A stretch of 44,927 bases of DNA from a gamma proteobacterium SCGC AAA007-O20. GTDB lineage: Bacteria; Pseudomonadota; Gammaproteobacteria; PS1; Pseudothioglobaceae. The stretch spans positions 1 through 44,927 of the forward strand of contig AFHY01000007.1 in assembly GCA_000213395.2 (NCBI GenBank). The letters are read 5' to 3'. The translations under genes and the position numbers were made by a program. The notes under the pieces are model-generated. The model saw only the letters and a program-made list of their open reading frames with translations, did no database searches and had not been told where the DNA came from. Below, one piece after another: positions 1 to 44,927 of this stretch (the first letter of the stretch is position 1; every line of letters begins with the position of its first letter).

Positions 1-66
1 GTTTGGTTGGAGAGGAAAGCTTGTAACTTTAGCAACACAAATTGCTTTTGCAGTGCTTGTTTTATC
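1..66. other. Inverted copy of 1641-1706; probable chimeric contig end
   Basis: Bases 1-66 are the exact reverse complement of 1641-1706, which lies inside the ypjD-like gene on the minus strand. Identity stops abruptly at base 66/1641, and from base 67 the sequence is the interior of lepA. An open frame crosses the join, but its first 20 or so residues do not resemble LepA and are simply ypjD DNA read backwards. A short inverted segment at the very end of a sequence, about 1.6 kb from its source, is the usual form of a whole-genome-amplification or assembly chimera. A real inverted duplication is possible but less likely, because it would have destroyed lepA. Confidence 0.85.
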
Positions 67-1137
67 TTTACCCCCAAAAGAACCAAAACTGAGAGTTTAA
101 AGGCGGGCGAAGTAGGTTACCTGATTGCTAGCATTAAAAATATCGATGGTGCTCCAGTTGGAGATACCATCACGGCTAGTAAAAATCCAGTAGATATCCC
201 CCTTGAAGGCTTTAAACCGGTACAGCCAAGAGTTTTTGCAGGGCTATTTCCGACCTCAGGGGAAGAGTATGAAAAATTCAGAGATGCACTTGCCAAGCTA
301 CGTCTAAATGATGCTGCACTTCAGTATGAACCTGAAAACTCAGATGCACTTGGATTTGGTTTTAGGATAGGCTTTCTAGGGCTACTTCATATGGAGATCG
401 TTCAGGAACGCTTAGAACGTGAGTATGATTTAGACCTCATAACCACTGCTCCAACTGTGGTTTATGAAATATTAGATACCAAGGGCAATATACATAGAAT
501 TGATAGTCCTTCTAAATTGCCATCAACTCAAGAAATATCAGAGTTCAGAGAACCAATTATTACTACCAATATTTTGGTTACCAATGATTATGTTGGACCG
601 GTAATAAATCTTTGTACTGAAAAGAGAGGTGTACAGAAAGGAATTCATTACATGGGACGTCAGGTTTCTATTATCTACGAGCTACCATTGAATGAGATTG
701 TTCTTGATTTTTTTGATAAATTAAAATCAGTCTCACGTGGATTTGCATCAATGGACTACCACTTTGAGCGCTATCAAGTAGCTGATCTGATTCGACTAGA
801 TATTCTCATAAATAGTGAGCCTGTTGACGCTTTATCTCTTATTATTCACCGAGAAAACTCCCAAGATAAGGGCCGAGAGATTGCAACTAAAATGAAAGAA
901 TTAATACCAAGACAGATGTTTGATGTAGCTATTCAGGCCTGTATTGGCTCTAAAATTATTTCTAGAACAAATGTTAAAGCACTCAGAAAAAATGTAACCG
1001 CGAAGTGTTATGGTGGCGATGTATCACGTAAAAGAAAGCTTCTTGAAAAACAGAAAAAGGGTAAGAAAAGGATGCGTTCTATCGGTAGAGTAGATATTCC
1101 ACAAGAGGCTTTTCTTGCTGTTCTACATATAGACTAA
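67..1137 (+). CDS. lepA: Elongation factor 4 (LepA), 5' part missing
   Basis: LepA (EF4) is a ribosome-bound translational GTPase that acts on elongating or initiating ribosomes. The segment aligns with the family from the motif IFTPK near residue 240 of the usual ~600-residue protein through to the C-terminus. It includes the domain III/V segments [16 protein letters not shown] and [20 protein letters not shown] and the EF4-specific C-terminal domain with [20 protein letters not shown] and PQEAFLAVL. The whole GTPase domain (G1-G5 motifs) is absent, because the upstream DNA is replaced by the inverted 66-base segment. No real start codon is present. The TTG at position 7 would only produce a chimeric N-terminus and should not be used. 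The gene ends 4 bases from the convergent GFA-family gene. Confidence 0.93.
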
Positions 1138-1141
1138 AAAA

Positions 1142-1543
1142 TTACTTTTTACTCTTTATTAGAGATTCCATTCCAGTAAACCAGTCAGTATGGTCCTCTG
1201 GGCAAACCAGAGTTGGTTCAATGCCTGGTAATTCCATCGAGCTACCGAGTGGAGTTAAAACCCATCCACGAGCAGTATTTCTAGGAACTCTTGAGCCACA
1301 GGTTTTACAAAAAGCATTACCAAAAGTGTTTGGTGATGCCATAAGATATTCGCCTCTATTGTCCTTACCAGAGTGCCAGATAAATTGCTCAGGCTTAACA
1401 AAAAGGTTAGGCGCAAAGGCAGCGCCTGTTACCTTACGGCAGCGTGAGCATTGACACATACCAAAGAACTCGAAGGGTCCGCTCATTTCCCATGAAACTT
1501 TGCCACAAAGGCACTCACCTGTTAATGTTTTTGTGTTCTTCAT
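1142..1543 (-). CDS. GFA/CENP-V family zinc protein
   Basis: This 133-residue protein belongs to the glutathione-dependent formaldehyde-activating enzyme (GFA, DUF636) family. The zinc-binding cysteines are visible: C11 and C13 in the opening CLCGKV, C30/C32/C35 in CQCSRCRKVTGAAFA, and C79/C82 in FCKTCGS. The length is normal for single-domain members. Most family members have no proven substrate, and S-hydroxymethylglutathione synthesis was shown for only a few, so a role in aldehyde detoxification is only possible. It is transcribed towards lepA, with its ATG about 50 bases downstream of the end of ypjD, so it may be co-transcribed with ypjD. Confidence 0.88.
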   Translation of the reverse strand: MKNTKTLTGECLCGKVSWEMSGPFEFFGMCQCSRCRKVTGAAFAPNLFVKPEQFIWHSGKDNRGEYLMASPNTFGNAFCKTCGSRVPRNTARGWVLTPLGSSMELPGIEPTLVCPEDHTDWFTGMESLIKSKK

Positions 1544-1597
1544 AATGTTTTTATGTTGTTCCTTTTGGTTTAAAAGTTAAAGTTGTTTAGGATAAGA

Positions 1598-2386
1598 TTA
1601 GGAAAGCAATCTTTCTAAAACAAACTTAGTCCCAAAGTACGATAAAACAAGCACTGCAAAAGCAATTTGTGTTGCTAAAGTTACAAGCTTTCCTCTCCAA
1701 CCAAACAGCTTATGGCCAATGACAATACCTGCAAAACCTATCCAAGCAATGACAGAAAGTATGGTTTTATATGTGAGTTTTTGAGTAAAGAAATCGTCGA
1801 TATAATAGTACCCTGAAATTAATGACAAAGTTAACAGTATGAAACCCATTTTTAATGTTTGATAGAGAAAATCCTCCATTGTTTGTAAAGCCGGTAGTTT
1901 CTTTACAAAAGCATTGATTTTGTGTTCATGTAGGCGCTTTTCTTGTATGTTTAATAAAACCGATTGACAAACAGCAATGGCAAGTAGGGCGTATGCACCA
2001 ATAGATAGAAAAACATGAGCTGCAATGGATACAGAAATTACCTTATTTTGGGTATCAGGAAAAATTAGTGAAAAAATCACTGTAATTGCACTTAGTGGAT
2101 AGACAAGAATTCCAAGGGCATGAATGGGTTTAGTAAAAGAAGTAACAAATAGCATTGCCGCAACAACCCATGCAACAAAAGAAGCGCTAGTTGCTAAGCC
2201 AAAAAAAACACCATTATCTTGCCATTGATCCAGCAGAATATAGCCATGTGAGGCACAGCCAATTAGGAGTAATAGGTTGACAGTTGTGCGGTGCTGATTG
2301 GTTACTGTTTCGAGTGTAAAGTACCTAGTTAATAAGAGTGCAGCTAATAAATAGGCAGTAAAGGGCAAGATGTATAGTAACGGCAT
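1598..2386 (-). CDS. ypjD: YpjD/CcsA-like cytochrome c assembly family membrane protein
   Basis: The 262-residue product is a multi-pass inner-membrane protein with about eight hydrophobic segments. It resembles the cytochrome c assembly (CcsA/CcmC, PF01578) family, in particular the YpjD/CorE branch. Recognisable parts are the C-terminal segment around SGYYYIDDFF and IAWIGFAGIVIGHKLFGWRG. The gene lies back to back with ffh, an arrangement common in gammaproteobacteria, which supports the assignment. The biochemical role of YpjD is not settled; metal homeostasis and haem-related roles have both been suggested. Bases 1641-1706 of this gene reappear inverted at the left end of the window. Confidence 0.85.
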   Translation of the reverse strand: MPLLYILPFTAYLLAALLLTRYFTLETVTNQHRTTVNLLLLIGCASHGYILLDQWQDNGVFFGLATSASFVAWVVAAMLFVTSFTKPIHALGILVYPLSAITVIFSLIFPDTQNKVISVSIAAHVFLSIGAYALLAIAVCQSVLLNIQEKRLHEHKINAFVKKLPALQTMEDFLYQTLKMGFILLTLSLISGYYYIDDFFTQKLTYKTILSVIAWIGFAGIVIGHKLFGWRGKLVTLATQIAFAVLVLSYFGTKFVLERLLS

Positions 2387-2445
2387 CAGTTTCTTTGTTA
2401 AGGTAAAAGATTATATAATACGATATTTCATCCAAGTCGTAAGCA
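2387..2445. promoter_or_regulatory. Divergent promoter region of ypjD and ffh
   Basis: Only 59 bases separate the two divergent starts. A perfect TATAAT lies at 2414-2419 in the ffh direction, with a weak -35 (TTCTTT, 2391-2396) 17 bases upstream. The reverse complement of 2410-2415 also reads TATAAT and could serve ypjD, but no good -35 is seen for it. The presence of promoters is expected from the divergent layout; the exact elements are uncertain. Confidence 0.4.
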
Positions 2446-3861
2446 ATGTTTGATAATTTAACCGACCGTCTGTCCAATAGCTTCAAGGCTTTACAAGGGA
2501 AAAGCAAACTTTCTGAAAGTAATATTAAAGATGCAATTCGTGAAGTAAGGAGATCCCTTTTAGAAGCCGATGTTGCTCTTGAAGTAATCAAGGTTTTTAT
2601 TGATAAAGTGCAAGTGCAAGCCATTGGTTTGAAGGTAAGCGAAGGACTTACTCCCTCTCAGGCATTTATAAAACTTGTTGAGAGAGAATTAACCGAAATA
2701 ATTGGTGGTGAGAATGAAACACTCAATCTTGCAACTCAACCACCAGCGGTAATTATGGTTGCTGGTTTACAAGGTTCAGGTAAGACAACTTCGATTGCAA
2801 AACTAGCGCGCTATTTAAAGGAGCAGCAAAAGAAAAAAGTGCTCTTAGTTAGTGCCGACGTCTACAGACCTGCTGCTATTGAGCAATTAAAAATTCTTGC
2901 TGAACAAATAGAAGTTGATTTTTTTCCTTCAGTTATTGAAGACAAGCCTGAAATAATTGTTGCTGAAGCCAAAAAACAAGCTCAAAGACAATTCCATGAT
3001 GTATTGTTAGTTGATACTGCAGGTCGACTGCATGTTGATGATCAGATGATGTCTGAGATTCAAATACTGCAGAAAAAAGTTAACCCAATCGAGACCTTGT
3101 TTGTTGTAGACTCTATGACAGGTCAAGACGCAGCACATACTGCAAAAGTTTTTTCTGACACATTACCTCTAACAGGAGTCATATTAACCAAAACGGATGG
3201 TGATGCTCGTGGTGGCGCAGCTCTTTCTGTAAGACATATTACTGGAAAGCCGATTAAATTCTTAGGTGTAGGAGAGAAGACCGATGCCTTAGAACCTTTT
3301 CATCCTGACAGGATTGTTTCACGTCTTCTTGGGATGGGTGATGTACTTTCCTTGGTTGAAGAAATATCCAAAAAAGTTGACCACAAAAAAGCGAAAAAAA
3401 CTGTTCAAAAAATGGCAAAAGGTCGCTTTGATCTTGATGATATGCGTGAACAGTTGATACAAATGCAGCAAATGGGTGGTATGGGCGCTTTAATGGATAA
3501 GATGCCTGGTATGAGCCAATTGCCTCAGAATGTTAAAAATCAAGTGATTGGTGATACTGAAAGTAATCGAATGGTTGCGATTATTAATTCAATGACTCCA
3601 AAAGAAAGAAGTCATATCAAACTCATCAAAGGCTCTCGTAAGCAAAGAATAGCCAATGGCTCTGGTACAGATGTGCAGCATGTCAACAAACTGTTAAGAC
3701 AGTTCGAAAAAATGCAAAAAACCATGAAAAAAATGAAGGGTGGAAAAATGAAAAAAATGATGCAACAGATGGGTCAAATGCAGGGAGAAGGGGGAATGCC
3801 AGACCTTTCTAAAATGCCAGGTGGACTACCAGGCATGGGAGGGAAAAATTTTCCCTCTTAA
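2446..3861 (+). CDS. ffh: Signal recognition particle protein Ffh
   Basis: Ffh is the SRP54 GTPase that binds 4.5S RNA and signal sequences and delivers ribosomes to FtsY at the inner membrane. The 471-residue product has the N domain (1-95, with the helix LREVRRSLLEADVAL-like region), the G domain with the P-loop GLQGSGKTT at 107-115, DTAGR at 190-194 and TKTDGDARGG near 250, and a methionine-rich M domain from about 330. The C-terminal tail is rich in methionine, lysine and glycine. The ATG start at 2446 gives the family N-terminus MFDNLTDRLS. No strong Shine-Dalgarno is visible. It is expected to be essential and constitutive. Confidence 0.98.
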   Translation: MFDNLTDRLSNSFKALQGKSKLSESNIKDAIREVRRSLLEADVALEVIKVFIDKVQVQAIGLKVSEGLTPSQAFIKLVERELTEIIGGENETLNLATQPPAVIMVAGLQGSGKTTSIAKLARYLKEQQKKKVLLVSADVYRPAAIEQLKILAEQIEVDFFPSVIEDKPEIIVAEAKKQAQRQFHDVLLVDTAGRLHVDDQMMSEIQILQKKVNPIETLFVVDSMTGQDAAHTAKVFSDTLPLTGVILTKTDGDARGGAALSVRHITGKPIKFLGVGEKTDALEPFHPDRIVSRLLGMGDVLSLVEEISKKVDHKKAKKTVQKMAKGRFDLDDMREQLIQMQQMGGMGALMDKMPGMSQLPQNVKNQVIGDTESNRMVAIINSMTPKERSHIKLIKGSRKQRIANGSGTDVQHVNKLLRQFEKMQKTMKKMKGGKMKKMMQQMGQMQGEGGMPDLSKMPGGLPGMGGKNFPS

Positions 3862-4028
3862 CCAATATTATGAAATAAGAAAGAGTTATCCTATTTGTAA
3901 AAAATTCTTTGCAATTTTATTTTTTTAAAATCATTCTATTAGTTATTGTGTTTTATTTTTTTTAATATAAAATTCACTCAATCATAGAATCTTCATTCAT
4001 TTAATTCATTTTTTTAATCAGGAAAATA

Positions 4029-4403
4029 ATGAAATTTAAAGTTCGCATATTGGCAATTTTATTAATTGGTTTGTTTTCAATTCAGCCAACAATCTCTTTG
4101 AGTGATGATTCACTTCAGACTGTTCAACTTACCCTTGTAATTACCTCTGCTGATGAAATAAATCTTACTGCTGTTAAGCAAGTTGAGAAGGGCATTAATT
4201 CTTTTGAAGCGATTGGTCAATTAGTTGCTATGAAAGCAAAAGAGACTGATTGGGGCCCCCAAATCATGTCTTTAGGAGGGGTTGAAGCGATTGGAAATAC
4301 CTACTGGGCACTTTATGTTAATGGCTCAATGTCGATGGTAGGTGCAAAGGATGTTATACTCTTAGCCGACACATTTATACGTTTGAATCTGGAACCTTTT
4401 TAA
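4029..4403 (+). CDS. Exported DUF4430-like protein (transcobalamin-like domain)
   Basis: The 124-residue product starts with a Sec signal peptide (about residues 1-26, KVRILAILLIGLFSIQPTIS). The rest resembles DUF4430, the small beta domain related to the C-terminal domain of transcobalamin: a beta-strand opening, a central KGINSFEAI segment, YWALYVNGS, and a final strand ending in LNLEP. Binding of a cofactor such as cobalamin is known for the eukaryotic relatives but not shown for this type. It lies 36 bases upstream of a DUF6580-like membrane protein of the ECF S-component clan and is probably co-transcribed with it. This suggests a two-part uptake function, which is inference. A possible -10 (TATAAA, 3966-3971) precedes it in very AT-rich DNA. 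Confidence 0.7.
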   Translation: MKFKVRILAILLIGLFSIQPTISLSDDSLQTVQLTLVITSADEINLTAVKQVEKGINSFEAIGQLVAMKAKETDWGPQIMSLGGVEAIGNTYWALYVNGSMSMVGAKDVILLADTFIRLNLEPF

Positions 4404-4439
4404 GATAGTATTAAATTCATAAAACATAGGAGAGTTGTT

Positions 4440-5033
4440 ATGGAAATTCAGGAATATAAACTAAATAAGAGTTTTAATTATTTGGTTATTTTGGCAGTGT
4501 TGATTGCATTAGGAGTGGCAGGTAGACTGTTGCCACATCCACCTAACTTTACACCGATGGCAGCCATTGCACTTTTTGCAGGATTTATATTTTTAAAGAG
4601 ATATATCGCAGTAATAGCAGTTGTTGTAATAATGCTCCTAACAGACTACTTTGCGTTTGGCTATCTTTCTGCAGAATGGTTTGCCTCCAAATCGATGTGG
4701 GTGGTTTATCTTGCCTTACTGTTTCCGATCGTTTTTAAAAACTTTTTACAGAAAAAGTTAGGATTGTTTAGAGTTGCAGGTGCTGCTTTAGCAAGCTCTA
4801 CAGTATTCTTTATAGCGACAAACTTTGCTGTATGGGCTTTTTCACCTATGTATGAAAAAACGCTAGAAGGTCTTGTTCTTTGCTATACGATGGCGATTCC
4901 GTTCTTCCAAAATACGGTTGCTGGAGATTTGATCTGGTCTGGCGCTATATTTGGCTCTTATTATCTATTAAGCAACTATTCAAACTTGCGTGTTTTGAAT
5001 CAAAAAAACTCTTTCATTTATAGCTCAAAATAG
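4440..5033 (+). CDS. DUF6580-like membrane protein (ECF S-component-like)
   Basis: This 197-residue protein has about five or six membrane segments, and the N-terminal region PHPPNFTPMAAIALFAGFIF is characteristic of the DUF6580 group. That group is distantly related to the substrate-binding S components of energy-coupling factor transporters. No ECF ATPase or T component is nearby, so if it transports something it would use shared or separate energising subunits. A GGAG-like ribosome site (AGGAGAG) lies just upstream of the ATG at 4440. The stop codon lies inside the first unit of a 26-base tandem repeat, so the last residues sit in duplicated DNA. Confidence 0.65.
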   Translation: MEIQEYKLNKSFNYLVILAVLIALGVAGRLLPHPPNFTPMAAIALFAGFIFLKRYIAVIAVVVIMLLTDYFAFGYLSAEWFASKSMWVVYLALLFPIVFKNFLQKKLGLFRVAGAALASSTVFFIATNFAVWAFSPMYEKTLEGLVLCYTMAIPFFQNTVAGDLIWSGAIFGSYYLLSNYSNLRVLNQKNSFIYSSK

Positions 5034-5067
5034 TAATAGATATTTATAGCTCAAACTAGTAATAGAT
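5016..5067. repeat. Two-copy 26-bp tandem repeat over a stop codon
   Basis: The unit at 5016-5041 is repeated directly at 5042-5067 with one mismatch (A to C at unit position 15). The first unit contains the final codons and TAG stop of the DUF6580-like gene; the second is intergenic. It looks like a recent slippage duplication. No function is evident. Confidence 0.9.
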
Positions 5068-5189
5068 ATGCCGATGAAAAGTCGTGCAGAATACACTATT
5101 ACTAACTAAATTCATTGAAATGAAGTTTCATCTATCCACCGATGAGCTTTAGTTTGATAGTAACAAAAAAATCAATATAGAGAATAACT

Positions 5190-6077
5190 ATGACAAACCA
5201 TTTAAAGGGACTTTTGATGACATTTATTGGGGTTATTATTTTGAGTCCAGACTCTGTGCTCATAAGGCTAGCTGATGCTGATAGTTGGACGGTACTTTTT
5301 TGGAGAGGATTATTAATGGCGATTGGCGTGACGATATTATTGCTTTTCACCTATCGCTCAAAGACTATTGATGAATTTAAAAAGGTTGGTAGAGGCGGGT
5401 TATGGATAGGTTGGCTACATGGTGTTATGACTGGAACATTCGTTTTTGCAATTATGCTTACCTCGATTGCTAATACCCTCGTCATTATTAGTACAGGTCC
5501 TATCTGGATTGCGATTATTTCCTGGGTGACTTTGCGTGAAAAAGCGAGTCTAATTACTTGGGTGGCAATGATAATTGTATTTATTGGGATTTATATTGTT
5601 ATGAGTGCTAATTTTGGTGGGCAAAATCTAGTGGGTGATCTTTTTGCGTTGATTACTGCTGTTTTGATGGGATTTGTTTTTACACTTGTCCGTAAATATA
5701 AGACTATTAATATGGTTCCAACGATGGCAATTGGTGGAATCATTGCGGCACTAATTGCATGTATTTTTGCACCTACATTGGCCTTAAAGCCGGAAGCGAT
5801 TATTTATGTCATTGCAATGGGCGCAATCCTCGCGATATCATTTAGCTTGATCACTCTTGCACCGCGATATATGCCAGCAGCTGAGGTAGGAATGATTATG
5901 CCTTTGGAAACTGTCTTGGGAACTTTAATTGCCTGGATAGTCATACATGAAGCACCTTCTAGTAATGCCATAATTGGAGGAGTAATTGTTGTAGCGACAT
6001 TGTTTCTTTATTCTTGGTATAGTGCTAATTTAGCAAGTAAAGAGCAGAAAAAAAGATCAATCTCCGATGTTAATTAA
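5190..6077 (+). CDS. EamA/DMT-superfamily transporter, first tandem copy
   Basis: The 295-residue protein has about ten hydrophobic segments in two EamA halves and belongs to the drug/metabolite transporter superfamily. The N-terminus (LADADSWTVLFWRG) and the mid-protein IVFIGIYIVMS are typical. Such proteins export or import amino acids, nucleosides or other small metabolites, and the substrate cannot be told from sequence. It is clearly a paralogue of the next gene (6102-6956): both share DSWTVLFWRG, TLVIIS and VFIGIYIVM and keep alignment end to end. The ATG at 5190 follows a GAGAATAA stretch. It is probably in one transcript with the two transporters downstream. Confidence 0.88.
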   Translation: MTNHLKGLLMTFIGVIILSPDSVLIRLADADSWTVLFWRGLLMAIGVTILLLFTYRSKTIDEFKKVGRGGLWIGWLHGVMTGTFVFAIMLTSIANTLVIISTGPIWIAIISWVTLREKASLITWVAMIIVFIGIYIVMSANFGGQNLVGDLFALITAVLMGFVFTLVRKYKTINMVPTMAIGGIIAALIACIFAPTLALKPEAIIYVIAMGAILAISFSLITLAPRYMPAAEVGMIMPLETVLGTLIAWIVIHEAPSSNAIIGGVIVVATLFLYSWYSANLASKEQKKRSISDVN

Positions 6078-6101
6078 ATTGATTTCAGAAAGGTCTTTAG
6101 T

Positions 6102-6956
6102 GTGAATAGTCACCTGAAAGGATTATTAATTGCATTTTTTGGAATCGTGATATTGACTCCGGATGCTGTATTGGTAAGACTTGCTGATTCTGATAGCTGG
6201 ACAGTTTTGTTCTGGCGCGGGATATTTTTTGCTACTGGCATTATTGTTATTTTGTTCATAACTTATCGTTCTAAAGCAGTTAATGAGTTAATTAATATTG
6301 GCAAAGGAGGGGTGCTTATTGGCTTATTAACAGCTTTGGGAGGCACTTCATTTATTTTAGCAATTCATTACACATCTATTGCCAAAACACTAGTCATTAT
6401 TAGTATCTCGCCTATTGTGGTTGCTATTGTTTCTTTGATTATGCTCAAGGAAAAGCCTACTCTATATACGTGGCTCTCGATGATTCTTGTATTTATTGGA
6501 ATTTATATTGTGATGGCTGGAGATACAAGTGGAATGAATTTAATGGGCAACCTTTTTGCTTTAACCTCGGTAATTGTAGGGGGTTTTTCTTTCACTCTTT
6601 TAAGAAAATATAAAAATGTAAATATGGTTCCTGCAATGGCTGTAAACGGTATTGCGATAGCTTTCATAGGCTTTGTTTTTGCAGATTCATTAGTCCTATC
6701 ATCTCAGTCTATGCTTTATATTCTTGCGAGCGGCATTGTTCTTGCTGTTTCGTTTAGTTTGATAACAATCGCTCCACAATACATTCCAGCTCCTGAAGTG
6801 GCAATGTTTTTTCCGCTTGGAACAGTATTAGGAACTTTAATGGCTTGGATTATTATTAAAGAAGAGCCTTCTGGTAACGCTTTGATTGGTGGCTCTATCG
6901 TTATAATAACTTTATTTTGTCACGCATGGTATAGTGCCAAACTGTCATCAAAGTAA
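6102..6956 (+). CDS. EamA/DMT-superfamily transporter, second tandem copy
   Basis: The 284-residue membrane protein is a tandem duplicate of the previous gene, with about ten membrane segments and conserved blocks LADSDSWTVLFWRG, LVFIGIYIVM, RKYKNVNMVPAM and ISFSLIT/VSFSLIT. It starts with GTG at 6102, preceded by GAAAGG about 8 bases upstream. The 24-base spacing from the first copy suggests one transcript. Divergence between the copies is clear, so the duplication is not recent and the substrates may differ. The substrate is unknown. Confidence 0.87.
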   Translation: MNSHLKGLLIAFFGIVILTPDAVLVRLADSDSWTVLFWRGIFFATGIIVILFITYRSKAVNELINIGKGGVLIGLLTALGGTSFILAIHYTSIAKTLVIISISPIVVAIVSLIMLKEKPTLYTWLSMILVFIGIYIVMAGDTSGMNLMGNLFALTSVIVGGFSFTLLRKYKNVNMVPAMAVNGIAIAFIGFVFADSLVLSSQSMLYILASGIVLAVSFSLITIAPQYIPAPEVAMFFPLGTVLGTLMAWIIIKEEPSGNALIGGSIVIITLFCHAWYSAKLSSK

Positions 6957-6979
6957 ATAATTAATACACAAAAATAATT

Positions 6980-7882
6980 ATGAATAGTCAAGCATTAAAA
7001 GCTGATTTATTGATGTTCATTGCAGCTGTCATCTGGGGATTTGCTTTTGTAGCACAGCGTCAAGGGATGGAAACTATGGGTCCATTTTTGTTTAATGGAG
7101 TTAGATTTTTGATAGGCGTGGTAGCTTTATCGCCAGTAGTTTGGTTTCTATCAAAAAAACCTCAAAAAACCCACAAAGCTGAAGTGTCTACAAAAAAACT
7201 TATATTTGCGGGAACTGCCGCTGGTTTGCTTTTGTTTGGAGCTATTAGTTTTCAGCAGGTAGGTTTACAGTACACGACTGCAGGGAAGGCTGGCTTTATT
7301 ACTGGCTTGTATATCTTTTTTGTACCATTAATTGGTTTATTTTTTGGACAAAAAACGGGTTCTGGCACCTGGTTAGGAGCAACAATCGCTTTGGTAGGCC
7401 TGTATCTACTCAGTATTAAGGAAGACTTTAGTATTGCTGAGGGTGACTTACTGCAACTAGTCTGTGCTGTATTCTTTGCGGCACATGTTTTATACATTGG
7501 CTACTTTGCAAAACGGATGGACCCTCTGAAACTCTCACTGGTTCAATATGTAGTAACGGGAGTCTTGAGTTTATTGATTGCTATCATCGTAGAATTAATT
7601 ACTTGGGATATGATTAAACATACTGCTATTCCTTTACTTTATGCTGGTGTAATGTCGACAGGAATAGCATATACATTGCAAGTAGTAGCACAGCAACATG
7701 CACATTCTTCCCATGCGGCGATAATATTAAGTCTAGAAGGCGCCTTTGCGGTTTTGGGTGGCTGGTTGCTGTTAGATGAATATTTAACAACAAGGGGTCT
7801 TTTGGGTTGTGGATTGATGCTTACGGGTATGTTTTTTTCTCAGTTATTTCCTAAATTAGGTTCATCCCTGAAACGTGGCTAG
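6980..7882 (+). CDS. EamA/DMT-superfamily transporter, third and more distant copy
   Basis: This 300-residue member of the DMT superfamily opens with ADLLMFIAAVIWGFAFVAQR and has a second EamA half with AHVLYIGYFAKRMDPLKLSL and ALSLEGAFAVLGGWLLL-like text, typical of the YdcZ/RhaT-unrelated 'EamA' permeases common in bacteria. It is far less similar to the two upstream genes than they are to each other, so it was not made by the same duplication. It lies 23 bases downstream of the second copy and probably shares its transcript. The substrate cannot be predicted. Confidence 0.88.
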   Translation: MNSQALKADLLMFIAAVIWGFAFVAQRQGMETMGPFLFNGVRFLIGVVALSPVVWFLSKKPQKTHKAEVSTKKLIFAGTAAGLLLFGAISFQQVGLQYTTAGKAGFITGLYIFFVPLIGLFFGQKTGSGTWLGATIALVGLYLLSIKEDFSIAEGDLLQLVCAVFFAAHVLYIGYFAKRMDPLKLSLVQYVVTGVLSLLIAIIVELITWDMIKHTAIPLLYAGVMSTGIAYTLQVVAQQHAHSSHAAIILSLEGAFAVLGGWLLLDEYLTTRGLLGCGLMLTGMFFSQLFPKLGSSLKRG

Positions 7883-7937
7883 CAACCCAAGCAAGGGTTA
7901 TTGTTTGTCGTGGTATGATGAAATGTAGTTTATATAT

Positions 7938-8741
7938 GTGATTAATAGAAATAAGATTTTGAAAAATATAATTGAACTTCAAAATATTACGGTATTTCAG
8001 CAAAGAAACAAAGTCTTTGATAACTTCTCTTTATCTCTAGAAAGAGGTCAGAATACGGTTATTTTAGGCCCTAATGGTGCAGGCAAAACAACTTTACTTA
8101 AGTTGTTAAATCGTGAACTTTACATTGTAGAAAATGAAAATAGTAGTATAAAACTATTTGGAAAAGATCGATGGAATGTACAACAATTGCGTGCTCATTT
8201 AGGGGTAGTTTCACATCACTTACAAAGTAATTATTCTAATAATACGTTGGGTCTTTACGTAGTACTGTCAGGCTTTTATGCAAGTGATGGAATTTGGCAA
8301 CATCAGAATTTTAAAACCGAACATATAGAGCTTGCCCATCAGGTTATGAACTTACTGGGAATAGAGGACTTAAAATCTCGTCAATTCTCAACAATGTCTA
8401 CGGGTGAGCAGCGAAAGTTTCTTTTGGCTCGTGCTTTGGTACATAACCCTGAAGTTCTTGTGCTTGACGAACCAACAAGTGGTCTTGACTTGCGGGCATG
8501 TTTTCAATATCTAGAAATTATTCAAGGCCTTATGAGTAGGGGTACAAATGTTATTTTAGTTACTCATCATGTCCACGAGATTCCACCTGAAATTACTAGA
8601 GCGATTTTATTGAAAGAGGCAAAAGTGGTAGATGATGGAGATAAAGCAAAGATTTTAACTAGTAAAACTCTAAGTAAATTATTTGATAGACCTATCAAAA
8701 TTATTGAGGAGAATGGCTTCTATCAGGCTTTGCCTGGATGA
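7938..8741 (+). CDS. Orphan ABC transporter ATP-binding protein
   Basis: A 267-residue single nucleotide-binding domain, similar to the COG1119 (YlmA/ModF-like) group. Walker A is GPNGAGKTT (about residue 45), Walker B is LVLDEPTSGLD, and the switch histidine is in VTHHVHEIP. The signature motif is altered to STGEQRK in place of LSGGQ. No permease or binding protein gene is adjacent, so the partner is unknown. The GTG at 7938 is the most upstream start; a more internal start is possible, as the first ten residues are poorly constrained. Its stop codon directly abuts the stop codon of the convergent hisD gene with no spacer. Confidence 0.85.
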   Translation: MINRNKILKNIIELQNITVFQQRNKVFDNFSLSLERGQNTVILGPNGAGKTTLLKLLNRELYIVENENSSIKLFGKDRWNVQQLRAHLGVVSHHLQSNYSNNTLGLYVVLSGFYASDGIWQHQNFKTEHIELAHQVMNLLGIEDLKSRQFSTMSTGEQRKFLLARALVHNPEVLVLDEPTSGLDLRACFQYLEIIQGLMSRGTNVILVTHHVHEIPPEITRAILLKEAKVVDDGDKAKILTSKTLSKLFDRPIKIIEENGFYQALPG

Positions 8742-10040
8742 TTATATTTTATTAACTCGATACTTTGCAGATTGAGCATGCGCTTGAAGGCCTTCACCAT
8801 CAGCCAATGTTGCAGCAATTTTGCCTAAGGTATTGGCGCTTTCACGTGAAGCCATAATCAGACTTGATTTTTTCTGGAAATCGTAAACACCGAGTGGTGA
8901 AGAGAATCTCGCAGTGCCAGATGTTGGTAGCACATGGTTTGGACCTGCACAATAATCACCTAAAGCCTCACAGGTATATTTACCCATAAAGATTGCACCT
9001 GCATGTTTAATGCTATTTATTAAGGCTTCAGGATTTTCAACCGAAAGTTCTAGGTGTTCTGGCGCAATTCTATTAGAGATAGCTATGGCTTCATTCATAT
9101 CTTTGGTATGGATAAGTGCACCTCTATTATTTAAAGCAATTTCAATAATATCTTTCCTGTCCATAGAAGGTAATAATTTTTCAATACTTTTCTCAACCTT
9201 ATCTATAAATGCTAAATCAGGGCAGAGTAGAATGGATTGAGCATCTTCATCATGCTCAGCTTGAGAAAATAAATCCATTGCTATCCAGTCAGGGTCAGTA
9301 TTACCGTCACAAATAATAAGGATTTCAGAGGGTCCAGCAATCATGTCGATACCGACTTGACCAAATACAGCGCGCTTCGCCATGGCTACATAAATATTTC
9401 CAGGTCCAACAATTTTATCAACTTTTGGTACACTTTCAGTGCCATAAGCTAGTGCTGCAATAGCTTGTGCACCACCAACAGTAATCACTATGTCAACTCC
9501 TGAAATATATGCAGCAGCTAAGACAAGTTGATTTGTTTTACCATTCGGTGTTGGTACCACCATGATTAACTCCTCAACACCTGCAACTTTTGCTGGAATA
9601 GCATTCATCAAAACAGAAGAAGGGTAAGAAGCTTTTCCTCCAGGTACATACAAGCCAACACGATCTAGTGGAGTAATTTTTTGACCTAACATAGTTCCAT
9701 CTTCTTCTGTGTAAGACCAGGTTTGTTGGTTTTGTTTTAAGTGGTATGCTTTAACTCTTTCTGCAGCAATTGTGATTGCATTCTTTTGTTTATCACTTAA
9801 ATCATTAAATGACTTTTCAAGCTCTTCTTGAGAAATCATAAGGTCAGTCATTGACTTTGCTTTAACACCATCAAATTTAATTGAGTAATCGATGAGTGCT
9901 TTATCGCCTTTGGATCTAATTGTGTTAATGATTTCTTCGACAGTGTTTAAAACATCTTGGTTAGAAACACTTTCCCAAGAAAGTAAAGAAGAAAGTTGTG
10001 TATTAAAGTCTGTTTGCTGTGAAGATAATTTAGTAATCAT
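8742..10040 (-). CDS. hisD: Histidinol dehydrogenase
   Basis: HisD is the zinc- and NAD-dependent enzyme of the last two steps of histidine biosynthesis (histidinol to histidine) in the cytoplasm. The 432-residue length is normal. Family segments are present: [30 protein letters not shown]-like text, the catalytic Glu-His pair in [10 protein letters not shown] near residue 330, and [20 protein letters not shown]. Its ATG overlaps the hisG TGA by four bases, which implies translational coupling. Together with hisG, murA and mlaC it forms the arrangement common in gammaproteobacteria. Confidence 0.98.
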
Positions 10041-10654
10041 AAGTTATCTTTGACTCTATCAACCCAATCAGTGATTTCGCTATGTTTGGTGTTAAATGAA
10101 GAAGAGTTAACAATGAGTCGAGAGCTTATATTTTCAATTAGTTCTATAGGGACTAAGTTATTTGCTTTTAAAGTATTTCCAGTATCTACTAAATCAACAA
10201 TACAATGGGCAAGGCCAACAATAGGTGCAAGCTCCATAGCGCCAGAAAGTTTAATTACTTCAACTTGTTTCCCTTGCGATTGAAAATAACGTTTAGTAGA
10301 ATTGACGTATTTAGTGGCTATCTTAAGAGTACCTTTTGTCAAGTCTTGGTCTGCTTGAGCTGCCACCATAAGACGACATTTAGAAATACCGAGATCAAGT
10401 AATTCGAAAAGGCCATCAGCACCATGTTCTAAGAGCACATCTTTGCCAGCTATACCAATATCTGCAGCACCATGTTGAACAAAAACAGGAACATCACTTG
10501 CACGAAGTATAATGACTTTGATGTCATCAAGATTAGTATCCAGAATCAACTTTCTACTTTTAAGCTCTTTAGCAGAAATAGAGAGTCCTGCCTTCTTGAG
10601 AAGAGGGAGCGTTTGTTCTAATATTCGTCCTTTTGAAAGAGCGATCGTGAGCAT
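10037..10654 (-). CDS. hisG: ATP phosphoribosyltransferase, short form
   Basis: HisG joins ATP to PRPP in the first step of histidine biosynthesis. The 205-residue product is the short form: it has [11 protein letters not shown] at the start, [14 protein letters not shown] and the PRPP-binding region [15 protein letters not shown], but lacks the C-terminal regulatory ACT-like domain of the ~295-residue long form. Short HisG enzymes need the HisS-like subunit HisZ for activity and histidine feedback. No hisZ is in the window, so it should lie elsewhere. It is 21 bases downstream of murA and overlaps hisD by four bases. Confidence 0.97.
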
Positions 10655-10675
10655 GTTGTTATTAGTTTTGTTTGC

Positions 10676-11935
10676 TTAGTGTTGTACGCGTTCTATATTA
10701 GCGCCCAACATTTTAAATTTTTCTTCGATCATTTCATAGCCGCGATCAAGATGGTATACACGTTCAATGGTGGTTGAACCTTTTGCTGCCAATCCTGCCA
10801 AAACAAGACTTGCAGAGGCTCTAAGGTCTGTAGCCATTAAATTTGCACCAGTGAGGAATTTTACCCCTTTACAAACAACAGTGTTGCCTTCAAGTTTAAG
10901 ATTTGCCCCCATACGACTCAGTTCAGGTACATGCATAAAGCGATTTTCAAAGATAGTTTCGGTGATAGTGCTACTTCCTTCGGCAATTGAATTAAGTGCC
11001 ATAAATTGTGCTTGCATATCGGTCGGAAAATTTGGATAGGCACTAGTACGTATATTAACTGCCTGAGGTCGTCTACTTTTCATGTCGAGTTTAATTGAGT
11101 TTTTGTTAGTTTGAATATCAGCACCTGTTTCAATAAGTTTTCCTATTACTGATCGCATAGTGTCAGTTTCAATACCGTTTACCGTTATACAGCCACCCGT
11201 AATTGCCGCTGCCACCAAATAAGTACCAGCTTCAATACGGTCTGGACAGATACTGTATTCAGTACCACTGAGTCGATCTACACCTTCGATGATGAGTGTT
11301 GAAGTATTTTCACCAGTTATTTTTGCGCCCATCTTTCTCAAGCAACAAATTAAGTCTGTAACTTCTGGTTCTTGAGCTGCATTGTTGATTGTAGTGACAC
11401 CTTTAGCAACTGTTGCCGCCATAAGAATGTTTTCTGTTGCAGTCACCGAGATTAGATCAAAGTTAATTTGAGTACCAACTAACTCTTTAGCAGATGCATG
11501 AATATAACCATTTTTTACTTCAATTTTTGCACCCATTTTCTGCAGTGCATCAAGATGCAAGTTAACAGGACGAGTACCAATAGCACAACCGCCAGGTAGT
11601 GATATTTTAGCTTTTTTGTATTTTGCTAACATTGGTCCGAGAGTCAATATAGAGGCACGCATTGTTTTAACCAGAGAGTAGTCGGCTGTAAGATTAGTAA
11701 GAGTTGAGGAGTCAATAAAAATAGAGCCATCTTCTTCAAGGACAAAATTAGAACCCATTTCCATCAACAGGCGCAAGGTAGTTGAAACGTCACTTAGTTG
11801 GGGAGTATTTGCTAGTTTTAGTGGTCCATCAGCTAAAATTGATGCAAAAAAAATCGGTAAAGTAGCATTTTTTGAGCCAGAGGTTTTAATAGTTCCATTC
11901 AGTGGGATTCCGCCCTGAATAACTAGTTTATACAT
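10676..11935 (-). CDS. murA: UDP-N-acetylglucosamine 1-carboxyvinyltransferase
   Basis: MurA transfers enolpyruvate from PEP to UDP-GlcNAc, the first committed step of peptidoglycan synthesis in the cytoplasm. The 419-residue length is normal. It has the N-terminal GTIKTSGSKNATLPI, the active-site loop with the catalytic Cys in LPGGCAIGTRPVNLHL (fosfomycin-type Cys, not the Asp variant), and FPTDMQAQFMAL. It lies 7 bases downstream of mlaC and upstream of hisG. In many relatives mlaB and ibaG sit between mlaC and murA; both are missing here. Confidence 0.98.
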   Translation of the reverse strand: MYKLVIQGGIPLNGTIKTSGSKNATLPIFFASILADGPLKLANTPQLSDVSTTLRLLMEMGSNFVLEEDGSIFIDSSTLTNLTADYSLVKTMRASILTLGPMLAKYKKAKISLPGGCAIGTRPVNLHLDALQKMGAKIEVKNGYIHASAKELVGTQINFDLISVTATENILMAATVAKGVTTINNAAQEPEVTDLICCLRKMGAKITGENTSTLIIEGVDRLSGTEYSICPDRIEAGTYLVAAAITGGCITVNGIETDTMRSVIGKLIETGADIQTNKNSIKLDMKSRRPQAVNIRTSAYPNFPTDMQAQFMALNSIAEGSSTITETIFENRFMHVPELSRMGANLKLEGNTVVCKGVKFLTGANLMATDLRASASLVLAGLAAKGSTTIERVYHLDRGYEMIEEKFKMLGANIERVQH

Positions 11936-11942
11936 TAATTAT

Positions 11943-12590
11943 TTAAGTCCTTTGAAGCATGTCTTGAAGTGTATTTTTCAAACCGCCTGCTCGACTTATT
12001 TTCTCATTGTAGCTATATTCAAAATAGTCGAGAATACTAAATGATTGATAAACTAAATCATAGATTCGCCATCGATCTTTTCGAATCAATTTTAGAGTTA
12101 CAGCGGCGGTTATGTATCGATATTCATCCTCAAGAGACGAGACTATTTTGACTTCAGCTAAATTATTAAGTTGAGAGAAATTTTTATCTACAGTGATATT
12201 GACGTGTTCCCAGCTCTCCATATTAACTAGACTGTTGATGTACTCTTCAATCAAAGTTGTCTTTATATCCCTTTCAAATACCTTTCTATCCATGGGTTGA
12301 AGTTGTTTCCAGTATTTGCCCAAGACAAGTTCAGTACTGTACTCAAGATCAATATATGGAATAATTTTCTTTTTAGTAAGACTGAGTGCACTAAAAAAAT
12401 TGTTATTGCCTTCAGTATGGAGGTCTATAAATGAGCAGAGTATATCCCCAAGAATGGCCTCGGCTTGTTCTACAGGTAAATCCTTAGCATTATTGGGATG
12501 AATTGATGGGCATGAATTAGCAGCAAATATGATTCCGATAAAAGAGATATTGATCAGGAATGCCTTTAAAATATTAAGGAGTATTTTCAT
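11943..12590 (-). CDS. mlaC: MlaC-like periplasmic phospholipid-binding protein
   Basis: MlaC (Ttg2/Tol_Tol_Ttg2 family) shuttles phospholipids between the outer-membrane MlaA complex and the inner-membrane MlaFEDB transporter. The 215-residue product has an N-terminal signal peptide (about 1-26) and the family segments LVLGKYWKQL and RWRIYDLVYQSFSIL. The position just upstream of murA fits the usual mla-murA order. It is the first gene of this minus-strand group: only 29 bases separate it from the divergent uvrC, so mlaF, mlaE and mlaD are not next to it. The sequence is rather divergent, but the family call is good. Confidence 0.85.
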   Translation of the reverse strand: MKILLNILKAFLINISFIGIIFAANSCPSIHPNNAKDLPVEQAEAILGDILCSFIDLHTEGNNNFFSALSLTKKKIIPYIDLEYSTELVLGKYWKQLQPMDRKVFERDIKTTLIEEYINSLVNMESWEHVNITVDKNFSQLNNLAEVKIVSSLEDEYRYITAAVTLKLIRKDRWRIYDLVYQSFSILDYFEYSYNEKISRAGGLKNTLQDMLQRT

Positions 12591-12619
12591 GCGGTTATTG
12601 TACTATATTTAAGAGTTAA

Positions 12620-14425
12620 TTGATTGAAATGAAAAAGCAAAATATTAAAAATAAACTTAAGAATCTAAGTAAGAATTCTGGCGTCTATAAGATGCTAGAT
12701 CGAAATCGTAATGTTATCTATATTGGTAAAGCTAAGAATTTGAAAAACCGAGTTTCTCAGTATTTTACTCAGTCGAATCATAACAACAAAATGCAAGCGC
12801 TCCAAAAGAATATTTACGATTTTTCAGTCATAATTACAAAAACAGAAACGCAAGCACTTTTATTAGAAAACGATCTGATAAAACAATATAAGCCTAAATA
12901 TAATATATTGCTTAAAGATGCTAAAAGTTATCCCTATATTTATATTAGTAATGATAAACATCCCAGATTAGGGCTCTATCGAGGTAAAAAAAATAATAAT
13001 TACAAGTACTTTGGTCCTTATCCTTCTGCTCATGTTGCTCGAGATGCTTTGGCATTATTAAAGAAAATATTTAAAGTTAGGCAATGCACTAATAGTTTTT
13101 ATCGTTCTCGTTCAAGACCTTGTTTAGAATATCAAATAGGTCTTTGTAGTGCGCCTTGTGTTGGAAAAGTTTCTGATGTGAAGTATGTACAAGATGTTGA
13201 AATGGTAAACCTGTTTTTGAATGGAAAAAGCAGTAGACTACTTAATCAAGTCTCAAAAAAAATGAAACAGGCCTCAATTGATCTTGATTTTGAAGCTGCT
13301 GCAAATTATCGAGATCAGTTGATTGGTCTGCGTACAATACAGGAAAGGCATGGCTCCCAATTTAGTTCAGATATGGATGTTATCAGTATCACACAAGAGT
13401 CAAATATTCATTGTATTGAAGTAATGTTTGTTCGCTCAGGGAAACAAATAGCTAACGAAAGTGTTTTTCCGAAGAATGCTAAAGGTGAGACATGTGAAAA
13501 AGTTTTGAGCGCTTTTTTGCCCTTATATTATTTAGGAAAAAGCACGCCTAAGCAAATCATCCTTAGTCACAAATTGGAAGACAAGGTATTGATAGCATCT
13601 GCCTTGTCAACTAAATTAATTCAATTTCCAGGCATTGATAAGAAACATTTTTTAGAGATTGCAACGCTCAATGCCAAGGAGAATTTAAAGCAGCATTTGT
13701 TGTTAAGTTTTACTAAAAAGAAACAACTTGAATGTATTCAAAAGACCCTAGCGCTGTCTAAACTTCCAGAAGTTATGGAATGTTTTGATATTAGCCATAC
13801 CATGGGTGAAGCAACTACGGCTTCATGCGTTGTTTTTGAAAAAGGGTTGCCAAAAACCAGTAAGTATCGACAATTCAATATCATTAATATTAAACCAGGA
13901 GATGACTATGCAGCCATAAATCAGGCAGTTTATCGCCGATACTCAGGTCTACTTAAGTCTAAAAAATCTCTACCTGACATAGTTTTTATTGATGGTGGAG
14001 TGGGTCAACTTAACCAAGCAATAATGGTAATGAATTCTATTGGAATAGAGTCAATACAGATAGTAGGTGTTGCTAAGGATAGTAGCAGAAAGTCAGGTCT
14101 TGAAAGCCTTATCACAATTGAAAATGACAAGGTTAATCGAATTAATTTAACCCCACATGACCCTGCATTATTACTAATTAATCATATTCGGGACGAATCT
14201 CACAGATTTGCAATTAAAAACCATCGAAATAAAAGAGCTGTAAAGCGAAACACCTCATCCCTCGAAAATATTAAAGGTATTGGTGTCAAGAAACGAAGTG
14301 CTCTGTTGAATTATTTTGGTGGGCTACAAGAAATCAAAAATTCCAGTATTGATGAGTTGCAAAAAGTAATTGGCATCAACTACAAATTGGCGACTAAAAT
14401 ACAAGAAACACTAAAAAATAATTAA
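12620..14425 (+). CDS. uvrC: Excinuclease ABC subunit C
   Basis: UvrC makes the two incisions of nucleotide excision repair with UvrB. The 601-residue product has the GIY-YIG nuclease domain at the N-terminus (GVYKMLD then VIYIGKAKNLKNRV), a cysteine-containing linker, the UVR helical pair near 205-240 that contacts UvrB, the RNase H-like nuclease domain (ECFDISHTMGE and VFIDGGVGQLNQA), and a C-terminal helix-hairpin-helix (LENIKGIGVKKRSALL). The TTG at 12620 has AAGAG five bases upstream. The ATG at 12629 is an equally plausible start and would remove three residues. It is divergent from mlaC. Confidence 0.97.
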   Translation: MIEMKKQNIKNKLKNLSKNSGVYKMLDRNRNVIYIGKAKNLKNRVSQYFTQSNHNNKMQALQKNIYDFSVIITKTETQALLLENDLIKQYKPKYNILLKDAKSYPYIYISNDKHPRLGLYRGKKNNNYKYFGPYPSAHVARDALALLKKIFKVRQCTNSFYRSRSRPCLEYQIGLCSAPCVGKVSDVKYVQDVEMVNLFLNGKSSRLLNQVSKKMKQASIDLDFEAAANYRDQLIGLRTIQERHGSQFSSDMDVISITQESNIHCIEVMFVRSGKQIANESVFPKNAKGETCEKVLSAFLPLYYLGKSTPKQIILSHKLEDKVLIASALSTKLIQFPGIDKKHFLEIATLNAKENLKQHLLLSFTKKKQLECIQKTLALSKLPEVMECFDISHTMGEATTASCVVFEKGLPKTSKYRQFNIINIKPGDDYAAINQAVYRRYSGLLKSKKSLPDIVFIDGGVGQLNQAIMVMNSIGIESIQIVGVAKDSSRKSGLESLITIENDKVNRINLTPHDPALLLINHIRDESHRFAIKNHRNKRAVKRNTSSLENIKGIGVKKRSALLNYFGGLQEIKNSSIDELQKVIGINYKLATKIQETLKNN

Positions 14426-14429
14426 AGTT

Positions 14430-14609
14430 ATGTTTTTATTGAGATTACTAATAGTGGCGTTGATTGTGAGTTATGTTATTTGGTTTTTTAATACTCGAAT
14501 TATGGGTAAAAGTTTATCCTTATATAAAGTAACTTCATGGGTTTTAGTAGCAACAGTCGCGATTTATGTTTTTCTTGCTGGCGTTTCTTTTCTTGTTGAG
14601 GGTTTCTGA
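14430..14609 (+). CDS. Small two-helix membrane protein, unknown
   Basis: A 59-residue ORF starts with ATG five bases after the uvrC stop and ends with TGA at 14607-14609. It has two clear hydrophobic helices (about residues 2-20 and 37-54) separated by a short polar loop containing NTRIMGKSLS. No family is recognised. It overlaps the 3' end of the convergent HAD gene by 46 bases. Close spacing behind uvrC, continuous hydrophobic pattern and lack of any other gene in the gap support it as real, but the Shine-Dalgarno is weak and chance is not excluded. Confidence 0.55.
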   Translation: MFLLRLLIVALIVSYVIWFFNTRIMGKSLSLYKVTSWVLVATVAIYVFLAGVSFLVEGF

Positions 14610-15151
14610 TTCTTACTTGAAAGGATTAATGTGTTGAGGTGCTTTGTGTTTGCGATGATTCTATTAGTTGCATTAACAATAATAGATAATTGAGATACCT
14701 CCCATATTGGCAAATCTCTCATATGGTCACCCATGTAATCAAAATTTCTCTCACCAAAACGTTTAACTAGTGTTTCTGCTTTATTATGACTTGATAAGTT
14801 AAAGTCCTTATTACTTGCCATAACATCATCAAAAAGCTTAAGGTGTTTGGCTACGGCAAAAGCATAATTTTTATGGGATGCGGTTGCAAGAACAATTTTA
14901 CAGCCTTGTTTTTTTCTTTGTAGAATGTAGCTTATGACACTTTGATTGTATGGTAACTCAGGGATGTTTATTTCGAACCTCTTTACCAGTTGATCTTTTA
15001 GATAGCCTTTACCTTTCCATAGCCAAAAAAAGTAATGAAAAACCAACCAAGGTCTTCTCACTAAAACCCCTAGAGAAGATAAAAACAATAGATCTGTTTC
15101 AATAAGCGTGTGGTCAAGATCAACGACTAACGGAGTAATATTAGTTTTCAT
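14564..15151 (-). CDS. HAD-family phosphatase, UbiA-fusion type domain alone
   Basis: The 195-residue product is a haloacid dehalogenase-like hydrolase with the nucleophile motif DLDHT (D11, D13), motif II region IVLATAS, and motif IV GDHMRDLPIW. It resembles the HAD domain fused in front of UbiA-type prenyltransferases (shared pattern PWLVFHYFFWLWKGK, ELPYNQ, LATASHKNYAFAVAKHL, LFDDVMAS). Here the prenyltransferase half is absent and the protein ends about 15 residues after the HAD fold in a lysine-rich tail. It overlaps uup by 11 bases and is probably translated with it. The substrate is unknown. Confidence 0.82.
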   Translation of the reverse strand: MKTNITPLVVDLDHTLIETDLLFLSSLGVLVRRPWLVFHYFFWLWKGKGYLKDQLVKRFEINIPELPYNQSVISYILQRKKQGCKIVLATASHKNYAFAVAKHLKLFDDVMASNKDFNLSSHNKAETLVKRFGERNFDYMGDHMRDLPIWEVSQLSIIVNATNRIIANTKHLNTLILSSKNQKPSTRKETPARKT

Positions 15152-16997
15152 TGTCTAATTTACTCCATTGATCATATAGCATCTCTAACTGATGTTCCAT
15201 TTCTTTTAACTTAATAGTTAAGTTTTGGGCATCCGGATTTTGATAAAAGGTCGGGTTTGAGAGTAGTTTTTGAGCCATTGAGATTTCATTTTCTAAGTTT
15301 TCAATCTTTTCAGGTAAGGAATTTAATTGTTGTTGTAGATTATAAGAGAGCTTTTGAGGGATTTTTTGTGTTTTAGAACTTGAAGATTGAGTTTTTTTGA
15401 TATTCTTGGTATTTAATTTATCATTTTTTTGATCAATGTAGTCGTCATAACCGCCAATATATTGTTCAATAATTGCATTACCTTCCATGACGATAGTTGA
15501 ACTGACGATGTTATTCAAAAATGTTCTATCATGTGATATTAGTATAACTGTGCCAGAATAATCCACAAGCATCTCTTCTAGAAGTTCAAGTGTTTCAACA
15601 TCTAAATCATTGGTTGGTTCATCGAGTACGAGAAGGTTGGCGGGTTGAGATAAGATTTTAGCCAGCATTAACCGATTTTTTTCGCCACCAGAAAACATTT
15701 TAATGGGAGCCATAGCTTGCTTTCCTGTAAACAAAAACTGGCGTAAATAACCAATCACATGCTTATTTTTACCATTAACATCAATGTAATCTCTACCACC
15801 AGATACAAAATCCATTGCCTTCATATTAGGGTTAAGTGATTCACGCATTTGGTCAAAATAAGCTAATTCAATTTTTTTAGATCTACGAATACTACCTTTG
15901 TATGGTTGAAGCTCATCCAATAGAAGTCTAATTAAAGTCGACTTTCCAGAACCATTGCCTCCAATAATACCAATCTTATCACCCTTTAAAACTAGTAGCG
16001 AAAACGACCTAACTAGTTCTAATTCTCCAATCTGATAACTAATTTTTTTGACTTCAAAAACAATTTTTGAAACTCGCTTTTCATCTTCCAGTGTGTGAAT
16101 TTTTATATTGCCTTGCTGTTTCCGACGATTGATATATTGTTTGCGCAATTCTTTTAGAGCTCTAACACGACCTTCGTTACGAGTGCGTCTTGCCTTTATT
16201 CCTTGGCGTATCCATGCCTCTTCTTGTGCAAGCTTTTTATTAAATCTGTCATCCTTAAGATCTTCAGCATTAAGCAAGCTCTCTTTACGTTTTAAGTAGT
16301 CTAAGTATCCACATGCAAATACTGATAACTTTCCACGATCAAGGTCAAAAACCTTGTTAGCTATGCCTTTGACGAAGGAGCGGTCATGGCTTATTAGAAT
16401 TAAAGTGCCATGAAAGTCTTTAAGCATCTTTTCTAAATCCAGAATAGCTGTAATGTCCATGTGGTTTGTTGGTTCATCAAGTAAAAGCAGATCGGGCTCT
16501 TGAACAATCGCTTGAGCAAGCATAACGCGTCTTCTCAAACCTCCTGAAAGTGTTGTAAGTTTTGCGATTGGGTCCAGTTTGAATCGGTTTAAAATTGCTT
16601 CAATTTTGTGTAAATAATGCCAAGCATCTTTCTGTTCAATTAATTCTTGAAGAGACGAGTTTTCTTCAATTTTGCCATCATGAAGAGACTGGTGATATTC
16701 TGCAATGAGTTTTCCAACATCCCCAAGGCCTTGGGCGACAATATTAAATAAGGAATGCTCAATATCTTGGGGAGGGTATTGCTCTAAATAACTGATGGTA
16801 GTATTGTTCTTAATTTTTAAGTTTCCATCGTCAGAATAAATCATGCCAGCCAACAATCGCATGAAGCTAGATTTTCCTTCACCATTTCGACCAATAAGAG
16901 CTATCTTATCTCCTTTCAGAATAGTAGCATTGACATCATCTAAAATAATTTTTTCAGAAAATCGTAAAGAAATATTGTCTAAGGTGATAAGTGGCAT
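15141..16997 (-). CDS. uup: ABC-F protein Uup
   Basis: Uup is a cytoplasmic ABC-F ATPase linked to ribosome function and to suppression of precise transposon excision, with DNA-binding ability in its C-terminal domain. The 618-residue product carries two nucleotide-binding domains: GRNGEGKSS, LSGGLRRRVMLAQ and LLLLDEPTNHMD in the first, and GGNGSGKST, FSGGEKNRLMLAK and LLVLDEPTNDLD in the second. A linker of about 80 residues lies between them. The lysine-rich C-terminal coiled coil (about 540-618) distinguishes Uup from EttA. It has no membrane segments. It is divergent from ccmH, with only 36 bases between the starts. Confidence 0.95.
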   Translation of the reverse strand: MPLITLDNISLRFSEKIILDDVNATILKGDKIALIGRNGEGKSSFMRLLAGMIYSDDGNLKIKNNTTISYLEQYPPQDIEHSLFNIVAQGLGDVGKLIAEYHQSLHDGKIEENSSLQELIEQKDAWHYLHKIEAILNRFKLDPIAKLTTLSGGLRRRVMLAQAIVQEPDLLLLDEPTNHMDITAILDLEKMLKDFHGTLILISHDRSFVKGIANKVFDLDRGKLSVFACGYLDYLKRKESLLNAEDLKDDRFNKKLAQEEAWIRQGIKARRTRNEGRVRALKELRKQYINRRKQQGNIKIHTLEDEKRVSKIVFEVKKISYQIGELELVRSFSLLVLKGDKIGIIGGNGSGKSTLIRLLLDELQPYKGSIRRSKKIELAYFDQMRESLNPNMKAMDFVSGGRDYIDVNGKNKHVIGYLRQFLFTGKQAMAPIKMFSGGEKNRLMLAKILSQPANLLVLDEPTNDLDVETLELLEEMLVDYSGTVILISHDRTFLNNIVSSTIVMEGNAIIEQYIGGYDDYIDQKNDKLNTKNIKKTQSSSSKTQKIPQKLSYNLQQQLNSLPEKIENLENEISMAQKLLSNPTFYQNPDAQNLTIKLKEMEHQLEMLYDQWSKLDNEN

Positions 16998-17033
16998 ACG
17001 TTAAAATTTGAACTTTAAATATCAACTGTTTGA

Positions 17034-17477
17034 ATGCGTTATTTTATTCAATTTACACTCTTACTTTTGCTTATTCCAACCTCCTTTGCTGAAAGCATTG
17101 AGGCAAAAGACTTTGAGTCACTTAATCAAGAAAGCCGCTACCATGCTTTAATAGAAAATATTCGTTGTCCAGTTTGTCAAGGTCAAAGTATTAGTGGTTC
17201 GAATTCGAGTTTGGCAAAGGATTTGCGTGAACAGGTGCGTCAAATGATACTTAGTAATAAATCCAACGAAGAAATTTATCAGTTTATGGTTGAGCGTTAC
17301 GGTGATTTCGTAGTATTTAAACCACCAATAAACTGGAAAACTTATTTACTTTGGTTTGCGCCATTAGCTTTTTTAATTTTTTGCCTTATCTACTTGATTC
17401 GATCAACGAAAATAAAAGATACGATAGTAAACAATTCATCTGTAGATATTGAAAAAGCAAAAAAATTATTGAAATGA
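17034..17477 (+). CDS. ccmH: Cytochrome c biogenesis protein CcmH (NrfF-like, short)
   Basis: CcmH/CycL is a membrane-anchored thiol protein facing the periplasm that presents apocytochrome c for haem attachment. The 147-residue product has a signal sequence (1-19), the redox motif RCPVCQ (C45, C48) and one C-terminal membrane segment near 105-122. It corresponds to the N-terminal half of the fused E. coli CcmH; the TPR part (CcmI/CycH) is not adjacent. No other ccm gene is in the window, so this copy is separated from the rest of the system. Confidence 0.93.
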   Translation: MRYFIQFTLLLLLIPTSFAESIEAKDFESLNQESRYHALIENIRCPVCQGQSISGSNSSLAKDLREQVRQMILSNKSNEEIYQFMVERYGDFVVFKPPINWKTYLLWFAPLAFLIFCLIYLIRSTKIKDTIVNNSSVDIEKAKKLLK

Positions 17478-17556
17478 ATTAATTTTCAAAACTAGAGGTT
17501 ACATTAATATTGTTTTATGGGAATAATAGAAGAAACAACAAAACAATGAGAATAAA

Positions 17557-19041
17557 GTGAACGAACAAGACGAAAACAAACTGATAGCAGAAAGAAAATC
17601 TAAATTAGCTTCTCTAAGGGAAGAGGGTAATCCGTTCGTTAATGATTTTAAACCAAAAAATATATCTCAGAATCTTCATGAGGAGTTCGATAAAGCAACA
17701 AACGGAGATCTAGAACAGAGTCATAATAAAGTTTCTTTAGCAGGACGAATAATGCTTAAAAGAGTAATGGGTAAAGCAAGTTTTGTACAGTTACAAGATT
17801 CGTCTGGGCAGATACAACTCTTCGTTACTCGGGATGAGTTGGGCGACGGTTTTTATAATGATCAATTCAAAAAATGGGACATAGGTGATATTGTTGGTGT
17901 TACAGGTGTTCTATTTAAAACTAAGACAGGTGAGTTATCAGTTCGTGTTAATGACATAAAATTGTTGACAAAATCACTAAGACCTTTGCCTGAAAAATTT
18001 CATGGTTTGTCTGATCAAGAGACAATTTATCGTCAGCGTTATGTAGATTTGATTGTGAACGAAAATTCTCGTAAGGTTTTTCAACGCCGCTCTCAAATAA
18101 TTGCTTATATTAGACAATTCTTTATTGATAACGGTTATTTAGAGGTAGAAACACCGATGATGCAAGTTATCCCAGGAGGGGCAAGGGCCAAACCTTTTGT
18201 TACTCATCATAAAGCCTTGGATATGGAATTATTTTTGCGAATTGCACCTGAACTATATCTTAAACGTTTGATTGTTGGTGGTCTAGAGAGGGTGTTTGAG
18301 ATAAATCGTAATTTTAGAAATGAAGGTTTGTCAACTCGCCATAATCCTGAATTTACAATGATTGAGTTTTATCAGGCTTATGCAACTTATCATGATTTTA
18401 TGGATCTTACTGAGGACTTACTGAAAGGTATAGCAATTGATGTATGTGAGTCAAACAAAATTCACTACCAAGGAGATGATTTTGATTTTTCAAAATCTTT
18501 TGATCGTTTAAGCGTATTTGATTCGATTTTGAAATACAATCCTCAATTAAAGGCTAATGATTTGTCTGTAGAAAACGCCAAAAAAACCGCTAAAAAATTA
18601 GGTGTGAATCTCAAAGATAGTTGGGGCTTAGGCAGGATTCAAATTGAAATTTTCGAAGCAACGGTTGAAGAAAAATTAATTCAACCAACCTTTATTACCC
18701 AATACCCAACAGAAGTTTCTCCTTTATCTAGACGTAACGACGAGGATCCGTTTACAACTGACCGATTTGAGCTTTTTATCGGAGGTAGAGAGATTGCTAA
18801 TGGCTTTTCAGAGCTCAACGATGCAGAAGAGCAAGCTCAAAGGTTTCTAGAGCAAGCAAAGGAAAAAGACGCTGGTAATGATGAGGCAATGCATTATGAT
18901 GCTGATTATATTCGTGCTCTGGAGTACGGCATGCCGCCTACTGCAGGTGAGGGGATAGGAGTTGACCGATTGGTTATGTTTTTTACTAATTCTCCTTCTA
19001 TTAGAGATGTGTTATTGTTTCCACATATGAGGCCTGAATAG
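17557..19041 (+). CDS. lysS: Lysyl-tRNA synthetase, class II
   Basis: LysS charges tRNA-Lys in the cytoplasm. The 494-residue product has the N-terminal OB-fold anticodon-binding domain (about 60-160, [16 protein letters not shown]) and the class II catalytic core with motif 2 [20 protein letters not shown] and motif 3 [13 protein letters not shown] near the end. The start is GTG at 17557. The C-terminus (FPHMRPE) is normal. A tRNA-Lys gene lies 2.9 kb downstream, but they are not in one transcript. Confidence 0.98.
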
Positions 19042-19111
19042 ACATGATAAATGACAGCTATTGTTTTCTATTGTTATCAAACTTAGTATTAATAACTCAA
19101 ACATCACTTAT

Positions 19112-19777
19112 ATGATTCCTGTTTTAACACTAGATGGTCCTAGTGGTGTTGGAAAGGGCACTGTGGCAAGTATTATTGCGCAGAAACTTGATTGGCATTT
19201 ATTAGACTCTGGTGCTATTTATCGAGCATTCGCAATAGTGGCAAGCAATAATGATATTAAAATTGATAATATTGACGGTTTATTGAAACTTGCAAACAAT
19301 TTTGATATATCCTTCAAACTCAATTTTAATAATGAACCACTCAATGTTTACCTAAACAATGTTGAAGTGTCCTCTGAATTGCGAACTGAAAAAACTGCAG
19401 CATTGGCTTCGCAGTTTGCAAAGATTGAGTCTTTAAGAAAGACGTTATTAGTAAAACAGAGACAATTTAAAAAATTACCTGGACTGGTAGCCGATGGTAG
19501 AGATATGGGTACAGTGGTATTCCCAGATGCCCCCTTTAAGGTTTTCTTGACTGCTGAAGTTGAAGAAAGGGCAAAAAGGCGATTAAAACAGTTGCAAGAG
19601 ACGGGCATTGCTGGTAACATTTCGCACACTTTGGCAGAGGTTCAAAAAAGAGATGAAAGAGACGTAAACCGTCAACATTCTCCATTGAAGCCAGCTAAAG
19701 ATGCATTAGTCATAGACACAACAAATCTTACGATTAATGAAGTCATTACAAAAGTAATGGCGCTAATTAAAGCTTGA
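19112..19777 (+). CDS. cmk: Cytidylate kinase
   Basis: Cmk phosphorylates CMP and dCMP to the diphosphates. Starting at ATG 19112 gives a 221-residue protein with the expected N-terminus IPVLTLDGPSGVGKGTVAS, whose P-loop is GPSGVGKGT. DGRDMGTVVFPDA and the lid region KRRLKQLQ follow. An in-frame TTG at 19061 would add 17 residues unlike the family, so the ATG is preferred. Its stop codon lies inside the first arm of a terminator hairpin. cmk directly before rpsA and ihfB is the common gammaproteobacterial order. Confidence 0.96.
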   Translation: MIPVLTLDGPSGVGKGTVASIIAQKLDWHLLDSGAIYRAFAIVASNNDIKIDNIDGLLKLANNFDISFKLNFNNEPLNVYLNNVEVSSELRTEKTAALASQFAKIESLRKTLLVKQRQFKKLPGLVADGRDMGTVVFPDAPFKVFLTAEVEERAKRRLKQLQETGIAGNISHTLAEVQKRDERDVNRQHSPLKPAKDALVIDTTNLTINEVITKVMALIKA

Positions 19778-19799
19778 ACGGTCAAGCTTTAAATTTTTT
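19767..19799 (+). terminator. Rho-independent terminator after cmk
   Basis: An 11-base perfect stem (19767-19777 with 19782-19792) closes a four-base ACGG loop and is followed by six T residues (19794-19799). The first arm includes the cmk stop codon. It separates cmk from rpsA, so rpsA should have its own promoter in the 68 bases that follow, although I could not pick one with confidence. Confidence 0.85.
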
Positions 19800-19816
19800 A
19801 ACTAACCCGATATGAA

Positions 19817-19841
19817 TTAAGCTTTAACCGTAATAGCTTAA
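19817..19841 (+). other. Possible stem-loop in the rpsA leader
   Basis: TTAAGCT (19817-19823) can pair with AGCTTAA (19835-19841) across an 11-base loop, about 27 bases before the rpsA start. Leader structures are used by E. coli S1 to repress its own mRNA, but no family consensus is recognised here and the stem is short. Confidence 0.3.
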
Positions 19842-19867
19842 CAATTACCGGTCAACATCAAAAAATT

Positions 19868-21541
19868 ATGTCAGAATCATTTTCCGAGCTATTTGAAAAT
19901 AGTAAAACTCAACAAAATGTAAAGCCTGGAGTTCTATTAATGGGAACAGTTGTTAGTATAAATCGTGAAAAAGCGATTATTAACGTTGGACTTAAATCTG
20001 AGGGCTTCATTTCATTAAACGAATTTAAAGATGTCAGAGGGGAACTTGAAATCAATGAGGGTGATGTTGTCGAAGTTGCGCTTGAATCTATTGACGATGG
20101 TCTTGGTCACACACTACTTTCTCGCGAAAAAGCAAAACGTATTAAGATGTGGCGAGAGCTTGAGGAAGCGATGCAATCTAAGGAAGTGGTTAGAGGCTTT
20201 GTTACTGGTTCTGTTAAGGGTGGTCTGACCGTTGATATAGGCGTTATTAAAGCATTTTTACCAGGCTCCCTAGTGGATATAAGACCTGTTAAAGATTTTG
20301 ATTTTTTACAAGGGCAAGAAATTGAAGCCATTGTTATTAAGATGGATGAGGTTAGAAATAATATTGTTATTTCGAGAAAAGCCGTTATGCAAGAAGTTAA
20401 TTCAGCAGACAGAGAGGCATTAATTGAAACGCTTGATGCCGGTAAGGAAGTCGAAGGTATTGTGAAAAACCTCGCTGATTATGGCGCATTTGTTGATTTA
20501 GGTGGCATTGATGGGTTACTTCATATCACAGATATTTCTTGGCAACGAGTAAATCATCCATCAGAAAAACTTTCAATAGGTGATAAAATCAAAGTCAAAA
20601 TCCTTAGCTACGACAAAGAAAAAATGAGAGTTTCATTGGGCTTGAAACAATTAACACCGAGTCCTTGGGATAATATTTCTGAACGCTTACCAATAGGCAA
20701 GAGGGTAGTAGGAGTGGTCTCTAATTTAACTGATTATGGTGCCTTTGTTCGTGTTGAAGAGGGTGTTGAAGGATTAGTCCATGTTAGTGAAATGGATTGG
20801 ACAAATGCCAATGCTAGACCTTCTAAGTTTGTTAAACTAGGACAAGAGGTTGAAATTGTTGTGCTTGATGTACAAGAGTCTAAGCATAGAATCTCACTTA
20901 GTATGAAGCAAGCAAAAGAAAACCCATGGGAAGCTTTCGAAGGCAGTCATAATAAGGGTGACAATATAAATGTAATAGTTAAATCAATTACTGATTTTGG
21001 TTTATTTGTTGGACTACCAGGCGGCATAGATGGACTAATTCATTTGGCTGATATTTCATGGGAAAAGCAATCAGCAGATCAAATTGTTTCTAACTACTCT
21101 AAAGGTCAAGAACTTGACGTTGTTATCCTTAACATTGATGCCGAAAAAGAACGTATTTCTTTGGGAATTAAGCAACTTACTTCTGACAATTTCACTCGGT
21201 ATGTTTCCGCAAACACTAAAGGCTCAATTGTAAAAGGTTCTGTTACAGAAGTTGATGCAAAGGGTGCTGTTATAGAACTGGCAGAAGGTATCACAGGATA
21301 CTTAAAAGTATCTGAAATATCACAAGATCGAATTGAAGACGCTTCAACTGTTCTAAAGCAGGGTGTTGAAGTTGAAGTGTTAATCACTCAGATTGATAGA
21401 AGAGCTAGAAAGGTTTCTCTTAGTATGAAGGCGAAAGAATCTGTAGAAGAGAAAACAGCAATGGAAAATTACAAAAAGCAATCTCCAGAATCTAATGGTT
21501 CAACTCTAGGTGATCTATTAAAAGAAGTGAAAGATAAATAA
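19868..21541 (+). CDS. rpsA: 30S ribosomal protein S1
   Basis: S1 binds mRNA and helps the 30S subunit load structured or leaderless-poor messages. The 557-residue product contains six S1 (OB-fold) domains at roughly 20-90, 105-170, 190-260, 275-345, 360-430 and 450-520, shown by recurring DYGAFVDLGGIDGLLHITDI, DYGAFVRVEEGVEGLVHVSE and DFGLFVGLPGGIDGLIHL. The length matches E. coli S1. It lies between cmk and ihfB as in E. coli. The start ATG at 19868 gives the family N-terminus SESFSELFE. Confidence 0.99.
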   Translation: MSESFSELFENSKTQQNVKPGVLLMGTVVSINREKAIINVGLKSEGFISLNEFKDVRGELEINEGDVVEVALESIDDGLGHTLLSREKAKRIKMWRELEEAMQSKEVVRGFVTGSVKGGLTVDIGVIKAFLPGSLVDIRPVKDFDFLQGQEIEAIVIKMDEVRNNIVISRKAVMQEVNSADREALIETLDAGKEVEGIVKNLADYGAFVDLGGIDGLLHITDISWQRVNHPSEKLSIGDKIKVKILSYDKEKMRVSLGLKQLTPSPWDNISERLPIGKRVVGVVSNLTDYGAFVRVEEGVEGLVHVSEMDWTNANARPSKFVKLGQEVEIVVLDVQESKHRISLSMKQAKENPWEAFEGSHNKGDNINVIVKSITDFGLFVGLPGGIDGLIHLADISWEKQSADQIVSNYSKGQELDVVILNIDAEKERISLGIKQLTSDNFTRYVSANTKGSIVKGSVTEVDAKGAVIELAEGITGYLKVSEISQDRIEDASTVLKQGVEVEVLITQIDRRARKVSLSMKAKESVEEKTAMENYKKQSPESNGSTLGDLLKEVKDK

Positions 21542-21553
21542 CTTAAATATCGC

Positions 21554-21573
21554 CACTGAGCTCTGTTTCAGTG
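21554..21573 (+). other. Stem-loop between rpsA and ihfB
   Basis: CACTGA (21554-21559) pairs with TCAGTG (21568-21573) around an eight-base loop. No T tract follows, so it is not a normal terminator and may only protect or process the rpsA message. Confidence 0.35.
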
Positions 21574-21584
21574 ACTTAATATAT

Positions 21585-21863
21585 ATGAAAAAAACAGATC
21601 TTATTGAAGCAATATCAAAGCAATCCAAGATTTCTCGTTCAGAATCAAAATTTTGTGTGGAGGTGATTCTGGAAGAATTAACTTTGGCAATTACTTCAGG
21701 AGAAGGAGTTGAAGTACGCGGTTTTGGGAGTTTTTATAAAAGACATCGAAAAGGGAGAATTGGTATTAACCCTAAGACCGGTGAAAAGACCGAAATAACT
21801 GAAAAATTTGTCTCATTTTATAGGCCTGGAAAATTCCTCAAAGAGGCTATCAATAAAGGCTAA
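21585..21863 (+). CDS. ihfB: Integration host factor beta subunit
   Basis: IHF-beta pairs with IHF-alpha to bend DNA sharply in the nucleoid, in promoters and in recombination sites. The 92-residue product has the HU/IHF fold with KTDLIEAISKQ at the start, VRGFGSF in the DNA-arm base and the intercalating proline in GINPKTGEK. The subunit call rests on sequence and on the position directly after rpsA, which is typical for ihfB. The IHF-alpha gene is not in the window. Confidence 0.95.
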   Translation: MKKTDLIEAISKQSKISRSESKFCVEVILEELTLAITSGEGVEVRGFGSFYKRHRKGRIGINPKTGEKTEITEKFVSFYRPGKFLKEAINKG

Positions 21864-21870
21864 TATGCGA

Positions 21871-21899
21871 TTGATTATTGAAAGCTTGTTCAGTATAAT
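21871..21899 (+). promoter_or_regulatory. Sigma-70 promoter of tRNA-Lys
   Basis: TTGATT (21871-21876) and a perfect TATAAT (21894-21899) are spaced by 17 bases. The expected transcription start is near 21906, nine bases before the mature tRNA. It begins only eight bases after the ihfB stop. Confidence 0.8.
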
Positions 21900-21914
21900 C
21901 TCTCGTTTTTATTA

Positions 21915-21990
21915 GGGTCGTTAGCTCAGTTGGTAGAGCACCGGACTTTTAATCCGATGGTCGAGCGTTCGAATCGCTCACGACCCACCA
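21915..21990 (+). tRNA. tRNA-Lys (anticodon UUU)
   Basis: A 76-base cloverleaf: acceptor arms 21915-21921 and 21980-21986 pair fully, the D-arm has AGCTCAGTTGGTAGAGC, the anticodon loop reads CTTTTAA with TTT at positions 34-36, and the T-arm has GCGTTCGAATCGC. CCA is encoded at 21988-21990. A promoter and a terminator surround it, so it is a single-gene unit. It marks the change from housekeeping genes to transport and catabolism genes. Confidence 0.98.
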
Positions 21991-21998
21991 TATTCTTT

Positions 21999-22026
21999 AA
22001 GGCTTGCTGAGTTGCAAGCCTTTTTT
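21999..22026 (+). terminator. Rho-independent terminator after tRNA-Lys
   Basis: A nine-base stem AAGGCTTGC/GCAAGCCTT (21999-22007 with 22014-22022), six-base loop, and a T run reaching 22026. It lies nine bases after the tRNA CCA end. Confidence 0.9.
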
Positions 22027-22148
22027 ATCAGTCAAATCGTCAATAATATCTAAAAAAGATAATACAACTTTAAAAAAATAATATAAACTTCTGTTTATCC
22101 TCATTTATTTATGAAGGATTTTGTTTTTTTAAATTTTAGGAGAAATAT

Positions 22149-23777
22149 ATGAACTATTTGCCAAAGTCATTGGCTGTGGGCTTCGTGTTGGCGACCTTTG
22201 CAACATCATCGGTGTTTGCAGCGGGAACGCACCCGGTAACGGGAGAGGCACTGGCTGATGATCAAACATTTACATACAGTTTGTTGGATGAATTTACTAC
22301 AGCAGATCCTCAAATGGTCGAAGACGTTTCAGGATCTTATTTTGTTCGCGACCTTTTTGAAGGCTTGATGAACCAGGACGGTGATGGTAAATTAATACCA
22401 GGTGTTGCTACTGGCTATACAACCAATGACGCTAAAGATGTCTATACATTTACACTTCGAGATAATGCGAGATGGTCTGACGGTAATCCAGTTACCGCTC
22501 ACGATTTTGTTTATGCGTGGCGTCGCTTAGCTGACCCTGCAACTGCCTCACCTTATTCTTGGTTTGCTGATATTATGGCACTCGAGAATGTCGGTGCGGT
22601 TATGTCAGGTGAATCACCACCAGAAGCTTTAGGAATTAGAGCGCTTGACAATCACACTCTAGAAGTGCGATTGACAGCTTCGTTGCCGTATTTTGCTGCA
22701 ATGACAACTCATGCTTCTACATTTCCAAGTCCTCAGTGGACAGTAAGAACGTTTGGTGATGGATGGACTAAGCCAGGAAATATAGTTGGTAATGGTGCTT
22801 ATGTTCTGACCGAACATATTCCAAACGAAACTGCGACTCGTGAACGCAATACAATGTATTGGAACAATGAAGCTACCATTATTGATAAAGTCGTAACACT
22901 AGTCATCAATGATGAGAATACTGACTTTACTCGCTGGGAAGCTGGAGAGACAGACAAGGGAGCAGTTCCATCTGGACAGTATCCACGATTAAAGGCTGAA
23001 TATCCGGATGAGGCTATTTCTTTCCCTAGATTGTGTACATACTACATGACATTTAACTTGTCACCTAGTGGACCAGAAGCTTTTAAAGATGTTCGTGTTC
23101 GCCAGGCCTTGTCTTATGCACTTGACCGCTCAGTAGTTACTGATAAAGTTCTTCAAGGTGGACAGATCCAAGCATTCACCTTTACCCCTGGCGCCACTGC
23201 AGGATTCGAAGTACCGGCAGTTGCATTTGGACAGATGTCTCAGGATCAGCGTAATGTTAATGCTAAATTGTTAATGGCTGCGGCTGGTTATGGACCTGAT
23301 AATCCACTGAAGTTTGAGTATATGTATAACACTTCAGAAGGTCACAAAAAGATAGCAATTGCAGCACAACAAATGTGGAAAGAGACTTTGGGTGCTGAAG
23401 CTACACTTGCTAATCAAGAGTGGAAAACATTCCTCAAAACTCGTGGCGGTCAAAACTTTGATGTCGCTCGAGGTGGCTGGTGTGGTGACTATAACGAAGC
23501 ATCTACATTCCTTGACCTGATGACAACACCTTCAGGTTACAATGATGGCAAATTCAGCAACGCTGAAGTTGATGAATTGATGACATCTGCTAGGACTATG
23601 TCTGATGCAACAAGCAACTACACACGTGTTGAAGAGATTATGGCAAACGAAATGCCTATAATCCCTGTATATCATTATACGGGTGTGTTTATGCTTAGAA
23701 ATAATCTTAAAGGCTGGCCTTTCAACAACGTTGAGCAGAACGTTTACTCACGTGATTTATATAAAGTTGCAGACTAG
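22149..23777 (+). CDS. oppA: Oligopeptide-binding protein OppA/MppA type
   Basis: The periplasmic solute receptor of a peptide ABC transporter (SBP_bac_5 family). The 542-residue product has a Sec signal peptide (about 1-24, ending FAAG) and no lipoprotein cysteine. Family segments include DPQMVEDVSGSYFVRDLFEG, DNARWSDGNPVTAHDFVYAW and FKDVRVRQALSYALDRSVV. The ribosome site AGGAG lies about seven bases before the ATG. A strong terminator follows, so oppA can be made in excess over the permease genes. Uptake of di- to pentapeptides is expected; murein peptides are possible. Confidence 0.95.
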   Translation: MNYLPKSLAVGFVLATFATSSVFAAGTHPVTGEALADDQTFTYSLLDEFTTADPQMVEDVSGSYFVRDLFEGLMNQDGDGKLIPGVATGYTTNDAKDVYTFTLRDNARWSDGNPVTAHDFVYAWRRLADPATASPYSWFADIMALENVGAVMSGESPPEALGIRALDNHTLEVRLTASLPYFAAMTTHASTFPSPQWTVRTFGDGWTKPGNIVGNGAYVLTEHIPNETATRERNTMYWNNEATIIDKVVTLVINDENTDFTRWEAGETDKGAVPSGQYPRLKAEYPDEAISFPRLCTYYMTFNLSPSGPEAFKDVRVRQALSYALDRSVVTDKVLQGGQIQAFTFTPGATAGFEVPAVAFGQMSQDQRNVNAKLLMAAAGYGPDNPLKFEYMYNTSEGHKKIAIAAQQMWKETLGAEATLANQEWKTFLKTRGGQNFDVARGGWCGDYNEASTFLDLMTTPSGYNDGKFSNAEVDELMTSARTMSDATSNYTRVEEIMANEMPIIPVYHYTGVFMLRNNLKGWPFNNVEQNVYSRDLYKVAD

Positions 23778-23793
23778 CATTTTGTAGTTAATG

Positions 23794-23827
23794 AAAACAC
23801 CGCACTTAATGTGCGGTGTTTTTTTTT
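23794..23827 (+). terminator. Terminator/attenuator between oppA and oppB
   Basis: A 12-base perfect stem (23794-23805 with 23811-23822), five-base TTAAT loop, ending in a nine-base T tract (23819-23827). It would cut off most oppA transcripts and leave limited read-through into oppBCDF, giving more binding protein than transporter. Confidence 0.92.
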
Positions 23828-23873
23828 GTGCGGTACAATACTCGCAGATATTTTTTTACCATCGTTTTAGGAT

Positions 23874-24797
23874 ATGCTTAACTATATCATTAAAAGAATT
23901 GGGATTGCTATTCCGACACTACTAATTCTTATAGCAGTAACCTTTTATTTAATGCATGCGGCTCCAGGTGGTCCATTCACTTCAGAAAAACCTCTACCTC
24001 CACAGGTCCTTGCAAATATTGAAGCCAAATATGGACTAGATCAACCTATATGGCGTCAAATGACAACCTATCTTTGGGGTATATTGACAGAGTTCGATTT
24101 TGGACCTTCGTATAAATATCATAGCCGCACTGTTAATGAAATTATCGGTCAGGGCTTTCCAATAACCTTAAAGTATGGTTTTTGGTCATTTATTGTTGCA
24201 ATAGGTGTAGGTATTCCACTTGGAGCAATAGCGGCAATCCGCAAAAATACTTGGGTCGATTATTTTGCTGTAGGAGTTTCAATTGGCGCACAAGTATTGC
24301 CAAATTTTGTCTTGGCACCGCTACTGATTATTGTTTTTACGCTATGGCTTGGATGGTTACCAGGTGGTGGTTGGCATGGTGGTGATTGGGAATATCTAGT
24401 AATGCCAGTTATTGCTCTATCAACTAGCTATATGGCTTCAATTGCAAGAATAACCCGTTCTTCGATGTTGGAAGTTTTGAATGCAAACTATATACGCACA
24501 GCTAGAGCAAAAGGGCTTCCGACAAAAACAATCTTTTTCCGTCATGTATTCAAACCATCATTACTTCCAGTTATTTCATATCTAGGTCCAGCATTTGTTG
24601 GTCTTATTACAGGTTCGGTACTTATTGATATCTTTTTTTCAACAGGTGGAATGGGTTATTTTTTCGTAAATGCTGCTTTTAATCGTGATTATGCGGTAAT
24701 GATGGGGATTACTATTTTGGTAGGTGCTCTGACAATCTTGTTTAGTCTAATTGCTGATCTTCTTTATGCTTGGATAGATCCAAAAATAAGATACTGA
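23874..24797 (+). CDS. oppB: Oligopeptide ABC transporter permease OppB
   Basis: The first inner-membrane permease of the peptide transporter. The 307-residue protein opens with the typical single helix LNYIIKRIGIAIPTLLILIA and continues AAPGGPFTSEKPLPP. It has about six membrane segments, and the EAA loop is in ANYIRTARAKGLP. AGGA lies upstream of the ATG. It is the first gene downstream of the attenuator, so its expression may depend on read-through from oppA or on an unrecognised promoter in 23828-23873. Confidence 0.96.
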   Translation: MLNYIIKRIGIAIPTLLILIAVTFYLMHAAPGGPFTSEKPLPPQVLANIEAKYGLDQPIWRQMTTYLWGILTEFDFGPSYKYHSRTVNEIIGQGFPITLKYGFWSFIVAIGVGIPLGAIAAIRKNTWVDYFAVGVSIGAQVLPNFVLAPLLIIVFTLWLGWLPGGGWHGGDWEYLVMPVIALSTSYMASIARITRSSMLEVLNANYIRTARAKGLPTKTIFFRHVFKPSLLPVISYLGPAFVGLITGSVLIDIFFSTGGMGYFFVNAAFNRDYAVMMGITILVGALTILFSLIADLLYAWIDPKIRY

Positions 24798-24807
24798 GAT
24801 TATTAAT

Positions 24808-25740
24808 ATGATTGTAGCAAACAAAAATAAAATTGTTAAATTAGCGGAAAATTTAACTGCTGATGAACAAACTTCAGGCCGCTCTTTATGGGCTGATGCG
24901 AGAACAAGGTTTATGGGTAATAAGGCTGCAATTACAAGTCTTGTTATTTTGGTATTAATTGTCTTGTTCTCTTTTGTAGGGCCGTACTTTGCGGTCTGGA
25001 CATATGAACAAATTGATTGGAATACTATGGGTTCAGCAGCAACTCTAGGTATGCCTTCGATTGAAACTGGTCACTACTTTGGAACTGACGATCTCGGTCG
25101 TGATCTCTATTCACGTGTTATTCAAGGTACTCAGATTTCTCTTATGGTTGGTATTGTGGGTGCAACTATTGCTGTTGTGGTAGGCACACTTTATGGTGCA
25201 ACCTCAGGTTATATAGGTGGCAGAACTGATCAAATTATGATGCGTATAGTTGACATACTAATGGCAATCCCATTCATGTTTGTTTTAATTCTTCTCTTGG
25301 TTGTTTTTGGTCGATCAATTATCATGCTTTTTGTGGGTATTGGTCTTTTGTCTTGGTTAGATATGAGCCGTATAGTTCGTGGTCAAACTCTGAATCTTAA
25401 GAATAAGGAGTTCATTGAAGCTGCTCAGGCAACTGGTGTCAGTGATTATAAAATTATAATAAGACATATTGTTCCAAACCTTTTAGGTATTGTTGCTGTA
25501 TATGCAACACTCCTAGTCCCGGGCATTATTATTGCAGAAAGTTTTATCTCTTTTCTAGGACTCGGTGTTCAAGAGCCAAAAACCAGTTGGGGTGCTTTGA
25601 TTTCTGAAGGTGCTGGCACAATCAATTACGATACTGAATGGCAACTACTTGTCCCATTATCATTCTTTATTGTTACTCTATTTTGTATCTATTTTATTGG
25701 TGATGGTCTTCGTGATGCACTCGACCCAAAGGAAAGGTAA
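24808..25740 (+). CDS. oppC: Oligopeptide ABC transporter permease OppC
   Basis: The second permease. The 310-residue protein has the family block HYFGTDDLGRDLYSRVIQGT, the EAA loop EFIEAAQATGVSDYKIIIRH, SFISFLGLGVQEP and the C-terminal GDGLRDALDPKE. A cytoplasmic N-terminal tail of about 35 residues precedes the first membrane helix. It lies ten bases after oppB and six before oppD, so one operon. Confidence 0.96.
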   Translation: MIVANKNKIVKLAENLTADEQTSGRSLWADARTRFMGNKAAITSLVILVLIVLFSFVGPYFAVWTYEQIDWNTMGSAATLGMPSIETGHYFGTDDLGRDLYSRVIQGTQISLMVGIVGATIAVVVGTLYGATSGYIGGRTDQIMMRIVDILMAIPFMFVLILLLVVFGRSIIMLFVGIGLLSWLDMSRIVRGQTLNLKNKEFIEAAQATGVSDYKIIIRHIVPNLLGIVAVYATLLVPGIIIAESFISFLGLGVQEPKTSWGALISEGAGTINYDTEWQLLVPLSFFIVTLFCIYFIGDGLRDALDPKER

Positions 25741-25746
25741 TTAATA

Positions 25747-26718
25747 ATGAGTTTTCTTGAGGTAAACAACTTAAACGTCGAATTTAATACAGCAGACGGA
25801 ATCGTTCGTGCAGTTAATAATGTTAATTTCTCTCTTGAAGAGGGAAAAATTTTAGCAATTGTTGGTGAATCTGGAAGTGGAAAAAGCCAGACGGTTTTTG
25901 CGATGATGGGTTTGTTGGATCAAAATGGTCGTGCCACTGGAAGCGTGAAGTTCGAAGATCAAGAAATTCTTAACCTCTCTATTTCAGAGCTGAATCTTAT
26001 TCGTTCTGAAAAGATAGCAATGATTTTTCAGGATCCAATGACTAGTCTTAATCCATATATGAAAATCTCTGAGCAGATGGCTGAAGTCTTAATACATCAC
26101 AAAGGATTATCAAAAACTGATGCCATTAATCAATCAATTAGTATGCTGGATGCGGTTCAAATACCTGAAGCTAAAAACCTTATTAGAATGTATCCCCATG
26201 AATTTTCAGGAGGTATGAGGCAGCGTGTAATGATTGCAATGTCTCTACTATGTAACCCCAAATTGTTAATTGCTGATGAACCTACAACCGCTCTTGATGT
26301 TACAGTTCAAGCTCAAATAATGCATTTACTATCCGATATTCAAAAGGAGTTTGGCACCTCAATTATTTTAATCACTCATGACCTTGGTGTTGTTGCTGGT
26401 AACAGTGATGATACATTAGTAATGTATGGTGGGCAGGTGATGGAAATTGCTGAAACTGAGCTTATCTATGCAAGACCTACCCATCCATATACTCAAGGAT
26501 TGATAAGTGCAGTTCCTCGACTTGACGACAACGCTGAAAAGCTAAAAACTATACAAGGTAATCCTCCAGATGCGATGTTGGACCCTGTAGGCTGCCCGTT
26601 TTCCCCGCGCTGTAAATTTTCAAAAGACATTTGTTCCAATCAAACTCCAGAACTTCTTGAGGCTGGTGAAAATAAGCACTTTAGAGCCTGTCATGTAGCA
26701 TTTGAGGAATTGTTATGA
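25747..26718 (+). CDS. oppD: Oligopeptide ABC transporter ATPase OppD
   Basis: One of two ATPases powering peptide import. The 323-residue protein has Walker A GESGSGKSQ, signature FSGGMRQRVMIAM, Walker B LLIADEPTTALD and the oligopeptide-type C-terminal extension with the cysteine cluster CPFSPRCKFSKDIC that in relatives binds an iron-sulfur cluster. Its TGA overlaps the oppF ATG (ATGA at 26715). Confidence 0.96.
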   Translation: MSFLEVNNLNVEFNTADGIVRAVNNVNFSLEEGKILAIVGESGSGKSQTVFAMMGLLDQNGRATGSVKFEDQEILNLSISELNLIRSEKIAMIFQDPMTSLNPYMKISEQMAEVLIHHKGLSKTDAINQSISMLDAVQIPEAKNLIRMYPHEFSGGMRQRVMIAMSLLCNPKLLIADEPTTALDVTVQAQIMHLLSDIQKEFGTSIILITHDLGVVAGNSDDTLVMYGGQVMEIAETELIYARPTHPYTQGLISAVPRLDDNAEKLKTIQGNPPDAMLDPVGCPFSPRCKFSKDICSNQTPELLEAGENKHFRACHVAFEELL

Positions 26719-27701
26719 ATCATAAAACTATAATGCAAGTTGAAAATCTAAAGGTGCATTTTGATGTTTCTAGTGAAGGAGATATGCCTTGGACAAAACG
26801 AAAAAAATTACAGGCAGTAAATGGAGTTTCATTTGAATTAAAGTCAGGTGAAACGCTAGGCATAGTGGGTGAGTCAGGTTGTGGTAAATCTACCTTAGCG
26901 CGTGCAATTATTAGCATGGTGCCTTCTGAAACAGGAAGAGTTTTATGGTTCGGTAAAGACTTATTAGCTCTTCAAAAAACAGAAATGAGAAAACACCGAA
27001 AAGAAATCCAAATGATCTTTCAAGATCCACTTGCAAGCCTTAATCCTCGAATGACTATTGGAGAGATTATTGCAGAACCCTTGAAAACACATTACCCTAA
27101 AACTTCAAAGGCAGATATTAAAGCAAGAGTTGAGGATGTAATGAATAAGGTTGGTTTATTAGAAAACCTTATTAATCGTTATCCTCATGAATTTTCTGGT
27201 GGCCAATGCCAACGTATCGGCATAGCGAGAGCTTTAATCTTAAAGCCCAAATTAATTATTTGTGATGAACCAGTTTCGGCTCTAGATGTTTCCATCCAGG
27301 CTCAGGTAATAAACCTACTAATGGACTTACAAAAAGAGATGGATTTGACTTTAATATTTATCGCTCATGATTTAAGCATTGTGAAACATATTAGTACCAA
27401 AATTATGGTTCTTTATATGGGCAATATGGTTGAGCTCGCTAAAAGTGAAGATATATATAATCATCCACGACATCCTTATACTCAGGCACTGATTTCTGCA
27501 GTTCCAATTCCAGACCCAAAAATAGAGAAAAACAAGGATTTAATTCTAATAGAAGGGGACTTACCATCTCCGATAAACCCTCCATCAGGTTGTGTTTTTC
27601 GCACTCGTTGCAAAAAAGCGCAGGACATCTGTTCTCAGGAAAAGCCTGAACTCAAAGAAGCTGTAAGTAGTCATGAAGTTGCCTGCCACTTTCATGATTA
27701 A
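26715..27701 (+). CDS. oppF: Oligopeptide ABC transporter ATPase OppF
   Basis: The second ATPase of the peptide transporter. The 328-residue protein has Walker A GESGCGKST, signature FSGGQCQRIGIAR, Walker B LIICDEPVSALD, and a C-terminal cysteine cluster (CVFRTRCKKAQDIC then C). The start overlaps the oppD stop by four bases. The 3' end overlaps the start of a 45-residue membrane ORF by eight bases. Confidence 0.96.
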   Translation: MNHKTIMQVENLKVHFDVSSEGDMPWTKRKKLQAVNGVSFELKSGETLGIVGESGCGKSTLARAIISMVPSETGRVLWFGKDLLALQKTEMRKHRKEIQMIFQDPLASLNPRMTIGEIIAEPLKTHYPKTSKADIKARVEDVMNKVGLLENLINRYPHEFSGGQCQRIGIARALILKPKLIICDEPVSALDVSIQAQVINLLMDLQKEMDLTLIFIAHDLSIVKHISTKIMVLYMGNMVELAKSEDIYNHPRHPYTQALISAVPIPDPKIEKNKDLILIEGDLPSPINPPSGCVFRTRCKKAQDICSQEKPELKEAVSSHEVACHFHD

Positions 27702-27831
27702 CTACCTTAGAAAACGCATAAAAAATAAATGGCTACTCATTATCCTACCCTTTATGTTTTTTCTTATAAAAGGACTTATATGGTTGGCCATATTTTATGG
27801 CTTATGGGATGTAATTAAGACAGTCTTTTAA
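27694..27831 (+). CDS. Small membrane protein after oppF, unknown
   Basis: A 45-residue ORF starts inside the last codons of oppF (ATG at 27694) and ends with TAA at 27829-27831. The N-terminus is strongly basic (RKRIKNK), followed by one long hydrophobic stretch from about residue 13 to 37 containing ILPFMFFLIKGLIWL. A positive-inside single-span or hairpin membrane protein is likely. Overlap with oppF implies translational coupling and a role near the peptide transporter or in its assembly, but this is inference. No family is recognised with certainty. Confidence 0.55.
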   Translation: MINYLRKRIKNKWLLIILPFMFFLIKGLIWLAIFYGLWDVIKTVF

Positions 27832-27833
27832 GT

Positions 27834-27858
27834 TTAGCTGTATTTCAGATTCAGCTAA
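27834..27858. other. Stem-loop in the convergent gap
   Basis: TTAGCTG (27834-27840) pairs with CAGCTAA (27852-27858) across an 11-base loop between the end of the opp operon and the end of the minus-strand operon. There is no T tract on the plus strand directly after it. The minus strand carries a run of seven T residues (27872-27878 complement) before it. It could weakly terminate either transcript. Confidence 0.3.
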
Positions 27859-27885
27859 TAAGCATACTTCAAAAAAAGGCTAAAA

Positions 27886-28455
27886 CTATTTACTAGTTAC
27901 CTGAGATAAAATCTCTTTCATATTCTTTTTATTGGTAAATATTTCCTTTTCTGTAAGACCATCCATTTCGTGAGGAAAGACCAACCAGTCATCTGTTTCA
28001 TGAATATAGTAATCTGGGGCTATATCAATGATGTTTCTCTCGGGTTTATACCAAGGCATCGCCACACGAACATCGTGAGGTATATTTTTTCTTGCCCTTT
28101 CATTTAGAGTGTCTAGTATCGCTTTAATACTTCTTCCTGAATCGAACACGTCATCAACCAAAAGCAAACTATCTTCAGCATTCATGTGACTAATAAGATA
28201 GTCAATACCATGAACGCGCACTTCTTTTGATTGATTGTTTATGCCAATATATGAGGAAGTTCGAATAGCTATATGATCAGACTCATTACCAAGATAAGCT
28301 AGTATTTCTTGAATGGCAATACCTACCGGAGTGCCGCCACGCCATACACCCACAATAAAATTTGGTCTAAAGCCACTATTGTAGATATCCACACCCAGTT
28401 TAAATGAATCAAGTAGTAATTCATCCGCTGTAATATATTTCTTTGTAATAGACAT
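27886..28455 (-). CDS. Purine-type phosphoribosyltransferase
   Basis: The 189-residue product is a type I phosphoribosyltransferase with the PRPP-binding motif LLLVDDVFDSGRSIKAI (about 95-111) and the upstream loop VGVWRGGTPVG. The fold resembles the COG2236/hypoxanthine-guanine or xanthine phosphoribosyltransferase groups, which attach PRPP ribose phosphate to a free purine. The C-terminal hood PDYYIHETDDWLVFPHE would decide the base, but specificity cannot be read here. In a nucleoside-salvage operon it most likely recaptures hypoxanthine, guanine or xanthine released by nucleoside phosphorylase. It is 52 bases downstream of add, so it is the probable last gene of the operon. Confidence 0.85.
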   Translation of the reverse strand: MSITKKYITADELLLDSFKLGVDIYNSGFRPNFIVGVWRGGTPVGIAIQEILAYLGNESDHIAIRTSSYIGINNQSKEVRVHGIDYLISHMNAEDSLLLVDDVFDSGRSIKAILDTLNERARKNIPHDVRVAMPWYKPERNIIDIAPDYYIHETDDWLVFPHEMDGLTEKEIFTNKKNMKEILSQVTSK

Positions 28456-28507
28456 AATTCAATTCCCATTAATAATTATTTAATTATAAATTTATTTTGT
28501 ATTTATT

Positions 28508-29521
28508 TTAGTCAATTGACCATTCGTTGATTTTCTTAACTAGGAGATCTTTAGTTTTAGTATCTGCAAACGAGGACTCCATAGCCATTCGAGAAATATA
28601 AAGTAGCTGTTTTAAATCGAGATTAAAGTGTTCAGCTCCATTTTGATACTCTTTGCCGACACTGGTATTAAAAAACGGTGGATCGTCTGAGTTTAGACTG
28701 ACACTAATACCTGCTTCAAGAATATGATTTAGAGGATGACTTTTCCAGTCTGGATACAAAGCCAAAGCCAAATTACTTCCTGGACAGATTTCTAAAGATA
28801 TTTCACGATTTACCAAGGTTTTAATTAATTCATCGTCCTCAGCGCTGCGAACACCGTGACCGATTCGACTTATCATTGGTAGGTGATTAAGTACATCCCA
28901 TACACTTTCAGAGCCGCAAACTTCACCTGCATGAACAGTGCAAGGATAGCCAGCTTCGTTGGCAATTCGAAAGGCAGGAGTAAAATCTGATGCTACGTAT
29001 TGGGATTCATCTCCACCCATACCAAAACCAACAATATAGGGGTGTGGCTCATCGACCATGAGTTGTGCAATTCTTACTGCCTGCTTTGGTCCTAGATGTC
29101 GAACACAAGTGACGATAATACGCCCTATGATGCCAAACTCTCTTTCAGCATCATCAATCCCTTGAGCACAGCCTGACAGGACATCTTCATAACTCATACC
29201 CATTTCAGCAGCGTGATCTGGAGAAATAAATGTTTCAGCATAAATCGTTCCCTCAAGTGCACAGGATTTAAGGTAATTATAGGTAATGTCTCGATAGTCT
29301 TTGCTGTACAGTAGACAAGAACTTACTTCATCGTAAGCCTGCAAAAAAGTAACAAAGTCATCCCAGGCAAAGTCTCCTTGTGGAGTAAATAAACCATACC
29401 TAAGTTTTATGTTATTGCGTTTTGCAATCTTTTTAACTAATGAAGGTTGGATGGTTCCCTCGAGATGGCTATGGAGTTCAACCTTAGGTATTTGATGGAT
29501 TTTTTGGTGTATGAATTTCAT
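28508..29521 (-). CDS. add: Adenosine deaminase family protein
   Basis: A 337-residue metal-dependent deaminase converting (deoxy)adenosine to (deoxy)inosine. Zinc ligands and catalytic residues are visible: H17 and H19 in ELHSHLEGT, the HAGE motif near residue 198, RIGHGVR, and the aspartate pair in LNSDDPPFF. Adenine deaminases of the same fold are hard to separate by sequence alone. The neighbourhood (deoA, deoB, PNP and a nucleoside transporter) favours a nucleoside substrate. It is 15 bases downstream of deoB. Confidence 0.9.
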   Translation of the reverse strand: MKFIHQKIHQIPKVELHSHLEGTIQPSLVKKIAKRNNIKLRYGLFTPQGDFAWDDFVTFLQAYDEVSSCLLYSKDYRDITYNYLKSCALEGTIYAETFISPDHAAEMGMSYEDVLSGCAQGIDDAEREFGIIGRIIVTCVRHLGPKQAVRIAQLMVDEPHPYIVGFGMGGDESQYVASDFTPAFRIANEAGYPCTVHAGEVCGSESVWDVLNHLPMISRIGHGVRSAEDDELIKTLVNREISLEICPGSNLALALYPDWKSHPLNHILEAGISVSLNSDDPPFFNTSVGKEYQNGAEHFNLDLKQLLYISRMAMESSFADTKTKDLLVKKINEWSID

Positions 29522-29536
29522 CTGTATTTATCAATT

Positions 29537-30751
29537 CTATATTAATTGACAGCTCTTGCCATATGGCAGCGGATCTATGTCCAAATGATTCGCTATTGTT
29601 TGACCCATATCAGCAAAGCTAGATCTTTCGCCTAAGTTATTGTTTTTCACTTGACTTCCATAAAATATTACTGGCACATGTTCACGAGTGTGGTCACTAC
29701 CTGGCCAGGTTGGGTCGCAACCATGATCGGCAGTAATAAGTATCAGGTCATCAGTACTTAATAGGCTCTCAATTTCAATTATACGTTTATCGAGCTGTTC
29801 CAAAGCCAACGCATAGCCCGCAACGTCACGACGGTGTCCAAACTTAGTATCGAAGTCATTTAAGTTAACAAAAATTAAACCCTTTTGAACTTTTTGCATT
29901 TGCTTTAGGAGTTGATCAATTAAGTCCATATTATTTGAACCTTTGATTGCATCAGTTATTCCTTGATTAGAAAAGATATCAGCGATCTTACCTAATGACA
30001 TTACTTGTCCTCCAGCTTTCTCAACATGATCTAATAAAGTTAATCCATTGGGAGGGGTGGTTAAATCACGACGGTTTGAAGTACGCTCAAAATCACCACT
30101 ATAAGTACCAACAAATGGCCTTGCAATAACTCGTGTAATATCCAAAGGGTCAACAAGACGCTTGGCTACTTTACATAGTTCATAAAGACGTTCTAAGCCA
30201 AAAGATTGTTCATGTGCAGCAATCTGAAATACTGAATCAGCAGATGTGTAACAAATAGGAAAACCGGTTTCCAAGTGTTCTTCACCAAACTCTTTGATGA
30301 CTTCTGTGCCGGAAGCATGCTTGTTCGCTAAGGTGCCACCAATTTGACCTTGAGTTATGAGGTTCTGAAGTAGCAATGGAGGAAAGCAGTTTTCTTGGCT
30401 TGGAAATGTTCCCCACTCAAAAGGAACCGGCAAACCACAAATTTCCCAATGACCACTTGGAGTGTCTTTGCCGGCACTCACTTCACGAGCATAACCATAA
30501 GCACCTTGAGGAGTAACACTAGTCACAGGCAAAGGTTTTCCACGACTGGCATTAGCTGCAGCACCTAGACCCCACCTAAGTAAATTAGGTATGTTTAGTG
30601 GTCCTTGGCGATGACTATTGTCTGCATTACCGTCAGCGCAAGCTTCAGCAATATGGCCTAGAGTATCTGCACCCTTATCACCATATAGATGAGCGTCAGC
30701 ACTTGAACCTAGACCTAAGGAATCGAGTACTAAAATGATTGCTCGTTTCAC
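29537..30751 (-). CDS. deoB: Phosphopentomutase
   Basis: DeoB converts (deoxy)ribose-1-phosphate, made by the phosphorylases, to the 5-phosphate used by DeoC. The 404-residue product is an alkaline phosphatase-superfamily metalloenzyme with ILVLDSLGLG at the N-terminus, GKDTPSGHWEICG around the catalytic threonine, FVNLNDFDTKFGHRRD, and the C-terminal metal site TADHGCDPTWPGSDHTREH. The start is GTG at 30751, overlapping the deoA TGA by four bases. The sequence style is like alphaproteobacterial DeoB. Confidence 0.96.
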   Translation of the reverse strand: MKRAIILVLDSLGLGSSADAHLYGDKGADTLGHIAEACADGNADNSHRQGPLNIPNLLRWGLGAAANASRGKPLPVTSVTPQGAYGYAREVSAGKDTPSGHWEICGLPVPFEWGTFPSQENCFPPLLLQNLITQGQIGGTLANKHASGTEVIKEFGEEHLETGFPICYTSADSVFQIAAHEQSFGLERLYELCKVAKRLVDPLDITRVIARPFVGTYSGDFERTSNRRDLTTPPNGLTLLDHVEKAGGQVMSLGKIADIFSNQGITDAIKGSNNMDLIDQLLKQMQKVQKGLIFVNLNDFDTKFGHRRDVAGYALALEQLDKRIIEIESLLSTDDLILITADHGCDPTWPGSDHTREHVPVIFYGSQVKNNNLGERSSFADMGQTIANHLDIDPLPYGKSCQLI

Positions 30752-32100
30752 GATTTTCTATCTTTGTTGGATGAAAATATTTCATACACCAGAGGCGCTG
30801 TTTCAGGAGGTTTTTCACTGAATTGTACTGTTGACGGCAATTTTTGTTGCAAATACTGGACTTGATCATCATTACGAACGTGTGCATAAGCTAAAGGTTG
30901 ACCGGTATCGACCCATTGGCCGATATTCACGATATCGGTCAAACCTACACCATGATCTATTGAATCACTAGCCTTAGTGCGTCCAGCTTTCAGATGTATC
31001 ATATTTAAACCAATAGCACGAACGTCCATCTCAGTTATGAAGCCAGAACATTTCGATAATATAGGGTTAATAATTGGCATTGGGACTAAGTAGTCATCGG
31101 TTTTTTCCAATAAATCTATAGGGCCTCCTAGTGCATGGATCATTTGCCCAAATATCTGTGCTGCTTGACCTGAAAGTAAAGCCTCTTGGGATTTCGTTCT
31201 AGCAGCTACTAGATCAGATTCGATACCACTCAACTGTAGCATTTGTGCAGCCAGCTCGAGTGTTAGATGTAGTAAGCGTTCATCAGCCTTTTTTGGTTCA
31301 ATTAAAAACTCGATACACTCTTGTACTTCTGTGGCATTACCCACGTTATAGCCTAATACTTGATCCATGTCAGTGATTAGGCAACGGGTTGGGACACCGG
31401 CACTGCTTGAGACATCTGCAATACTTTGAGCCAACTCTTGAGCCATACTGTAGTCTGCGGCAAAAGCACCATTTCCGGTCTTGATATCCATCACTAAGGC
31501 ATCAAGGCCAGAGGCAAGCTTTTTAGACAGTATAGAAGCGGTAATTAAGTCTATAGACTCTATTGTGGCAGTCACATCTCGTGTGGCATAAAAGCGCTGA
31601 TCAGCTGGCGCTAATTTATCAGTTTGACCAATAATAGCACAGCCCACATCCTGAACCAATGCTTGAAATTTGGTATTATCTGGAGCGCCGTTGTAGCCTG
31701 GAATACTTTCTAGCTTGTCCAAAGTTCCACCAGTATGCCCCAAACCTCTTCCAGATATCATAGGAACGTAGCCACCACAGGCTGCAACGATAGGTGCAAG
31801 CATCAAGCTGACTTTGTCTCCCACTCCTCCAGTCGAATGCTTATCGACAACAGGACCGTCGAGGTCTAAATCATGCCATTTAAGTGTTTCACCTGAATGC
31901 ATCATGTGTTGCGTTAAACTGACACGTTCTTCCATGCTCATTCCACAGTGAAATACTGCCATGGCAAACGCACCTAACTGAGCATCAGTAAGACTTTCAT
32001 CACTAATACCTTGGACTAAAAAACCGATCTCTGAGTGGCTTAGAATCAGTCCATCGCGTTTTTTACGAATCAGTTCTTGTGGTAGGAATTTTTCACTCAT
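30748..32100 (-). CDS. deoA: Thymidine phosphorylase
   Basis: DeoA splits thymidine or deoxyuridine with phosphate into the free base and deoxyribose-1-phosphate. The 450-residue length is normal. The nucleoside phosphorylase family II pattern is present: DKHSTGGVGDKVSL, MISGRGLGHTGGTLDKLESI and the phosphate and base contact region near LDALVMDIKTGNGAF. It lies 11 bases after the ALDH gene and overlaps deoB by four. Local GC content is clearly higher than in the ureide genes upstream in the same operon. Confidence 0.97.
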   Translation of the reverse strand: MSEKFLPQELIRKKRDGLILSHSEIGFLVQGISDESLTDAQLGAFAMAVFHCGMSMEERVSLTQHMMHSGETLKWHDLDLDGPVVDKHSTGGVGDKVSLMLAPIVAACGGYVPMISGRGLGHTGGTLDKLESIPGYNGAPDNTKFQALVQDVGCAIIGQTDKLAPADQRFYATRDVTATIESIDLITASILSKKLASGLDALVMDIKTGNGAFAADYSMAQELAQSIADVSSSAGVPTRCLITDMDQVLGYNVGNATEVQECIEFLIEPKKADERLLHLTLELAAQMLQLSGIESDLVAARTKSQEALLSGQAAQIFGQMIHALGGPIDLLEKTDDYLVPMPIINPILSKCSGFITEMDVRAIGLNMIHLKAGRTKASDSIDHGVGLTDIVNIGQWVDTGQPLAYAHVRNDDQVQYLQQKLPSTVQFSEKPPETAPLVYEIFSSNKDRKS

Positions 32101-32111
32101 AAATCTACCAG

Positions 32112-34478
32112 TTAGTCACCGTATGGTGTCCAAATATTTTTCACTTCTGTGGCGTTACGCAGAAATTCTAAACCTTCACCTTGTTGAGGGTCCAACCAAT
32201 CTCGATCGCCCTCCTGATGAACCCATAAACGCTTTAAGTCAGCAGCGCTAGTAGCCTCAACTTTGGCAACCGTTTCGTCGTCAGACCAACACCAAATTCC
32301 ATCTACTTCAGCGTGACCAGCTAACTGGTCAGCTAATTCACTCTTGTTGCCAGTTACTATATTTATAACTCCAGGAGGAATATCTGAGGTTTCAAGTGTT
32401 TGAACTAATTCCAAGGCGACACCAGCATAGCGCTGACTAGGAATTAAAACAACTCGGTTACCCATAGCTATAGCAGGTGCAATCAAAGATATTGTGCTTA
32501 ACAAGGGCTTTTCTTCAGGAGCGATTTGTGCCAATACTCCGATGGCTTCAGGCAAAGCCATTGTTACGCCACGATAAGGTGCATTATGAACAGCACCATC
32601 ATATTTATCGGACCATGCTGCATAGCTAAATAGTCGACTCAAGCTGGCATTAAATTCAGTTTTTGCCTCTTTTTTGGTAATTCCACACAAATCTTGTAAG
32701 CGCTTTATCCATTCAGACTCGCGCAGTGCTAAGTTTTCAGCTAGAAAATAGATAATTTGAGCTCTAACATGGCCGTTTTGGGTACTCCAAGAATTAGCTT
32801 TAATTGCTGCACTCACTGCATTTCGAATATCTTTGCGGTTACCTGAGCCAACCAAACTTGCTAAACTGCCATCAGCCTTGTAAGTGGCAATACTGTGACC
32901 ACCATCTGGCCTAACTTGTTTACCGCCAATATAGAATTTTAAGGTGCGATCAATAGTTTTATTACTACCTGGTTGTTGTTTTATGGTGACACGTTTTAAC
33001 TTTTTAGTAGGGGTTAAGGATTTTGGTTTAAGGTATTCAAAAAGTCCTTCCTTGCCACCTTCGCGACCAAATCCAGATTCTCTTACTCCACCAAAACCGC
33101 AAGAAGCATCAAATTGATTGTGGCAGTTAATCCAGATTACTCCAGCCTTAAGTTTTGGAGCCACATCCATAGCACGATTGATATTTTCACTCCACACACT
33201 TGCTGCTAAGCCGTAGCGGCTATTATTAGCCAAAGCGACAGCCTCAGTTTGAGTGCGGAAAGTCATTGATACCAATACAGGTCCAAAAATTTCTTCTTGG
33301 GCTAAAGGGTGGCTTGCATCGATCTCAGTAATAAGACTTGGCGGGTAATAATTGCCATCAGATTGGCCATCATAAGCTTGGAAAAGTTCACCACCTTGCT
33401 TGAGGCCTTGTTGAACCATTTGATCAACCCTTTGGTATTGAGTTTGGCTTACTAAGCTTCCTAAGTCAGTTGATTTATCTAGCGGTAATCCTAAGCGTAA
33501 TTTTTGAATACGTTTTTTGATTTTGGAGTGTAATTTATCTACAATTTTTGCTTGTACTAATAATCTTGATCCAGCACAACATACCTCGCCTTGATTAAAC
33601 CAGATAGAATCAACTAAGCCTTCAACAGCAGCATCTAGATCAGCATCTTCAAAAACCACGAAGGCTGACTTACCACCAAGTTCTAAAGTTAATTTTTTAC
33701 CTTGACCTGCAGTACTCTGTCTTATTGAACGCCCTACGGCTGTTGATCCAGTAAAGGCAACCTTATCAACTCCCTTATGAGAAGCCAGGGAAGCGCCTAC
33801 ATCACCAGCACCATTGACGATATTAACAACACCAGAAGGGACACCAGCTTGTTCACATAAATGAGCAAAAAACATAGCAGTGATAGGTGTTTGTTCGGCG
33901 GATTTAAATACGATCGTGTTGCCCATTGCCATAGCAGGGGCGATCTTCCATGACAACATTAATAAGGGGAAATTCCAAGGCACAATTTGTGCTGCAACTC
34001 CAATCGGTTCATAGCTAGAAAGCTCTTGTTCTTGAAGTTGTGCCCATCCAGCATGGTGATAGAAATGTCGAATAGCTAAGGGTATATCAATATCCCGACT
34101 TTCGCGAATTGGCTTACCGTTGTCTAGGGTCTCTAAGACCGCGGTTAAACGTGTATGTTTTTGTAATAAACGTGCTAATGCATAGAGTACTTTAGCCCTT
34201 TCATGACCGCTCAATGCTTGCCATTTAGGTTGAGCTTTTCGGGCAGCAGCCACAGCTGCATCTAATTGAGAAGCGTTGGCTATTTCAATATGCGCCAGTA
34301 GTTCACCATTCGAAGGATTATGACTAGCAATCAACTCTGCATTTTTACGTTTATCAAACTTACCATTGATAAATTGCCCAAATCGACGATTATGTTTTTC
34401 AAGCCATTTTTGTGCTTCAGTACTACTTTCTAGGGCTTCGCTATAATCAAGTTCTTCAAAAGATTTTAATAATGTCAT
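32112..34478 (-). CDS. Two-domain aldehyde dehydrogenase, ALDH16 type
   Basis: This 788-residue protein carries a full ALDH domain (about 30-490) and a second shortened ALDH-like domain (about 510-788). The first has the proton acceptor LELGGKS, the catalytic Cys in NQGEVCCAGSR, EEIFGPVL and a PWNFP segment. The second keeps ALDH-like blocks (IGVLAQIAPEEKPLL, VINIVTGNKSELAD) but I see no catalytic Cys or Glu. That layout is that of the ALDH16 family, in which the second domain is non-catalytic. In this cluster the likely job is oxidising acetaldehyde made by DeoC, with NAD(P)+, to acetate; this is inferred from context. It starts 10 bases after alc. Confidence 0.9.
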   Translation of the reverse strand: MTLLKSFEELDYSEALESSTEAQKWLEKHNRRFGQFINGKFDKRKNAELIASHNPSNGELLAHIEIANASQLDAAVAAARKAQPKWQALSGHERAKVLYALARLLQKHTRLTAVLETLDNGKPIRESRDIDIPLAIRHFYHHAGWAQLQEQELSSYEPIGVAAQIVPWNFPLLMLSWKIAPAMAMGNTIVFKSAEQTPITAMFFAHLCEQAGVPSGVVNIVNGAGDVGASLASHKGVDKVAFTGSTAVGRSIRQSTAGQGKKLTLELGGKSAFVVFEDADLDAAVEGLVDSIWFNQGEVCCAGSRLLVQAKIVDKLHSKIKKRIQKLRLGLPLDKSTDLGSLVSQTQYQRVDQMVQQGLKQGGELFQAYDGQSDGNYYPPSLITEIDASHPLAQEEIFGPVLVSMTFRTQTEAVALANNSRYGLAASVWSENINRAMDVAPKLKAGVIWINCHNQFDASCGFGGVRESGFGREGGKEGLFEYLKPKSLTPTKKLKRVTIKQQPGSNKTIDRTLKFYIGGKQVRPDGGHSIATYKADGSLASLVGSGNRKDIRNAVSAAIKANSWSTQNGHVRAQIIYFLAENLALRESEWIKRLQDLCGITKKEAKTEFNASLSRLFSYAAWSDKYDGAVHNAPYRGVTMALPEAIGVLAQIAPEEKPLLSTISLIAPAIAMGNRVVLIPSQRYAGVALELVQTLETSDIPPGVINIVTGNKSELADQLAGHAEVDGIWCWSDDETVAKVEATSAADLKRLWVHQEGDRDWLDPQQGEGLEFLRNATEVKNIWTPYGD

Positions 34479-34487
34479 ATGTCAATC

Positions 34488-35501
34488 CTATGTTAAAGGG
34501 TGTCGGTAAGAAGCAGAATAATAACCACTAGAAAAATGATCAAGTTGACGCTCAATATCAATTCGAATATGAGTAAACTCTTGCTCATTTAACAAGTCTT
34601 CTTTTTTAAAGATATGAATTTTATTCATTCCTAGTTTTTTTCTATCAATTATTTTAGACCATGTTTTACTATCTTCAATCAAAGTATCGACATCAGGGTT
34701 CGAAATATTAGCTGATGAAATAGAAAAAGTATCTGGAAAGTTTCCCTTAAAAAAACTTGTATCTACAATAATTTCATGAACTTTAGCTGTTTTTGATAGT
34801 GCTATTACTCCCCAGTCATTGCCTGGCTTTCGTCGACGTCTTGTTTCCCAGCCATCAGCCATACTTAATGGAGTGTACTCTTCGAGAATATTACTTAGAC
34901 AACCAAAATGCTCATCATTAGCAAACAATACTCTTGCACCACTTTCTTTAGAAATTACGTTAGTACCAGTGATTTCATATTTAGTTTCGTCAGTCCATGC
35001 TTGTCCATAAGCTCTTAAACGAGCAATTCCTCCATCTGGGTAAAGAGTTATTTTTAGATGCGTTATTGGCTGATTTGTTTTGCATGAAAAAAGGTTATGA
35101 GAGTCACTCTCAAGTTTTTCTTGATCTAGTAAGTCGAACCATTCAGAGACCGCTGATCCATCAACAACTCGATCATCAGTAGTTCCCCCTGGAACCGAAC
35201 AACCTAAAATTGAAATTGCGGGTGCAAAGTTTCCAGTAAAGTGACTTGTATCAATATTAAAGTTATTAATAATAGAGGGCGAACCAAGTCTTATAAAACA
35301 AAAATCATTTTTGCCATCACGGCGACGTCTACTTTCCCATCCATCCATCCATTTGCCATTTTCATCGTATTTGCCCTCTATCCATAGCGGTTCACTAGCC
35401 TGTAGCATACGCCCAGAATCAGCAAAAAATTCATCACTACAATAAATTACTTTACTTCCAAAATCAGAGCAAGCGACATCAATTTTGTCTTTATAGTCCA
35501 T
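34488..35501 (-). CDS. alc: Allantoicase
   Basis: Allantoicase hydrolyses allantoate to ureidoglycolate and urea. The 337-residue product is made of two homologous jelly-roll halves, seen as paired repeats: WMDGWESRRRRDGKNDF with the following DTSHFTGNFAPAIS, and MADGWETRRRRKPGNDW with DTSFFKGNFPDTFS. The length matches the family. Its start overlaps uraD by 11 bases. Codon use and GC content are low, like puuE and uraD, and unlike the ALDH and deo genes that follow. Confidence 0.95.
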   Translation of the reverse strand: MDYKDKIDVACSDFGSKVIYCSDEFFADSGRMLQASEPLWIEGKYDENGKWMDGWESRRRRDGKNDFCFIRLGSPSIINNFNIDTSHFTGNFAPAISILGCSVPGGTTDDRVVDGSAVSEWFDLLDQEKLESDSHNLFSCKTNQPITHLKITLYPDGGIARLRAYGQAWTDETKYEITGTNVISKESGARVLFANDEHFGCLSNILEEYTPLSMADGWETRRRRKPGNDWGVIALSKTAKVHEIIVDTSFFKGNFPDTFSISSANISNPDVDTLIEDSKTWSKIIDRKKLGMNKIHIFKKEDLLNEQEFTHIRIDIERQLDHFSSGYYSASYRHPLT

Positions 35502-36012
35502 AGATTTCCTTAATTCTTAACCAGGCAATTTTGTTAATTTCACTTAAAGCATTTAATCTTTCTTGAGAGACAGTATTTTTCTGTCGGATTTTAAAGCTCA
35601 ATAGTATTTCGGATTTATTTTTTTCCTTCACTGCCATAATAAAAGGGAAATTAAACTTTATAAAGTATTGATTGTTAAGTTCTTCAAAAAGCTTGATTTC
35701 ACTGTCATTACAGTCATTTAATCCTGCAGATTTTTGTTCAGTTGTCGAAAAATCCGTTAGTTCATTGTTTTGTGCTTTTTTGCCAGCTAACATTGGATGC
35801 GAGAGAATCAAATTGTCTTGTAAATCACTGTCTGCTTGTAGCATAATTTCACAAAAAAGTTGATGAAACATCTCTAAACTGTTGTATTCATTGTTTGCTA
35901 AAACTAGCTCCAAGGATTGCTCCACGATCCACGGCGAGTGTTCATATACATTTTCAAAAGTTTCTATAAAATCTTTTGAGGAGCTTTTAGCTAAATTAGT
36001 AGGTAATTTCAT
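35491..36012 (-). CDS. uraD: OHCU decarboxylase
   Basis: UraD decarboxylates 2-oxo-4-hydroxy-4-carboxy-5-ureidoimidazoline (OHCU), made from urate, to S-allantoin. The 173-residue all-helical product has the catalytic His in SHPMLAGK (H72; the family usually has HPDLAGK), the glutamate in STTEQKSAGL and the binding region FIKFNFPFIMAV. It lies between puuE and alc with 14-base spacing to the first and an 11-base overlap with the second. A uricase and a HIU hydrolase would be needed upstream in the pathway and are not seen. Confidence 0.93.
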   Translation of the reverse strand: MKLPTNLAKSSSKDFIETFENVYEHSPWIVEQSLELVLANNEYNSLEMFHQLFCEIMLQADSDLQDNLILSHPMLAGKKAQNNELTDFSTTEQKSAGLNDCNDSEIKLFEELNNQYFIKFNFPFIMAVKEKNKSEILLSFKIRQKNTVSQERLNALSEINKIAWLRIKEIYGL

Positions 36013-36026
36013 AGCTATCGTTTCTG

Positions 36027-36953
36027 TTAAAAATTTTCATACCAATGGTCGGCTATTTGTTTTCGAGTACAAAACCAGACGTCATCAAAAGTTCTAACGT
36101 ATGCCAAAAACTTTCTCATTGCCATAATTCGACCGGGTCTCCCTAAAATACGTGCATGCATACCTATGGACATCATTTTAGGGTGTGTTTCACCTTCCAA
36201 ATACAGCGCATCAAAGCTGTCCTTGAGGTAATTAAAGAACTGCTCACCTGAATTAAATCCTTGTGGAGTTGCAAACCTCATATCATTAACATCAAGGGTA
36301 TATGGAACAACCAAATGCTTTTCTTTTTCACTCTTGCCTTTAACCCAATAAGGCAAATCGTCATCATAACTGTCACTGTCATACAGAAAACCCCCCTCTT
36401 CAATTACCAGCCTTCTTGTGTTTGGACTATTTCTCCCGGTATACCAACCGAGTGGACGTTTACCTAAAAAATCTGTTAACAAAGATATACAGTTTTTGAT
36501 ATGTTCGCGTTCAGTTTTTTCATCAATAAACTGATAATCGATCCAACGAAGACCATGTGCACAAATGTCATAACCTTCATCAACCAAATAGTCTGCCAGT
36601 TCCTGGTTACGTGCAATTGCCACTGCCACTGCAAAAATAGTGATAGGGATTTCAAATTCTCGGAAAAGACGTAATACTCTCCATACTCCCACCCTTGAGC
36701 CATACTCATACAAGGACTCCATACTCATATATCTCACTCCATCATAGGGCTTGGCCCCCACTATTTCTGATAGGAATGCTTCTGAAGCTTTGTCGCCATG
36801 AAGTATGCAGTTTTCACCGCCCTCCTCATAGTTGAGAACAAACTGCAATGCAACACGGGCCTTATTCGGCCACTGAGGATGAATTGAGCCACTTCCATAA
36901 CCGGTCATATTGCGTGGGTAATGGTCAAGACTTTCGATTAATTTTTTGTTCAT
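36027..36953 (-). CDS. puuE: Allantoinase, PuuE type
   Basis: PuuE is a metal-independent allantoinase of the polysaccharide-deacetylase fold that opens allantoin to allantoate. The 308-residue product has RNMTGYGSGSIHPQWP and ALQFVLNYEEGGENCILHGD at the N-terminus, ICAHGLRWIDYQ, GWYTGRNSPNTRRLV and MSIGMHARILGRPGR, all characteristic of this group and not of the dinuclear metal allantoinases. It is the first enzyme gene after the regulator, nine bases downstream of gntR. Confidence 0.96.
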   Translation of the reverse strand: MNKKLIESLDHYPRNMTGYGSGSIHPQWPNKARVALQFVLNYEEGGENCILHGDKASEAFLSEIVGAKPYDGVRYMSMESLYEYGSRVGVWRVLRLFREFEIPITIFAVAVAIARNQELADYLVDEGYDICAHGLRWIDYQFIDEKTEREHIKNCISLLTDFLGKRPLGWYTGRNSPNTRRLVIEEGGFLYDSDSYDDDLPYWVKGKSEKEKHLVVPYTLDVNDMRFATPQGFNSGEQFFNYLKDSFDALYLEGETHPKMMSIGMHARILGRPGRIMAMRKFLAYVRTFDDVWFCTRKQIADHWYENF

Positions 36954-36961
36954 AACTATCT

Positions 36962-37645
36962 TTAATTAAATATATGGCTATAACTATTTTTTGTCTTGAC
37001 TTGAACACCAAAGTTTAGTGACTGTACGCAGTGATCTAAATGAACATTTATTGCATCACTTGCCTTTTTTAGATTGTTACTTTTAATGGCCTCAATGAGC
37101 TCTTGGTGCTCAGCAAAAGAGCAAAAATTTGATTCACGGTCAGCATATACGGAAGCAGCAAGTGCACTTAATGGAATTAATGGTTTTAAGCTTTCAACTA
37201 GATACTTGTTGTCACACAGCTCAGCCAAGGTTAAATGGAAATCGCATGACAATCTGGTGAGCTTTGCAAGTTCTTTTGAATCATGCAACTGCTTCTCTTT
37301 GGAAACCAAAGAATCAACCTCAGTCAAGTCGAGCTGCTTGTTATGATATTTTTCTACCAGAATCATAATGACACCACTCTCTATGGCTTTCCTTGCCTTA
37401 AAGATTTGTTTAGTTTCTTGTTCCGTTGGACAAGCAACACGAACGCTTTGATTCTTTTTATGTATTAAAACACCCGAATCAACTAGCCTATCAAAACCTT
37501 GCCTAATCACTGCACGACTGTATCCAAATTCTTCTTGTAAAGAAATTTCAGATAATTTAACTCCAGGGTTGAGTCTGTTCTTTAGTATGGCTTCAAAGAT
37601 AACCTCTACAACATCGTCAGAACTTGTGCTTAAAGTAGTACTCAT
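36962..37645 (-). CDS. GntR/FCD-family transcription regulator
   Basis: A 227-residue regulator of the GntR superfamily, FadR/FCD branch. The N-terminal winged helix (about 8-75) contains GVKLSEISLQEEFGYSRAVIRQ, and the C-terminal FCD domain has the metal-ligand pattern D-H-H-H seen in DFHLTLAEL, AEHQELIEAI and NVHLDHC. Such regulators bind a carboxylate or similar metabolite. Position as the first gene of the ureide/deo operon, and the perfect palindromes just upstream, indicate it controls this operon and probably the divergent nucleoside operon. Ureidoglycolate, allantoate or a related acid is a reasonable effector guess. AAGAGA precedes the ATG. Confidence 0.92.
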   Translation of the reverse strand: MSTTLSTSSDDVVEVIFEAILKNRLNPGVKLSEISLQEEFGYSRAVIRQGFDRLVDSGVLIHKKNQSVRVACPTEQETKQIFKARKAIESGVIMILVEKYHNKQLDLTEVDSLVSKEKQLHDSKELAKLTRLSCDFHLTLAELCDNKYLVESLKPLIPLSALAASVYADRESNFCSFAEHQELIEAIKSNNLKKASDAINVHLDHCVQSLNFGVQVKTKNSYSHIFN

Positions 37646-37685
37646 AGTCTCTTATATATTTGTCTTAAGAATCAATAATAACGCT

Positions 37686-37714
37686 ATTGTAGACCTATAA
37701 ATTCAAATAGTCAA
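37686..37714 (-). promoter_or_regulatory. Sigma-70 promoter of the gntR-puuE-deo operon
   Basis: On the minus strand TTGACT (37709-37714) and TACAAT (37686-37691) are spaced by exactly 17 bases, a near-consensus promoter. The start is expected near 37679, giving a leader of about 34 bases before the gntR ATG. A near-match to the operator pattern overlaps the -10 (37687-37696). Confidence 0.75.
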
Positions 37715-37715
37715 T

Positions 37716-37740
37716 ATTGTTAACAATTATTGTATACAAT
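37716..37740. promoter_or_regulatory. Paired 12-bp palindromes, probable GntR/FCD operators
   Basis: ATTGTTAACAAT (37716-37727) and ATTGTATACAAT (37729-37740) are both perfect palindromes separated by one base, with centres 13 bases apart. Both contain TNGTNNACNA, the operator pattern of the GntR/FadR family. The first lies one base upstream of the -35 of the gntR operon promoter. Their centres fall near -42 and -55 from the predicted start. The assignment to the adjacent regulator is inference; the palindromes are seen directly. Confidence 0.78.
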
Positions 37741-37787
37741 ATTTTAAGTCTAATATTTATATATTTCTAATTATTTACATTATTTTT

Positions 37788-37817
37788 TTGCCAAAAAATT
37801 ATAGACAGGAATATAAT
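37788..37817 (+). promoter_or_regulatory. Sigma-70 promoter of the nucleoside uptake operon
   Basis: TTGCCA (37788-37793) and a perfect TATAAT (37812-37817) are spaced by 18 bases on the plus strand. The start is expected near 37824. A near-match to the operator pattern, ATGTTTACAA (37816-37825), overlaps the -10 and start site. Confidence 0.72.
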
Positions 37818-37823
37818 GTTTAC

Positions 37824-37968
37824 AACTCGGGTATTAGTTTAAAAATTTTAAAACCCCAAGTTAAACACAGAAGAATTTTTACCCGTCTTTCTTAATGATG
37901 GATTTCTGAAATTTTTATAACTATAAAAGTAAGATAAAAATACATAATATAAATCAAGGAGAAGAAAA
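37824..37968 (+). promoter_or_regulatory. 145-base leader of the nucleoside uptake operon
   Basis: This untranslated stretch lies between the predicted start and the BMP gene. It is AT-rich and contains CGGGTA (37828-37833) complementary to TACCCG (37880-37885), which could enclose a bulged fold. I do not recognise a purine or other riboswitch consensus. AAGGAG at 37956-37961 is the ribosome site. With the promoter and operator elements listed separately, this accounts for the 323 gene-free bases between gntR and the BMP gene. Confidence 0.35.
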
Positions 37969-39000
37969 ATGAAACAAATGAAAAGCTCACGATTAGGTGG
38001 GTTAATTAAAAAAACAAGTCTGGCTATGATTGCTGGCGCATTTGTCTTATCTGCGTCTATAGCGCAAGCTGACATTAGACCTGCTGTTGTTTATGATGCT
38101 GCAGGTAAAAATGATAAATCTTTCAATGAAGCAGTTTTTAATGGCATAACACGATTCATGAATGATACAGGTATTGCGGTCACTGAGCTTGAGCCAACAA
38201 ATGAAGCACAGATGGAACAAAGCCTTATGAAGCTTGCTCAGCGTGGCTATAGCCCTATAGTAGCTGTAGGCTTTACTTTTGCTGGCCCTCTAACAGTTGC
38301 TGCTGAAGCATATCCTGATACAAGTTTCACTCTAATTGATATGGTTGTAGGATTGGACAATGTTCAGAACGTGATATATAAAGAGCATGAAGGTTCCTTC
38401 CTGGTCGGCGTGTTGGCGGCTATGAATTCCAAAACTGGGACTGTAGGTTTTGTCGGTGGTATGGGCATTCCACTCATTAGTCGTTTTGAGTGTGGCTACA
38501 AGCAAGGTGTTAAATGGCAAGATAGTTCTATGAATATTCTAGCTCAAATGACTGGATCAACTTATTTAGCTTGGAACAACCCATCTAAGGGTGGTGAGAT
38601 TACTCGTAGTCAAGTTGAGGCTGGCGCTGATGTAGTTTATGCTGCAGCTGGTGGAACTGGAATTGGTGTTTATCAAACTGCTGCTGATTTGGGTGTACTA
38701 GCAATTGGTGTAGACTCTAACCAGAACTACATGCAACCCGGAACAATGCTAACTTCGATGTATAAGAAAGTTGGACAAGCCGCTTATGATAGTTATGAAG
38801 CTGCTATGAATGGCACTTGGGAAGGTGGCTTTAGAGTTCTAGGACTTGCCGAAGATGGTGTTGGCTGGGCTCTAGACGAGTACAACCGTGACTTGGTCAG
38901 TGCAGAGATGGAAGCACGCGTCAATGAAGCCAGAAATGCAATTATTGCTGGTGACATTGTAGTACATGATTACATGGCTGATAATACCTGCCCAATCTAA
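37969..39000 (+). CDS. BMP-family nucleoside-binding protein of an ABC transporter
   Basis: The 343-residue receptor belongs to the basic membrane protein (BMP/PnrA-like) family that binds purine and pyrimidine nucleosides. It has a Sec signal peptide (about 1-34, cleavage near AQA-D) with no lipobox cysteine, then VVYDAAGKNDKSFNEAVFNG, a family hallmark. GFVGGMGIPLISRFECGYKQG and the hinge IGVDSNQNYM follow. It is the first gene of the plus-strand operon. A stable stem-loop follows the stop codon, separating it from the ATPase and permease genes. Confidence 0.94.
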   Translation: MKQMKSSRLGGLIKKTSLAMIAGAFVLSASIAQADIRPAVVYDAAGKNDKSFNEAVFNGITRFMNDTGIAVTELEPTNEAQMEQSLMKLAQRGYSPIVAVGFTFAGPLTVAAEAYPDTSFTLIDMVVGLDNVQNVIYKEHEGSFLVGVLAAMNSKTGTVGFVGGMGIPLISRFECGYKQGVKWQDSSMNILAQMTGSTYLAWNNPSKGGEITRSQVEAGADVVYAAAGGTGIGVYQTAADLGVLAIGVDSNQNYMQPGTMLTSMYKKVGQAAYDSYEAAMNGTWEGGFRVLGLAEDGVGWALDEYNRDLVSAEMEARVNEARNAIIAGDIVVHDYMADNTCPI

Positions 39001-39020
39001 GTACTACTTTTTTATCCATT

Positions 39021-39050
39021 AATACATCCGACCTTTTGGTCGGATGTATT
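39021..39050 (+). other. Perfect 13-bp stem-loop after the BMP gene
   Basis: AATACATCCGACC (39021-39033) pairs with GGTCGGATGTATT (39038-39050) around a TTTT loop. No T tract follows, so it is probably a 3'-end stabiliser or processing signal keeping the binding-protein message more abundant than the downstream part, and not a classic terminator. Confidence 0.75.
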
Positions 39051-39098
39051 ATATGTACGACTATAAAATTTTGTTGTATTTAGTTTAGAATTACAACT

Positions 39099-40655
39099 AT
39101 GGATCAATCTAACATAGCAATCGAACTAATCGATGTTGATAAACACTTTGGTGCAGTATATGCAAATGACAAAGTCAACCTGAGCGTTAAAACAGGCACA
39201 ATACACGGCATTGTTGGTGAGAATGGTGCCGGTAAATCAACCTTGATGAGTATTTTGTATGGCTTCTATCAGGCAGACTCTGGGCGCATAAAAGTTTTTG
39301 ATAAAGACTTTATATCTACTAATTCACGCCAATCAATTGAGGCAGGTATAGGGATGGTTCATCAGCACTTTATGCTTGTCGAGAATTTTACTGTTCTAGA
39401 AAATGTCATACTTGGAAGTGAAGATGGAGCTCTAATTTCTGAAAGCCTGGACAAGGCTCGTATTGAATTGACAAGACTAGCTCAAGAGTATGGATTAGAA
39501 GTTGAATTAGATGTTGCAGTTGAAGAACTATCCGTTGGTATGCAGCAACGAGTTGAAATTTTAAAAGGCCTCTATAAGGGAGCAAAGGTCTTAATACTTG
39601 ATGAACCAACAGGCGTATTAACTCCTCAAGAGTCAGACGAATTATTTCGAATATTTGAAGCACTTAAGAAACAAGGTGTCACTATTATATTAATCACTCA
39701 TAAACTTCGTGAAATCATGAGTATCACGGATTATGTATCTGTAATGCGGGCAGGAAAAATGGTAGCGCATCGTCAAACAAGTGAAACCAATCCAGAAGAA
39801 CTTGCAGAATTAATGATTGGTCGAAAAGTTTTACTAAATATTGTTAGAACTGAAGCAAAAAGTGGAGACCCTCTCCTAGTTGCCAATAATCTTGAAATAC
39901 ATAATGAACAAGGAATTAAGCGAGTTTCAGAAGTGAGTTTTGAGGCACGCTCTGGTGAAATCCTTGGAATTGCTGGGGTCACTGGTAATGGTCAAGGCAC
40001 TCTTTTGAAAGCACTAGCAGGAATACTGCCTTTATCTAAAGGCAGTATTGAAATCTTGGGCGAAACTATTTCTCCTAAGAGACCTCTTAACCCTCAAGAG
40101 TTACGTAATCTAGGGGTAGCACATGTCCCTGAAGATCGACAAAGAATGGGGATAATTTCAGATTTTAGTGCGAGTGAATCAGCACTCTTAGGCTATCAAA
40201 ATGATAAAGAAATTAACCAGGGTGTTTGGCTCAAACGATCATTAGTTAAAGCTAACTGCGAATCAATAATGGAGGCGTTTGATGTTCGCCCTACAAATCC
40301 AGACTTAAAGTCATCCAACTTTTCAGGTGGAAATCAGCAAAAACTTATTTTAGCAAGAGAATTTGAACGTGACCCAGAAGTCTTAATTATCGGTCAACCC
40401 ACTCGTGGAATTGATATTGGTGCCATTGAGTTTATAAGGAAGCGCATCATAAAGATGAGAGATGCAGGTAAAGCGATTATTTTAATTTCAGTGGAATTAG
40501 AAGAAATCATGTCAATCAGTGACCGAATCATTGTAATGTGTGACGGTGAAATAACTGGAACTGTCGATGCTGCTAAAGCTGATGAAGCTACCCTCGGAAT
40601 GATGATGGCTAACGCTTTACCTTCTGATAAAAAAATCACAGAGGCTCAACTATGA
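39099..40655 (+). CDS. Nucleoside ABC transporter ATPase (double NBD)
   Basis: The 518-residue ATPase has two nucleotide-binding domains, as in NupB/YufO and RbsA-type proteins. The first has a normal Walker A (GENGAGKST), signature ELSVGMQQR and Walker B LILDEPTGVLTP. The second is degenerate: GVTGNGQGT lacks the P-loop lysine and the Walker B region reads IIGQPTRGID, with Gln for the catalytic Glu; its signature FSGGNQQKL is intact. This asymmetry is normal in the family. Its TGA overlaps the first permease ATG by four bases. Confidence 0.95.
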   Translation: MDQSNIAIELIDVDKHFGAVYANDKVNLSVKTGTIHGIVGENGAGKSTLMSILYGFYQADSGRIKVFDKDFISTNSRQSIEAGIGMVHQHFMLVENFTVLENVILGSEDGALISESLDKARIELTRLAQEYGLEVELDVAVEELSVGMQQRVEILKGLYKGAKVLILDEPTGVLTPQESDELFRIFEALKKQGVTIILITHKLREIMSITDYVSVMRAGKMVAHRQTSETNPEELAELMIGRKVLLNIVRTEAKSGDPLLVANNLEIHNEQGIKRVSEVSFEARSGEILGIAGVTGNGQGTLLKALAGILPLSKGSIEILGETISPKRPLNPQELRNLGVAHVPEDRQRMGIISDFSASESALLGYQNDKEINQGVWLKRSLVKANCESIMEAFDVRPTNPDLKSSNFSGGNQQKLILAREFERDPEVLIIGQPTRGIDIGAIEFIRKRIIKMRDAGKAIILISVELEEIMSISDRIIVMCDGEITGTVDAAKADEATLGMMMANALPSDKKITEAQL

Positions 40656-41752
40656 CTCGTGATAGAAGATTATCATGGATAAATGGCTTATTATTGCCAC
40701 TCTTTAATGTTTTAACTGCGTTTTTAGCTACGGGGATCGTTTTTCTATTAATAGGTGTTGATCCAATAGAGGCTACAAAAATATTAATCTATGGTGCTCT
40801 TGGATATGATGAAGGTCTTGGATACACACTTTATTACGCAACAAATTTTGTTTTTACCGGTTTGGCAGTAGCCGTTGCTTTTCATGCAGGGTTATTCAAT
40901 ATTGGAGGCGAAGGTCAGGCTTATGTTGGTGGCCTTGGTATTGCTTTAGTTGCTTTATATATCAACCCTGCTCTAAGTGCCTGGATTGTTATCCCATTAG
41001 CCATCTCTGGTGGGCTATTGTTTGGCGCTTTATGGGCAATCATTCCTGCTTATTTACAAGCCTATCGAGGAAGTCATATTGTTATCACAACGATTATGTT
41101 TAATTTTTTAGCCTCTGCCTTAATGGTTTATATGTTGGTGCATGTTCTTCGAGAAGTAGGCAATATGACCCCCGAAAGTACAAATTTTCCTGATGTTGTA
41201 TGGTTGCCTTTTGTTCATGATGTGTTTGCTGGATTTGGCTATAACATTGCAAAATCACCACTAAATTTATCCATTCTTGTAGCTTTATTTTTCTCATTCC
41301 TAGTTTGGTTTTTCCTTTGGCATACTCGTTGGGGTTTTGCTATTCGAGCTACAGGAAAAAGCAATGATGCTGCAATATATGGTGGTATTAATCCAAAAAA
41401 AATTATCATTGTAACGATGTGCATCTCCGGAGCATTAGCCGGATTAGTTGGGGTTAATGAACTTATAGGAGTTCAACACCGTCTATTTTTAAATTTTAAT
41501 TATGGTTATGGCTTTGGCGGGATTGCAGTTGCACTAATGGGCCGAAATCATCCTGTTGGAATTCTTATTGCAGCCTTTTTGTTTGGCATACTTTACCAGG
41601 GTGGTGCAGAATTGGATTTTGAATTACAGAACGTTTCAAGAGACATAGTTGTGGTTATGCAAGGTCTAGTTATCTTGTTTTGTGGTGGCTTAGAGTATTT
41701 ATATAGGCCTGTTTTAATGCGTTTTTTAGCACCTATTGAGGCATCTGAATGA
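40652..41752 (+). CDS. Nucleoside ABC transporter permease 1
   Basis: A 366-residue inner-membrane permease of the branched-chain/nucleoside type (NupP/YufP-like) with about nine membrane segments. Diagnostic blocks are HAGLFNIGGEGQAYVGGLG near residue 80 and RATGKSNDAAIYGGI in the cytoplasmic loop. It overlaps the ATPase and the second permease by four bases at each end, so the three are translationally coupled. Confidence 0.94.
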   Translation: MTRDRRLSWINGLLLPLFNVLTAFLATGIVFLLIGVDPIEATKILIYGALGYDEGLGYTLYYATNFVFTGLAVAVAFHAGLFNIGGEGQAYVGGLGIALVALYINPALSAWIVIPLAISGGLLFGALWAIIPAYLQAYRGSHIVITTIMFNFLASALMVYMLVHVLREVGNMTPESTNFPDVVWLPFVHDVFAGFGYNIAKSPLNLSILVALFFSFLVWFFLWHTRWGFAIRATGKSNDAAIYGGINPKKIIIVTMCISGALAGLVGVNELIGVQHRLFLNFNYGYGFGGIAVALMGRNHPVGILIAAFLFGILYQGGAELDFELQNVSRDIVVVMQGLVILFCGGLEYLYRPVLMRFLAPIEASE

Positions 41753-42723
41753 GTGATTTATTTTTAACTACTGTATTAACATTTGATGCTTCAGTTAGAG
41801 TCTGTATACCACTTATTTTCGCCTCTATGGCTGGCTTATTTGCTGAGCGTTCAGGAGTTGTTGATATTGGTCTTGAAGGAAAACTTCTGATGTCAGCTTT
41901 TATTGCTGCCAGTGCTGCCTCTGTTTTTGGCTCACCTTGGCTCGGATTAATTGCAGGAATGTTTGCATCTTCTGTCCTAGCAATGATTCATGGCTTTGCA
42001 TCGATAACATACAAAGGAAATCAAATTGTTAGTGGCGTTGCAATCAATATCTTGGCTTCAGGGCTTACCATGATTTTAACTTTAGCTTGGTTTAAAAGTG
42101 GCGGAATAACTCCAACCCTTCAAGGAAATGAGAGATTTCTTTCTATTACACTTCCTGGCGTTGATATTATTGATCATATTCCAATCCTAGGTGTTATCTA
42201 TAGAGAACTAATTAGTGGTCACAATATTTTAGTCTACTTAGCTTTTGCTATCGTCCCTCTTGTTTGGTGGGTTGTGTATCGAACTCGATTTGGTCTTCGA
42301 TTACGAGCCGTTGGAGAAAACCCTAAGGCTGTTGATACGGCTGGTTTATCAGTAGAAGGGCTTCGATATAAGGCTTTACTTATAGGTGGAATTCTGTGTG
42401 GAATCGGCGGTGTTTATATTGCAACCGCTTATAACGCTCAGTTCACTAAAGAAATGACTGCTGGACAAGGATTTATTGCTCTGGCAGCACTTATATTTGG
42501 AAAGTGGCATCCATATAAGGTTTTGGCTGCATGTTTCTTGTTCGCATTTTTACAGGCTTTAGCTATTAGACTTCAAGGTGTTGTCATCCCTGGAATCGGT
42601 GAAATTCCAGTTCAATTAATTGAAGCAACACCTTACATTTTAACTGTCATCTTGTTGGCTGGTTTTATTGGAAAAGCAATACCTCCAAAAGCATCCGCTC
42701 AGCCATATATTAAGGAATTATAG
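41749..42723 (+). CDS. Nucleoside ABC transporter permease 2
   Basis: The second permease (NupQ/YufQ-like, 324 residues, about eight to nine membrane segments). It has AERSGVVDIGLEGKLLMSAF near the N-terminus and RAVGENPKAVDTAGLSVEGL in the cytoplasmic loop, both family hallmarks. It follows permease 1 with an ATGA overlap and ends two bases before the cdd start, placing uptake and deamination in one transcript. Confidence 0.95.
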   Translation: MSDLFLTTVLTFDASVRVCIPLIFASMAGLFAERSGVVDIGLEGKLLMSAFIAASAASVFGSPWLGLIAGMFASSVLAMIHGFASITYKGNQIVSGVAINILASGLTMILTLAWFKSGGITPTLQGNERFLSITLPGVDIIDHIPILGVIYRELISGHNILVYLAFAIVPLVWWVVYRTRFGLRLRAVGENPKAVDTAGLSVEGLRYKALLIGGILCGIGGVYIATAYNAQFTKEMTAGQGFIALAALIFGKWHPYKVLAACFLFAFLQALAIRLQGVVIPGIGEIPVQLIEATPYILTVILLAGFIGKAIPPKASAQPYIKEL

Positions 42724-42725
42724 AT

Positions 42726-43121
42726 ATGAATGAAGAGAACTACATTGCAGCTACAAAAGAAGCCATGAGTAAAGCTTATGTGCCCTACTCTAATTATCCA
42801 GTAGGTGCATTGATTGTAACCAAAAATGGTAATACCTATAGTGGCTGTAATGTGGAAAATGCTAGCTATCCAGAAGGACACTGTGCAGAAACTACAGCCA
42901 TCGCGTCAATGGTGATGGGAGGTGAAAAGAACATCAAAATGATTTATGTTATGAGTCAAAATGATCAAGGCGGTTGCCCCTGTGGAGGCTGTCGTCAACG
43001 CATACGAGAATTTTCTGACATCGATACGCAAGTTATCTTGTGTTCCCCCAGTGGAGTACAACAGCGCTTACTTCTTGCTGACTTGTTGCCTAATTCATTT
43101 GGTCCAGAGTATTTGTTATGA
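42726..43121 (+). CDS. cdd: Cytidine deaminase
   Basis: Cdd converts (deoxy)cytidine to (deoxy)uridine, feeding the phosphorylases. The 131-residue homotetrameric type has the zinc site C53 with catalytic E55 in GHCAETTAI and C86/C89 in CPCGGCRQRI, and the substrate loop YSNYPVGAL with CNVENASYPEG. It ends in a four-base overlap with the PNP gene. Confidence 0.97.
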   Translation: MNEENYIAATKEAMSKAYVPYSNYPVGALIVTKNGNTYSGCNVENASYPEGHCAETTAIASMVMGGEKNIKMIYVMSQNDQGGCPCGGCRQRIREFSDIDTQVILCSPSGVQQRLLLADLLPNSFGPEYLL

Positions 43122-43921
43122 GTCAAGTTGAAGACTGTATTAAAGTTATTAGCAAATCTGTAAAGGGTTTTACACCTCAGGTGGGCTTAATATTAGGCTC
43201 TGGATTGGGTCAATTTTGTGAGCATGTTGAGGTTGTTGCCAGTATTGAATTTGATGAATTACCAGGCTTTCCTGTCGCCGGTGTAGGTGGTCATGAAGGT
43301 AAACTATTGTTAGGTCAAGTTAGCGGTACCGATATTGCAATTCTGCAAGGACGGGCTCATTATTATGAACAAGGCAAAGCCGATACAATGGCTGTAGCTA
43401 TTCAAACCCTTAATGCCATGGGTTGTCAATCTTTAGTCATCACTAATGCTGCCGGAAGTTTAAATTCTGAAGCCACTCCGGGAAGTGTAATGCTGATAAC
43501 TGATCATATTAATATGACTGGTGTTTCACCTTTATTTAGCGCTGAGAGTAATCAACGTTTTGTAGACATGAGTGAGGCTTATAGTCATGAATTAAATGAT
43601 GCTATGCGCTCTGCAGCTAAAGCTAATGATATTAATTTACATGAAGGCACCTATGCCTGGATGAGTGGTCCGCAATTCGAAACGCCTGCAGAAATTCGGG
43701 CTCTCGAAACTTTAGGTGCAGATGCTGTTGGCATGTCGACCGTCCCAGAGGTCATTCTCGCCCGTCATCAAGGACTATCTTTGTGTGCCATTTCAGTGAT
43801 TACTAATTATGCAGCAGGTATGAGTGAAACAGCTCTTAGTCATGAACAAACGATTTCTTTCGCAAGTCAGGCTGCAGATACTGTAGAGTGTTTACTGATT
43901 GCCTACCTTAAAGGCCAATAA
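43118..43921 (+). CDS. punA: Purine nucleoside phosphorylase, trimeric type
   Basis: The enzyme splits (deoxy)inosine and (deoxy)guanosine with phosphate into base and (deoxy)ribose-1-phosphate. The 267-residue product has the phosphate loop LGSGLGQF, GRAHYYEQGKA, TNAAGSLN, the base-contact segment AWMSGPQFETPAEIR, VGMSTVPEVILARH and the ITNYAAGM segment whose Asn favours 6-oxopurines. Adenosine would need Add first, which is encoded in the divergent operon. GC content is higher than in the transporter genes before it. Confidence 0.95.
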   Translation: MSQVEDCIKVISKSVKGFTPQVGLILGSGLGQFCEHVEVVASIEFDELPGFPVAGVGGHEGKLLLGQVSGTDIAILQGRAHYYEQGKADTMAVAIQTLNAMGCQSLVITNAAGSLNSEATPGSVMLITDHINMTGVSPLFSAESNQRFVDMSEAYSHELNDAMRSAAKANDINLHEGTYAWMSGPQFETPAEIRALETLGADAVGMSTVPEVILARHQGLSLCAISVITNYAAGMSETALSHEQTISFASQAADTVECLLIAYLKGQ

Positions 43922-43929
43922 TATTTTAA

Positions 43930-44927
43930 ATGAAGACTAACAAGCTAAATACTAAAGACTCGGTTGTTAATAAAAAATTTACTGAGGAGGACAAAAAAGT
44001 TATTTCTTATCCAGTAATGGATGTAGAAAATAGCTCTAACGATGAGTCCAATATTAAGCGAAATCTAGGTGTTGAATTTCGGAAGAATAAGATTGCCAAT
44101 ATCTCTATCAATCGAAGTGCTATAGAACGTCGATGTGCGAACTATGGTGTACGTCGCAGTATTAAAAAACAACAACAGGCGGCATGGTTACTTAAAGCTA
44201 TCACTTTGATTGATCTGACAACATTGTCCGGTGATGATACCGAAGCTCGTGTTCGACGTCTTTGCAGTAAAGCTAGACAACCCTTAAACACTAACCTAAA
44301 AAAGAGTTTAGCTGTCGAATCTCTTGAAATAAGTGTAGCTGCAGTTTGCGTTTATCACGACATGTTGGCTGCTGCAAAGAAAGCCCTAAAAGACTCAAAA
44401 GTGAAATTAGCTGCCGTATCTACTGGTTTTCCTGCAGGGCTCTCTCCCCTACCTTTAAGGATGCAAGAAATTGAATATTCAACTGCTTCTGGTGCAGATG
44501 AGATTGATATAGTGATAAGTCGCCGTCACGTTTTAGAGGGTAATTGGAAGGCGCTATACAAAGAAGTTAAAGATTTCCGTGGGAAGTGTGGTACAGCCCA
44601 TATGAAAACTATTTTAGCAACAGGCGAGCTAGGAAATCTTAGTAACATTGCTAAAGCTTCTCAGGTTTGTATGATGGCCGGAGCTGACTTCATTAAAACG
44701 TCTACTGGAAAGGAGCCTGTCAATGCGACCTTGCCAGTGAGCTTGGTGATGGCTCGCATGATTCGTAATTTTTATGAAGAGACTGGTTGCCGAATAGGTT
44801 TCAAAGCTGCAGGTGGTATCAGTGACAGCAAGACAGCGTTGGTTTATATGACCATGATTAAAGAAGAACTAGGAAGACGCTGGTTGGAGCCAGACCTATT
44901 TAGATTTGGTGCATCTAGCTTACTGGG
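43930..44927 (+). CDS. deoC: Deoxyribose-phosphate aldolase, 3' end cut by window
   Basis: DeoC cleaves deoxyribose-5-phosphate into glyceraldehyde-3-phosphate and acetaldehyde. The frame is open from ATG 43930 to the last base (332 full codons). It resembles the long, eukaryote-like DERA type: QQAAWLLKAITLIDLTTLSG, CVYHDMLAAAK, EIDIVISR, the Schiff-base lysine K256 in DFIKTSTGKE, and GFKAAGGIS with the second lysine. About 55 N-terminal residues are polar and low in conservation, longer than in typical members. The last residues should be a short C-terminal helix outside the window. It starts eight bases after PNP. Confidence 0.94.
   Translation, partial: MKTNKLNTKDSVVNKKFTEEDKKVISYPVMDVENSSNDESNIKRNLGVEFRKNKIANISINRSAIERRCANYGVRRSIKKQQQAAWLLKAITLIDLTTLSGDDTEARVRRLCSKARQPLNTNLKKSLAVESLEISVAAVCVYHDMLAAAKKALKDSKVKLAAVSTGFPAGLSPLPLRMQEIEYSTASGADEIDIVISRRHVLEGNWKALYKEVKDFRGKCGTAHMKTILATGELGNLSNIAKASQVCMMAGADFIKTSTGKEPVNATLPVSLVMARMIRNFYEETGCRIGFKAAGGISDSKTALVYMTMIKEELGRRWLEPDLFRFGASSLL

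Follow-up and report, generated by a model that had tools for sequence, protein, structure and literature searches.

Two tandem palindromes as the probable operator of a GntR/FCD regulator of purine breakdown in a marine Thioglobus-type bacterium

Two perfect palindromes were found side by side between a gene for a GntR/FCD regulator and the divergent bmp gene in the stretch of DNA analyzed here (the window, 44,927 nucleotides, one contig, C160, of a 1.03-Mb genome assembly that is 61.6% complete). Judged from its sequence and that of its relatives, the pair is most probably the operator of the adjacent regulator, which would act as an autorepressor of the purine-breakdown operon. The inner palindrome, ATTGTTAACAAT (37716–37727), lies 1 bp upstream of the predicted -35 hexamer of the regulator promoter, and the outer palindrome, ATTGTATACAAT, occupies 37729–37740; neither is assigned to a strand. 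A single base (37728) separates the two, their centres are 13 bp apart, and both are conserved in relatives. A regulator and an operator can thus be proposed for the purine/ureide pathway of the marine Thioglobus-type lineage, and the regulator probably has a second target in a purine permease.

The regulator, which is the likely binder of the pair and probably autoregulated, has 227 amino acids and is encoded on the minus strand (36962–37645). On the same strand lie puuE (allantoinase, 36027–36953, NCBIfam TIGR03212), uraD (OHCU decarboxylase, 35491–36012, Pfam PF09349 and NCBIfam TIGR03164) and alc (allantoicase, 34488–35501, TIGR02961 over residues 7–316 of 337), all with scores over the cut-off. 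The divergent nucleoside operon bmp-nupABC-cdd-pnp-deoC (37969–44925, plus strand) starts with a BMP-type lipoprotein gene at 37969 and ends in a deoC cut by the contig end; Pfam supported the names of bmp, the ABC ATPase, cdd and pnp, and the others were read from translations. Promoters throughout were read by eye. The predicted promoter of the regulator/ureide operon (37686–37714, minus strand) has a -35 TTGACT (37714–37709), a 17-bp spacer and a -10 TACAAT (37691–37686), and the predicted bmp promoter (37788–37817, plus strand) has a -35 TTGCCA (37788–37793), an 18-bp spacer and a -10 TATAAT (37812–37817).

Both palindromes are real and not chance. The preliminary description of two perfect palindromes one base apart with a 13-bp centre spacing was upheld. 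When the 323-bp intergenic region was shuffled 5,000 times with dinucleotides preserved, no shuffle contained two TTGTNNACAA sites (mean 0.011 sites), and the exact pair occurs only once in the assembly. Single ATTGTNNACAAT sites are close to the genome-wide background (3 places in the assembly vs. 2 for the reversed control). This is what would be expected of chance palindromes in AT-rich DNA, an explanation that for the pair is refuted by the shuffles and by the conservation described below, and can practically be dismissed. It does stand for two weaker sites, 37687–37696 (TTGTAGACCT) and 37816–37825 (ATGTTTACAA), with which the preliminary description had completed an operator array of four. 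Their match of "9 of 10" is really one of 5 of 6, because TNGTNNACNA has only six fixed letters. One-mismatch matches to TNGTNNACNA numbered three in the intergenic region (the third at 37835) compared to about 1.9 expected from shuffles, and exact matches over the whole window were no commoner than chance (10 vs. 11.6). Each weak site overlaps a -10 hexamer: the first sits on the predicted TACAAT of the regulator promoter, and the second overlaps the end of the predicted bmp -10. Even the two nearest relatives, G018 and G008, no longer have the site at 37816; the site at 37687 was, among the aligned relatives, kept only in these two, as part of the promoter. The four-site array was rejected on these grounds, and the array consists of two sites. 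Single palindromes, being near background, were likewise unusable as a genome-wide regulon marker.

The usual metal site of FCD domains has an Asp and three His ligands. In the regulator H137, H180 and H202 were invariant in 15 rows, and Ser133 was invariant where the Asp is expected (row L051 of alignment A1 starts four codons late). It does not, then, match the metal-site motif of VanR-type FCD proteins, and the replacement of Asp by an invariant Ser makes the ligand uncertain. The predicted structure (pLDDT 87) matched the FCD-regulator fold over the whole chain, the closest folds being VanR/AlkR (9isw, Z 22.8), 2hs5 (22.0), McbR/YncC (4p9f, 20.8), 3ihu (20.2) and TM0439 (3sxy, 18.5). These five structures share the whole-chain fold at 12–19% sequence identity and differ in the ligand site, with its three invariant His and Ser for Asp; a phmmer search against PDB found three weakly related proteins, with E values from 4e-8 to 1.9e-6. 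The N-terminal GntR winged helix (PF00392) and the C-terminal FCD domain (PF07729), both over the cut-off, place the protein in the FadR subfamily. The consensus of this subfamily is TKGT/ACMA boxes 2 or 3 bases apart (PMC4494728, excerpt), a form that TTGTNNACAA has twice in the pair.

A search of 115 genomes, including that of the window, identified 14 orthologues of the regulator (57–95% identity, E 1.3e-84 or lower); other FCD proteins in the same search were far weaker (E 6e-11 or higher). The genes puuE, uraD and alc follow the regulator in all 14 relatives, although in G007 and G010 the contig ends within alc. Counting that of the window, 13 of the 15 orthologous regulators have the exact pair upstream, and the deviations of the remaining two, one mismatch in G026 and two in G019, all fall within the inner palindrome. 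In the other genus with the regulator (G032 and G042) the array is triple at the same 13-bp period, and hpt takes the place of bmp as the divergent gene. The comparison of the intergenic region in relatives with the same operon therefore found the pair conserved, and supported the earlier view of the paired sites as one unit of fixed period.

Exact pairs occur at 15 places across the 15 genomes, all at the purine FCD regulator. One-mismatch pairs were found seven times: at the regulator of G026, at four genes for NCS2 permeases and twice inside open coding frames (G019:C4 and G026:C11), which were rejected as targets. Among 16 genomes of the same genus in which the regulator was missing there was no exact pair and a single one-mismatch pair, at NCS2 of G003. 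None of 39 other FCD regulators from 21 genomes had an exact 13-bp pair upstream, and for three of the 39 the preceding 300 bp contained exact single sites. This paralogue set comprised 40 proteins less the FCD fragment G042:C41; starts were chosen by script, and for G003:C14 the sequence scanned was 87 bp. Two other FCD regulators, L168 (G012:C67) and L172 (G026:C19), have three exact TTGTNNACAA upstream, spaced 73/22 and 70/62 bp, respectively. The proposal that the adjacent FCD regulator binds the pair has gained from these counts (13 of 15 vs. 0 of 39), and from the decay of the pair in three natural losses of the regulator (see below).

With respect to the two operons, the pair keeps its place on one side only. 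In the 12 genomes with bmp opposite, it lies 47.5–82.5 bp from the regulator start however long the spacer is, whereas its distance to bmp (134.5–342.5 bp) grows with the spacer. The slopes against spacer length were -0.08 on the regulator side and 1.08 (r = 0.98) on the bmp side; the two sum to 1 by construction, and values near 0.5 on either side would be expected of a pair that is shared and lies centrally. Of the 15 genomes, G021 (contig ends) and G032 and G042 (no bmp alongside) were left out, and the regulator start of G026, which is 9 bp too far upstream in the promoter reading and in the loss test, was corrected for the distances. By the reasoning of PMC4494728 (excerpt) a pair of constant spacing acts on the operon to which it lies close. 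From the near-fixed distance to the regulator and the spacer-scaling distance to bmp it follows that the pair belongs to the purine-breakdown operon of the regulator. The bmp promoter is a separate element 25–170 bp from the pair; nine of the 12 genomes with the regulator share the form TTGACA-N17-TAGAAT, and the window, G008 and G018 have TTGCCA-N18-TATAAT.

The preliminary description had the regulator control both directions, and it might reach bmp-nupABC by looping or through the weak site on the bmp -10. The divergent neighbor is indeed bmp in 12 of the 14 genomes readable on both sides, both operons serve purine/nucleoside use, and central double sites of constant spacing in FadR divergons (29 of 100) are taken as joint control in the portion of PMC4494728 that treats them. 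The pair described here is not central and does not scale on both sides, its distance to bmp follows the spacer, relatives have not conserved the weak site on the bmp -10, hpt replaces bmp in G032 and G042, and the bmp promoter is intact after loss of regulator and pair. Such a shared switch is therefore unlikely, and control of the nucleoside operon by the pair is unsupported. The operon that the pair would serve continues in G018, G028 and G042 after puuE-uraD-alc with allA, puuD, guaD, uraH and xdh (names read from translations only), so that the pair probably serves the entire pathway that leads from guanine and xanthine to ureidoglycolate.

Natural losses of the regulator were found in five genomes (G002, G009, G024, G006, and G017), in which bmp and puuE adjoin with no regulator between them, and a homologue search found no close regulator copy elsewhere in these assemblies. 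In the puuE tree the losses fall at three separate places (starred branches); presence labels were set by hand from the homologue and pair searches. In G002 and G009 15 codons probably survive from the start of the regulator gene. G016 was left out, as its puuE is partial on one contig and its bmp lies at the end of another. The best match to the pair anywhere in the spacer was taken for the regulator-less genomes, and mismatches are thus lower bounds: of 16 fixed positions 3, 3, 5, 4, and at least 4 were changed in G002, G009, G024, G006, and G017, respectively, the last in a match that overlaps the bmp -35. In total at least 19 of 80 fixed positions of the pair changed after loss, compared to 3 of 192 in the 12 genomes that kept the regulator. 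The bmp promoter differed from its main consensus at 0 of 60 positions after loss and at 6 of 144 in the regulator-bearing set, all of these in the window, G008 and G018. Fisher tests gave 1e-8 and 9e-6 and ignore relatedness, while a sign test on the three independent losses gave p = 0.25, three pairs being too few to reach significance alone. G002 and G009 still have an intact outer palindrome. The three losses, in which puuE was kept, provide material for comparison; the decay of the pair in them makes the link between regulator and operator unusually easy to test, and the five genomes with puuE and bmp but no regulator invite the question whether the pathway became constitutive.

We infer that two regulator dimers, or three on the triple arrays, would bind side by side and cooperatively at sites 13 bp apart, where they would adjoin or cover the -35 of the regulator's own promoter. 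The operon repressed in this manner would be the regulator followed by puuE-uraD-alc-allA-puuD-guaD-uraH-xdh, as in the three relatives. Release would be brought about by a purine-breakdown intermediate, most likely a carboxylate such as allantoate or ureidoglycolate in the FCD pocket, and the NCS2 permease would be co-induced in several relatives that have a one-mismatch pair before the gene. That the regulator represses is suggested by the promoters of G007, G010, G011, G022 and G025, where a TATAAT follows only 9–10 bp past the pair; the pair would therefore cover the -35, which points to an autorepressor, as does its position directly against the -35 hexamer in the group of the window. The regulator could also activate, by recruiting RNA polymerase to its own operon from a position upstream of the -35. 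In the window, G008, G018, G012, G028, and G026 the pair ends 1–2 bp upstream of a -35-like TTGAC, a class-II-like place, and the TTGAC directly after the pair is kept in the latter five. The center of the inner site in the window lies about 42 bp upstream of the transcription start, if this is set 7 bp beyond the predicted -10, and an activator could equally bind at such a position. Activation is nevertheless rather unlikely, as the pair would cover the -35 in the five genomes named above, stands directly before the coding start at NCS2 of four genomes, and as puuE at least persists in genomes that lost the regulator.

A purine permease is the probable second target of the regulator. The protein scored over the cut-off for NCBIfam ncs2 and just under that for the xanthine permease pbuX. 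Four of the six regulator-bearing genomes with a readable NCS2 promoter (G025, G022, G010, and G011) have a one-mismatch pair there; of the other two, G018 has one exact site only and G032 no pair. The pair starts 44–47 bp before the aligned protein start in G025, G003, G011, and G004. This is too near the coding start for a promoter downstream, and the pair must therefore overlap or follow the promoter, which fits a repressor. A coupling of purine import to breakdown gained no support at bmp and the nucleoside operon, where it was first proposed, and reappears at the NCS2 permease. NCS2 of G002 has 18 bp of upstream sequence, that of G011 is split over two frames, and fragments or distant matches in G008, G084, G087, and G088 and a second match in G015 were not used.

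The main result against the simplest reading is the presence of NCS2 pairs where no regulator was found. The best NCS2 pairs of nine regulator-less genomes had 1 (G003), 2 (G004), 2 (G023), 3, 3, 4, 5, 5, and 6 mismatches. Neither regulator nor puuE was found in the assemblies of G003, G004, and G023 (91, 89, and 70% complete), an absence that is indistinguishable from assembly gaps, and the pair may be a relic there, or the site of another protein, or belong to a regulator whose cluster the assembly lacks. A different protein that reads the same palindrome, such as an FCD paralogue, could be the main binder at some or all pairs, above all those at NCS2. The persistence of pairs in these three genomes would agree with this, as would the paralogues of G012 and G026 with their three exact sites at other spacings. 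We consider it quite unlikely, since pairs at the regulator gene track the presence of the regulator and since no paralogue of the 39 has the exact pair.

Homologues of the regulator were found in 56 of 369 genomes drawn class-wide. Sixteen of the 20 best-homologue loci (in 16 genomes; 20 of the top 21 matches, G433:C1:3639001 left out) have at least two purine genes. An exact TTGTNNACAA lies upstream in 8 of the 20 and is absent in 12, compared to 0.13 on average and never more than 2 in shuffles; the eight include two same-genus pairs (G227/G337 and G334/G429). At none of these eight was there a second site 13 bp away with fewer than 3 mismatches. The palindrome is therefore probably the old operator of the regulator group, and tandem sites were observed in no family but that of the window. 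A tentative extension would be that the geometry of the array serves as an address: several FCD regulators of this family would share ATTGTNNACAAT, and specificity would come from the 13-bp period, the number of sites and the dimer-dimer contacts, not from the half-site.

HpxS is a regulator of purine use. The system described here resembles HpxS-type GntR/FadR regulators in having an FCD regulator in a purine-catabolism cluster (puuE-uraD-alc in the window and in 14 of 14 relatives, with purine clusters also class-wide) and a GT-N2-AC palindrome. It was likened to them by cluster and palindrome, and differs in its two or three tandem sites with a 13-bp period. The 2-base spacing of GT and AC is listed for GntR, HpxS, HypR, MdcY, PrpR, and UxuR (PMC4494728, excerpt). 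The proposed binding of neighboring dimers to a short tandem operator has a likeness in NanR of E. coli, a FadR-type repressor whose dimers, three in the full case, bind cooperatively side by side on (GGTATA)3 (PMC8012715, excerpt). NanR differs in that its GGTATA repeats are direct and that a 32-residue N-terminal extension is needed for cooperativity (PMC8012715, excerpt), whereas each site here is a full palindrome and the first helix of the regulator is predicted from residue 8. The kind of switch is therefore ordinary, HpxS-like palindromes and NanR-like multi-dimer tandem operators being already known, and its own trait, as far as the sequences tell, is the 13-bp double or triple array. 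No paper on the regulator described here was among the matches listed in the CC-licensed PMC literature. By their titles none of those listed for the letters of the site concerned a bacterial regulator, and the matches listed for Thioglobus with purines or nucleosides did not name Thioglobus; there were none for Thioglobus with uric acid or for GntR with allantoin, urate and operator. A 2025 paper on purine cross-feeding in the ocean (PMC11698098) contains neither "regulator" nor "Thioglob" in its main text.

The distal part of the operon in the window has an unusual structure. Alc is joined to aldh at 34560/34561, and in relatives readable there aldh follows deoC, not alc. Positions 34442–34560 directly continue the last base of the window (44927) in L043 (19873 after 19872); the junction is therefore an inversion or an assembly misjoin. 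The breakpoint lies near 34560, and the last approximately 23 alc codons come from the deoC-aldh spacer. Identity to the nearest relative, G018, was also found to be patchy. It is 93–96% for puuE, uraD, and the regulator and only 69–80% for alc (34488–35501) and nupABC (39099–42723), for which more distant species are closer (up to 84% for alc and 90–93% for nupABC). Either recombination or a mixed assembly could account for this pattern.
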